A stretch of 64,000 bases of DNA from Chalciporus piperatus. Lineage: Eukaryota; Basidiomycota; Agaricomycetes; Boletales; Boletaceae. The notes beneath the pieces are model-generated. The model saw only the letters and a list, made by a program, of their open reading frames with translations, ran no database searches and was not told where the DNA came from. The position numbers and the translations under genes are program-made. How positions within the stretch are numbered: position 1 is the first letter of the stretch; every line of letters starts with the position of its first letter. Positions 1 to 64,000 of the stretch are shown here, in pieces. The DNA is taken from positions 62,001 to 126,000 of the forward strand of contig JBBPTG010000053.1 in NCBI GenBank assembly GCA_038093975.1. Direction: 5' to 3'.

Positions 1-390
1 GTCTTGTTCTTGTTCTCAGAAGAGACTGATTTAGACCCTTGCGTATACCAGATGACCGGGGAAGAGCGGAATGCGATCGTGAAAGGGTTTGGAACGTATC
101 CTGCGCGCAAGATTTCGATCGGAGGGAGGGGGTATGAGACAACGATGGGTTGTTTGGATATGATACTCGGTAAACGCAAGGTAAGTCATAGCGGCATGTG
201 CTCGTTCAACTGCTTGTTGCGAGGGACTGACGACCGTTGATTTTGATAGGATGGTGGCTGCGTAGTCAAGAAAACTGGGCAGAGCGTGATCGTTGCAGAA
301 TATATCTCTTCAGCTGAGCCGGGAGGATCAGAATACGCCCTAGCTCTCGTGGAACGACTTGCAGACTATCTCATTTCCAAAGGATACTGA
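1..390 (+). CDS. Profilin, 3' end (partial)
   Basis: This is the C-terminal half of profilin, the small cytosolic protein that binds G-actin and poly-proline ligands and feeds actin to formins. Two exons are visible: 20-180 and 250-390 (stop TGA at 388-390), separated by a GTAAGT...TAG intron at 181-249. The pyrimidine-rich tract ending in CAG at position 19 looks like a further 3' splice site, so the bases before 20 are probably intron. The profilin signature is clear: a TGQSVIVAEY strand, then a C-terminal helix ending in ERLADYLISKGY, as in other fungal profilins of about 126 residues. The N-terminal half lies left of the window. The gene converges on the Arb1-like gene with about 200 bases between the stops. 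Confidence 0.9.
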
Positions 391-597
391 TTATTGTTCT
401 CAAATTCTGGTCTGTGGTGGGCACTTATCACAATGTGGCAAGGTCTGAATAAACGATCGAGACCCAGATGATTGGACAGGAGCGCTCGTATTGATGGTAT
501 GTGCACACTAGTAGAAAATTTCTCTTTAAGATATGGCATGCAACGGATTCAAGAACCTTTCTCTGAAATGCGTCCGATGACAGGGCGGAGTTCACCT

Positions 598-3085
598 TTA
601 CTCCTTCTCCCGAGGTGTGTAGTAACTCGGGAAAATCCCCGTAACGTCTTCATGATACCAGAACTTCCCGTAGACCTTGTGATCTACGCTCGCTCGCTCA
701 CTAGACTCCGTCTCATAACCCTCCTGTCTCACAATCTCAATCCACATCGCTCCAAGTCCGAGACCCGGCACGAGCGCAAGCATCTCCGCGAGCGACGGCT
801 CAACGAGGAGAGTGATGTTATCGGTAAGGGGGTTATGTGGTTTACGATCCGTTCCTGTGGTATCCATGGTCTCGTTGTCTGAGGGCTTGTTCGGATCAAT
901 GACGGGCCCACGAGACGTTATCCAGATTTCAGGTCCCGAGATATCCCCTTCCTCGCGACCCCAAGGTTCGAGGATGACTTTCGCAAAGCGGGCATCGAGC
1001 TCTGCCTCGACGCCACTCGGTGAGGGCGTCCACTCTCCTCCATCGTTCGTCTTCTTGGGACTTCTTTGACTGGCAGGCAAAGGCGTGCCCTTTGGGTGGT
1101 TAGGGGGGAAGTGTACGGCAACAACGCGGCGTGTTGAGCATTCCACGATGCCCGTCGTGTGCGTCAACGGAAAGACGTTCGGTCCGAGGAGCGCAAAAAG
1201 GGAGCGAGTGGGGCGGTTCCAACTAGCATCAGTCTGGTCGGCGTCACCATTCGCTCCCTGGCCCTCCTTGGATCCTTCGTCCCCAGGCACGGGATCGGTG
1301 GCCCATTCGTTATTCCATCCAGTAGATTCACCGTCGCCCCAACCTCCGCCCCAACCATTATCATCCATTTGGTTGTCATCGATTGGGGGGACGAGGGATG
1401 AAACTGTGTCGGCAGGAACATCCATAACAATATTGTCCTCGATTGCGTCCTTCAACTGCATTTCTGCTTCTGTAGGAAGTTCGATGTTGATCTGATTGCC
1501 AGTTGCGGTGTCGGTCACGTTGATAGACGCTTCTCAGGAAACGAAGATGAGCTAATGGTTCCAAGAAGGATTTTGAGGGATTACCTTGAGGTTTCTGGTC
1601 AGTCGTGGCGGCATTTGTAGTGCTCTCGAACGCAAAATTCATCCCTCCGTGCCGGCCAAAGAACTCTCTGCACGCTTCATTAAAAGCATCAGGGATCGCC
1701 TGCCCCACCTTGTACGTCAAGGGAAGTTCCTTCTTCGCATGTTCAACAGTTTCGAGGGCGTGCTTTAAACCCCGCTGATACGTAGATTCGGGGAGGACGC
1801 GGTTGCGCAGAACAAACGCAAGGAAGAACGATATGAGACGTGGGGTATTTGTCAAGTTACGCTCACTCCTTAGCAAGACACGATCGCGTTAACACTATGA
1901 CCAGGCAATCATCAAAAATTAGACGTACCATATAAGCCCATGTTCGCGCATGAACGAAGAGAGGAAGATCCGGATAGCTTTCTCAGGATCGCTGAGGAAA
2001 ATGGATATTTTTTCTTCTCTTGCTTCTTCTTCGTTCTTGTGAGGATCAGGAATCGCGCCACTCTCTTCGTCTTCGACGTTTCCCCCGTCGGAGCGCTGAC
2101 GTTTGATCGGTCGGGCATCAGCGTCCGGTTCAGCGTCGCCACCGTATTCTTCGTCATCGGAGTCGAAATCAGGGGACGCATCGCGAGCATACTTCTTTGC
2201 GCCGACCTTGCGATATACAGACGGATTGACGAGTAACCCGGTGAAGAGACGGAACTGCATGTCGTCCAGTCAGAACAATTGAATCGATTAGACCGGTATA
2301 CCAGCTACCTGATCCCATAGATTGTTCAGACCCAACGCCACGGGTGGCCACGGCCTTCCAGTACGGAAATCATACGCGGATTGGAAGAACCTATCAACTG
2401 GCGAGATGTTCCTGGATCATTCAAAGCGAGACCACATCATCAACCATGTTCCTCACTCGCCGTGCAACACAAAAAAGTGTACTCACAACTCATATCGTCC
2501 CTTCGTCACTCTAAGATCTTCACCCTCCTCCCACTCCTCATACCAAGGCAACTTCTTTACGGGAACACCCTCGGCCACAGCAGCTTTCTTCTTCTTTCGT
2601 TTCTTGCGAGTGCTACTCTTGGCTTCGTCGGTAGCATGTTTGACGCGAAGTTCGACGGTCGGGATACCGAGCGCGTCGAGCTCAGGTTCCTCGTCGCCTC
2701 CATCGTCGCCAGCTTTCCTGACCTCTGAGAACAACTGGATACCACGAGCTTTGAAGTCTTTGAAAGGCATGATCGTTGCACCCTCAGGCGGCTTTGGGAA
2801 TGGTGGAAACTTGATGAACGGCGGATCCTGTGCGACGGTCGTGTTGGAAGTGCTTGGCTCTAACACCGACATTGGGGCTATAGACGTACTTGCGCAGGGT
2901 CGATAGCAACGATCTAGTACGCGGGCAATAGATTCGGCTACTTTGGTGATCAATCTGGCCGTGAAGAAACCTGACGCTGATAATCAGTGCCATAACTTGG
3001 TCTAGACTCTCATAGGAGCTTCCTGCCAAATACTACCTTCCTCATCGGGAATGTTAATGGAGTCTGACCATTTGTTTTCGTACGT
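598..3085 (-). CDS. Arb1-like Argonaute siRNA chaperone subunit (5' end unresolved)
   Basis: Six exons give one continuous frame of 725 codons: 3037-3085, 2487-2970, 2309-2411, 1929-2254, 1585-1868 and 598-1529. The first exon opens in frame after a TTAG acceptor and no start codon was found, so the N-terminus is missing. The central part matches my recollection of the fungal Arb1 family (ARC complex, which holds duplex siRNA with Argonaute in fission yeast): a helix with FLAFVLRNRVLPE, then AKKELPL, then DAFNEACREFFG. Other visible features are a KKRKKKK basic tract, a KRQR basic/acidic linker, and, at the start of the last exon, a glycine-tryptophan stretch with several GW/WG pairs of the kind that bind Argonaute. 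The family name is from memory. The exon chain itself is well supported because all six phases agree. The 5' end abuts the divergent F-box gene. Confidence 0.58.
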
Positions 3086-3168
3086 CTAAGTATCTGGTTC
3101 CTGCTTTCGTTGCAGAGAAAGAACTCCAAACGCGCGTTTTAAGACGTCAAACTATACCTAGCGATACA

Positions 3169-4841
3169 ATGACGCCTATGCTCGTAGAGACACTTGGCAC
3201 TCATTTCCATGCCTCCAACCCAAATCTTCAGCAAAAAAACCTGACCTTGCCTACTGATATAATCTACGACATCGTATCCTTCACGGGCCCCATCGAACTC
3301 TTCTATCTTCGAGCGGTACGGTGGACTTCCTTTTCGTGTCTCACCCTCCGATTGCTCACGACCTCACGTTCCGGTGCGCTCACAGGTTTCGAAACAGCCT
3401 GAGTTTCACGCGATCGCCAATGATCCGACTGTCTGGCGGACGAAATACAAAAACGCCCGTTTACCCCGCCCTCCTGGACCATTTCCGTGGCAATCGCTTC
3501 GCTTTCTCCAGCGTACTCTTGTACGGTCCGCGCGGTTGGCACAAACGTGGACTATGCAACCACTGAAAATCGTCTCATCGCGTCAAGTAAACGAACTAAA
3601 CGCCGACACTCACAATTGCGCGTGGGCCAGCAAGCGATGGTTGATAGTTGGCAGAGAGTCAGAGCTCGTGTCGCATGACATCGATACAGGGTCTCAGCAA
3701 ACTCTGTGGGAGAGCAAGTCGATAACAGGTTGGATAGTATGTTCGATCGTATCAGCCCGGGGACACTTTATCTACTTGGTCGTGCGCGAAGGACGTGGAG
3801 ATCAGCACGACGCAGTGCACGTATTCCATTTACACAGTTCCCACTCGTTCCTCACAATCTTCTCCACAGAAAATTACTGGAGTTTGAAGCAGATCATGAT
3901 TCCGGTCATCTGTTAGGACCCATCATCATTGATGTCCCTCTAGCGTGTATAGAGATGACAGGGACATATCTCCATGCTATGAGCACAAATGCACCATTCG
4001 TGTACATTTCTGTCGATCCCTCGGTGCCAGACGGCGTTGGCGAAATCGTGATATTCGACGTACGAACTCGGATCTTCTACAAGTTTCCCGGGCTTACATC
4101 CCAGCTGGTGCGTGGCTGCGAGACAGAAGAGCTTGGATACTACTCACCTCGGTAGAATAGGATGAATTGCAGTCAGTGGATCTGGCCCTTTCAGCCAATG
4201 AGGTCTTGCTCGCGTCCACTCATATAATTGTCGTGTACAACACCTACCTTGCGGACGACACTGATGCAACCGTCACACAAGCGTTCGTTGTCCCGAACGA
4301 TCCACACCCAAGTAGCGATCGAATCCCCGAACTTCGCCTCTCCCACGAGATGATCCACAAACGAACCTCCGGACCATATGATATCCTCCGAGATTCGGTG
4401 ATAAATCGTATCGACGGGTCGACAATGCTCTCGCTCCTGAGTTCTGCGTGGTTGCGGTTCTATTGCACCGAGTTATCCTTGCCACGATGGCAAGACGATG
4501 GCATCGCTCGGATATCTTCTCAGGAGGGCCAGATCCTCAACTTGGGAGAGCAACTGGGCTGCAACCGCGTGTCGTCCTTTGACAACGGCTTCGTCAGAAC
4601 TCTCTGCATATTAGATAGCAGTGGTCGTCTTGCCAGATTCATGATCGATGCTTCTGGGGAAAGAGTTGAAATTGACTTTGTTCCTTCGTCATCCGTCGAC
4701 ACTGGTGTCGACTTTTTTGACAGCGGGTCGAAAATTCACTGGTTTGATGGTGTGAGGGGAAGGATATGCTATTCAAAGCTTAGGGATGATCGGGAAGGGG
4801 ATAATGGTGGTCGTGTTACTGTTATCGTCGGACTGGAATAG
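3169..4841 (+). CDS. F-box-like protein, paralogue 1
   Basis: Predicted exons are 3169-3315, 3386-3816, 3870-4107 and 4173-4841, giving 494 residues. The N-terminus has an F-box-like helix (LPTDIIYDIVSF... then LFYLRAVSKQ), followed by the LPRPPGPFPWQS motif and a long beta-rich C-terminal half. That layout is usual for the large Agaricomycete F-box families, which act as substrate adaptors of SCF ubiquitin ligases; no specific substrate can be inferred. Two paralogues with the same exon layout lie at 19.4-20.9 kb (minus) and 45.4-47.0 kb (plus). The second intron aligns with those of the paralogues only if its donor is GC (3817-3818) instead of GT, so splicing may be weakened. The ATG at 3169 is the first in frame, but the true start could lie further upstream. 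Confidence 0.7.
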
Positions 4842-5073
4842 ATTTTCCTGACATGTCGAGTTTGACGGTATTGATAACGTGCAGGCGGTCTAGGAGCGAC
4901 ACTCATCGGGAACCCTCTGACCAACTGAACCTAGAACCGAGCAAGTCAACAACAGTAGGGATGACCAATGAATGTGTGACTAAAATTACAGTGTACACTT
5001 CAGGAACGTAAAAAAATCAATGCCCTACGCAATCCAAATACAAAGAAAGTTCTCAACAGACCACCCGCCACCT

Positions 5074-6787
5074 TCACCGGACTTCCTTGGGAGGTATCCA
5101 TTCCGGAATCTTGCCCCATTCGAATCTTGAACTTGTAAAGGCTGCCTTAATATCGGCAGGTATTATGTCCATGTAATTGGGTGGCAGAAGGTCAGCATAG
5201 CGGTCAGCACCTGGCTTCGCTCGCGCTGCTGATTTGGCAGATGCGAAATCTGGAGCGCCAGACAGACGTTTGTCTGTGGAAGTAGGCGTAATCGTCATCG
5301 GTGATGTGGCGAATGGGCTACCACCAACGCTGGCGGATCCAGGGGGGGAAACGGTGAACGGGGATGTACCAAATGCGCCGGCTCCGAAAGCGGACTTGGG
5401 GGCAGAAGGGGCTCCGAATGCGCTCTGGACTGCTGGTGCACTCCCAAACGCGGATTGACCAGATGTCGTGCCTGCTGCAGCTGTACTTGTTGCCGCAGCA
5501 GAAGCGAATGCCGACGGTTGTGAGGCAAAGGCGGAGAACCCACCACCTCCCGACCCACCAAACGCGCCAGACGGGGGTTTGATGAACGACGACTGCCCAA
5601 AAGCGGGTTGGCCAAAGGCGGAGGTGGGCTGCGATGGCTGTCCAAATGCTGAGGTAGGCTGCGAAGCTAGCCCGAGTGCTAGGGAAGGCTGTGAAGGTTG
5701 GCTAAATGCTGAGGTAGGCTGAGGGGGTTGGCCAAACGCCGACGTAGGTTGGGAAGCCTGGCCAAGCGCTGACGTGGGCTGAGATGGTTGCCCAAAACCT
5801 GATGTGGGTTGTGATGGCTTCCCAAATGCCGACGTAGGCTGCGTGGAAGGTAGTCCGAAAGCAGACGTTGGCTGGGAGGCTGTTCCAAAAGCCGAAGCTT
5901 GACCAAGAGCAGACGTACTCTGAGCTGATTGTCCGAACACTGACGTTGTCTGGGTGGGTTGGCCAAATGCAGATACTGGTTGTGCAGGGGCTCCAAAAGC
6001 CGAAGATCCCTGAGCCGGTTGACCAAACACAGATGTGCTGCTTGATGTCGTCCCAAAGCCCGTCTGCCCGAAGGCTGGTTGTCCAAAGGCAGACTTGCTG
6101 CCAAATGCTGAAGTGGTTGGCGCACCAAACGCGGACTGAACTGTGCCGGTTCCGAATGCTGATGGCGCTGGTGTCGTCACCGCAGGCATCGACGAACCTA
6201 CACCAAGCGCCGTATCCTGAGCCTGGCTGCTGACTTTCAAGGCCTGCTCAAATAGTTGTCTGACATTATTCCTTGCATTCGCATATGCCTGGTCTGCAGC
6301 CGCGGTTTTTTCCGTCTCATATTTGGTCTAGTGGCGCGTTAGTCGTGCGCTAAGATTGGTAGGTGTTACACACATATTCGTCCGTGGTCCCCGCTTTCAG
6401 AGCATTGACAGCCTTCAACCGTAACTCCTCGGGTGATTCTTCCAGTCCACCAATGAGAATAGGCTCGTGTTTTGCAGCACCATACGAAGAAAGTGGCCAC
6501 ATAGGCTTCTCTTTCAAGGGCGTGATATCCGCTATCATGGTCTCGATGCTGTGGGTTGCTCAGCGACCTGGATGGAAAGAGTTGAACCGCCACGTACCTG
6601 TATGGAACAGCTACCCGGCCTGCACTTGATGTCCATGTCTGGTCTGAATAAGTGGCATTAGTGCATTAGAATGAATTGACGCATGGATATACCAACTGCC
6701 GAAGTTCGAGCTCGGGGCTCCTGGGTGTTCATTTCGACATTTATCTCCATACTTGCATGCCCCGCGCAAGAAAAACGAGCATATTGT
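5074..6787 (-). CDS. NUP42: Nucleoporin Nup42/NUPL2-like, CCCH zinc finger plus FG repeats
   Basis: Nup42 (Rip1, NUPL2/hCG1; Amo1 in fission yeast) sits on the cytoplasmic face of the nuclear pore and helps the helicase Dbp5/Gle1 release exported mRNA. Exons supported in phase are 6697-6787, 6598-6643, 6374-6548 and 5074-6327. The first carries a perfect C-x7-C-x5-C-x3-H finger (CSFFLRGAC, KYGDKC, RNEH), as in vertebrate NUPL2. The last starts with a helical stretch and then holds about 25 FG dipeptides, mostly SAFGQP and SAFGAP. It ends with a short folded tail containing FEWGKIPEWIPP, the Gle1-binding type of end. An in-frame stop lies directly before the finger exon, so a small initial exon with the start codon is missing; an ATG at 6838 is a candidate but its splice phase does not fit. 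Convergent with the F-box gene on its left. Confidence 0.85.
5600..6130 (-). repeat. FG-repeat minisatellite inside Nup42
   Basis: Tandem imperfect repeats of about 30 bases encode decapeptides of the type Q-P-T-S-A-F-G-Q-P-S. Units drift to SALGQAS, SAFSQPS and SLALGLAS, so several phenylalanines have been replaced by leucine or the FG pair lost. Such tracts vary in copy number between strains. Confidence 0.85.
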
Positions 6788-7100
6788 CTATAAGAATGAT
6801 CAAAACTACTCAGACGCCGAGATTTGCGAACTTGCCATTGTAACTGTTGAAGATCGGTCTGACTCTCGCGGCTGTCTCAGAGGTCTTGCCGGATATTATG
6901 GGTTGTTTACCAAAGGCTTCTGGATTCAACAAGTACAATCAATCAAGCCCAAGACGACTACTACGAGCAACCTTGATACCTATACGACCAAAAGTTCAAG
7001 CACTGAAGGTATGGTACTGCTTCCAAAACCAATGCATTCGGTATCGTCCGCCAAACCTTCTGAAAGTCCTATATACTCACTTCCCTGCTGTCGAACTGTT

Positions 7101-7640
7101 TCAGACGAGTTTTATGGAAGCATTCCTAAACTCCAGGAAGGGGAATGGTGCCGCCTGAAGATCTCCCGTGAGCTATCATCCAGAATCCCTAAACAGGTCA
7201 CCTACCCCAAGCAAACAAAAATGAGTGAGGGTGAATATCCCTTGTCCCTTGGCCATGGATGTCGAGACCTTCACCGTGAAGTCCTGGTAGAATCCACCCG
7301 CTTTCGGAGTGACAGGATTCCATGGTCCGGCGTACAGCACCTCACCAAGTTGAGACTCTGGCTGGGGACATACTCCGTTGGGACAATTGGCCACTGCGAG
7401 GGCGATGCCGACCTGAACGCAAGAAGCCATCGAGATCTGATACATGTTCGGTGAGTTAACGCTGAATCGGTCTCGTGGTAGTTTTATGGGTAGGATACTG
7501 ACGGGTAGAATGACTTCGGCTACGAAGTTCTTCCCTCTCTTGATGACAGCGCCATTGGTCGGGTATCCCAACTCGATCGTCTGACAACTGCCGAGCGCAG
7601 CGGCGAATACGAGGATCATGACGATCAGTAGGTTCTTCAT
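7101..7640 (-). CDS. Small secreted protein, array copy 1
   Basis: Three exons (7503-7640, 7206-7436, 7101-7154) encode 140 residues with both introns in phase 0. An N-terminal signal peptide of about 19 residues (MKNLLIVMILVFAAALGSC) is followed by QTIELGYPTNGAVI. A cysteine-containing core follows (ASCVQVGIALA... NCPNGVCP), then LYAGPWNP, then FTLTHFCLLG, and a short last exon ending LEFRNASIKLV. The fold and function are not known to me; proteins of this layout are common, secreted and uncharacterised in Agaricomycetes. It is one of four same-strand copies. A TATA-like box (GTATAAAA on the minus strand, 7718-7725) lies about 80 bases upstream of the ATG. Confidence 0.8.
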
Positions 7641-7891
7641 CGTTTGCTCCGAACGCTGCGACTTTTCGGGGTGCGAATGAAGTAGGTGTTTGGACTTATA
7701 CCCTCTGGTTCGAGCTCTTTTATACCTACTCGTGTCGTTGGGCTTGGCCGCCCATTAATGGCCAAGAACAGGGCACGTCCTGAATTTACCATTCATTATT
7801 CACCATCCCCTGAACACGAAGGTCGACCAATTGAAAATTGCCGTTATTCGGACAGAGCAGCCCGTGACATATTTCTCAATCGACAGCGAGA

Positions 7892-8433
7892 CTAAGCTAC
7901 TACTGTAACTGTTGCGCTCCTGTACTCCAGGTATGGGATCGGATCCGCCTGGAAGCAATGCTGTGCGTCAATTTCTGGCCGCTTCAGCAAAGTATTTGCA
8001 CCGGCTACATACCCCAGCGAGGCAAAAATGCGTCAAAGTGAATATGGCTGGGCCAGTAGGTTCGTACTGGTCAACCTGGAACGTGAAGTTCTGATAAAAT
8101 CCAACTCCAGGTTCCAAGATAGTCGGGTTCCAAGCACCGGCATAAAGGACACTTCCGAGTCCTTGTGTCGGCTCTGGGCACACTCCGTTGGTGCAGCTAT
8201 GTATTGCGAGGGCGATTCCAACGTCGATGCACGACGTCATGGAGAACTAGCTTGAGGTGAGTATGGGGTTCTTGGACTGTATGGATTGAAGGTACCGGTA
8301 AAACAACTTGGGCAGTGAAGTTTTGATTTATGGTAATCAGTGTTCCATCCGTGGGGTATTGCAGCTCGATCGTTGAACCGACTGCTGATAATACAGCTGA
8401 TGCTACAACAGCACAAATTGAGAGGGGCTTCAT
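7892..8433 (-). CDS. Small secreted protein, array copy 2
   Basis: Exons 8296-8433, 8013-8246 and 7892-7948 encode 142 residues with the same two phase-0 introns as copy 1. The start at 8433 gives a signal peptide of about 20 residues (MKPLSICAVVASAVLSAVGS), followed by TIELQYPTDGT. The core cysteines (SCIDVGIALA, SCTNGVCPEP) and the FTLTHFCLAG end of exon 2 are kept. The last exon has drifted (LEYRSATVTVVA), losing the N-A-S sequon seen in the other copies. Intron 1 uses donor GTACCT and acceptor CTAG. No clear TATA box is seen upstream. Function unknown. Confidence 0.78.
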
Positions 8434-9199
8434 GGCTGAGACAAACGCTCGCTTGGTGAGTATGATTCCATCGTACGCCGAAGAGACCATCTTAAGTACC
8501 CATCAACGACGAAGCTCCCTCAGTATTTGGAATCGTGATTGTCGGCGGTCGGTCTATCACCACGGGAACTGTAGGAATCCAATCTTTATCGTGACCCTGC
8601 CAACCTTCCCAGCATGACTCATCAGGCTAGCAAGCTCTCCCGCAAGGCCAACGTTCCCCGTCGTGTCAGCAATGATTCAGGCTGATGTGAGAGGTGAGCT
8701 CCGGTCTAACCCTGAAAAGTACCGGACGGATCATGCAAAGGCGCTTTCACTCCTCAAATTGATCTTCTGTGTCGGGGCTGTGTCGCGGAGTAACATAACG
8801 ACGCGACCGGTGCACACTGCAAAATACAGCGATATCGTGCCCCTATTCATTCATTCCAATCATCCCGAGTATGAAGGTACCAGGCACATGGTGTTGCGCC
8901 CGCAGACTAAAGACATTTCAATTTTCCAGGGCTGGTTTCTTATTAGACATAGACCACGGTCAACTTTGCCCGCTGTGGTTTGCATCTGTCACCTTGCGAG
9001 AGCTTGGCATCAGTCGTGACGTCATGTGTGCGTTGTTAGGAGTTTGGTCTTCCGAGTCCATTCATCCACAGCCTCACTATTTCAAGTCTCCGAACGCGTA
9101 CAGCGCAGCAAAGTTAGAAAACGTGCTCAAGTATTGTCCAAATTATTTCAACTACAACAACCCCCTACGAGACTACTACAGAATGGTCCACCGACTTTC
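8434..9199. other. Intergenic, secreted-protein copies 2 and 3
   Basis: About 770 bases with no supportable gene. It holds the promoter of copy 2 and the 3' flank of copy 3. Open frames on the plus strand here overlap the last exon of copy 3 in antisense and show no recognisable domain. Confidence 0.6.
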
Positions 9200-9733
9200 T
9201 TATTCGATCGTCAGAGATGCGTTCCTGAACTCGAGGAATGGATACGGTCCAGCCTACAACGTGTCAGCTCATCACACCAACAACACGTTCGAAGCAACGA
9301 GCAACCCACCCCAAGCAAGCAAAGGTGCGTCAACGTGAAGATAGCAGGTCCCGTGGGGAAGTACATCGGGACCTGCAACGAAAAGTTCTGGTAGAACCCA
9401 CCGGGGTTGTGCGCAGTGGGCGTCCAAGGGCCAGCGTAAAGGACGTCACCCAGTTGGTCGGTAGGTTGGGGGCAAACACCATTGTTGCAGTTGTCCATGG
9501 CGAGGGCGATGCCAACTTGGATGCACGAGGCCATGGATTCCTGGATCCAACGAGGTAAATTTTGGGATAACATAGGGATGGAAGGGGGTGCTTACGGGCT
9601 GGATGATCTGGGCAGTGAAGTTCTGTCCTAGGGACAGCACTGTGCCATCAGTGGGGTAACCTAGTTCGATCGTTTGACCGAGGACAGATGCTACGATGCC
9701 AACAAGCACAGAAGCGGTGGAAAAGAATTTCAT
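9200..9733 (-). CDS. Small secreted protein, array copy 3
   Basis: Exons 9596-9733, 9310-9540 and 9200-9253 encode 140 residues, exon lengths identical to copy 1. The start ATG at 9733 gives a signal peptide of about 20 residues ending in a likely VLG-Q cleavage site, then TIELGYPTDGTVL. The cysteine core is present (ASCIQVGIALA, NCNNGVCPQP), and the last exon ends LEFRNASLTIE, containing an N-A-S glycosylation sequon. Its promoter has a TATATAAGG-type box at 9799-9808, shared almost letter for letter with copy 4 (13651-13660). Function unknown. Confidence 0.8.
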
Positions 9734-10564
9734 TATTGGAACGCTTGGAAGCAACGTCGAGGGGAGTGATATGAAGTAGGCTGTTAGAAATGCAAGTCCT
9801 TATATACCCCGAGAGTGAGCGCTCTAAGCCGACGGCATCCCTCTTAGCCCCCCATCAGACGGGGCTGTTCAAACCTTCAAATGCTTCTCTGGCTTGGAAA
9901 TTGGATCGGAGTAGCGGCGGACTAAGACTCCAAGATCCACGTTGGTTGGGGAGAGAGAACATTCGTCGTGGCTGGGCATGGAGCGCTGAGCATTAAGGGT
10001 ATCCTTGGAGATGAAAGGTATACCACGATAGGCCTTGAGTTACCTACTCCCTTTCCCTCGCACAGGCATTAATCTGTGAATGTCTATCGAGACATCCCAG
10101 GAGTACTAGTGTGCATCATACTAACGGCAGGTGGTACTATTTACAATGTTTACTGTATGTGGGTGCGAATTACGATGCGTTAGCAGCTTGACGTGTCTGG
10201 CGCGAGGGACAGAAGAAGGACACTGAATTCTTTCGCAGCGGTGCGAGGTACGGTAGCCGGAAGACGTCTCGCAACATCATGATTATAAACATCACCTACA
10301 CGCTTCCATACCCTGCACACATCTACAGGTAGTAGCGCACGCCTGTAACGGGATGGGATTCCTCCAAGTCGTGTCAAGCATATATATGCACCTTCCTCCG
10401 CCATGACTCGGATCAGTTGCCATAGCAGCTATGCGAAGCGGGGTGCTTGTGTCTATTGCATTGTTTCCCGCAGAGTGAGCGAGCAATGGAGGGGATTGAG
10501 TATTGGAGGAGAGATTTCCCCATAATAGTACACGTATTTATGCTACATTTTTTTCCGCATACTG
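9734..10564. other. Intergenic between secreted copy 3 and the Fic gene
   Basis: About 830 bases without a supportable gene. The left part is the TATA-containing promoter of copy 3. The rest, up to the Fic stop codon at 10565, shows only short unrelated frames. Confidence 0.55.
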
Positions 10565-12230
10565 CTACGAAAGACGTTTCACTGACTCGAGGGTATCCTG
10601 CATGCCCTTCAATATACAGTTGACGAAGGGCGTATGATCATTATCCAAAGCCTGTCATTGTCGATCACTGATCAGTTCACAGATAATAGAGTATCTGGAT
10701 TCTTACCTTTTTGATTGAGGTGAAGTAGTGTTCACAATCTTGAAGGGAGATAACAATTGGGGGGTATCCCTGTCTCATGAGGGGAATAGAAGCCAACAAG
10801 CGACCTAAACGACCATTTCCATCCTGTTGATGAATTAACACGAGAATGGTCGAGAACCGATTTTCGAAAACTCACTTCAAACGGGTGACAGTTGACGAAA
10901 ATAAGATGAATCCAGCTAGCGGTTGCAAACAGATTCTTCCATGATCGAATCCATTGCTAAAAGTAGCGTCAGCCCTTGTCGGAGAGGAGAACGTGTGAAA
11001 TCCTTGCATTAGCCATGTTGCATATATACTCTAGCTCCTGGTCAACACGCGGGAAAGGGCAACATTGAGCTTCTCGAATGGTAACATTTATTCGAGTGAA
11101 AGTTCGAGTTTTGCCGGCAACAGTGGTTTCCGTTCCACTTGGATTGAACCTGCCTGTCTTCATAAGTCGTGCATGGATATCACAAATGAGTTTGTTGGCA
11201 TTACACGACTTGCATCTGTCTCTTGCACGGACTCTTATCTTGATCTCATACAGCTCGTCACCACCTTATTGTTGTTGTACAGTGTTTGTTACACACGTGA
11301 CAAGTTCTTGTTGATTCTCGGCCACGTACGCTTTCTTCCTCAGTTCGTCTTGTAGACGGCTGAGGTACGTTATCATTCTCGGCATTTCATCTCTTGCTGA
11401 CAGCTACCTATATTTAGTCTGACTTGTCATAGGTAGCTGAATATTAGTTCGTCTTGTAGACGGCTGAGTCTGACTTGTCATAGTTCTACAGAGTTTTGGG
11501 TTCAACGTGACATTCGGTCCTGCGTCCAGAGGCTCTATCGATATAATGGCTAGTGAGAGGCGATTCGGGAGCAACCGCAGGAAATACTACAAACCGCAAG
11601 AGTGTCCCACAGGATATCTTTGATCTTCTGGGTATCGTGCAAAAGACTCTCCGGCTTGGAGAGGATGGCACCCTCGGAGATGCCATAGCGAATAAGATTT
11701 TGGGTTGACTGAAAGGTGGTAAGCGGGATGGACTCAGTAGACTACATTATTGGCTACGCACCCCTGTAGTCAAACGGAACGTGTTCTCCACTTCGTTCGT
11801 TTCGATAGCAAGCTTTCTGAGGTACTTCTTAAACAAGGTCCCAAAGTCCGGGGGCAGACTATTCCACTCCCGATGAACTTCTTTGTGACCCTCAGGGGCG
11901 ACTAGCAGCCCCGTTGGGAAAAGATGTTCTTTTGTTGTCTTCCAAGGTGGAGCAAACATTCCTCTGAGATACGAACGTTAAAAGGATCTTCATGTGGAAA
12001 ATTTTCGGCTTACTCGCGGACAATAATCCTCGATCCGTGTCCATGGATTGGTTGGCGACTTTCAAGGCTTCGCGAGTAACTTTTTCAAGAGACCTCTCCA
12101 AAACTTGATCAACAGAACCCATCTCACGGATTTTGCTTCGTGTCTGGAAATGACAGAAGTGAACATCACCTACCGCGCAGGTGCCAGGGGGTCAAGATGC
12201 ACTTACCATTCGATAGATATCCTCGGCCAT
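10565..12230 (-). CDS. Fungal Fic-domain protein (putative AMPylase), possibly damaged
   Basis: Fic enzymes transfer AMP (or other nucleotide parts) to hydroxyl groups of target proteins. Supported exons are 12207-12230 (ATG), 12014-12143, 11762-11961, 11595-11708, an exon ending at 10993, 10876-10956, 10707-10823 and 10565-10651. The catalytic loop is split by an intron: one exon ends in CHPFE and the next starts DGNGRLGRLLASIPL, so the mature message would carry the full HPFxDGNGR motif. The exon at 11762-11961 contains the helix AIETNEVENTF, whose T-N-E-V-E-N fits the autoinhibitory (S/T)xxxE(G/N) motif. Between 11253 and 11595 the exon phases do not join, and a local duplication lies there. 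The intron at 10957-10992 would be only 36 bases. The gene is therefore either incompletely resolved or decaying. More coding-like sequence on the same strand (12300-12570) may be an upstream exon. Confidence 0.72.
11341..11485. repeat. Local direct duplication inside the Fic gene
   Basis: The 22-base block AGTTCGTCTTGTAGACGGCTGA occurs near 11342 and again near 11447. The block GTCTGACTTGTCATAG occurs near 11418 and again near 11468, with GTAGCTGA-type words between them. The duplication lies in the stretch where the Fic exons cannot be joined. Confidence 0.75.
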
Positions 12231-12642
12231 CGAAAGCAACGTGACGATTCATACACAGCGGCTATCCTGACTAAAAGGTAAGGGTGGTCGTGATAGCGAT
12301 TGGCTAGCTCCTCGTAAAGCGTCAATTTGACTTGCACCGTGGAATTGATCTCCGTTTCTATCCTTTGGGGATCGTCCCCAGAAAAAACGCTGGGTGGTTG
12401 CTATATATTCACGGTCAGTAGTGCCATAAGACGAAGATATGGAAAAGTGACCAGCAACCCAGGTGTCTGGTAGTATGTGCCACTCATGACGGCCGGGTTG
12501 GTTCAAGTTGAAAAGTAACAACGCAATAGATAGTACATACAGGTACATACCCTGTAGTCTCGTAGCCAGAAGGGAGGCTGCCACCTCAACATCACATCAC
12601 GTCAGGCTGTCATATCCATGGGCCCCTGATTCTCTTGCAATG

Positions 12643-12840
12643 CCTTTGATGGTCGCCACTAGATTTAATTTCCTACAAACCTCAAACCTGTTTGAGTGGC
12701 GATACAAACGCTACTAATCAGAGTTACAACGTGGGTCAGAACCTCTCCAACATACTGGATGTCAATGATTACAATGTAGGTGGCGCAACTGGTATGTACA
12801 CCTTGACCTTCTCGGAGAGGAACTTGGAACACTCTCGATC
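12643..12840 (-). pseudogene. Broken duplicate of the 3' end of the DsbA-like gene
   Basis: This stretch matches 14219-14370, the last codons and 3' flank of the DsbA-like gene, over about 150 bases with few mismatches. An extra segment of about 45-57 bases interrupts the match here. The final codons (KFLSEKVKV) are kept, but the stop codon TAA has become TAC and nothing upstream is coding. It is a non-functional fragment. Its position next to secreted copy 4 points to a past tandem duplication. Confidence 0.8.
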
Positions 12841-13022
12841 ATGAAGCTTGAAGTGTAGAACAATACTCGGCGGTCGCGTTTCTGAACCAGGGACGGATAT
12901 AGCCCAGCTGCGTCATATCGTATAGCAATGCATTCGTGAAGAGTGAAAACCGTCCCAATTACGACTGTTCTAATACTCTAGTATGACTGTATGAGTAACC
13001 CACGAACCAACTCCCAATGCTT

Positions 13023-13570
13023 TCACTCCGGCTCGACCGTTATAGACGCGTTCCTGTACTCCAATAGCGGAACTGGTCCAGCCTATATCACACAATGCAT
13101 TATTAGCACACCACTCTACGCGACCGAAAACTACGCGCAACATACCCCAAGCAAACACAAGTGAGTCAACGTGAAGATCGCATAATTGGGGCTGCCGTCC
13201 GGTACTTGCAACGTAAAGTTCTGGTAGCGCCCGCCAGAATACTGCGCAGTGGGCGTAAAAGGTCCAGCATAAAGAACGCTGCCAAGCCGCTCAGTCGGCT
13301 CGGGGCAAACGCCGTTGTCGCAGTCGACTATGGCGAGGGCAATGCCAACTTCGGTACACCCGGTAATGGAGTCCTGGTAGGCCCAACAGTTAGAGCATAG
13401 AAGGTCGGCGAAAAAATGGAAACAGCACTTACAGGCCGTAAGATTTGAGCAGTGAAGGTCTCTCCTGGGTAGAGAACTGTACCATCAGTGGGGTAACCTA
13501 TGTCGATGGTTTGTCCGAGGACAGACGCGATGGCGCCAAGAAGGACAGCGGCGGTGGACGTGAACTTCAT
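13023..13570 (-). CDS. Small secreted protein, array copy 4
   Basis: Exons 13433-13570, 13146-13373 and 13023-13082 encode 141 residues. The start at 13570 is chosen because the upstream in-frame codon is TTG, and it gives the same 46-codon first exon as the other copies. A signal peptide of about 20 residues is followed by QTIDIGYPTDGTVL. The core is more diverged than in copies 1-3 (ITGCTEVGIALA, DCDNGVCPEP), but LYAGP and FTLTHLCLLG remain. The last exon ends LEYRNASITVEPE with an N-A-S sequon. A TATATAAGG box at 13651-13660 precedes it. It is separated from copy 3 by the Fic gene. Confidence 0.78.
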
Positions 13571-14328
13571 CTTCAAAGTGCAGTCAAGAAGTATCGAGAG
13601 AGAAGTGCGGCAGAAATGCGAGCTTAGCTCTGGGGGCAGAAATGGAGGGCCTTATATACCACGCAACCCCAAAGTGAGCCGAGGACGAGCCTCCCTTAGA
13701 TCTGTAATATTTCAGCGTTGCGTCTTGCCGACACATTTACGTGAATTGGCAGGTGCAGGTTCGGGGGTAGTGATAACTTAGCAGCAAACGTGTTGATCAC
13801 CACCTGGCCAAGATTACAACCCAGACAAGGCTGTGTATGAGCCTCAGAGGTGACGGGAGGCGAACTCAGAGGTGAAGTGAGTACCCACTTTTCGGCACTA
13901 CACCTTTTGGTAGTGATTACACAACATTTTCGCTTGGTGACTGGGTAATACTAGTGCCGAAGAGTGGGTAGGTCGGTTTGGTGGTAAGTAGCCTGTAGGT
14001 GATATGCGTTGGGATTTGGAGTTTGTTTCTGGACTTGAGCGACCTGTCAAATGTCAAGCTAATTCGTTTGCCTGTCGGAGATTGTCAATATTACTTAGTG
14101 TTAATGACGCATGCGCCAACGTTGAACGAGGTGACTTCCAGTGGCACTAAATGACAGAATCAAATGTCATGGAACTTATTACTGCCTTGCAAGCGTGTTC
14201 AACTTGATCAGAATGCGGCCTTTAATGGTCGCCACTAGATTTCATTTCATACAAACCTCAAACCTGTTTGAGTCTCCAACATATGTACTGGATGTCAATA
14301 ATTACAATGTAGGTGGTGCAACTGGGAT
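13571..14328. other. Intergenic between secreted copy 4 and the DsbA-like gene
   Basis: About 760 bases. It holds the copy-4 promoter (TATA at 13651-13660), an inverted repeat at 13882-13970 and the 3' flank of the DsbA-like gene. No gene is seen. Confidence 0.6.
13882..13970. repeat. Short inverted repeat, 19-bp arms
   Basis: TACCCACTTTTCGGCACTA at 13882-13900 is matched by its reverse complement at 13952-13970 with one mismatch, separated by about 51 bases. Direct copies of CTCAGAGGTGA lie just to the left (about 13845 and 13865). It could be a small MITE-like insertion or a stem-loop. No target duplication could be defined. Confidence 0.7.
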
Positions 14329-15226
14329 TTACACCTTGACCTTCTCAGAGAGGAACTTGGACCACTCTGCCTCTCCCCAAGAGCTGGAGACCTCGGGGAC
14401 GATGAGGCCGTCCCACAAAGCGCTAGGCGAGACGTGAACTCCGTTTTGCCTGGAGAACTTGACTATATGCATGTTGAGATCACCTATCCAGCCGCCCTGG
14501 ACGGACAATAACTCACTCGTGTACTTCAAATCTTCCGTCACGGCCACACCACCGTTCAAGCCACCCCTGAGTTTCAGAAGGTCCTTGAACGCCTCCACTT
14601 TGCCAGAGTCCTGGATCACGGACGCAGCAAGATCAGCTAGTTTCTCCCGGATCTGGAGAGGCGTCATAGTCGAGGATGGGATGTCGAAGTAGTCCTCTTG
14701 CTTATCAAAGAGCTGAGAAACATAATTGAATATTCAAAGGCGAGACAAGGGATATGTAATGATCTAACCTGACGTGAAAAGGCCCAGAAATGTTCAGGGG
14801 CAACGCGAGCCACCTAAGAGTCCACTTATTAGCACCAGTTCAGCCCGATCACCGCACCTGACTTACTGCTAGCGCTGCTTCATGAGTGAAGGTCGATGAC
14901 GCATGCCAAGACTGGATTTGTGGCCTCATGATGAGCTTGACCTTTCCGTGGTACTTTCCGCCTTTGTCAAACCAAGGTTTCACCACGGTGTCGAGTGTGC
15001 GAGAAAGCTTCGCGCTGGATGGTACAAATAGGTTCAACCTTGGCCAGATTTATTGCAGATTGATGGTACTAGCCTGAAAGGACAAACATAGTCGACTGGA
15101 TAAGAGAAGATCAGAACACGAAACGACGGGGGTTATCCGCGGTCACGTACGGAAGATATCCAATGTGTGGGGAGCATCGTATGTGCCCGCGATGAGCAAA
15201 GGGCTAAGAGAAGGTTGCAACGCCAT
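14329..15226 (-). CDS. DsbA-like thioredoxin-fold protein
   Basis: Five exons (15151-15226, 15074-15095, 14867-15014, 14769-14813, 14329-14712) total 675 bases, 224 residues. The protein belongs to the DsbA/GST-kappa type thioredoxin superfamily. A first beta strand (LIAGTYDAPHTLDIF) leads into DYVCPFSAKL at the helix-1 position, where CPFS replaces the CxxC redox site. A long helical insert follows, then a VAVTEDLK...FSRQNGVHVSP segment with the cis-proline, and finally LWDGLIVPEVSSSWG. With only one active-site cysteine it is more likely a transferase or isomerase-like protein than a dithiol oxidase; the substrate is unknown. The intron after CPFS starts with GC (AG|GCTAGT), a GC-AG intron, and the exon before it is only 22 bases long. 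Its 3' end has been partly duplicated at 12.64-12.84 kb. Confidence 0.8.
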
Positions 15227-15695
15227 GGCAGCAAGCGGAGAGAGGGAAAGATGGAGAGGGGGCCGTCTCGCGTTTTGAGATCGGCTTATATATCTGTGAC
15301 GAGGATGACGACATCGATTTTTATCTTTCGAGTTGTGACTGATCCCGCCGATAGGACATTCTAAATATAAAAAACAAGTCAACTGCTGGCTATATGCTGT
15401 ACAATTGAGAGGGAGAGAATCGCGGTCCAGGATCATGAATGCGAAGTAGACAACTAACCTAGGAGCTTTCGTCGAGGAAGCAGTGCAAGTTGCCGGTTGG
15501 TCCAAGCTTGGTCAAACGCTGTCAGGCTATTTGGCCTACAGACCTCGTTGCTCTGAGACAACACCAACCAGCGCTCGATTGAATCGGTTTTGATTTCTTT
15601 ACAGCCGATTATTTTCATTGTTGCCATCGTTGCCCTTATTCAGGCCAAGGCGCATATCGAAGACAGCAGGCGTCAAGGCGTCAACCCTCAAACAT
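15227..15695. other. Divergent promoter region, DsbA-like gene and PCID2
   Basis: About 470 bases between two divergently transcribed genes. No convincing additional exon was found. An in-frame extension of the PCID2 frame upstream of 15696 exists but adds no conserved sequence. Confidence 0.5.
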
Positions 15696-17437
15696 ATGAG
15701 AATGACGTTCACCACTTTCCTCGTCCAACTCTCGGAGTCCGTACAGGCAGAAGATGGACCACAGCTAGCATATATGCTACGACCAACCAGTCCTCATGGG
15801 AAGGAGCTCGTGAAAGAGTTCAAAAATCCATCAGTATGTCATCTAAACCCTACATATTCGACACTCCTCGTGACGCAATGAACTGCAGCGCGACACGTTG
15901 ATGTCTCAATACGGTGGATGCCTAGAGAGCCCATGGGACGAGATTGCCGTTCGATATGTCATGGCGACGACCCATGTTGCGCGGAAACGACCAGCAGAAG
16001 CTTTCAACGAGCAGTCACAGCTCATCTCGTGCGTATATGCTCTTCTGCAGCTCGGACTCGACTCGCTCACATAAGTGTGTGCAGGTTGTTCTTCCGGTAC
16101 TTCACGCAAAACACAGGGTGGTCGCTGCCCGCCCTGTTTTCAATGCTGCGTGACCTCAGGGATCTCGCTTTCGATGTATGGATATGCTGCCCTGTTACAT
16201 GGGAAGTTGTCATTTGACGCGTGTCATATACTTCAGGCCGACTTCCAAGCAAAGTACAACGGACAGAGCAATGAATGCATGGAGAGTGCCGCGGGCGTTG
16301 TGGCCAAAGCATTCAGTAACTGCATGACAGATCGGTGTGTGTCCCGCAATGACAAGTTAAATCCTCGTCTCACTTACATTGCGTGTCAATCTTGAGTACC
16401 TCGCCCGCGGACCAGTCTCGGAAGTGGGGAATCTATTATGTCGTCGGTCTGGTCATGAAATGCTACTTCCGTGTGAGTCTCTTCTCCGCTATACCTGGCT
16501 CAACGCTCAATATGGTTCAGGTGAAGCGCATTTCACTATCGAAAAACATATTGCGAGCGCTAGATGCAAATCCAGATGTCCCAGCTTTGTCCTCTTACCC
16601 TCGTTCACATCAAGTGTGTCGCATCTTGGTGCCGACATGCCTTATCTTGCTAAAGGTCGACTACTAACTGAAGGTTACTTATCGATACTACCTTGGAATG
16701 CTCAGCTTTTTGAATGAGGATTATGCCAAGGTAATGCGAGTCGTTGAAGGAGAATACTCATCTCACTTGGCGTTCTATACAGGCAGAGCAAGAGCTTACG
16801 CTTGCATTCTACAATTGTCATCTTGAGGCACACAGAAATCAAGAGTACGTGCTCTTATTTCTCCTTCCCCACAAAACATTCATCGTGATGTGATGCTAGG
16901 CGGATCCTCACATGTTTGATCCCTTTGCGAATCCTTCGCGGACACCTGCCATCCAAGGCTCTGATGGAGCGTTTCCCCGTACTGGAAGAACTGTTTGCGC
17001 CCTTTATCGCAGCGATTCGCAATGGAGATATGGCAGCATACGATACAGCTCTCGATCGCTGGGAACGCCGTCTGGTCGAGCTCAATCTCTGGATCACCAT
17101 CGAGAAAGCACGGGAACTCTGTATCAGAGGCCTATTCCGACGAGTGTACGTCTCTCTCCCTGAATAATCAACACCGCCTAGCGCTAAACTTTGCGCATAT
17201 AGTTGGGTAGCATGCGACAAGAGCACGCGAATCCCCGTATCGATGTTCCACACCTCTCTCCGTATATCGGGGAACGACGAGGTGTCGGTGGACGAGGCGG
17301 AATGTTTCGTTGCGAATATGATTTATAAGGGATATATGCGGGGGTATATCTCGCATGAAAAGCAGATGGTGGTGTTGGCGAGTACGAATGCGTTCCCGAG
17401 GTTGGGAGAACGACAGTCTCCTTATGCGTTGCTGTAG
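15696..17437 (+). CDS. PCID2: PCI-domain protein PCID2/Thp1 (TREX-2 mRNA export)
   Basis: PCID2 (Thp1 in yeast, often annotated CSN12-like) pairs with Sac3/GANP and Sem1 in the TREX-2 complex at the nuclear pore and binds nucleic acid during mRNA export. Ten exons in consistent phase (15696-15833, 15889-16028, 16085-16175, 16237-16334, 16397-16472, 16521-16613, 16674-16730, 16783-16844, 16900-17145, 17203-17437) total 1,236 bases, 411 residues, the usual length. Diagnostic stretches are MLRPTSPHGKELVKEF near the N-terminus, AKYNGQSNECMESA, RKWGIYYVVGLVMKCYFRV, and a C-terminal PCI winged helix with IYKGYMRGYISHEKQMVVL. ATG at 15696 is the first in frame; the next, at 15702, is equally possible. 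Confidence 0.92.
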
Positions 17438-17903
17438 CACTGCTTCAATAAATTCTCTGGATGAGGGCTGTGCGTCGGGGAATTCGAGCACCCTATTACC
17501 AAGCAATGCAAGAACTCATTCCTGTGCAATGATTAATGATCGTTCGACTGTCATGTCCTCATTTGACAGCTTCCAGAAGAGCATTGCGATGATTCCTGCT
17601 GTACTTGAGCCAATCATGGAAATGTATTTGTCTCATAACAAAGGCAATCCAATGACCACGGTGCTCTTTAGTTTTGTGGCGTAATCATTCTGATCGATTT
17701 TTCTACTCAAGGATACATTCTCGGGGCGGAACTGGCACTGCATACGATATGACATACGCCCCAACCCCTTTGCATAAAACGCCCCACATGGGCTAAAAAC
17801 CGTCCTTTCTCCAGACCCTCATCCCTTCCATTCCGTTATCAAAAATTTCCATCCCCTCGGCCCTTCAATTAATTTCTCTTCGTCGACCGATATATCTAGC
17901 ACA
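17438..17903. other. Intergenic, PCID2 3' flank and VWA gene promoter
   Basis: About 465 bases with no gene seen. Pyrimidine-rich tracts occur just upstream of the ATG at 17904, as is common in basidiomycete promoters. Confidence 0.5.
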
Positions 17904-19244
17904 ATGAAGTTCAATCTGTCTTTGGGCAAGAAAGCATCCTCTCAGTCAAGACATCGCGATCCCCAAATAATTGGCGTTGATCTTGCGGCCGAGGTTGCGG
18001 CCGAGAAGCGGGGAGTTGCTACCGGCAACGACCCGTCGTCTTCAAGTTCGGCTGCTCCCCCACCATACATGCCAATGGACTCGGAGAGCGCCATGCGCCA
18101 CGCGACGTCCACCCAGGTCGTCGCAGCTGGCTCCGGGTCTTCCAATACCACCGAAAGTATGAACTTACCCCCTGGATCTCGTCATACTCGTATATTCATG
18201 ATTCATCCAGAGTCTGCATCTTTGGATCGTCTTAAAGATTTTGCGTACTTGCAGGCTCCGATGAGAAAAGAGTCGAAGGAGAATGCCCTTGATACGTTGA
18301 AACAGTATGATACGGTCATCATCATGGATGACTCGGCGTCCATGTCGCAGGATCATCGGTGGGAACAGGTGAGCTGGTTGTTGTGGAAGACATGGTCGGG
18401 TCGGGCGTTGACTTGGGAGTCTCGGTAGGCTTGTAAGGCCTTGAGCGAGCTTGCACAGATAGCCGCCATGTACGACAAGGATGGCATCGACATTCACTTT
18501 CTCAATCACCCCAAGTATGCCATTGGCGTAAAGGTAAACCATACCTCCTTTTCCCCATATGTTCATTCTCATCGCACGTTAGGACTCCGAGAGCGTCCGC
18601 CGACTATTCAAGCACGTGGAACCTGAGGGGCTCACCCCCATCGCCAACAAACTTGACATCTTGGTAGGAGATTACATCCATAAACTCGAACAAGCGAGTC
18701 GGAGGAAACACAAGGGAGATACGCTCGCCCTCCAACAGATAAAGCCCGTCAACTACATCGTCATAACTGACGGCGAACCAAGTAAGCCTTCCCCGATCAC
18801 TCGTAAAGGACACGATGTTGACTCTCGTTTGCGTCGCAGCCGATGAACCTGTCGATTCGATCGTTTCGCTAGCTCGTAGACTCGACCGTGGACACTACCC
18901 GCTTGCTCAGGTGAGCTCTTCACGTCTATAGCGTGGTACTATTAGCGCAACTGACGCGCATACAATCAGGTGGGGATCCAATTTGTGCAGATAGGAGACG
19001 ACCAAAGGGCCTCCGAATTCCTGAAACAATTAGATGACGATCTCAGCGGTACCTACGGTACTCGGGTAAGTTGCAACGTATGGACCCGTGTTCCTGCCGC
19101 TGACTGTGCATGCGTTAGGATATCGTGGATACCACTCCTTACCTTGGATTTGAACTGACGGCTGAAATGCTGATCAAAGTCCTTCTGGGGGGCATCAATC
19201 GTCGCGTTGATCGACGCGGTGGCGAGGCTGTGATGCATATGTAA
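17904..19244 (+). CDS. VWA-domain protein, cytosolic, unknown role
   Basis: Six exons (17904-18368, 18429-18533, 18583-18781, 18840-18910, 18970-19065, 19119-19244) total 1,062 bases, 353 residues. There is no signal peptide or membrane segment. A low-complexity N-terminus of about 120 residues is followed by a von Willebrand factor A domain. Its metal-ion-dependent adhesion site is intact: DDSASMS (D-x-S-x-S, near 18327), a later threonine after EGLTPI, and YIVITDGEP. The end GFELTAEMLIKVLLGGINRR is also found in related fungal VWA proteins as I remember them. Such proteins are widespread in Agaricomycetes; the ligand is unknown. Confidence 0.85.
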
Positions 19245-19404
19245 TGCCTAGTTTTCGACATTTCTCTCGGGAAACATTTTTCTATTCTAGTATCTATCGG
19301 ATATGTTTGACGTGTTTCATCTCAGTCACGGCTTCTAGTACTGTAAACACGCTTGATTTTTGTTCAAATGACTATTGTAGGTGATATAATGACAGATTAC
19401 AATC

Positions 19405-20937
19405 TTAACGCTCGAAAACATCACTGACCATAGCCGTGCATTCCTCTCCACTCGCGTCAATCGAGAATGTATGGAACTTGGTGATGCGCCGAGAACGCTT
19501 GGAGGCTGATTGAAGGATGCAAAGTCCCCTCGCATAGCCATCACTTGAAGCGTGCAACTGGACGGTATCTTCCATGCCTCGAGTTTCAAAAAGGTGTTTT
19601 TGATTGACGGCCAGAGAGGAGATTTCTGTGGAATTCGAGGCAGTGGCCGGCAAGGTAAAGTCGACGCAGGAGAAGAGCGAATTACCTGAGGTACTATCGC
19701 ATGCCAAGAACCTCAGGATAGTGTCACCAGTCAGGGAGTTGACAACTGGATCGCGAAGGGAATGTATCAGAGCCAGATTGTGGAATTCCCCGGTCCCAGG
19801 GATCACCTGGTGGGTGAGGCGAAGTTCCAAGTCACCATCGACCGGATGTGGTGGATTCGGAATGATAAATATCTGGACCAGCTCAAATCTCCAGGTTCTG
19901 TACGTGACAAAAATATATGGTCCCATTATGAAGACTTCAAACGGTCTGTCGACTAGGTCATTATCCTCGAGCTGAGCAGGGTTTAGCATCATCGAGATCC
20001 ATCACCGATTGTTACTCACATCGAGTAGATCGCTATGAAATCGTGGAAACCTGTATAGGGTATACGTCCTGGGGTCGACGAGCATGTGCTGGTGCCCGGA
20101 ATCAGGATCGCTTTCAAAATATAAAGGCGACTGGAGGTCGGCTGAATCACTAGATTGTGCATCTTTCGGGAGGTCCATCTCGTGAATCGCGGGTCCGAAT
20201 GAGCTGGTTTCGTCCTGCAAGGAAAACACGACGAGTTTTCTAGAAGAAGAGAGACCTGTAAAAAAAAACTCGCGGCAGAAACAAAAACAATGGATGCACG
20301 TACATTCGTTCCTGTTCCTCCTCAGGAACTGATTTATTGATGCAGGATACAACGAGATAAACTCGGAGTGCGTCAGGGAATCCCAGGGAGGAGATTTTGA
20401 ATGAATCTATTCGTTGGTCTGTCTCCCAGATCATTTGACGGGAACCCGTTTCGAGGTCTTTAGAGAAGACTTGCTTCCCTGCCGACGAGATGAACAACCT
20501 TCCGAAGAGAATGTTGGGTGTATTGATTGGTTTGTAACGTGGACCTTGAGTGACTGAGACATCTTTGAGGGACTGCGAGGCCCATGTGTGGGAAAAACGT
20601 CTGGAGGGAACCAAAGCGCGTTCAAGAGACCGAGTGGACCGCCACGAGAACGGCCCAGGTGGACGGGGCAACCGAGCGGTGGCGTACGACGACTTCCACA
20701 GCTGGGTATCGCGAGCAATGTTGTTGAATTGCTTTGAGAGCTAGAACGAGGAGCGTCAGAGGGGAAAGGGTGATCATTTAAAGTGGGGTAATATGATCAA
20801 GAAGCAACAAAAAGGGATGGCAAGATCCAGGTGTTTGTATGGCAAATCGTGTGGAAGAGTCCGGGCCAGAGTGACATGATGCTACGGGTTGAAAATAGAC
20901 TCACAAGACGCAATCGGATGAGCTCGCGGGGGTTCAT
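19405..20937 (-). CDS. F-box-like protein, paralogue 2
   Basis: Exons 20905-20937, 20304-20740, 20020-20239 and 19405-19971 total 1,257 bases, 418 residues. The first exon codes only MNPRELIRLRL, the end of an F-box, so the helices before it either lie in a missed upstream exon or have been lost. The rest follows paralogue 1: SKQFNNIARDTQLW, LPRPPGPFSWRS, then the beta-rich C-terminal half ending in a FSIDASGEECTAMV strand. The second intron uses a canonical GTACGT donor at the place where paralogue 1 has GC. No catalytic motif; presumed SCF substrate adaptor. Confidence 0.65.
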
Positions 20938-21213
20938 GTTAGTCTGGTGAGCGCGCCGAAAGGCCTGCGCGAATTCCCACGTAAATGCGATTTACAACCT
21001 GCACTTGACGTCGCGATCGAGTCGAGTGGGCAATACAATATGAGCAAAAGAATGCATTCAATAAAAACATAACAGTCGCAGACGATGCTCAAGCCATATA
21101 AAAGTACAGTCAACTACCCGCCCCATTGACAGATGCCCAAACCATACAACTACACTGAACACACACATCCACTCCTGCGACTCAGTGGTTCCGAACCTTG
21201 ACTGCTTGTTGAT

Positions 21214-24080
21214 TCATTCCTCCACGTCCATGTAGCGTAGCTCGCTGGACCTTCCGAACTGCACTTGATCCTCGAGCGCCTCGAGCTCCTCGAAGGTCCT
21301 TTCGCCGCCGGCAGGAGATTGTCGTTGGTACAAGTCCCTCAGAATGCGTGTGAGTTCAGGTCGGCCGTTGAGAAATGGATACGTCGTTGCATCAAGACCG
21401 TATGCATGGATACGCATGCACATATCCTCCTCCTCCGAAGAGTCTACCGTGACGTCGAGTGCAGTCTTTTCCACACCGAGGTCTACCGATATTGCGATGT
21501 ATGGAAGACCATGGTAGTCGGGAGCAATGTTAGAATGGTTTCGGGAGATGGTGAGCAGAGGATCGTGCTCTGAAGTGCTTCGAGCCTCGTCCGAAATAAA
21601 GATTTGCGACATGCCAGCTTGGCCGCCAGGCGTTTTAGGTTTGAAGTACATCGGGATAACCTTGTCGATCAAAGGCTGGTCGTCAGAGCATTGGATAGCG
21701 CTTGTTCGTTCCCAATGGCACAACGTCCATTTGTCGATGCTATACATGAAGGGTTGGATCAAGGAAGAAAATGAGCATACGACTTACGGCAGTTGGTCCA
21801 AATCCCCTTTGCTTTGTCTGATGTCGAAATCCATCGAAACCCAGTGCGAAAAATTAACATAGGCATTCCGAAACTCGTTCCGAGCTCGCGGTGCCGCTTC
21901 CCAGACTTTCGACCCGAAAACGAACTCGAGGAAAGCAACAACCGGGATCAGTTGACAGTCCGGAAGCACTTGCTCGAATTGCGACTCCACATCACTCATG
22001 GCTTCGGGAGCGTAAAGCTTTTCGCGAACAAAAAAATCCTTCGCGAAGAGCCAGAGAAAACGGTTGACTAACTCCCCAATCTGACCGATCTCAACCACAC
22101 CATCGTTGACCATACTCTCTAGGCGATGCAAAGCGGAAAGCAGATTGTCCTTCGTGTGCAACAAAGAGGCGGCAGCGCATGATAGAATGGGCTCGGAAGG
22201 GTAGGTGGAGTAGATCCATACTTGATCCTCGGTGGTCTTGATACACACACGGAGATGACTTGCCGCTGAAGTCTCGACATAACGAACAGCATGGCGGTGA
22301 CCAAAAGCGATGTCGAGGCCGAATCTTTGAGCAAGCACTGCGAATGCTTGATGTGTGTCACTAGGATCAAAATTCACCTTTCCACACAGCTTGTCCCCGG
22401 CGAGCTTGAGGAGCTGGTCGAGTTTGTAACCATCCCCCCTGGCCAGTGAGACCCATCTGTGAATCATTTAGTGGACACAAAGGCACAACCGGAAATAAGT
22501 ACACACAATGGACGGCCATATTGAAGGATACGCTCCGCCTTCGCAACTTCATCAGGTGGAACATTCCCGAGCGCCGGAGCATTCTGGTCCCATCCAAGCT
22601 GTGTAAATGGCGGGAAAAGTACTTCTCCCTCAGGAGAGTACCTTGCCGAGTTAGCTAAGATCATTTTAGTTAGTAAGACAGTAAAAAATCATGATGTCAC
22701 GTACATAGAGCTTGACTCGGAGGAGATGCGAAGCGTACAACATTTGGCGTCGTCGAAGCAAACACCACCCAAACAGCACCTCTGTTGCGCTCCGAATATG
22801 CTTTGATAATCTGGAGTAACACAGATGCTCGGAGAAAGGGTTTCCACCGTGACCCCTCTTTCTCATGCAATGTATGAGCCTCGTCGAGAGCAATCACCAC
22901 CCTAGGTTCATTCCCCTTGGCTTGCAGGAAGAACTTAGTACTAACCATCTCCCCATAGTACTTGTCCACGATCCTGCTCCCCGCAGGCCAATCCGGAATT
23001 TCTTTTTTGACCTATAAATATGTTAATATGGAAACGAATATCGGAAATGCATCGTACTCACGTTGGCGTACTCCCTCTCCAGAGCCACAAAAAACGAGGT
23101 ACGAACAGGGCTCCCGATTGTACACATGTCTCGGTACCAATCGAGCTTCTTGTTCAAGAACGTGCGAAGGACTTTGAAGACAGCTGCGAAAAATGCGAAG
23201 CACTGGATATGGTACTCCTTTTCAGTGGTACAATCGCTGAGGATATTTGCAGGTATATTATCGCGAGGAGGATATCCCTGTTTGTCGTTGGGGGATCGAA
23301 TGTTCATGTATAATACGCGAACACCCCTTGTGGCAAGCTGCACGGAGAGTTGACGGAGAGTGCATGTTAACTCAATCGTTAAACACGACGGTGAGAACTC
23401 GCCTGAAGCAGTAAACGTGTCTTTCCGGTACCGGCGCTCTGGAGTATAGAGCAAAACTTGCCGTAATATCTTTCCTCGCCGAAGTTGTGAAACGCCTCAT
23501 TATTCCGCTGGAGATACTTGTAGAATACGTCGACGGCACGACCTTGATAAGTGGCAGTTAACGCGTCCCCCAACACTTTCAACTGGGTTTCCGAAAGAGG
23601 TTCTGTGTATTTCGTAGTAGGACAAACTGAGGCATGTACACGGAGAAACCTACCCGGACCCTGAAGAATGACTACGGGTGACAAGGAGCTTGATCAAAAG
23701 ACACAACCCCACTACTTTTGATTAACATGCGTACCGAGTTTGCGAATATCGCGATACGACCCAGTTTTCCAAGCATCCGTGAGCATTGACTGTAGCAAAG
23801 GAGAATCGCGGATGAGTTCGAGTAAAGGATCAAAACCCCGATATTTGTGATCCAGTCGATCATCGGAAAGAACCACTGCGTAGAGCACTAGTGCCAGCTC
23901 GCTGATTGTTGGGCCTTGATGCCATTTTAGCCCATACCCAGCCAGTACTTGATTCACTACCTCGTCATTCTGACGATGGTCGTTGTCTGTGTAGGAATCG
24001 TCAGCGATGGAAGGAAGTGAAGGATCAACATCCATCGAGGTCGGGGCGGATGAAGGACCAGCACTGTCGACGTTCATCAT
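21214..24080 (-). CDS. Unclassified P-loop ATPase, basidiomycete type
   Basis: A multi-exon gene read from ATG 24080 (a second ATG at 24077) to a stop at 21214. Coding blocks are about 24080-23715, 23680-23390, 23350-23040, 22975-22700, 22660-22500, 22450-21785 and 21762-21214, with small introns between; exact joins were not all fixed. A Walker A motif (SAGTGKTR, near 23420-23441) and a Walker B motif (VVIALDEAH, near 22878-22900) mark an additional-strand type NTPase. After them come about 450 residues without a recognised domain. The N-terminus is low complexity and acidic, the C-terminus carries an EEEDMCMR acidic patch. I know similar large proteins only as uncharacterised in Agaricomycetes, sometimes in many copies. 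Its 5' flank carries a remnant that matches the transposon at 43.7 kb. Confidence 0.65.
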
Positions 24081-24133
24081 GGAGATTTGGTGATGAAGAC
24101 AAGGTGAGTGCGTCGCAACCCCTTTATGTTGAT

Positions 24134-24173
24134 CAGCCGTTTCAAACCCCGCTGGAGTGGCGGCTCGGCTGGG
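24134..24173. repeat. Relic matching the subterminal hairpin of the 43.7-kb transposon
   Basis: CAGCCGTTTCAAACCCCGCTG at 24134-24154 is identical to 43714-43734 inside the left end of the TIR element, and the next GTGGCGG and a GGCTGG also recur. The outermost terminal sequence is not conserved here, so this looks like a decayed end of a related element just upstream of the ATPase gene. Confidence 0.6.
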
Positions 24174-24232
24174 GCCATCGTAGTCTAGTTCTCTCCTAGT
24201 ACTTACATACTTTCCTCGACCTGTAAACAGAA

Positions 24233-27200
24233 TCACGAGTCCCAATCTTCTAACGTAAACGCAAGTACTCCGAAAGCCGACGCAGCCTCCGTCGTCCCTC
24301 CCGCTAGACTCTCCGCTCCTCGTCGGATATACCTCACCAACCCATCCAGCTCAATCGACAGCTTCTCCAACTGTATCGACACATCTTCCTCGGCATAGGA
24401 CGACGTCTGTGCCATGGAGAGCGAGAGCGAGAACGAGAACGACGGCTCGGGTGGCGCCTCCGCACGCTCCCCGTCAGACTCCGAGTCCGAAGACTCGTCG
24501 TCGGAATCAGGTTTGGGAAGCGAAAATCCGATGACGTCTTTACGTTGCCGTCGTTGACGACGACTTCTGTGTCTTCGCATGCTGATCGATAGACGGGAGA
24601 TGTCGTGTGCGGTATCCCCTGCAAAAGTGGTGAAGAAGGAGCGAAAGTGAATGCACATGTCCAAGATGTTGATGATTGCTCGAGAGAGGGAGGACGTCTG
24701 ATTGGAGACAAGGCAAGGGATGGGCGGTACGTTGCATAAAGGATAGGGGCGGACGTACCGTGGTATCGAGGAAACACTGGCAGAGCAATTTTTCGAGGCT
24801 GCAGTCATGTGGTGTTCAGTAGGAGTGCATATATGCGATCATGCGATCAAAAGGGCTGTTGGAGACGCACTGGTCGTTGTGGATTTTGATCATCTCATCG
24901 AGAGACTTGGCTTCCCTGAAAGCGGACTTGAATTTGAGAACTTGGGAATGGATCACCTGGACGGGATAGGTCGTGGATCAGAATGTTGTATTGTATGCGT
25001 GCTCTGAATCTGGAATGGAAATGTACGTACGTTCGCGGTCAAGAAATTGAACAGGGCGCTGCACAGGAAAAAAAAAAGAAAAGAAACGGATGACGATCGA
25101 ACTCAGCGTCGAGTCGATCACGTACTCACTTGATGAACCACGACAATTTCCCTCTCATAGCATAGAGCGCCTTGAGCTCAGATCTCGGCCTAGAGTTCGC
25201 CGGAACCCCCCTTAACAGTATCCGTTCCAACACGCTCTTCGCCCTCCGAATTTGAAGCAAGAAAAGGAAGAGCGAGCAATAACTCTGCAGGACGCTGGGC
25301 GTGAAGATGTACGTCAGCGGGAAGGGGAGGGCATATTCCACGAGTAGACCGTCTATCGCTTTTACGGTCTTGGAGATCGTCGAGGCTTTGTTGCCTCGGT
25401 AGGATAGTCGAACGAGAGAGGGGTCAATCCAGTTGGCGTTAGTGGACTCGACGACGTCGCTGAACGCGCTGTTGAGGAAATGGAAGTCGTTCCATGCTTG
25501 TTGACTGTCCATCTGAACCAACAGATGAGTACGGACGAGGCGCAAAGGGAAACAAAGAAGCGTAGTCGAACCTTGGCGAAGAGGACGTCGGTGAAGTGAC
25601 TGATTACGTCCCCTCTCGTCATCAAGTATACCCCCTCGACAGCTGCAAGATGATGCGATAGATCGCACTCCTCAGTAAGCACACGAGACAGTCGCAAACC
25701 CGCAGAGAGACAATAAGCCGAGATCTCTTCCAAGATGAGGTGAGATAGCGACTCCGAATCTCGAAGGGTCGCTGCATTGGCGTTGAACAACGTCTGGAAC
25801 AACTTCCAGTCCAGAAGTGCTTGACCCTCGCTAGTCGCGTGCTCCGAAAAGAAATGGATCCCCATCATCCGAAGTAGACCGACGGCCTTCCCAGCTCCCA
25901 ACACCTGATCGACTACCGGCGCTAAAAATGCTGGAACCGTGAATTGTTTCCGCTCTTCCTCGAGCACTACGGGCGTTCGAAGGGTATACCCGTCTGCCCA
26001 GAAATCGGGGTCCATGAGTGGGAGCTCGTTGTCCTCAATAAAGAATTCTTCATCGAGAGTTTGCATGTCGTCCGCAGAGTTCCAGGCATTGCGTACGGGC
26101 ATCCCATCTTTCAGCCATCTTCCGATCATATCCCAAATAGGTTCTGCTGTCCTCGCAAAGACGGTCCCAAGAGAAGCCGACGCGGTAACATTCCCCATAG
26201 ACCACTGTTCCTCCGTGGCTTCCAACAGAAGGTCGAGTAGAAGGGCTGAAACAACCGCAGGTGGGACTCGGGTGGGCATATTGGGAAGGTTCCATACCGC
26301 TTGATCGAGTCTGTCGTGAGAGTGACAAATATATGTGACGAGTTTGTGCAAGACGCCGAGCACCACCTCAAAGGTACCCGAAAAGGCATCTCGAACGTCC
26401 TTCTCCAGACTGAGAAGACTGACAACGAGCGGGTCGCCGATTCCAGCACGAGCACAACAGATTGCTTCTTCTTTCTCAGCGCACCAGCGGTCGAACGTCT
26501 GGATCTGTGAGTCGACGGCATCGGCGAATGCCTCAATTGTCCGAGAACGGATGCTGTGGGTGAGGAGACGCGCCGTTCCGCTTGGTGAAACTTCTTGGAT
26601 GACGGAAATGCTGTCGAAGATGGCCGAAACGAACTTTCGGAGGTGACATGTAGTGGTAGTCATTTGAGCGAAAGCGCCAAGGATCGACGATTGCGCCGTC
26701 AACGTAAAGTGAAGTAGGCGCGGCGCCGTTGGAGAAGGCTGAAGAACTATTTCGTGAGATAAACCGTTGATAAAGTAAAACGCTTACCACCGAAGACAAG
26801 GTATCCGGAGTAGTGTAGATCATGAGGTTCTTTTGCCCCTGAAGGCACATAAGTACCTCCCGCACTGCATCGCGCTCGTGAATATATTTCTGCATGATCC
26901 ATGCTTAGGCGATGTCTACTCAAGAGTTTTCGTGCCCACCTCTCTTTCTGGACCAACAAGAGCCAGAGTTGCACTCTCCCCTAGAACACGGATCATTGCA
27001 GGCCCTAGACAAATTTAGAAAGGATCGACATTTCCAACTTCTAGGGCGCATACCAACGGTCGATGGATCGCCCAGATCAAATGGCCGTGAAACATCCACG
27101 TCGATTTTCCAATCGTCTCTCCAATACTGACGCGCCTTGAGTTCTTCGATGAGCTCAAGATGACTAGGTTGGTGGTGAGCACGTTGATGAGACGCTTGTT

Positions 27201-28179
27201 CTGAAGGAGCCCCGATGACAGGGGGTGGAAGATCTGTGAACGAAGACTCGGAGTTATCGCTGTCCAACGAGTCGTCTTCATCCCAAGGTGAAAGTGACGG
27301 TGTGCTTCCATTGCTCCGAGTCTCCCATCCCTCGACGGTGCTTCCAGGCGGCAGTCCATACACCCCTTCCCAGTGTTGTCCTTCGAGCGGCTCTTCAGCA
27401 AGGATGTCCTTCCATGTTATCGGTGGCGGAGGTTTCGTTGGCTCTGCATCGTTGCGAGTCTCTGCATAGGCGATGGTCGCGTTACTGGGAGGGGAAGACA
27501 ACAAGATCTGACCTAGACCTGTCAGTTGAGGATGATGTGAAGGGACAAGCACTTGCAAGCAACTGTAGATGGTCCGGCAGACGTGACAGCTGTGTAGAAT
27601 GTCAGCAGATGATATCCGCAAAAGTGCAAGGATATCCTGGTCACTTTGATTTGTTCGTCGAGGTCCGTCAGCTCCTTCGCCTGTTGTTTCACCTTGCGAT
27701 ACGAGTCCTCCAGTGCGTCCGCTAGGCCGTCATGGGTGTTGATCCGAGCTTTCACGACGTGACTACATTACGAGCGAGTAAACCTAATGGAAAGTGACAT
27801 TGAGACGGACGACTGGAGTGGTGTATTACCCTCTGAATTGTTTGTCCATCATGGTCATGTCAGTGCTCGCCCCAGCCTTGGTCGCGTACTCCAAGTTCTT
27901 CGAAACGAAATCTACGGCCATGCGATAGTTTTCATCGTCGTTCTCGGGTGTCAATCCAGCGACTTGGGTTACGAGGGTTTGACATAGAGGCAATAAACGC
28001 GTCGATTGTCGAGTTGCAGGTCGAGAGATGCGAGAGCTGGGACGCGTTGATACGCGCGAAAGTGGTCTGAGCGACGATGCGCTCGACGGTGGTCGTTGAG
28101 AGAGACTCGACTGTGGTCTCTGAAGCCTTGAACGAGGCCGTGCAGCTGATGCCGAGCTGCTCGAGATTGGCGTGTTCAT
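24233..28179 (-). CDS. Gamma-tubulin complex component 5 (GCP5)
   Basis: GCP5 is one of the GCP2-6 proteins that build the gamma-tubulin ring complex for microtubule nucleation. The start ATG at 28179 opens a serine/arginine-rich tail. It is followed by conserved N-terminal segments in separate exons (LCQTLVTQVAGLTPEND; NTHDGLADALEDSYRKVKQQ; then ITWKDILAEEP and GQHWEGVYGLPP). The grip-1 region is in the long frame 25560-26640 (LSLEKDVRDAFSGTFEVVLGVLHK; LDEEFFIEDNELPLMDPDFW). The grip-2, gamma-tubulin-binding part follows in 24236-25510 (WNDFHFLNSAF; VLQSYCSLFLFLLQIRRAKSVL; the MRGKLSWFI start of the last helices). About ten exons are needed; not all junctions were fixed. Its start is only 69 bases from the divergent MGM101 start, so the two share a promoter region. 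Confidence 0.85.
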
Positions 28180-28248
28180 CGTTGAGGAGGAAAAGAAGGT
28201 GGCACTGTTGATTTTAGCGAGCTCCCCTACTCGTTCACAACTTCCACC

Positions 28249-29337
28249 ATGTCCTTCATCACTAGAAACGTACACAAATCTTGTCGACATCTATCGCGCG
28301 CAAATCTACTTACAAGGTCGTACGGTTCAGTCCCGAGGCCTACCCGAGTCTACCCCGCTCGCGCCTCAGCAAGCAAGCCGACTGTAGCAAAGGCAACGGC
28401 CAGCACAACTACCAGTCAGCTAGACGGAGCAGACCCACCGCCCTCCCCCAACAACAATACAGCACCCACTGCAGAAGAGGTGCGCGAAACCTTCGTTCAA
28501 ACGTCCCCCGCGGAGAGCCTGCCTGCTACTCCATTTGTTGGAGTCTCGGAGAATGGGTTCACAGGCGACCTAATCAACGGCGACGGCAAAGCCAACGACT
28601 GGTCCAAAAGTTACTACGGCTTATCCAGCGAAGCGTTCTCGAAAGAGATTGCAGACGTTCTTCTCGCCCCACTGGATGAAATGGACATCGAGATGAAACC
28701 TGGTATGCCGTGCTCACCTCCTCCTATCCGATCCCCGTGTTGCTGACGTTTGGCTCCCTCCCAGACGGACTTATCTATCTTCCCGAAATCAAGTACCGTC
28801 GGATTTTGAACAAGGCGTTTGGACCTGGCGCCTGGGGACTGGCTCCAAGGACTGAGACCAACGTCGGTCCCAAGATTGTCAGCAGAGAGTATGCGCTCGT
28901 TTGCCAGGGACGGTACGAAGCTTCCATGGCCCGCATGGATCATACTCTAATAACTCTGCTACAGGCTCGTGGCAATCGCCCGGGGCGAAAACGAATACTT
29001 CGACCCCGCTGGTATCCCTACCGCTGCTGAAGGGTGCAAGAGCAATGCCCTTATGCGATGTTGCAAGGACTTGGGCATCGCTAGTGAACTCTGGTAAGTC
29101 CATACGTACTCATACTCACAACATCTCGCTCACGGCGCACCTCCGCTAGGGACCCTCGTTTCATACGGCAATTCAAAGCAAAGCACTGCGTAGAGATATT
29201 TGCCGAGAACGTTACTACCAAGAAGACGTTCGTCTCACTCTCATCCTTCGTATCATTCATTACTCACACTCTACTTCAGCCGGAAGCTTTGGAGGCGCAA
29301 GGACCAGCCCAAGTTTGATTATCCGTGGAAAGAATAA
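28249..29337 (+). CDS. MGM101: Mgm101, mitochondrial genome maintenance protein
   Basis: Mgm101 is a Rad52-like single-strand-annealing protein in mitochondrial nucleoids, needed for mtDNA repair and maintenance. Exons 28249-28702, 28765-28912, 28965-29093, 29150-29227 and 29280-29337 total 867 bases, 288 residues. The arginine-rich, acid-poor N-terminus is a mitochondrial targeting sequence, followed by a Pro/Thr/Ala-rich linker. The conserved core runs from [10 protein letters not shown] through [33 protein letters not shown], and [17 protein letters not shown] to [20 protein letters not shown]. The C-terminus ends in a basic tail ([17 protein letters not shown]), all typical of the family. 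Confidence 0.95.
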
Positions 29338-29748
29338 AGCATCTATCCCTCTCATTCTCGTATGATATTCGAGCTATACTACCTTCTCATTGCACTTGCT
29401 TTCGTTGTTCCATATCATTATTTCCAGCATGTAGACAAGCATCCCAACTCATGAATACAACCTGTGCATTGTCACTTCTCTACGACACCGGTCTTCTCTG
29501 CCTCCAGGTCAGTATCAAGCAACCCAGCCTCCTGGACCTTATCATTTCTGTACACCCCGTGCATTTATATTGAGCATATATGCGCCTCGAGACACACCTC
29601 GAAATCCATGGTCTTCTAGAACTCTGGGTGGTGCACATTTCTCCGCATCATAGTCCCTTTGATTTAAGCTCGATCACAATCCGCGGGTAATATCAACTCG
29701 GAGGACAGCATACATATGGTGCGAGTCTGTTTGTCCAGAGGTATCAGG
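29338..29748. other. Intergenic, MGM101 3' flank
   Basis: About 410 bases, AT-rich and pyrimidine-rich, with no gene seen. Confidence 0.5.
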
Positions 29749-30081
29749 TCAAACGTTGTGTTCGAGTCGCCAATGGCAGCTTGGCAGAGGTAGACCTACG
29801 TTGTCCAGGCCAGGCCTCGAGATGACCATCCGAACTGTCGATGACATGGCAATGACATGGCCAAAGTTCTCCGTGAACACGACTCCAAGTGGCAAATAAT
29901 GATATGTTCGCCGTCGTATACCTGGTCTTCCAACCGAGTAACCGCGGTTTTTTAGTACTAGTTCGGTATTGTGAGAGACCTCGTCGGGGATTTGGTACAA
30001 GAGGAGTTCGTCGATGAAGATCCGGTTTCCTGCTACTCCGTTCCATAATGTCAAGATTCTTCCGCGTTCAACTTGCTTCAT
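29749..30081 (-). CDS. Hypothetical protein, 110 residues, overlapping MAP start in antisense
   Basis: A single open frame from ATG 30081 to a stop at 29749 encodes a sensible-looking protein: NRIFIDELLLYQIPDE, YHYLPLGVVFTENFGHVIAM, and a last block with GLPLPSCHWRLEHN. I do not recognise a family with certainty. The first codons overlap the start of the methionine aminopeptidase gene on the other strand by 34 bases. That would be unusual for two genuine genes, so this may be the last exon of a dispersed family or a fragment. Confidence 0.35.
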   Translation of the reverse strand: MKQVERGRILTLWNGVAGNRIFIDELLLYQIPDEVSHNTELVLKNRGYSVGRPGIRRRTYHYLPLGVVFTENFGHVIAMSSTVRMVISRPGLDNVGLPLPSCHWRLEHNV

Positions 30082-31427
30082 GGACGCGACAGAGTGTTAT
30101 CACTACATACCCGAGATCCAGTCGGCTTTTCCTTTCCACCCATGCAATCGCTGAGGAAGAATCCTTTGGAGGATACAGTGTCATCTTTCCAGAAGAACCA
30201 TTCACCTGGGGCGTCTCGCACATCACACCTCGGCCAGTTCCTCCCAACATTACGCGTCCCCACTATGCACGAGCCCAGGTTGAGGCTAACGACCAGCCCC
30301 CACGAAACACCAGTTGCCACGAAGACGACGGTCGAATACGACTGGGTACCGAAGACGAAACCAAGCTTCGGGCTTCTGCCACGCTCGCTCGCAACGTACG
30401 CAACTTTGCCGGGGCTCTCGTCAAGGTGAGTAACGATTTCGGATTCGGATCCGTTCGACAGCTTTCGTTCTCGATGCATCATGCGGCCATGGGCTGATGA
30501 CCGTCGACTCTAGCCAGGAGTGACGACGAACTCGATCGACGCAGCAATACACGACTTCATTATCGCCCGTGGTGCTTATCCGTCTCCCTTGCTTTACTCG
30601 GGCTTTCCGCGGTCATGCTGCACGAGCATCAACAACGTCGTTACACACGGAATACCGGACGAGTGAGTCGTATGTCAACCGCCTTCATGTTCGAAACCGA
30701 ACTCACGAACACCAGTCGGCCCCTCGAGGACGGTGATATCATCAACATCGACGTGACCGTCTACCTCGATGGATACCACGGCGACACCTCACAAACTTTT
30801 CTTGTCGGAACAGTCGTACGTAGTACCCTACTCATCTCGATGCAGCCGGGTGACAAAAACTGTACACAGGACCAACCCGGACGTGACCTCGTCGCGATGA
30901 CCAACGCAGCACTGCAAGCCGGCATCGACGCTTGTGGGCCCGGTCGACCGTTCAAAGCAATCGGACAAGCTATCCATGAACTTCTCCGGCACAAACCCTA
31001 TTCGACATGCAACGCGTTCTCGGGACATGGCATCGGGAGAGTCTTCCACCGACCTCCATGGATATACCATACTTGTGCGGTTGGAGTCAACCTCTTTGGC
31101 TGCAAGTTGTTTTCTAATTTTGTTGGGTATTAGTGAACGATGAGCCAGGAATCATGCTTTCGGGTCACTGTTTCACGATCGAGGTATGTTCTTTCAGGTT
31201 CGACGCGCTGTTGTACGTCGTTGACGCCAAGCAGCCTTGTATCGTGCAAGGTTCCAATCCGCAGGTTTGGATCTTTCCAGATGGATGGACCGCATCCACC
31301 GAGGCAAGCGCTCAGGTTTCTGTAGCGTCTCTCCCTAACACATTGGTCTTAGAACTGTGCACGGAGCGCCCAGGCCGAACACATGGTGCTCATCACCGAG
31401 TCCGGTGCAGAGGTAATCACGCTCTAA
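30048..31427 (+). CDS. Methionine aminopeptidase type 1, mitochondrial (MAP1D type)
   Basis: The enzyme removes the initiator methionine from nascent proteins. Exons 30048-30425, 30514-30662, 30716-30815, 30870-31074, 31134-31183, 31235-31315 and 31353-31427 total 1,038 bases, 345 residues. The N-terminus ([17 protein letters not shown], many Arg and Ser, no acids) looks like a mitochondrial presequence, and there is no CCHC/MYND zinc finger as in the cytosolic form, so it is the organellar version. All five metal ligands of the pita-bread fold can be placed: [19 protein letters not shown] (two Asp), FSGHGIGR (His), LNDEPGIML...FTIE (Glu) and [11 protein letters not shown] (Glu region). The segment STEASAQNCARS before the last exon is one possible splice choice. 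Confidence 0.92.
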
Positions 31428-31550
31428 CAGGCACGAGGACATCACATGTACTTAGCTATCTCAGCCGGTACCTTGCTGCTGCGTTTCCCAACGTCCATAC
31501 GATGAGACATTCCAAGCTATAGTTATGCCATCTACATACAAACATCATGC

Positions 31551-34500
31551 CTAAGCTGGGACAGCGACTCGCTCCGTCAAAAATCTCGACAACACCTGCA
31601 TCAAATCCACCCCACTCGGGCCCGGACCCGCCTTTTCCTCCTCACTCTTCGCCAACACAGGTTTTGCGCGCGTCAACAATGCCTGAAGATCAGCCGTCAT
31701 CTCTCCCGTCATACCCCTCCTCAACCTCTCCGCCAACGCTCGCGGTGCCCGCCCCTTTGTTCCCTCTCGTGCATCCACCGATACCGATTGCGCACCGTGC
31801 GGGGAGTGTGAGTGTGAGTGTGAGTGTGGGTGTCCGTGGTTATGGTTGTGGGTGTGATTGTGATTGTGTTCGTCTGCCTCTGCTTCCGTCGCAGCAGAGT
31901 CAAAGTCCGGTTTGGACAACCACATCGCGAGTTGGGTGACTGCGTAGACGAGGAGTGCTTCGAGCGTTCTTCGGGCGGTGTACGTTGCCTGACTGACGTC
32001 CAGAGGTATGTCTTTCAATGACGTCGCTGGTGCGATCGCTTGTCCGGCGGGTCGGGAAACGAGGGTACGGAGTACGTCGAGAGTGCAGTTCCCCAGTTCG
32101 AGCAACGTGCCCAGAGAGGTTGGTTCACCAAGGACAACCTTGGAATGCTACGAAAGAAAAAAAAATTGTATCAGTGTCAAGAATAAAGAAAGGTCGATGA
32201 TGACGATATACTTACGGGAACGATGAGCGCCTCGTGAACGGGCCATTCTTCCTGCTCTTTCAAGAGCACGTCGTACGCATGACTGATGCTGACGAGCGTC
32301 GACACGATGGAATTACACAGTCGGAACATCATGTGCACCAACCGTGCTGTGACAGGATGTTTCCGAAGATCCATCATATCCAGCTGGGATAGCGACGACG
32401 TCGTCGTCGGCTCCCTTTCCATCGCCGCTCGCTCCTCAGGGGTCACAGGCTCCAAAAGACTTGCGAGATGGTTCGGGTGCGTCAACGCGTAGTTGAGCTG
32501 CTGAAGGAGTACAAGCGCGCGCGTCGAGAAGACGCGGAGCACTTTGGTGATGACGGGATTAGGGGTCGTCGTCGTCGTCGAAGGCGTGCTCTCCGAAATG
32601 GCGTAGAATAGATTGACAACCTGTTCCATCTCCTCCAACAAGGGTAACGTGATAGGATCGCCGATGCTCCACGAGAGCGCACGCCCAATCTGCTTCCCAT
32701 AAAGCTGGATCATACCACACGCCTCCGCGCTGAAGAAATGATGCTGGTTCCGAAGGGCGTTGACGACGCCAGCTACGATACCAAGCATGAAGCAGTAGGC
32801 TCTGTGTGCTGGACTTCGCTCGCCAGGTAGTTCGGGCAAGACGACATCGATGAGGCCATCGCTGAGGGCGGCGCTGATGCTGTTGTTGCTGTATGCCGCC
32901 ACCACGCCTTCGCTCGCGAATCTCTCAGCGCCAGAGGGGATGCTGACGAGGGCCATGTGGAATAGAAGGATGTGCGGCGAGTAGAGGGGCATCCGTCGTG
33001 CTCGAAGTAACGGTAGATCCGAAATGCCAGCCATGTCGGTACGAACCAGCAACTCGAGACTCGATTTGATGACATCGGTCTCCTGGCATCTCGTGAGCCA
33101 AGGAAGCGACGATACACTGACGTCTGGTCGTATGCATTGCTCAAAGACAGCAACGAGAAGCTCCATATCGCGATCAAGGTCCAGGTCGAGACGCGTTCGA
33201 GCAGAATCGAACGTGAGACGGAGTGCGTCGACGACAAGGTTGATGGTGGATTCGACCAGTCCCGTGATAGTGAGCCGTTTGCCGGCGTTGACGACCTTGG
33301 GGCGGAGAGTAAGGTTCCGACATTGCCGAATGCAGAAATAGAGGATCTGCAAAAGGGTTCTGTGGAAGGGTGCAGATACTTTGCCGAGGAACGACGCCGA
33401 AGGCGGTTGTGCCTCGTTCTGCAAAAGCCTGTGGACATTGGCAATGAGACCCATGAAGGACTCTATCTCCGCGTCGGTATCCTTGGTCGAAAACCATGCC
33501 ACCTCGAGAATCGAGAGAAGCAGGCTGAGTCGTACGCCATGAATCGTCGCCATCATATCCCCCTGTCGACTTTCGTGAGACAGATCAGTGGAGATGATCT
33601 GCGCCAAAGCTAGCAAGGTCGGCCTGACCCCTTGCTCGACGCGAATGAAAGGCAACATTTGCTTCAGCAAGAATTGCCACGCGTCAGCCATGGACGTTTG
33701 CGAGTGCGCGAGAGAAAGATTCAGGTTAATTGACAACACCTGTTTCTCGATCATCTCGATGCTACCACCATCCTCATCGGTGGCGCATTGTTGGAGTCTA
33801 CTTCTCAGCAACTTGGGAGAGAACATGAAATCATCTCCAAACTCGCGCTCCGATACGGGGTCTTGTGACTGTAGTTGTTCGAGCGAGAGCTCGGGGAATT
33901 TTTCTGAGAGCCGTCGGGAAAGTTTGTCGTAGATGCTTGGATCGTAGCAGCTGGAAGCGCCTTCGAGAACGAGCTCGTTGATCTGGTCCTCGCCCTTGAA
34001 AGATGGTGCGAACTGCGTGTAGCTGAGCGGTTTCGAAGGAGGTGCCGTAACAGTTTTGGGGGGTGGCTGGAGGAATATGTCCTGCCCGATGATACGGATG
34101 GCGTATGACTTGACCATACCGCGATAAGCCTGGACAGACACCGCCTCGTGGAGAGTCGACCGACGTTCGCCATCGAGCACCACAAACGATTCGACACAGT
34201 AGTCTGGATCGGGTCCCAGCTCCTGGCGAGCAATTGCTGCAACCCGACCCCAAAATTCCTCGTTTTGACGAGCAGTCTCGATCACGGACTGATGCTCGAG
34301 CCCATGTTGCCACACAACGTTAATGAAATGGAGAATGGATGCGAGGAGTTGTGGATTGGCTTCCCAAAGATCCTTCCAGTGTCCGAGGGTATCCGTCGCG
34401 ATCTCCAAAGCGCTCTTCCGTTTCTTTTTCTCCTCGTCATCCTTGGCCTTTTCCTTGCCTTTAGAGCTCGGGATGATGAACTCTCCCGTGACAAGTAGCT

Positions 34501-37500
34501 TGGAAAGAGCTGGCTCTTTGTCAACAGCGAGGGAGATGAAGCTCCAAACGGCGTCACGGAGAGAAAACTCTTCGTATGGGTGTTCGATTATCCGGACGAA
34601 GGAAGCAACCGTAGCCTCGGGATTGGCGAGATGTCCAGTGATTGTCGGAGGTGAGGGGACCGCTAGTGAGAGAGAGGCGCATAAAGAGTGGAGAACGTGC
34701 ATTGCTTCCAAGGGAACGACAGTACCCACGTCCCTCTCCCTGACGAAGGTGGCAAGTACATCCACAGGATCTACACGCGCTCTCGCGCTGTCCGAGAATC
34801 CTGCCCCTCCCGCCACTTTCGCGCACAAAGCTTGCTCGAGAAGGGATGGTTTGGTGTTGTTGGGGGCCACCTGTTTGTAATTGAGCACCAGCCGAGCGAG
34901 TTGGAGGTGCGACTCGAGGAGGAAGATCAAGCGACGGACGTCTCCAAATCTCCTGGCATTATACAACGAACCGAGGATATTCGGGCTGGCTGCGACGGCT
35001 GAGACGAGAGGATTGATGGTGGAGGTGGTGGCTTTGTGGAGGAAAGCGTCGATGACAGCCTGGCTCAGGGTGGGGAAGGGACGACTGCTAATCGCGGGGG
35101 GTGACTGGACGAGGATGTAGGCGTAGAAAGATGATATTCGTCTCCCAATCTCGAAGCGGTCTCCTAGTTGGGCATATTTCCAACCCAAATGTTCCACCCA
35201 GATCTCGCCATGTAAGAAGTTTGCGGCGCGCATGAGAACTTCTTCTTTGACCTGCCTGAGCCGCTGGTTGTCTGCCGGAATCGTCAACACTGACGCGAAG
35301 GCTTCCTGGAGGAGCTGTTGGACGAGGTTCAACAATGCGATCGTCATGGTGTATTGGCCAGTGGCTCTTTCTGCAGGCAAAGCGACGCCTGCAAAGCCAT
35401 AGGATTGGCTTGAACCAAAGAGGGAAGTCGCAGATCGAATGTAGAGCCAGACTCGGAGGGAATACTTGGGCAATGTGAGTAACGCCGACAGCACGCTCAC
35501 CGCCGACGTCACAAGCTGAGTTCGAGAGAAACCACGAGACTGGGACCGACTAAGGGCTTCTTCGAGAATCATGGTCGTCAATTGCACCAAGTCCGCAGGG
35601 TTGTTCTCCCCCTGCGAAGCCAAATCACCGGTTTCAAGAGACTCCAACAGTTCCTCTGCAATGATAGGCTTTTCCTGGATGACGCTACGAATGAGGTCGA
35701 GGGCGTCCGTTGCGAGAGCTTCATCGCCACCTTCATCCAGCTCCATGCCAACGTCCTCCAATCTCAACGTCAGAGGGACAGAGCCTGGACCTGTTCGACC
35801 AAACGTCACGTCCTGGTACAAGTCCGCCGTTCCCGCAGACAAACTCCGGCGGGTAACGTATTCCGTGAGGACATCGAGGACGACCTTCCAACCACTGTAT
35901 TCGTGTTGCCAACACACCACCACAAACTCTCCACCGTCGCCACTGAGAAGCCGTCCGATAGAGCGTGGAGGTATTATCGAACCACCAGGGAGGCGGATCG
36001 CTCGGAGGTTGGTGTACGTTAGTCCAGGCGCTGAGGCAGAAGGTCCATACTGAACTCTCTCGTATACTGCGTTTGGACCCGTGCAAGACGAAAGTGGGAT
36101 AACAAGGGAGAAGGTGGAGAGTTGGTCCATGTAGTAGAAGACATGCTGGCAGCAAATCTCCCGCTCCGATTGTTCTTCCTCGTCGACCGATTGGGTGTAG
36201 TCTGCTGAGGATGCCGCGCCGAGAGGGTCGGTGTCCAGGAAGCCAGATGCAGTCATTGCCCACAAGAGCCTGATGAGAGGTCTAAAGTGGATCGGGAAGC
36301 GTGACCGAGCAACATCGATGATAGCTCGCCGTGCGATGCCTTGCCGCCAATCGGACTGCCAAAACTGCCGACATATTCCAGTCACAGATCGACTCTCGCT
36401 CCTTCCGAACAATGCAATCCATACTTCGACAAGCGAATCGAAGTCTGGAATGAGTTCCACAGGGACGAGCTGGACGACAGCCATGAGGAAGCCTGAAAGG
36501 AGGTCAGGCAACGTATATCGATGAATGAATAACCTACCCTTTAGCACGGAGCGGAACGCAATCGCGTTTGGGTCGGTGACGGTGGATCCCGTCTTCCAAG
36601 CCACGGCAGTGACGAAGAGCGGCGAAGTCGTAAGCAAGTTGTGCAACAACTTGAACAAGCCCACTTCATTGCTCAACGCCGCCCGGCCCATGAGCACATG
36701 GGTGGGCTCCCGTTCTTTGCCGCGAGGTGGATGTGCTTGAGTCGAGTCAAGGAAGGAACGATACGAGTTGGGAACTTCTTTCATGTCGATGATCTTCGCC
36801 GACAATCGAGAAAGCACGAATGCCCACGCGAGGTAGGTACATGCATGCTGGTTACCCGAATGGGACGTTACGAGTTCGTGGATTCGTTTCAAGGAATATG
36901 GGGAAGCCGTGTAGAACGTCGCGTCTGTGGGGGTGGTCGATATCTCGATGCCGTCCGGCTCCGCCACCCTCTCCAACTCCAGAATCTCGACTGTAATGAG
37001 CATCCAGAGACCTGCAATGTCTTGCAGAATCTGACTACCCTCGTCGTCCAAGAGAAGTGTCGAGTTTTGTTGTAGGGATCCGAGATTTGTGTTATAGGCA
37101 GCCTCGAGGAGTTTCACCACAAGTGGCCCATCGCATGGGACATAACCCCACATGGTCCAGAAAAGCACCTCCAACATCGCCAATTGCTCTCTACAATTCT
37201 GCTTCGCCCAGCGAGACGCGGCTCTTGGATCATCGCTAAATTTGGTCGGTATAGTTTCCTGCGTGCACTTGAGGTACTCGGCGAGGAGTTCGTCGGTGAA
37301 CGCACGACCGTCGGGGAGTATTTTTGGAATATATTCCACGGCTAAGGGGTGTACTGGGTCGGCAGGGTTTTCTTTTGCGCGAAATAATGGGATAAGGACA
37401 CGGAAGTGGAAGAGGCGTTCGGAATAGTAGAACGGTGTAATAGCAGCGATGAGTTCTTCGACGAGACTCTTGTCTGAGCTGGAGCCAGAGCTCATTGAAA

Positions 37501-37895
37501 GCCCTTCGTTGTAGAGGTATGATCGGAGTAGAATGAACGCCCATATTTCGTCGATGCCGAAGTGGGAACTTAGCGCGATTGCGAACTCCTTCGAGACATC
37601 GTCTGCTTGCATAACTACACCGTCTGGCAGCTTAACAGTGCCACTCTCCACAGTCTTTCGTGATTCGGGTGTTGGCTTCCCATGAGGTGATGATACATTT
37701 CGAATTTGGGGAATGCGAGGCGGTATTCTCTGGGATATTTGTTCCCATGATCCACCGTCACGTCGACCGGAGAGGAATGAGTGTAATTGTTGAAATGTGC
37801 TGTAAACAGAGAGAATGTTGAGTCAGATGGATGCAGAACTGAATCTAAACCTACACGTCAATCAGCGAAGAGCGCTGTGAATGCTCTCCGGACAT
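31551..37895 (-). CDS. NUP188: Nucleoporin Nup188
   Basis: Nup188 is a large scaffold of the nuclear pore inner ring, an all-helical superhelix that binds Nic96/Nup93. Three exons (37855-37895, 32216-37799, 31551-32147) total 6,222 bases, 2,073 residues. ATG 37895 starts MSGEHSQRSS; the phases GT|C and CCC| both fit. Recognisable N-terminal blocks aligned by eye with vertebrate NUP188 are YYSERLFHFRVLIPLF, then EYLKCTQETIP, then SRWAKQNCREQLAMLEVLFWTMW. The remainder is leucine-rich helical repeat. Nup192/205 was considered but these blocks are the Nup188 ones. A histidine-asparagine tract (31,800-31,890) sits near the C-terminus in the last exon, an unusual low-complexity insert. Confidence 0.85.
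31795..31895. repeat. GTGAGT/GTGATT microsatellite coding a His-rich tract in Nup188
   Basis: Alternating GTGAGT and related GTG-rich units on the plus strand translate on the minus strand to HNHNHTHNHNHGHPHSHSHSHS inside Nup188 (given in two parts: HNHNHTHNHNHG, then HPHSHSHSHS). The reading frame stays open. Confidence 0.85.
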
Positions 37896-41170
<3,275 letters not shown>

Positions 41171-41433
41171 ACCTTTAAACACCCTTTCCTCGGGCTATCT
41201 CTTTACTTGGATGTATTCTACTGTACTCTATCTTTATTAATCTATTCTCTAAACATCGAACCATGACGCGGACGTCTGAATGCATGGCTGTCTTGTAGAT
41301 GATTCATTACATATGAATAAGATACATGAATACCCGCGAACGTTGACAATGTTCCACACGAGCAATTAGTTTCGTACAGCATAATAGCACAAGTCCGCGT
41401 CCTCACAAACTGTTATAGCTCCCTGCGAGTCAT

Positions 41434-43261
41434 TCACAGCAATGCGGCACTTAGGACCGCTCCACACGCAGCCATAACAATATGCGAACGCCACATCCGA
41501 CTGGCTGCACTCGTCGAGCTGGTTGTCGGGCCCGCAGTCACGGTAGCGGCCGCTGTCCCAATCGAAGCCGACGGCGGAGGCGCATCAACCCCATTCATAC
41601 CCAACGCCGTCGCAGAAAGTGCTGCAAACCCGACGGAAGGAGGATTGTACCTGAATACCGAATACACATTTTTCTGCGCCCACGTGTCAGTCACAGGCTC
41701 AGAGCGAGCTAAAAACTCAAGTGAACGCACGAGGAAAGTGTCACCGACAATCCAACTTGGAGAGTTGGGGCCCGTGTCGATGTCGAAGAAAGCGCCGATG
41801 CATTGGGAGGGGCTGATCTGAGTCAACTGGAAGTCGGCAGGACTCACGGTCCAACTCGGTCCACCGAATGAGAATGCGACGTTGACTTCGGTGTTACATG
41901 CTGCGATGAATTGACGAATACGATCAGCGAGTCCTTTGCTAGCGAAGAGAAAACCTACGATAAGTATAGTAGCCTTGCCAATTGCCCGTTCCGAGCGCTG
42001 CCCCAGGGATCAGTGCGTAGATGCTCTGGATGACACTACGGGGTCCTCCGATGAGTGTCGTTCCTGTGTCGATAGCGGCATCGGATAAAGGTGCAGGAGG
42101 AATCGATATGTTCGATCCTTGCACGGTCAAGTCTGCAGTGCCTAAATTAGCTATGACATCACCAAACGATCAAGGTGCTTAACTGGAGATACGGAGTGTC
42201 CAGAAGCTCGGTGTCGACGGGAGAGGCTGATAATCTATTGTACCAGTATAAAGACTATTGTTAAGAAAGCCTGTGTAATTGAATGCTTAGCATTGGCAAC
42301 CAGATCCATCGAAAAGAGAATTCGTCGTACCCATCGTAAAGCTCCCTCCAGGCTCTAACGGCCGAGCATCGCTGACATTGCCGAAACTTCCAACTGCTCG
42401 GTAAACGCTCTTGATGTAAATGAAACAAATACTCACCGAGTAAGCTGAAAAGACATGACAGGCTGCGACCATGCCCCATTACTAACCAAAGCCTCCCAAA
42501 ACGGCTGTACACCCGAAGAAGCAATGCTCTGCCACCCCAATCCAAGCAATCCCGATACAGGGCTCATCAAAAGGCCCGACGAGGCCTGGGTGACGGCACC
42601 AAACACCTGGTCTTTGACGGAGAAACCAGCCATCTGGACGACGTCCGAGACGAGAGAACCAGCTGCTTGGCCACTCCCATAAGTGATCGAGAACGGTTCA
42701 GAAAGATTGTGGAAAGTCGAAGAGGAGTCAGAATTGAACGTTGGGACGCGGGAGCAGCCTAGTCTGCAGTTCACGTCGGCGATCCATAAATCCCTGTGGC
42801 AAGGTGAGACAATGGGATGAATAGGGGTAGACTGTACTGACGATGAACCAGTATCGAGGATAACGTCGAACGAAGTGGGTGGTGTTCCGATGGCAAGCGA
42901 GCCGAAATAACTGACGAGATATGTTAGTACGGAGAAGATAGTAGACCATCTGTCTAACCTTGAATCGGCATTCTGGTTTGTGATTCTAAGGAACAACCGT
43001 TAGTTTCTCAAGGAGGATCCTTCGGTAGACATACGAGTTTGTCCCTTGGCTCCTCTTCTCGGGAGATTGGGTACCGTACTTGGCTATGAGTCCCTCACGC
43101 TCGTTCTTGGCCCAAACACCCCAATCTTCGACCGTGCGGACGAGAGGCACAGTTCGACTAAGGGTGATGGATTTTCCAGTGGTGTAGTCAGGTGCAGCGA
43201 ATACGAGGAGGCTGAGATAACATAGCGAGCAAGCAATCAGTTGAAGCGTAAAGGAGACCAT
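41434..43261 (-). CDS. Secreted aspartic protease, family A1, probably GPI-anchored
   Basis: Pepsin-like endopeptidase. The start at 43261 gives a hydrophobic signal peptide (MVSFTLQLIACSLCYLSLLV, cleavage after FAA) and a propeptide of about 55 residues. Solved exons are 43031-43261, a 14-base micro-exon 42959-42972 (NADSS), 42842-42910, and 42437-42793. Several more follow down to the stop at 41434. Both active-site aspartates are present: YFGSLAIGTPP...VILDTGSSDLW in the N-lobe and AAIDTGTTLIGG in the C-lobe. The C-terminus has a Ser/Thr/Ala-rich stretch and a terminal hydrophobic segment (VMAACGAVLSAALL) typical of a GPI signal, so the enzyme is probably held at the plasma membrane or wall. 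Junctions between 42437 and 41900 were not fully fixed. Confidence 0.88.
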
Positions 43262-43693
43262 TGTCGAAATCGCGTCTTGTTACAACTTGCGTCGAAGTAC
43301 GGCCGACCGAGAAACCTTGCAGAGCGAGTGTGAGGTTGTGAGTGGAGAAATGGGAGCTGCGGAGGTACAAGGAGGTCTAAGGAGGCACTGCTCCAAGAGC
43401 ACTCCAAGACAAACTTCCAAGACAAATGATCGACGAGGCTACGTCACCGGACTGGTCGGCTTTGAAACAAACGAACTGCGGATTGACCGTCGGTTCTGTT
43501 CGGAACATTGGCCTCGCCGATTACTTGTAACTTACTGGACACAATGATCCCGGATGTCCCAACAAAAGTCTGACAAGGTCTGACAGCGGTTGGATAGCGC
43601 AATAATCGTCAATGACGTAAAGCATCCATTGAATGCAGCTCCGAACGAGCTTGGCGACGGTGGCATGCTGTGGCATGGTGCCGTCTGTTCATT
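43262..43693. other. Protease promoter region left of the transposon
   Basis: About 430 bases, no gene seen. It ends at the 9-bp target duplication of the adjacent element. Confidence 0.5.
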
Positions 43694-43702
43694 CCCTACC
43701 TC
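43694..43702 (+). repeat. Target-site duplication, left copy
   Basis: CCCTACCTC, identical to 45143-45151 on the other side of the element. Confidence 0.88.
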
Positions 43703-43752
43703 TAGGCTCGGACCAGCCGTTTCAAACCCCGCTGACGTGGCGGGAGAAACGG

Positions 43753-43925
43753 CTGGGCTCACTCGGGCCACTTTTGGCAGTGTCTGCCATTCTCAAGAAT
43801 GGACTTGGTGAAATTTCGCTCTGGATGACCATTCCCCACTCAAAAAAGGTTTCTGAGGCGACTGATTTTTTGTAATTTATGTACAACAAAAACCCGTTTT
43901 GAATACACTTGAAAATTATATTTTT
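43753..43925 (+). repeat. Long inner inverted arm, left
   Basis: Begins CTGGGCTCACTCGGGCCAC and is the inverse of 44888-45058 with only a few mismatches and single-base gaps over about 172 bases. Just outside it, 43713-43755 can fold into a hairpin with CCAGCCGTTTC / GAAACGGCTGG arms. Confidence 0.9.
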
Positions 43926-43960
43926 TGTGCTCGAGGTTGGTGCTTTAGTAGTCGTTTAAC

Positions 43961-44794
43961 CTAATGACCATAGTAGTACTGTGGCCAGTAATTCCCTGAA
44001 GCTAGGGTACTATAGTCAACAGAAGGTACTTGTGATGGTAGCTGAGATCTTAGTGTATCGTGCGGGTATGAATCAAATGTTCCAAGCAGCTGGGATGAGG
44101 ATGATGCCGAAGGTGGATGATATTGGTGGACGGGTGTCCCTGGAAAGCTAGACTCGGAGGCCCGGGTGGACTGCTGTAACTCCTCCGCAATGTAAAAGCT
44201 TGCCAATGTGCTGCTCGTGATGTGGCCACCTTGGCCTGAGCTTGGAAACATGTTGGAGTTGAAGTGGTCTGCAAAGAGACTCGGAGGTGGGGCCCAAGAG
44301 GAGCCCGAGGATGGAGTTGTGGCGGAATCGAAGGTATGTGATGGATGCTGTACGGTTTGCGAAGCGAGAGCAAGCCTCAAACCCTGGGGGGCATGACTCC
44401 AGACTTCCGTTGGTGGATAGAGCATCTGGGGGGTTGCATAGGCTTGCATTGAATCAGAATCGGATGCCGCTCGCACTGCAGGACCATGAGCGTTACCCGG
44501 ATTGACGGGCAAAGAAACCTGCGTGCCAGTGACGGGTTGCAATGTGGAGTAGTGATACGACGGCAGCTGCTGGTTCAGATGATTCAACCCCGAGGATACT
44601 TGGGCCTCGAAGCCCCATGCAACTATGGTGCTGACTGAGCCGACATACCAAACATAGTGAGAAATGTACAAACCTGACGTTGACGGCATGGCTGAGCATA
44701 GAGAATCTTCGATGTGACAGTGTTCGTACAATGATGTTTGTGATGGGGGGTTTGTACTCCAGGATCCATTGGGGGTGATGGCACCATGACTCAC
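43961..44794 (-). CDS. Open frame carried by the transposon, unknown protein
   Basis: A frame of 277 codons with no stop fills most of the element. The product is rich in Ser, Pro, Gln, His and Tyr (for example SGLNHLNQQLPSYHYSTLQP and GTFDSYPHDTLRSQLPSQV), a composition seen in activation regions of fungal transcription factors. There is no DDE, zinc-finger or other transposase feature. The first codon of the long frame is GTG within a possible GTGAGT donor, so the real start is either an internal ATG (44692, MPSTSG) or a short upstream exon. It may be a captured piece of a host gene. No similar sequence is elsewhere in the window. Confidence 0.45.
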   Translation of the reverse strand: MSHGAITPNGSWSTNPPSQTSLYEHCHIEDSLCSAMPSTSGLYISHYVWYVGSVSTIVAWGFEAQVSSGLNHLNQQLPSYHYSTLQPVTGTQVSLPVNPGNAHGPAVRAASDSDSMQAYATPQMLYPPTEVWSHAPQGLRLALASQTVQHPSHTFDSATTPSSGSSWAPPPSLFADHFNSNMFPSSGQGGHITSSTLASFYIAEELQQSTRASESSFPGTPVHQYHPPSASSSSQLLGTFDSYPHDTLRSQLPSQVPSVDYSTLASGNYWPQYYYGH

Positions 44795-44887
44795 ATTGCG
44801 TTGGACATGGACGGAAATGACTTCGTGGATACAAATGAGCTCGAGGATGGATCAGACTCGGAAATAGAATACTAGGATAATTAGTAA

Positions 44888-45058
44888 ATATACATTTTCA
44901 AGTGTATTCAAAACGCGTTTTTGTTGTACATAAATTACAAAAAATCAGTCGCCTCAGAAACCTTTTTTTGAGTGGGGAATGGTCATCCAGAGCGAAATTT
45001 CACCAAGTCCATTCTTGAGAATGGCAGGCACTGCCAAAAGTGGCCCGAGTGAGCCCAG
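44888..45058 (-). repeat. Long inner inverted arm, right
   Basis: Reverse complement of 43753-43925 apart from a few substitutions (for example CCCGTTTT/CGCGTTTT) and single-base length changes in the A runs. Confidence 0.9.
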
Positions 45059-45142
45059 GCGTTCTGTAGAGTTTCGCCTTTTCACCCTCCGCCTGTCAAA
45101 ACGAAAAGGCGGTAACTCGGCAGATCGTCCGGTCCGAGGCTA

Positions 45143-45151
45143 CCCTACCTC
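45143..45151 (+). repeat. Target-site duplication, right copy
   Basis: CCCTACCTC, identical to 43694-43702. Confidence 0.88.
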
Positions 45152-45404
45152 ATACTATTTCCGGGAAACACTCAACTTGACATCGTTGAGAATGCAAGGG
45201 CTGAATGTCCCAGTTCTCTAGAGTTTCAGCAGGACTAGGAGGCGGTAATCGCTTGAGAAGGGAAAAGCAGACGGTAGTGCACCCGTCACATAAATATCGC
45301 TCTCACCCAGACTTGTATTTCAACGTATTTGACGCCGACCAACTTGGCAATCGGATCTGGAAAGTACAGGCGCCAGTGACTAGTGACGGTTCGTTCTTCG
45401 AGTC

Positions 45405-47001
45405 ATGGAGGACATCTTCCCCCTAGAAATCATCTTCAAGATCATATCTTTGCTTGATCTCGTAGATGTTCTTCGGCTGCGAAGGGTAGGCTAATCCTTC
45501 TTGAGTCTTGCCCGAATGTCTGGCATTTGACTAACTCCTGTCGAGGTTTGCAAGCAGCTCTGTGATATCACCTATGATGCATCAATCTGGAGGCATCTTT
45601 ACGCAAATTCTCCCTTGCCTCGCCCACCTGGTCCATTCCCTTCACAGTCTACTCGATTTCTCGAGAATACCCTCGTGCAATCAGCACAGTCAGGGAAATC
45701 CTGGACCACGCACCCAACCTCACACATTTCAAGGACGGCGGTTACAACCGGATCACGGCTAGTGTCAAGAATCATATTGAGGGGATGGTATCTCATTTTG
45801 GAAGAATCCAGACGGATTGTTCTCCGAAACATAGACTCCGAGAGCTTCCGTCAAGTCGTCCGGGAAAGTGAGGAGCACTGGGAAATATCGTCATGGGCGG
45901 CGTGTTCCATCACTTCTCCCGAGGGTCAACGAGTATATGTTATACTCGCCGATCGTCCTTATTCGCGAGGGTATGTCCAATTTATTGCGCGGGACATTCA
46001 CATATGTCCAGACTGACGTTATTCGTCATACAGGAGGCTTCTGGAGTTTCATATGGACGTCGACTCTGGCCTTCTGGATCTTTGCGGGTCATTCGATATT
46101 CCTGCAATGAATACATGGCCAACTCCACGTCTCGTCGCGGATAGAGCGCCATTCGTATACTTGCACGGCCATCGTTTGATCTTCGATACGCGAACTCGAG
46201 CCTTCTATCGATTTCCCGAAAAAGGATCCAAACCGGTACGTATCTCATGATACAGGTATCCACGGATGTGTTCATTTGAGCATCGAAAACTAGGATGAGA
46301 CCCTGGTTTTACTTACAGCCACGCATATCGTTACTATCTATTCTCCACCTATAAACCAGGCTCAGGCGTCGCTTACCATACAAGCATTCACGATACCTCC
46401 CGATCCATCCCCAAATGACGCTCACTTACCCGTCTTACGCCTGACGCACGAGGGGACCATAAACGAACGCCTCATTCCCATCTCCCTTATCCGAAATTCT
46501 GTCACAGATCCGATATCTGGATCCACTAACCTCAGGTTTCTGGCTCAACGGAGCGAAAGTTCCTTGACACATTTCTTCTGCGTCGATCTGATACTCCCCG
46601 AACCTCGTCCTGGCATCGTCCTGCCAATCTTTACTGAAATCCAACCCATCTTCAGGGTCGAAGTACCCCTCTCCCATTGGGATGGGAATATCTTCGTACA
46701 CGCCTCAGACGATGGGCATGCTAGAGGATTCTTTGCAAGCGTGGACCGTCGCCGTGGAACTGCCCGATATCATACCGAGGTCGATCCCAATTACAGTTTC
46801 TCTATCTTCAAATTTACGATCGATGCCACTCGTGACAAATGTGTGGCGGTTGTTGGAAAGTCTTTGCCGCTTGGGTGGAAACATCTCACTCGACCCTACC
46901 TTGCCAGTGCTGAGACGGTCTTTGATGGAGTTAGAGGGAGGCTTTATTCTTCTCAGCTTGAGAGCGAGAGTCAATTCGTCGTTAGGAGCTCGGTTTTGTG
47001 A
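45405..47001 (+). CDS. F-box protein, paralogue 3
   Basis: Exons 45405-45485, 45546-45970, 46034-46235 and 46294-47001 total 1,416 bases, 471 residues. It has the most complete F-box of the three paralogues (FPLEIIFKIISLLDLVDVLRLRRVCKQL), then LPRPPGPFPSQS and the same beta-rich C-terminal half (GHRLIFDTRTRAFYRFP; LRLTHEGTINERLIP; FKFTIDATRDKCVAVVG). All three introns have GT donors. The second splits the codon before RLLEF, matching KLLEF and KLVVF in the paralogues. The start lies about 250 bases from the right end of the transposon, so the promoter may be affected by the insertion. Presumed SCF ubiquitin ligase adaptor. Confidence 0.8.
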
Positions 47002-47266
47002 ATGATGTAGAATAGTTCATGGACATGATGTATTTTTTTCTCGTAGGGGGGTTTTGGTTTCCTGTTCGCAACAACACTTGCACAACCCAGATCCAAAACG
47101 TTGGACGACACTTTGAATTGCAACAAAGGCAGGTGGTAAATTTCGAGTTATCTAGCCTGGTTTGCCGTGGCCGATACGATACGTTGGGGTCACCGCAATG
47201 ATACGTACGCATCGCCAGACAATCGAAAATCAACTCCTCGCGAATTCACGCAGAACCCGCGACGGC

Positions 47267-48466
47267 TCATTCCAACCCCACCGTCTTTTGCCCAGCCCAT
47301 GCTACAAAGTGTACGTCCAGCAATCCGTCTACACGCGTGATCTTCCACCTCCCACCGGTCTGCTCCAGCCATAAGTCCAAGAATTCGCGCAACACGTCTT
47401 CCTGTCTTAGCTCCGCCACTACAAGGACCCACGTCCGTCCTGGAGTGGAGACGGCGTCAATGGTCTCGACGAACGCCGGGAGGAGCGATGGATTGTATAT
47501 GCAGTCGACTGCGAGAACCAAGTCCCACGCGCGGCGATCGGTGGAATCGAGTTCACAGGATGGATTGCTAGTACCGACCGTCGGTACGGGACAATATCGC
47601 GCTCGAGTTGCGCCGGATGGGAGAGAGAAAAGGGTGACCCAGTCGAGTTCCTCGACCGTGATGTTGGACTTGGAGTTGCCGACGGGGTTGTCGTGCCAGC
47701 CAGACACGCTCAGCGAGACGTTCTTTCGAATGAGCGGTAGGAGGGGTACGATGTCGGTGATCCTGTACTCGCGGACTAATGGAGCAAGCGCAAGACCGAG
47801 CAGTCCCGTTCCTGACCTTATAGCGAGAAATACGTGTCAAGGACAGTCTCCCGGAAGAACGACGGGGCTAACCCTAGCTCGAGGCAACTACATCTCGCGA
47901 GGCCATCTCGATCGAAGAACGGTGATTCATGAAAGAAATGTTGCTGGAGGATAGCTTTTGCTAGTGCAATACTTGTTCATGGTTAAAGCTTCATCATGAC
48001 ATGAGCCAAAGGTCAGTTTTGCGGGCCTCACCTTGCTCGCCATACTACACTACCTGTGTCCCCGGTTCGAGAACGAAGCGCGGTGGGGTCTTGCGCGATG
48101 TCGATCTCGATCACTTTAGGAGAGCTGTTTTTTGAGACTTTATTCCTGGAGTGCTTCACCTTCTTCGTGGGCTTTGCCTGTTGAGATATTGATGGTGGTG
48201 GATTGGAGGGTGGTGGATTGGAGGGACACAGCTCAAACTGAATCGTCAGGGTATTTTTACGCGAATCGACGTGCCCTAGTCCACGATAACCATCTGGACC
48301 GATAAGATCTGTCTTCGCTTGGTTGAGCGTTGTGTAGAGTAGAAATATCTGGGTCACTGTGGTGTTATTATCCGAGTCCACGGCTCATGATAAAGGCAGA
48401 ACATACCTCTTCATCGGCGTCGACGATGGGTGAACTGTCGGCTGAAATGTTAACAAGGAAATCCAT
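47267..48466 (-). CDS. Class I SAM lysine methyltransferase (METTL21/Rkm5 type)
   Basis: Exons 48407-48466, 48032-48348, 47873-47971 and 47267-47816 total 1,026 bases, 341 residues. After a variable N-terminus, family motifs appear in order: GDTGSVVWRASIALAKAIL, motif I LELGSGTGLLGLALAP (split by an intron inside GSG), TDIVPLLPLIRKNV (binding the adenosine), and RAWDLVLAVDCIYNPSLLPAFVETI, with DxxY replacing the catalytic-pocket signature of this family. It resembles yeast Rkm5 and METTL21 enzymes that methylate lysines in ribosomal proteins, elongation factors or chaperones; the exact substrate cannot be told. The acceptor of intron 1 is CCCAG before ATATTTC; the nearer AG would give a stop. 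Confidence 0.82.
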
Positions 48467-49016
48467 TTCCCATGGTCTACACACCGCTGTCGTACCACTG
48501 GTAGGAGGCAAGTCAGGTGTGTAACCCTAACCTGAGATTAAGGTTCGGGCTTTCAACTAAATTTTATTTTTGTTCCAACCTTTGGAAAAAAACAACATAG
48601 GTTCCGAACTTATAATACTAGACAAAGTTCAACTGTTCAAGTAGTAGCACCACTCAGTGCCAATGTCCTGTATCCGTACTGTCCTCTGTCTCAACTGCAA
48701 GTGCAGCAGCACCGATTGCTAACCCATCATAATTGCTTCCCGTTTATGGGCCGTCAGCGTGCAAACTCGGGACCGAGTTGCTAATCTGGGCTGTCAATCA
48801 AATGAATGGAAGCGATGCCTGCCACGACTTTTCCGGAACATGCATCCTCGCGACGACCGTTTTCGTCTGGTGTCCCTCAGGACGTGTTGACGTCTCCATA
48901 ACAAGGCAAGAAACTCCTACCACTAGCCTGTATGCGGGCTGATCTAACTCGCACTCTCCTCTATAGAAGGGATAGTCACCTTTGAAGTTTGATCAAGCTT
49001 CCGCTCGCCGAGCGTC
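48467..49016. other. Divergent promoter region, methyltransferase and MFS gene
   Basis: 550 bases between divergent genes; no further gene seen. Confidence 0.5.
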
Positions 49017-50819
49017 ATGGCATCCCAGATAACGGACGAGGAAACACCGCTTTTGAGAAATGAACATCAGAATACCCAAGGTACCAACGGACGGAGAAAG
49101 AAGACGCCTCTTCCATGGCGCCAATTCTCCATATTGTTATTACTTCAAGTGTCAGAGCCTATAACCTCGCAGGTTATCGCACCGTTCTTACCCCAGGTAT
49201 GAGTCTAAGTTGGGTGTGGGTGTCATAGACTGGAGTTTCAGGGTGTATCTTCTCCGTAGTTGATCCGAGACATTGGTGTTACTAACGGCGAGGATTCCCG
49301 TGTGGGATATTATGTTGGGCTTATGGTGCGTCCGCTTGCATCAACTTGTTCTCGTCCAATCTCTAACATTTTGGTCGTTAGCATTCGTTGTTCTTTCTGA
49401 CCGAGGCATGCACGATATACCACTGGAGCCGAGCATCGGACCAAATTGGTCGCAAACCGGTCCTCTTGACAGGGCTTTTCGGTCTGTCCGTATCCATGTG
49501 GGCCTTTGGATTATCCAAGACTTTCTGGGCTCTCGTCATTAGGTAGTGTCAGGTTGGCATCATCTCCCGGCACTGGCTAAGGAACGACTTGCAGTCGATG
49601 TCTAAATGGCGCGCTGAATGGGAACATTGGTGTCATGAAGAGCATGGTGGCCGAAATAACAGATTCCACGAATATGGCAGATGTGTATGCCATTTTACCC
49701 TTTACTTGGGCCATCGGGACTACAGCAGGGTTTGTTATGATTCATTTTAACTAAGCATCCTGCCGTCCTGAAAGCCCTGTAGACCTCTGATCGGCGGGTC
49801 CCTGGCTAGACCCGCGGAAAGATTCCCAGAACTATTTGGCAACTCTGAATTCCTCAAGAAATACCCATATTTCTTACCATGTTCCGTATCGGCATCTATA
49901 ACCGCAATCTCGTGGCTCCTCACCTTTCTGTTTCTGAAGGAGGTTCGCTGTTTCTTCCGAATGGGAAACGTGTTGCTCACTATGTTATCAGACTACCATA
50001 CCGAAAAAGACAATACGGGAGTACTTTTTTGGACGGCCCGCTAAGAGCGATGTCCAGAATGCACAATCGCATCCAACTCCATATGATGGTCCCGTGCCTA
50101 AATCAGTTGACGGGGAGATACCTTTCCGTTCACTTCTTGTTCGCCCAGTTTTGATTGCAGCTGGGAGCTACGCCACGTTCTCCCTCTTCGATATTGCATT
50201 CCGCGCTGTACTTCCAGTCTTCTACGCGACGCCGATTGAGATAGGTGGTCTCGATCTCGACCCACCCTCTATCGGGTTCATCTTGTCATACCTTGGGATC
50301 TCCAATGGTATCCTCCAGTGGATATTCTTCCCTCCTATGCACGATTGGCTCGGTGCCAAGGGGACGTTTTTAGTGACCGCATCTTTGTGTCTTCCTATCA
50401 TCGGATTGTTCCCAGTGATCAATGCTGTCGCGCGGACGCAAGGCATGAGCTATCTCGTCTGGTTCCTCGTGGGTCTCCAAGCGACTTTGTCCGCCCTTTC
50501 GAACTTTGCTTTTGGTGAGTCATGCTCAAGGAGACGGGCGGCACAAGGCTGACTGTCGAGTTTTCAACCAGGAATCACATTCATGTTCATAAGCGGCGCA
50601 GCGCCGAACAAGGCCTCGATAGGCGCGACGAATGGCGTGGCGCAGGTGCTCGTGTCTGTCATGCGTGCCATCGGGCCTGCAGCTGCCACCTCTGCCTTTT
50701 CTCTCAGTATCGAGAAACATATATTGGGGGGTTATCTCGCGTATTGGGTGATGACGGCGATGGTTGGGTTAACGTTGTGGGTTGGTTACTTGTTACCAAG
50801 GAGTCCGTGGAGCGAGTAA
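49017..50819 (+). CDS. MFS transporter, 12 TM (DHA1 / ZIF-like)
   Basis: Seven exons (49017-49196, 49260-49325, 49382-49542, 49595-49729, 49783-49942, 49992-50514, 50572-50819) total 1,473 bases, 490 residues. The N-terminus EETPLLRNE carries a dileucine-like sorting signal often seen in vacuolar transporters. Transmembrane segments start with LPWRQFSILLLLQVSEPITS. The loop 2-3 signature reads SDQIGRKPVLLTGLFGLS and motif C-like GTTAGPLIGGSLARP follows. A hydrophilic central loop (KSDVQNAQSHPTPYDG) separates the two six-helix halves. It resembles the DHA1 drug:H+ antiporters and plant ZIF-like carriers; substrate unknown. Confidence 0.9.
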
Positions 50820-51193
50820 ACAAGGACTAACCTGTTGGCGAAGATGTTCGAATGGATTTCTCTCGCGACTTTCACCTCGCTAGCTCGCTGCAAATACTCT
50901 AGAGATAAGGCGCGACTTGGCGAATACGTTGCTAGGTACGTTGGCTCGTCGTCGGAGAATGCGTTCCACGGACCGTTTCGCGACCTCCGAAAATCCTTGC
51001 CTCCATTGAAGAGGAAATGCCTACTAACACGAGACGGCGTCACCTTTCGTCAATGAAGAAGTCGCGTCAAACCTCCACATAATTCTCCAAGTCTTCTCTG
51101 GAGTGGTATTTGCGTGGTCAACAAACTTCCGAATAGCGTATGAACTGTTCGGTCCTGGAAGCGGAGGACGTCGAGATAACACACCCCGGGTCC
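50820..51193. other. Intergenic, MFS 3' flank
   Basis: About 370 bases without a supportable gene. Confidence 0.5.
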
Positions 51194-51487
51194 TCATGCA
51201 TCTTCATTAGTGGCAACATCTGAATTACGAAGAGGGACGGGTTCGAAGTTGTTAGGAGCGCCATAGTCCCCATGAAGAGGGTGGTCGGGTAAACACATGT
51301 TGAAAAGCACGTCGAAACTGCCGTCCTCGACGACTCCCACATCTCCGATCCTGAATCCCTCAGTTTGATAGTCCCCTGGGAGCTCGCTGTTCGGTTCTGG
51401 AAACCACAAGGCATATCCGCGGCGGGAGATCAAGTATTTGGCACATATTTTCTGTGCAGACTTGTAGCTCTGGGGCGACTCTGGCAT
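51194..51487 (-). pseudogene. Fragment of a dispersed Agaricomycete gene family
   Basis: An open frame of 97 codons, MPESPQSYKSAQKICAKYL then RGYALWFPEPNSELPGDYQ and RIGDVGVVEDGSFDVLFNMC. This matches my recollection of the first exon of a large uncharacterised family (the K/RGYxLWxPEP and GDVG blocks) that is dispersed in mushroom genomes. Nothing downstream continues it within the next exon distance, so it is most likely a truncated copy; a short functional gene cannot be excluded. Confidence 0.5.
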
Positions 51488-51781
51488 GTTTCTAGTGTCT
51501 GAACGAGCAACGCAACTTAGATATTAATATTGGGAGCTGTCCGCGTCAGTACACAGCTTGATGGCCGCATAGCCTGCCTCGCGGACTGGTAAGTTAACCT
51601 GTGTGTATCGAGTCAATGAGTTACAGTATACTGTATAGTCATTTCTGACCTTCGATTCCGGGTGAGTCAGAACATAGGAGTTATTTGCACATGTTTGGTC
51701 ACCGATTTATTCAGACTCAGCTTGGACTATTCTTGCTCGTCGTCTTTGTCGGTGTTCACGGGTTTCTCTCCAACCACCACC

Positions 51782-54700
51782 ATGTCTACGCCTGGCTCAC
51801 CAAGACTAGTCGATTCCTTCACTGTACCAAAGGAAATTCTACAAGATTTTGCAGACCTTGCAGAGGAGGAAGACATCGACCCATTTGCCGAAACTGCCTC
51901 AAAACGCCAAATTGCGTCGAGGCAGTCGGATTATCACAATCGTCGGTTCAACCGAGTTGCACAGGACAGTGCTGATGCGTTCAAACATGTCGTGGATGGT
52001 ACGGAGGTTGAGGGAGGGTACAAGGATGCGATGAGGTTGGCTCGTTTGGAGCAGGAGGAGGTCCGTGTGCGAAGAGCAATAGAGGAGAAGGACAGGAAAG
52101 AGAGGGAGGAGGGGAAGATGAAGATGGACTTGGACAAGACACCCCCAGCAGCTGAGCTCCAGGACGTCGCTATGGAGCTAGCCGCTGCGAAGGAACTGGC
52201 CGAGGCTCGGGATCGGGATCGGGAAGCAGCAGGCGCGAAGCGGAAACGGAGATGGGACGTCTCGGAGTCAACGGACGAGAACGTCGACCCCAATAAGATG
52301 GAGCAGGATTCGACGAAGGAGGAGCCGCCCAAGAAACGACGGTCTCGCTGGGATGCTACTCCCGCTGAAAACTTGCCTTTTGAGACTCCCAAGCGCTCCC
52401 GCTGGGACCAAGTCGCCGTAGTCCCCGACCTACCTATGACTCAAATCATCATGAATGCGCCTGGTATCATGCACGAGGACAAACACAACCGCTTCCTCAC
52501 GGATGAAGAACTAGACGCCATTCTGCCGGCCACAGGGTACGTCATTGTTACTCCTCCGCCAGGCTATGCGCCGATGGTTGCCCCTCGCAAGTTGATGGCA
52601 ACGCCCGTTACCGAAGTTGGGGGTTTCCAAATACAAGAATCGTCGGACGCTGCTGCCATGGCCGCAGCTGCGGGTCTCGTGCCCGAGCTGCCTACTGAGA
52701 TCCCAGGTGTCGGCAACCTCGCCTTCTTCAAGGCAGAGGATGCTCAGTACTTCGCGAAGATTTTGAAGGAGGAGGACGAGACGGAGCTTTCGGTGGATGA
52801 AATGAAGGAGCGTAAAATCATGCGGCTACTCCTGAAGATCAAGAACGGCACGCCTCCTGTTCGAAAGACGGCCCTCCGTCAGATCACCGATAAAGCTCGC
52901 GAGTTCGGCGCCGGCCCCCTCTTCGATAAAATTCTCCCGTTGCTCATGGAACGCACCCTGGAAGATCAGGAACGGCATTTGCTCGTCAAGGTTATCGACC
53001 GTGTCCTGTACAAACTCGACGACCTCGTCCGTCCTTACGTACACAAGATCCTCGTCGTCATTGAGCCTCTCCTCATTGACGAGGATTACTACGCCCGTGT
53101 GGAGGGTCGTGAAATTATATCCAACCTCTCGAAAGCAGCCGGTCTTGCACACATGATCTCCACCATGCGTCCTGATATCGACCACGCTGACGAGTACGTC
53201 CGCAACACCACTGCACGAGCATTCTCTGTCGTTGCCTCCGCCCTCGGTATTCCTTCCCTACTCCCCTTCCTAAAGGCCGTCTGTCGCAGTAAAAAATCGT
53301 GGCAGGCGCGTCACACCGGCATTCGTATCGTTCAGCAAATCGCTATCATGATGGGTTGCGCCGTCCTCCCTCACTTGCGAAACCTCGTTAACTGCATTGC
53401 TCACGGACTCACGGACGAGCAGCAGAAAGTGAGGACCATGACAGCTCTTGGACTCGCCGCCCTGGCAGAGGCTTCGGCACCCTACGGTATCGAGTCGTTC
53501 GATGAGGTGCTCAAGCCTCTTTGGCTCGGTATCCGTCTTCACCGTGGCAAAGGTCTCGCCGCCTTCCTGAAGGCCATTGGTTTCATCATTCCTCTCATGG
53601 ACCCCGAATATGCCTCTTACTACACCAAGGAAGTCACTGTCATCCTCATTCGCGAGTTTCAGACTTCTGACGAGGAGATGAAGAAGATTGTGTTGAAGGT
53701 CGTCAAGCAGTGCGCTGCTACGGAGGGTGTCACGGCACAATATATCAAACAAGACATTCTTCCTGACTTCTTCAAATCGTTCTGGGTCCGCCGCATGGCT
53801 TTGGACAGGCGTAACTACCGCCAAGTCGTGGAGACCACTGTGGAGCTTGCGCAGAAATCGGGTGTATCGGAGATTGTCGGAAGGATAGTGAATGAGTTGA
53901 AGGACGAGGCAGAGCCATACCGGAAAATGGTCATGGAGACTATCACCAAGGTCGTCGCCACGCTTGGTGCCTCCGACATCGACGAACGTCTCGAAGTCCG
54001 ACTGGTGGACGGCATCATCTATTCCTTCCAGGAGCAGACCACCGAAGATCAAGTCATGTTGGACGGTTTCGGAACAGTGGTCAACGCCCTCGGCATCCGC
54101 GTCAAACCGTACCTCACCCAGATCGTCTCTACCATCCTCTGGCGGCTCAACAACAAGAGCGCCAAAGTGCGTCAGCAAGCTGCCGACCTCACCTCGCGTC
54201 TAGCGGTCGTCATCAAGCAGTGTGGCGAAGATCAGCTACTGAGCAAACTTGGTCTCGTCCTGTTTGAGCAGTTGGGTGAAGAGTACCCTGATACGCTCGG
54301 TAGTATCATTGCTGCCGAGGGTGCGATCGCTAATGTCGTTGGTATGACCCAGATGAACCCCCCGGTGAAAGATCTTCGTGAGTGTTTGTGTGTCTATTGC
54401 GTCACGTCTTGTCGCTAACCTTCTCTTGTCTAGTGCCTCGAATGACGCCAATTCTGCGTAACAGACACGAAAAAGTGCAAGAAGCGTCTATCAACTTGAT
54501 CGGCCGTATTGGTGAGTTTTATCTATGCCGCGTCTGGTATCTCGCAACTAACGTTTCTTCTTTAGCTGATCGTGGAGCCGAGTTCGTTCCAGCACGAGAG
54601 TGGATGCGTATATGCTTCGAGTTGTTGGATCTTCTCAAAGCGCACAAGAAGGCTATCCGAAGAGCCGCTGTCAACTCTTTCGGTTATATTGCAAAGAGTT

Positions 54701-55477
54701 TGGGTCCTCAGGATGTCCTTTCGGTTCTCCTCACAAACTTGCGTGTGCAAGAACGTCAAAGTCGTGTTTGCAGTACCGTCGCCATCGCCATCGTAGCTGA
54801 GACTTGCGGACGTGAGTGATTAATTGCCTTGGTCTATACACGAGCTAACTTTACTTCCTAGCCTTCACGTGTATTCCTGCGATCCTCAACGAATACCGTA
54901 CCGCGGAGCTCAACGTACGAACTGGTTGTCTCAAGGCGCTTACATTCGTGTTCGAATACGTCGGCCCGCAATCCGCCTACTATGTCGACTCGGTCGTCAC
55001 CATGTTGGAAGACGCTCTCACGGACCGTGACCTCGTCCATCGCCAGACAGCTAGCGTCATCGTCAAGCACCTGGCTCTCGGTGTCGCAGGGCTCGGCTGT
55101 GAAGACTCGATGCTCCACCTGATGAACCTCGTGTGGCCAAACTGCTTCGAAACCTCTCCACACGTCATTGGTGCAGTCATGGAAGCCGTCGAGGCCATGC
55201 GTGTCACGTTGGGTCCCGGTGTTCTCCTCAGCTATACCCTACAAGGCTTGTTCCATCCCGCCCGTAAAGTTCGCGAGGTACGTCTCCCTCTACCCTTCGT
55301 TCCCAAGCGTACTTGCTCATCGATATTATTCCCTCCATTTTCTAGGTCTACTGGCGAGTCTACAACTCGCTTTATTTGGGCGCTGCGGACGCGATGGTAC
55401 CCTTCTACCCTGATCTCAGCGAGTTGAGTGAGGGACAAAATGTGTATGATCGACACCCGTTGCAGATGTTTGTTTGA
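51782..55477 (+). CDS. SF3B1: Splicing factor 3B subunit 1 (SF3B1 / Hsh155 / Prp10)
   Basis: SF3B1 is the HEAT-repeat scaffold of U2 snRNP that clamps the branch-site helix. Exons 51782-54377, 54434-54511, 54566-54811, 54862-55277 and 55346-55477 total 3,468 bases, 1,155 residues, shorter than human (1,304) because the N-terminal part is reduced. Start MSTPGSPRL at 51782 is chosen over in-frame ATGs upstream, which lie in non-conserved sequence. The N-terminal half has three RWD motifs (KRRWDVS, RSRWDAT, RSRWDQV) of the ULM type that bind U2AF-homology domains. The HEAT region keeps the human mutation-hotspot surroundings, including DEQQKVRT (K700 equivalent) and [15 protein letters not shown]. 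The end is HPLQMFV. Confidence 0.97.
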
Positions 55478-55866
55478 GTGTATATTAAATTATTAGGTTC
55501 TTTTTTTCTCTCGTTGTAAGTAATCGTTGATCCTAGCTGTGAATTGACTTGCTTCAAAGACTTTGTTGTGAACATCTTACTCACAACTGGAGAGGCACAT
55601 TCCTATGCTCTCACATGCACGTCCTGTCCTATCCAAGTTATATCATAGTCGCTGTAGGTCTCTCTTCCGATATTCTAGAAACTTACAGTATAGCAGGTCC
55701 GTGTTATTTACGATTCGTGTGTTCGTTTTATTTAGCATACAAAAATCGAGATTATGTGACCAATTGTCATTCGCAAACCAACAGTAGACAGAAGACACAC
55801 GGCTAACGTACACATCTCGGGAAGCAAGTGTTATGAGCAGCAGCAAACTTACAAACCTCTCCCCAT
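55478..55866. other. Convergent 3' flanks, SF3B1 and carbonic anhydrase 1
   Basis: About 390 AT-rich bases. The part next to the carbonic anhydrase stop (GAAGCAAGTG...CAGCAGCAAAC) is also present 3' of the second copy, so the duplication includes the 3' flank. Confidence 0.65.
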
Positions 55867-56796
55867 TTAGGCTCCGAGCACCTTGGTGATCTGCAAATCC
55901 CTGATGAAGCCAGTAGAGAAATCGTAGACCCAACCGTGCACCCAAACCGGCTTCTGGACTGATTCACGGACAAAGTCTTCCAACTCCGAGTCCGTCACGT
56001 TATCGACTTGCATCTTGACGTTCATCTCGACCACAATCTTCAACGCAGCTTCATCATCATCAGGAAGCGATGTCTCCCTGACACGATCAACGAGAGGCGT
56101 GAGCCAACGGGTGAGGGCATCATGTGGGCTCTTGGACGTCGTGTCATGCACGTCGTTAAAGTGTCCATGCCCGCGTGCGTGGCGCGCACCGTGATAGAGT
56201 GAGTCGCAGATGGTGTGATGACGCTTACGCCCGTCTGGGTGCGGAGTAAGTTTCGCTTCCTTGATCGCTGTGATGCAGCCACCACAGTGCTCGTGGCCCA
56301 CGATGACGACTACGTGAATCAAGCAACTGTGAGTGATTGGATCTTACGTTGTTATCGTAAAAGAGCACGAACCATGCTGTACGCCTAGCTCTCCGAGAGC
56401 GTATGCGAGCACCGACAACGCGTTGTCATCGTCGAGGTGAAATTGGCTGTTGGGCGAGGATCGTACGATGGTCAGAAGACGCTTTTTATCGTGTTTAAAT
56501 GATCACCGGACTGACTTTGCGATGTTCCTCTGCACAAAAACGGTCCCAGGGAGTGCAGTTGTCGCGTCCGACTCTTGCACTCTCGAGTCGGAACACCCGA
56601 TCCAAAGGATCTGTCAGAGGTGAAGAGACAGAAGGGGGGGTCAATAGACTGCTACATGTCTACTCAACGAACTCACCCTGGGTGCTTGCTTTCCTTTGGG
56701 GTCAGGAAAGTATTGGGGGAATGTCTGATTCATCCTCTCAGCCCACGTCTTGTTGGCTGCAAGGATCTCGGCTGCATATTGCTCTACGTTGGACAT
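55867..56796 (-). CDS. Beta-carbonic anhydrase, tandem copy 1
   Basis: Zinc enzyme that interconverts CO2 and bicarbonate. Exons 56677-56796, 56516-56610, 56373-56446 and 55867-56309 total 732 bases, 243 residues. The beta-class zinc ligands are all present: CSDSR (Cys, with the Asp-Arg dyad) and GHEHCGG (His and Cys). Flanking family blocks are [38 protein letters not shown] and [18 protein letters not shown]. No targeting peptide, so probably cytosolic, supplying bicarbonate for carboxylases and for CO2 signalling. A second gene with identical exon phases lies directly upstream. Confidence 0.94.
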
Positions 56797-57431
56797 GACG
56801 ACGACACGATAAGGTTAGCACGACGACCTGTAAGTGAGATATGGGCACACTTTTGATGGTCGTAGCTGCCGCGTGTTAGGGTTATGTATACCCCAAGACC
56901 AGCTCCTAGCTCGATAGAATCGGAGCGTACCTAAACCTAGAAAAGACCTTGAGTAATCTCCGAGTCGGCTCTTGATCGGTGGGGGACCGATCGTGAAGGG
57001 ACTGACCGTGAAGGAACCGATCGGGACAGAGAAGAATCGAGTTTCTTTGGTTCGTTTGTGGTTGGTTGGTTGAGTTTGGTCGGGGAATGATGAATGTGGA
57101 TATTCATGATACTATCTGTGGCCGCGCAGAGTGACGGGTCTCAATTTTTATTGCTTTTCTTCTTCTTTTGATCGTTCATGCATCACTGGAGTGGGGAACA
57201 GATGCATCTCGGTATTGGTCCCCGCTTTTCCCTTCTTTCTATCATCCATGCATTGCTTTGGCCCATTGTCCGGTTACCAGGCTCTGTTGCAGTGGGACCG
57301 AATGGATGGTATTATGCTTCCATAAGTCGATGTTACAACATCGAGTAACATACACTGATCTTCACAGGATTCCATGTTTTCTGGCGAAGCAAGTGCTTTG
57401 GACAGCAGCAAACCTACAGACCTTTTCGTAC
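56797..57431. other. Intergenic between the two carbonic anhydrases
   Basis: 635 bases: promoter of copy 1 and 3' flank of copy 2. Between about 56965 and 57030, short words (ACCGATCG, GACCGTGAAGG) recur in tandem. No gene seen. Confidence 0.55.
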
Positions 57432-58355
57432 TCAGGCTCCGAGCACCTTGGTGACCTGCAAATCCCTGATGAAGCCAGTAGAGAAATCGTAGACCCAGCC
57501 GTGCACCCAAACCGGCTTCTGGACTGATTCACGGATAAAGTTGTCCAACTTTGCCACGTTGTCGACTTGCATCTTGACGTTCATCTCGATCACGATCTTC
57601 AACGCGGCTTCATCGTCCTGAGGTAGGCAAGTCTCCCTGACATGATCGACGAGGGGTGTGAGCCAACGCGTGAGGGCGTCGTTGGGACTCTTGGACTCCT
57701 CGTCGTGCACGCCGTCGTGCCAGTGGCGTGGTTCCACAACGTGGTAGAGAGAATCGCTGATAGTATGGCGGCGTTTACGCCCGTCCGGGTGTGGAGGGCG
57801 TTGCGCTTCCTTGATAGCAGTGATGGCACCCCCACAGTGCTCATGGCCCACAATCATGACTGGAGACGTCAAAAGACTGTGAAGGAGTGCAAATTACACC
57901 GCGATCGGGGCAGAGCACGAACCATGCTGTGCGCCCAGCTCTCTAAGAGCGTATGCGAGGACCGACAGCGCGTTGTCATCGTTGAGGTGGAATTGGCTGT
58001 CGGTCGAAGCCGTACAGTGATCAGAAGGGGGTTTGCCTTGTATTACAGGGCTTACTTCGCGATGTTCCTGTGCACAAAGACGGTACCTGGGAGAGCTGTC
58101 GTCGCGTCTGATTCTTGGTTCCTCGAGTCGGAACACCCGATCCAAAGAATCTAGCAAGAATGAATGACGAGAGGAGAGGAGAGATGCGGGGGTCAATCAA
58201 CTATCAAATGTTCTATCCAGCGAACCCACCTTTGGCGCTTGCTTTCCTTTAGGGTCAGGGAAGTATTGAGGGAACACTTGGTTCATCTTCTCAGCCCATT
58301 GCTTGTTGGCTGCAAGGATCTCGGCTGCATATTCCTCTACATTGGATGCGAACAT
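57432..58355 (-). CDS. Beta-carbonic anhydrase, tandem copy 2
   Basis: Exons 58230-58355, 58056-58150, 57923-57996 and 57432-57859 total 723 bases, 240 residues. Zinc ligands CSDSR and GHEHCGG are intact. It differs from copy 1 by an N-terminal [18 protein letters not shown] instead of [12 protein letters not shown] for GEL, and a shorter loop after [11 protein letters not shown] sequence. Exons 2 and 3 have exactly the same length in both copies. The two genes are a clear tandem duplication, old enough for divergence but with both active sites kept. Confidence 0.93.
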
Positions 58356-58841
58356 GATGACAAGATCAGGACGACTTTGAAGTGAGACGTGGGCAATGGG
58401 CACACTGTGAACAGGGTTGTACCTGCGGTGTGTTAGAGAGCTTGTCGATGGTGGCTATATATACCGCCGGCTTGCAAACCTTAATATGTATGGAACATAC
58501 CTAGTCCTATACAAGGCTTCGATTCCGGCTCGTTTAGTCGGGAAATGCGAAATCTGAACGTTCGTGGTCCAAGAGCTGAGAAAAGTTGATGGTATTTTTG
58601 TTTCTAAGCTGCGCATAGTCGGTATGTATGGATATAACACTAGAGGTACTCAGTATCGTTACAGATTAATACTGCCTTGCAAGGAAGAGAAGGTCGGAAT
58701 GAAAGAAAATACGGACGTGGAGTAACAACAGAAATGCATGACGGACGGACATTGTATTCATAGCATGATATGGAAGGGAACTCAGTTCGAGTATGAAGGG
58801 GGTCCTGCGGTTCATCGGCACTCAGCGATCGAATCAGGTAT
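58356..58841. other. Intergenic, carbonic anhydrase 2 promoter and ACC1 3' flank
   Basis: About 485 bases; no gene seen. A TATATATACC word near 58455 lies upstream of copy 2. Confidence 0.5.
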
Positions 58842-61800
58842 TCAAACGAAACCCGACAAACCAGGAGAGCGGACGTTTTGAAGTGCTGACTGCAGTGCCT
58901 GTCGCTCGTCGAACGACAGAGTATCCACCAATCGGATGAGTCCGTCGATGGATGCCTTACGATCTTGTTCGGCAACTTCGAGGAAACGTTGCAAGAGGCA
59001 ATCGGTTCTGAGTCTGACTAACGTAGTCGTTAGGTCTAGCTCCTCCAATGCGATGGCAAGAGCGCGGTTATCCGAGTGGTCAATGGCGGACACGAGTGAA
59101 TCCAAAAGCTTCTCCAAAATCTCTGGAGTCGCCTCTGGGTTGCTATCAGCGAGTTGAGCAAGCGCCTCGGAACGAGCTAGGCGTGCACGAAGGGCCCAAT
59201 AGAAGAAGCGGCGAGACTGCTTCCAGACAGCCGGTTTGGCGCAACCCTTGGCTTCCATGCGACCAGTTCGGCTGCGATAGCGGTGAGTCCCGGAGGAAGG
59301 CAAGAATTCCACCGACACTTACTCGTGAAGATCAGCATACAAGAGCGCGATCTGCTTGTAGGTAGGCTGCAGGAAGGTCTCCCTGTCAGCCAATGCCTTT
59401 GAGGCTGCGGCCCTCTCTTCGTCGGTCTTGTTGGCATCCTTGCTGGCGGCCTTGAGGGACGCATATTGAGAGTCAAGGCGCTCCATCAGGGTGAGGATCT
59501 TGTCTCGGCGCATCTTTATCTCAATAATACCCTCAGGCTCCAACACTCCAGCACGAGCATCAACATCCGCATACATCTCCATCTTGGAAGAGTTGATCGA
59601 GGGATCAAGGACGACCCATGCACCACCACGGAGCTCGCCGTTTGGCACGATGTAGACGAAGACGGGCTGCTTGTAATTGGAGAGACCATCGACGATCTTG
59701 GAACCTTGCTTCAAGACCTCATCGTACATGTCCTGCTGACCACCAGAGAAACCACGCCAGTTGGCAAAGATGATGAGTGGGATACCCTCGCGGTTGAAGT
59801 CAAAGATGGCTTGGGCAGTCTTGTATGCAGAGTTAGGGTACCAGACTTGTCCAGCCTCCATGACCTTCTGCTCGAAAGATGCAGGGTTGGCAGGGTCGGC
59901 GGGGATAACACGTTCGATGGTGCGAGTTTCGACAGCGATGACACCAATGGGAATGCCACCCAACCTTGCACGACCGACAACAACAGTCTGCGCCCATCCA
60001 GAAAGCGTTTCTTGGAAGGACCCTTTGTCGAAGAACCCAGGTAACCATTGCGAACTCTGCTCGTCAACCTTCCCTTCGATGAACCAACGTGGATCGTAGG
60101 GACCCTTGGGCGGGACGTACGAGATCTCGCGATCCCAAGCGTCAGAGGTCTCCCGGATGGGGAGTGCGTCTCCTTTGACTTCGGGGACGTACGACAACCA
60201 CTGGAGGATGTGCGTAACACCCTCGAGGTCGCTAGCTGCGGTCAAGTGTGAGACACCGTTCTTGTGCATAATTTGAGTACCGCCGAGTTGCAAGTTGGAA
60301 GTGTAGACTTCGCGACCGAGAACCTTGTTGAGTGCAGGTGCACCAGTCAAGATAATCGGCTGGCCTTCGACTTGAACAGCACGTTCACCCAGACGAACGA
60401 GGTATGCACCAATACCGACGGAGCGAGCGGTCACCAAAGTGATGGTGAATATGTCGTCGTAGGCACGAGATGTTTCTCCTGCAATGAGACCAGAGCCTTT
60501 CAGGGACTCGACACCAAGGCCATCTTGGAGACCAATGATGTCTGTGATCTTGTAGCGAACCTCCCCGTTGACTTCGATCTCCGTCGTGCGGATGGCAGAG
60601 GCAGCCTTCTCTTGCACCTTGAGGTAATTCTCCCGGGTCAAGTAGATGTACTCGAAGCCCTTTTCAGGGTGAGCTTCATCGTTCCAAGCGCAAGAGAAGA
60701 CGTCCATAACTTCCTCAGCTAGACCAATGCGAGCGCCGGAGTTGGCGGAGAGGTAGATGCGGGGAAGACCCTGCGCGCGAGCGTACTTCGTGACAAGGTA
60801 GAAGAACTGATCTTCAATGGGACCGAAGGAACCGATCTTGTAGGTGATGTCGTTCGCGATGACAACCACCTTACGCCCATCAGGGAACTCAGGTGTCCTA
60901 AGCGTGAACACCCAAGCAACCATTCCAAACGTGTTGATGCCAGGGGGACGGTCTACCTCGGCCAGCTGATCATGCTCGTCAAGCACGAGCTCTTTTGCCT
61001 CCAACATCTTCTTGGGTAGATTAAGAGAGGAGTCGTAAGTGCGAGCCTTGATCCAGATGTTGTGAAGAGCTTTCGAGAACAGCTCGGGGAAGTCGTAGAC
61101 ATAAGTGGTGCCGATAAGGTGAGCCTGGTAACGCTTAGGCTGCAGGGACTCCTTTGTCGGGTAGGGTTGGTTGACGGGCTGCAGGTGAAGGGGTCCTTTC
61201 TCCCCGATGGATTTCAGGATGGTCGTGCCCTTGTCAGTTGTGATCTCTTGGTATCCATGGAAGTTGATCACGAATCCAGACACGTTCTCGATGACGCATC
61301 GGATGGGAGTGACGTTGCCCTCTTGATCTTCAAGAGCAATGCGAATCTCGGAACCAGTGACGTGCAGGCGCCAGAGTCGCTTGCCATGGCGCTCAATGAA
61401 TCCGGATATGGCTTCGAGCACATCTTCGTAAGAAACTTGGAGGTTGTAGACAAAGTTCATGAAGATGTGGTTGACGTCGGCGTTGCGGTACTGCGCGCTG
61501 ACGACCTCCAGCGCATCTAAGACACTGGTCACGAGGCGATCTGTCTCAGAGATGAGGTACTCTTTGGTGCTCATGGAGCCGTGCAAGCGACCGGGGCGAA
61601 CCAAAGCACGGATGAAGAATCGGTTGTCGAGTTGGTTCTCTTTGGCAACTGCGTGGTACATGTGGATCTGCTTCGTCTCCACGAAGACCGGCGAGAGCTT
61701 GTAGTTGGAAAGCCGGCTGAGCTCGAGCTGGAAAGCCAGCGCAGGTTCAGTGTTACGGATGGCCTGTTCTTCTACCCAGACACCATCAGTGCCGCGTAGA

Positions 61801-64000
61801 GTGAAGTACATGGGGTATTGCCCGCGTTTGCAGATGATAATCGTGACTCGACGGACGCCGCGCTTCACGAGAGTTGCGTTGCGCTCGTTCACGAACTCGA
61901 GAACCTGCTCTGCCCATGACTCTTCAGACACGTCATTTGCTTTGTCGAAGATGCGAAGAGCGATGTTCATAACGTTTGGAGGCTCCGTGCTACTATAACG
62001 TTGACGGAACTCGTCGACGTCAAAGATGGGCAGGAGAGCGGCAACTTTCTCGAATCCTTTGGAGAGGGCGGTCATGTCAGAGAACGAAGCAATAACACCA
62101 GTGCGGACGGGTTGTGATTGGTTGCGGCTGATCAGGTAGGACAGATCGCTGACCGATCCTTGACGTCTTGGGTCACTGGGATGATCATTAGTTTCCAGTC
62201 AGTTGTATGAAACCGATCCACCCACGGGGCATTGAGGCTAGGGGTAGCTGGGGGTGAGTGCGAACGCCCGAGATTGAACCGCCAAGTGAGAGCGCTTGGG
62301 AGTTCGCCATCATCAGGACCTTCGCCTTCCTCGTAGTCAATGGACAGGAGTGAGTAGGCACGGTATCCACGGCGAACGTAGACCTCGAAAGCAGCTATGA
62401 AATGACCATCAGATTTACAATAAAAGCATCAATAAAAGTAAGGACTAACAAAGCGTGACAAGGGGGTCTGCATGCGAGAAGAAGGCAGGAAGCACATCGT
62501 AGACGGTGTAACGCGAATCGCTCAGTTCCCGCAGGATCTCGGCGGAAGGAGTTCTAAGGAAGATGTAAGTATGAGTGCAACACGAACGGCAAAGTATTCG
62601 CACCTGTTAGTTGTGCCCTGTTCACCATACACACTGGACGTTACAGACGCTTTCAGAATTGCCTCCATTTGCACCAAGCGCTCCTCATAAGAGGGCATTT
62701 GACCGAGGATGAGGACTTCGCGAGCCTTGAGGGAGACCGCGGTCGACGACCTAGAAGCACGCTTAAATATATAAATATCCGGCTGGCAGAAATACTTACT
62801 TGGACTCGAGAGCGGCCAGATCACTAAGGACCTGGTAAAGCCGGCTTTCCACATTAGAAACAGGAAGACCACTTGTCTTGATATAGTCCAATGTCGAAAG
62901 AACGAGTTTCGACTTGCTTTGAGCCTTGGTGTGGCTGAGCACCAAGGCGACAACCGTGTCGAGATTGTCCTTGTTCTGTTCTCGGAGACTCAGGACACGA
63001 GCCTCAATGCTTCCACCAAACAGCTTCTCAGTCGACACGTAAGCGGAGAGAAGATTGGCGATGGTATACACTTCGTGTCCTTTCAAACCACCCATAAACT
63101 TTTCGAGGGCATCGAAGAGCTCTGCGAGCTGAGCTCGGAACATCGCCCGATCATGGGGAAGAATGGAGTCTTGAACGTGGTGCTCAAGGACTTTCTTGAT
63201 ACGAACGGCTGGGAACTCGTGTGCGTCGCCCCTGGACTTCGCACCGTCGATCGCTGCACGGATGCCTTCCTCGAGTTTCGCTGGTATGCGGCCAGAAAGC
63301 GCGGAGAGGATAGCGGTGATTTCCGAGTAAGGAAGTTCGGGATCGTGAAGGACTTCGATGAGATCCTTGAAAGTTGAAGCCATAATAGCCTGGTTATCGT
63401 AACCCTCAAGGATGTCATTGAGAGTTCCGATGCAGCGCACGAAGCGTTGGTAGGTCTTGTTTCCGACGATGCCAGGGAGACCCATGGGTGGAAGAAGTCC
63501 TTCGAACGGTTTTGCATGCTTGACTCGAGCAGGGTCATCGAGAGTCAAGATACCGAGGATGTCTCCAGGCTCCAGGCTGACACCAGGTTGCTTAACAAAC
63601 TGGACAATACCATCTTCGGCAGCGACTAGAGGCATGTACATTTTCATGACCTAGGAGAGCTGAGTTCCAACGCAATTAGATACAAGATCTTGCTCACCTC
63701 AATCTCTGCGTATTGCTCGCCAGCGTTGATGTGATCGCCGCTGTCAACCAAGAAGCGGATCAATTTACCGGGACTTGGACTTCTAAGTTGTGTCGGGTCG
63801 TTCTCTTGCTCGATCAAGCAAGTCTTGGAGTCGACCATGAGCCGCAACGCTCCAACCTCTTCTCTCCAGTACACCGAGTGACTACGACCATCAAGGAGGA
63901 CAAGGAGACCACCATCAGCAAGAGGGCGAGCCCCGACCATCGTCCGTCCACCGTTTAGGAAAAGGGTCCAATTATTCTTGGAGGAACGGGTGCAAGTGAA
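58842..64000 (-). CDS. ACC1: Acetyl-CoA carboxylase, C-terminal two-thirds (partial)
   Basis: The multidomain eukaryotic enzyme makes malonyl-CoA for fatty acid synthesis in the cytosol. The gene runs in from the right edge, so the biotin carboxylase domain is outside. Visible, N to C: the BC-BCCP linker (YWREEVGALRLMVD); the biotin carboxyl carrier domain with EVMKMYMPL (the biotinyl Lys between two Met, 63639-63647, coded just after an intron in the Glu-Val pair); the long central region; and the carboxyltransferase domain in the large exon 59323 to about 62160 (NSGARIGLAEE; FANWRGFSGGQQDMYDEVLK; GGAWVVLDPSIN). The last exon, 58842-59271, starts DRTGRMEAKGCA. No damage seen. Its neighbour carbonic anhydrases make the bicarbonate it uses. 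Confidence 0.97.

What the first reader, a model, noticed from the sequence alone, without database searches (positions are those of the whole stretch)
43694..45151. Complete Mutator-like element with a perfect 9-bp target duplication carrying a non-transposase frame
Seen: CCCTACCTC on both sides; 12-bp ends TAGGCTCGGACC / TAGCCTCGGACC inverted; about 172-bp near-identical inner arms; diverged stem-loop zones between the outer ends and the inner arms; and a 277-codon open frame inside with a Ser/Pro/Gln-rich product. Known: 9-bp duplications plus long TIRs are typical of MULEs, and gene-carrying non-autonomous MULEs (Pack-MULEs) are described mainly in plants. Inference: this is a fungal Pack-MULE-like element that may have captured part of a host regulatory gene.
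Basis: partly seen in the sequence, partly recalled or inferred. Interest (0 to 1): 0.85.

Follow-up and report, generated by a model that had tools for sequence, protein, structure and literature searches.

The report
Shrunken fungal jumping gene, AcademH-type
This is a shortened mobile DNA element in a mushroom-forming fungus that depends on other elements to move; it belongs with transposons that carry a DUF6589 transposase and a helicase rather than with Mutator elements, and its ends carry palindromes that look conserved in shape.

Summary
In detail: a 1,440-bp element with a perfect 9-bp target duplication, 12-bp inverted ends, hairpin-forming zones and long inner arms. It is mobile: two near-identical copies elsewhere in the genome have different 9-bp duplications. 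The Pack-MULE reading does not hold. The window copy is an internal-deletion derivative (1,077 bp lost) of the 2,517-bp form on contig C60, which keeps the C-terminal part of a DUF6589 protein beside its right end. Related elements in this genome with TAG.CTCG.ACC ends encode a DUF6589 protein plus a RecQ-like helicase. Folded, DUF6589 resembles DDE transposases (Hermes, P element, Tn5, RAG1) and has near-invariant D, D and E residues. A 9-bp duplication with a helicase fits AcademH transposons, although published AcademH sequences could not be compared. The 277-codon frame has no donor gene in this genome; it is most likely the tail of the element's own helicase, but that match is weak (E 0.43). 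The open question is the palindrome beside each 12-bp end: its stem differs between ends and families, yet changes in one arm are matched in the other (11 pairs; 0 of 500 shuffles). New member of a known kind.

The parts
43694..43702 (.). left target-site duplication CCCTACCTC
43703..43714 (+). left 12-bp end TAGGCTCGGACC
   Evidence: same end on C60 and C102
43715..43754 (+). left palindrome, 9-bp outer stem AGCCGTTTC/GAAACGGCT
43748..43923 (+). left inner arm, 97% identical to the right inner arm
43961..44794 (-). 277-codon Ser/Pro/Gln-rich frame (GTG start); C-terminal part of a 448-codon stop-to-stop frame of the longer copies; probably the tail of the element's own helicase (weak)
44793..44794 (.). 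junction of the 1,077-bp internal deletion, about one base of microhomology
44792..44872 (+). remnant of the DUF6589 gene: the last 27 codons (residues 183-209 of the 209-aa exon in C60/C102) and stop
44886..45063 (-). right inner arm
45057..45130 (-). right palindrome, imperfect long stem; perfect core CGCCTTTTC/GAAAAGGCG at 45075-45111
45131..45142 (-). right 12-bp end TAGCCTCGGACC
45143..45151 (.). right target-site duplication CCCTACCTC

Best explanation
The element is a non-autonomous, internally deleted DNA transposon of the kind that encodes a DUF6589 transposase and a RecQ-like helicase; its features fit AcademH. Shown: three copies with different 9-bp duplications; an end motif shared with DUF6589/helicase elements; a DUF6589 remnant inside; the window copy is a deletion derivative of a longer form. 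Inferred: DUF6589 is the transposase and is supplied in trans; it binds the 12-bp ends and the palindromes beside them; the helicase helps open the ends, so the palindromes may act as hairpins; the 1,077-bp deletion arose during incomplete repair; and the 277-codon frame is decayed coding sequence of the element's own helicase tail rather than a captured host gene.
Confidence: 0.83

Rival explanations
1. A Mutator-like element that captured a piece of a host gene (fungal Pack-MULE), moved by a MULE transposase.
For: 9-bp duplications and long inverted arms; the genome does hold a PF10551 match above cut-off on C18 (42.8 bits).
Against: Neither C18 nor C270 has an exact TAGNCTCGRACC end (the C18 region itself was not read). 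Ends of this kind bound DUF6589/helicase elements, and a DUF6589 remnant lies inside. No donor gene in the genome.
Confidence: 0.04
2. A DUF6589/AcademH-type element as above, but the minus-strand frame is a captured host fragment or a lineage-specific accessory gene rather than the helicase tail.
For: The frame has no detectable homologue; the helicase-tail match is weak (E 0.43) and a direct search of the tail against 66 helicases found nothing significant; gene order differs from relatives.
Against: No other locus in the genome matches it. Its weak HRDC-like match starts at residue 50, C60 position about 93930, just where DUF6589 homology begins on the other strand (93934), as expected if two genes of one element were joined. 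Other helicase frames here have Ser/Pro-rich tails.
Confidence: 0.3
3. About the palindromes only: they are paired duplex binding sites (inverted half-sites), or are kept palindromic by template switching during repair; no hairpin forms.
For: The outer bases of both arms are also conserved in sequence. The 116-bp copy on C120 (L078) has a perfect 9-bp duplication but lacks the 3' arm of its left palindrome. Outer pairs 2 and 3 are broken in several ends.
Against: 11 stem pairs change on both sides, reached by 0 of 500 shuffles and by no slid register. Relics on C116 and C345, 90% and 87% identical over 80 and 46 bases, have lost the fold (638 and 487 of 1000 shuffles as good). The covariation does not tell selection from template switching.
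Confidence: 0.5

Closest known systems
AcademH DNA transposons (Kojima 2020, Mob DNA 11:15; seen only as a citation and in a passage of PMC10045372)
   Same: DDE-type transposase plus helicase in related elements, 9-bp duplication, found in fungi
   Different: The window copy encodes neither gene intact; homology to named AcademH transposases could not be tested; gene remnants point outwards in this subfamily
Non-autonomous Academ elements noted in Marasmius oreades (PMC8290104, passage)
   Same: Non-autonomous elements of an Agaricomycete, classed by ends and duplication length
   Different: No sequences compared; the passage seen does not mention palindromes at the ends
Mutator-like elements and Pack-MULEs
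   Same: 9-bp duplication, long inverted arms, internal frame
   Different: No MULE transposase linked to these ends; no donor gene found
hAT (Hermes) and P-element transposases, RAG1/Transib
   Same: Closest solved folds to the DUF6589 model
   Different: About 8-12% identity; from memory their duplications are 8 bp (hAT, P) or 5 bp (Transib)

Membership tests
AcademH | 9- or 10-bp target-site duplication | tested here: met
   3 of 3 copies of this subfamily have perfect 9-bp duplications. Of 10 further paired-end candidates: 4 perfect 9 bp (C1, C6, C201, C120), 1 with 7 bp (C350), 3 with none (C116, C168, C215), 2 judged chance pairs because one side lacks a palindrome (C121, C188)
AcademH | helicase gene in the autonomous element | tested here: inconclusive
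   DEAD matches in related elements on C215 and C225, helicase frame read by eye on C168; in the window's own subfamily only a weak tail match
AcademH | Academ-lineage DDE transposase | tested here: inconclusive
   DUF6589 remnant present and DUF6589 folds like DDE transposases, but published AcademH proteins could not be compared
Mutator-like (MULE) | 9- to 11-bp target duplication (range from memory) | tested here: met
Mutator-like (MULE) | MULE transposase (PF10551) linked to the same ends | tested here: not met
   2 PF10551 matches in the genome; neither contig has an exact TAGNCTCGRACC end, whereas DUF6589 loci do
Pack-MULE | captured fragment of an identifiable host gene | tested here: not met
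   Frame found only in the three copies of the element; no homologue at E <= 1 among 7,995 scored candidates
PIF/Harbinger | 3-bp duplication and DDE_Tnp_4 transposase (from memory) | tested here: not met
   Such an element is nested inside the C102 copy with its own TTA duplication; it is absent from the window and C60 copies

The most novel reading that the evidence does not exclude
DUF6589/helicase transposons recognise their ends partly as DNA hairpins: each end is a 12-bp repeat followed directly by a palindrome whose pairing rather than sequence is under selection, and the element's own RecQ-like helicase exposes it for the DDE transposase. That would be a DDE transposon whose ends are read as folded single strands, something I know otherwise (from memory) from HUH-type elements such as IS200/IS605.
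Probability: 0.22. Interest if true: 0.75.

Novelty: new member of a known kind. Interest (0 to 1): 0.42.

Why it matters
It ties a Pfam family of unknown function, DUF6589, to a DDE transposase fold, to a helicase partner and to defined transposon ends. No paper in the held library names DUF6589. It also shows how a 9-bp duplication alone can lead to a wrong Mutator label in mushroom genomes. If the terminal palindromes work as hairpins, the long-open question of why some DNA transposons carry their own helicase becomes directly testable.

Tried and rejected
Mutator/Pack-MULE identity: rejected on the DUF6589 remnant, the shared ends and the lack of a donor. PIF/Harbinger identity: suggested at first by a DDE_Tnp_4 gene in the 5.3-kb copy, rejected when that gene proved to sit in a nested element with its own inverted ends and TTA duplication. 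Helicase-tail identity of the frame: direct comparisons gave nothing significant and the profile of 14 HRDC-like segments (11 picked by a motif from 66 helicase hits, plus 3 of this genome) gave E 0.43. Empty site: the joined flanks have no continuous match in the assembly. Solved relatives of DUF6589 by sequence: none at E <= 1; a first try with a Harbinger piece gave only chance rows. VIA-align rows are a second look at Foldseek's matches, so folds not listed are not excluded. Literature: DUF6589, 0 papers; AcademH with terminal inverted repeats and hairpin, 0 papers; other searches gave listings only. Passages were read in PMC10799480, PMC10045372, PMC12210899 and PMC8290104; no paper was read whole.

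Full report
What is there. The window holds a 1,440-bp element at 43703-45142 flanked by a perfect 9-bp duplication, with 12-bp inverted ends that differ at one base, a palindromic zone beside each end, and inner arms about 97% identical. Both palindromic zones fold better than nearly all shuffles (4 and 5 of 1000 as good). Among equal stretches taken every 37 bases across the window, 0 of 1,729 fold as well as the left zone and 7 of 1,728 as well as the right. With a fixed 60-nt stretch the right zone is ordinary (112 of 1000), since that length cuts its stem.

It is mobile. The genome (35.5 Mb, 484 contigs) holds two more copies, on C60 (2,517 bp, duplication GTACAAACG) and C102 (5,317 bp, duplication GGGACTCAC). 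Window and C60 differ at 1 of 1,440 shared bases; C60 and C102 differ by 4 mismatches and one gap over about 2,518 bases once the nested element is set aside. The window copy lacks 1,077 bp that the other two have, joined at about one base of microhomology, so it is a deletion derivative. The extra length on C102 is a nested PIF/Harbinger-type element (DDE_Tnp_4) with its own inverted ends and a TTA duplication. No empty site is in the assembly.

What the longer form encodes. On the plus strand, ending close to the right inner arm, is the C-terminal part of a DUF6589 protein: 44 residues at E 4.8e-9 in one exon, and profile positions 333-410 at E 1.2e-23 across an apparent intron. The window keeps only its last 27 codons (44792-44872). 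The first 50 or so codons of that frame are simply the antisense of the DUF6589 exon, so the real content of the frame begins where DUF6589 homology stops. That frame occurs only in the three copies and has no homologue at E <= 1. A profile of the HRDC-like end of the helicases gives it a weak match (E 0.43) that begins at residue 50, at the very junction. I therefore think it is the Ser/Pro/Gln-rich tail of the element's own helicase, but this is an inference and another frame of the window scored slightly higher.

The partner elements. PF20231 (DUF6589) gives 46 matches in the genome, which I merged by hand into 25 loci. Several have the end TAGTCTCGAACC followed at once by a palindrome. The motif TAGNCTCGRACC occurs 72 times, its reversed control 34 times; 8 of 25 DUF6589 loci have one within 6 kb against about 0.6 expected, two of the eight being this family itself and two sharing one end. 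The other 17 have none, so other end types must exist. On C168, C215 and C225 a helicase gene faces the DUF6589 gene; DEAD domains were confirmed for C215 and C225. In other Agaricomycetes 23 of 64 helicase hits share species and contig length with a DUF6589 hit. The best DUF6589 hit is Tylopilus felleus, 82%, so the host is probably a bolete. Shorter relatives show the same decay: 4,511 bp (C201), 2,011 bp (C1, C6) and 116-124 bp (C120, C350, C116). Of 13 paired-end candidates including the three copies, 7 have perfect 9-bp duplications, 1 has 7 bp, 3 have none and 2 are chance pairs.

The terminal palindromes. Seven ends from five families (C168 both ends, C215 both ends, C34, C121, window left) were aligned; the window's right end and the relics on C116 and C345 were left out. 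For the stem defined on one of them, 80.5% of cells pair, 11 pairs change on both sides, and 0 of 500 shuffles reach the number of pairs or cells changed on both sides; no register slid by 1 to 3 comes close. Matched arms pair at 96 of 102 positions, arms from different ends at 344 of 518; 1 of 5,040 assignments, the true one, reaches the observed value. In single-end folds 0 to 31 of 1000 shuffles do as well for six related ends and 5 for the window's left end, while the relics on C116 and C345 have lost the fold (638 and 487 of 1000). Against a strict need for the hairpin: the C120 element, with a perfect duplication, lacks one arm of its left palindrome, and outer pairs are broken in some ends. 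Template switching could also keep arms matched without selection.

Mechanism. Most likely a DUF6589 transposase acting in trans cuts at the 12-bp ends and inserts with a 9-bp stagger. The helicase may unwind the ends and let the palindromes fold, or the palindromes may just be paired binding sites. Shown: copies, duplications, ends, deletion, remnant. Inferred: catalysis, trans supply, role of helicase and palindromes.

Comparison. A passage by Kojima states that AcademH makes 9- or 10-bp duplications and encodes a helicase (PMC10045372), and non-autonomous Academ elements are mentioned in Marasmius (PMC8290104). I therefore place the element with AcademH by architecture, but the defining transposase comparison could not be made. 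It is not a MULE by the tests possible here.

Unexplained. In the longer form the two gene remnants point outwards, opposite to the three relatives read; no complete copy of this subfamily was found.

Noticed in passing
L009 about 2187-4985 (C102): A 2.8-kb PIF/Harbinger-type element with DDE_Tnp_4 and a weak Myb/SANT-like second gene, long inverted ends GAGCCTGTCCAGC..., TTA duplication, inserted into the third copy of the window's element.
   Followed up: partly
L083, element positions about 822-1004 (C1; also C6): A roughly 183-bp stretch inside the 2,011-bp elements matches at least 11 other places in the genome at 94-99%; probably a separate small repeat carried along.
   Followed up: no
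L077, L078, L079 (C116, C120, C350): Elements of 116-124 bp that are little more than the two palindromic ends; one has a perfect 9-bp duplication, one 7 bp, one none.
   Followed up: partly
L045 right flank and L021 left flank (C215, C391): The 9 bases CCATTCCCC flank opposite ends of elements on two contigs, which suggests an assembly switch or recombination between near-identical copies.
   Followed up: partly
L020, L024: A diverged DUF6589 subfamily that keeps LDN, GGDGLT and LLETL motifs by eye; its ends were not found.
   Followed up: no
window 43403-43556: 154 bases of the left flank have a 99% copy on C88 at 109041-109194, so the element sits beside another repeated stretch.
   Followed up: no
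window 45405-45485, +: Start of a probable F-box protein (PF00646 E 0.0009, just under the cut-off), about 250 bp downstream of the insertion.
   Followed up: partly
G000:C18:262974-263240: A PF10551 (MULE) match above cut-off; its element and ends were not read.
   Followed up: no
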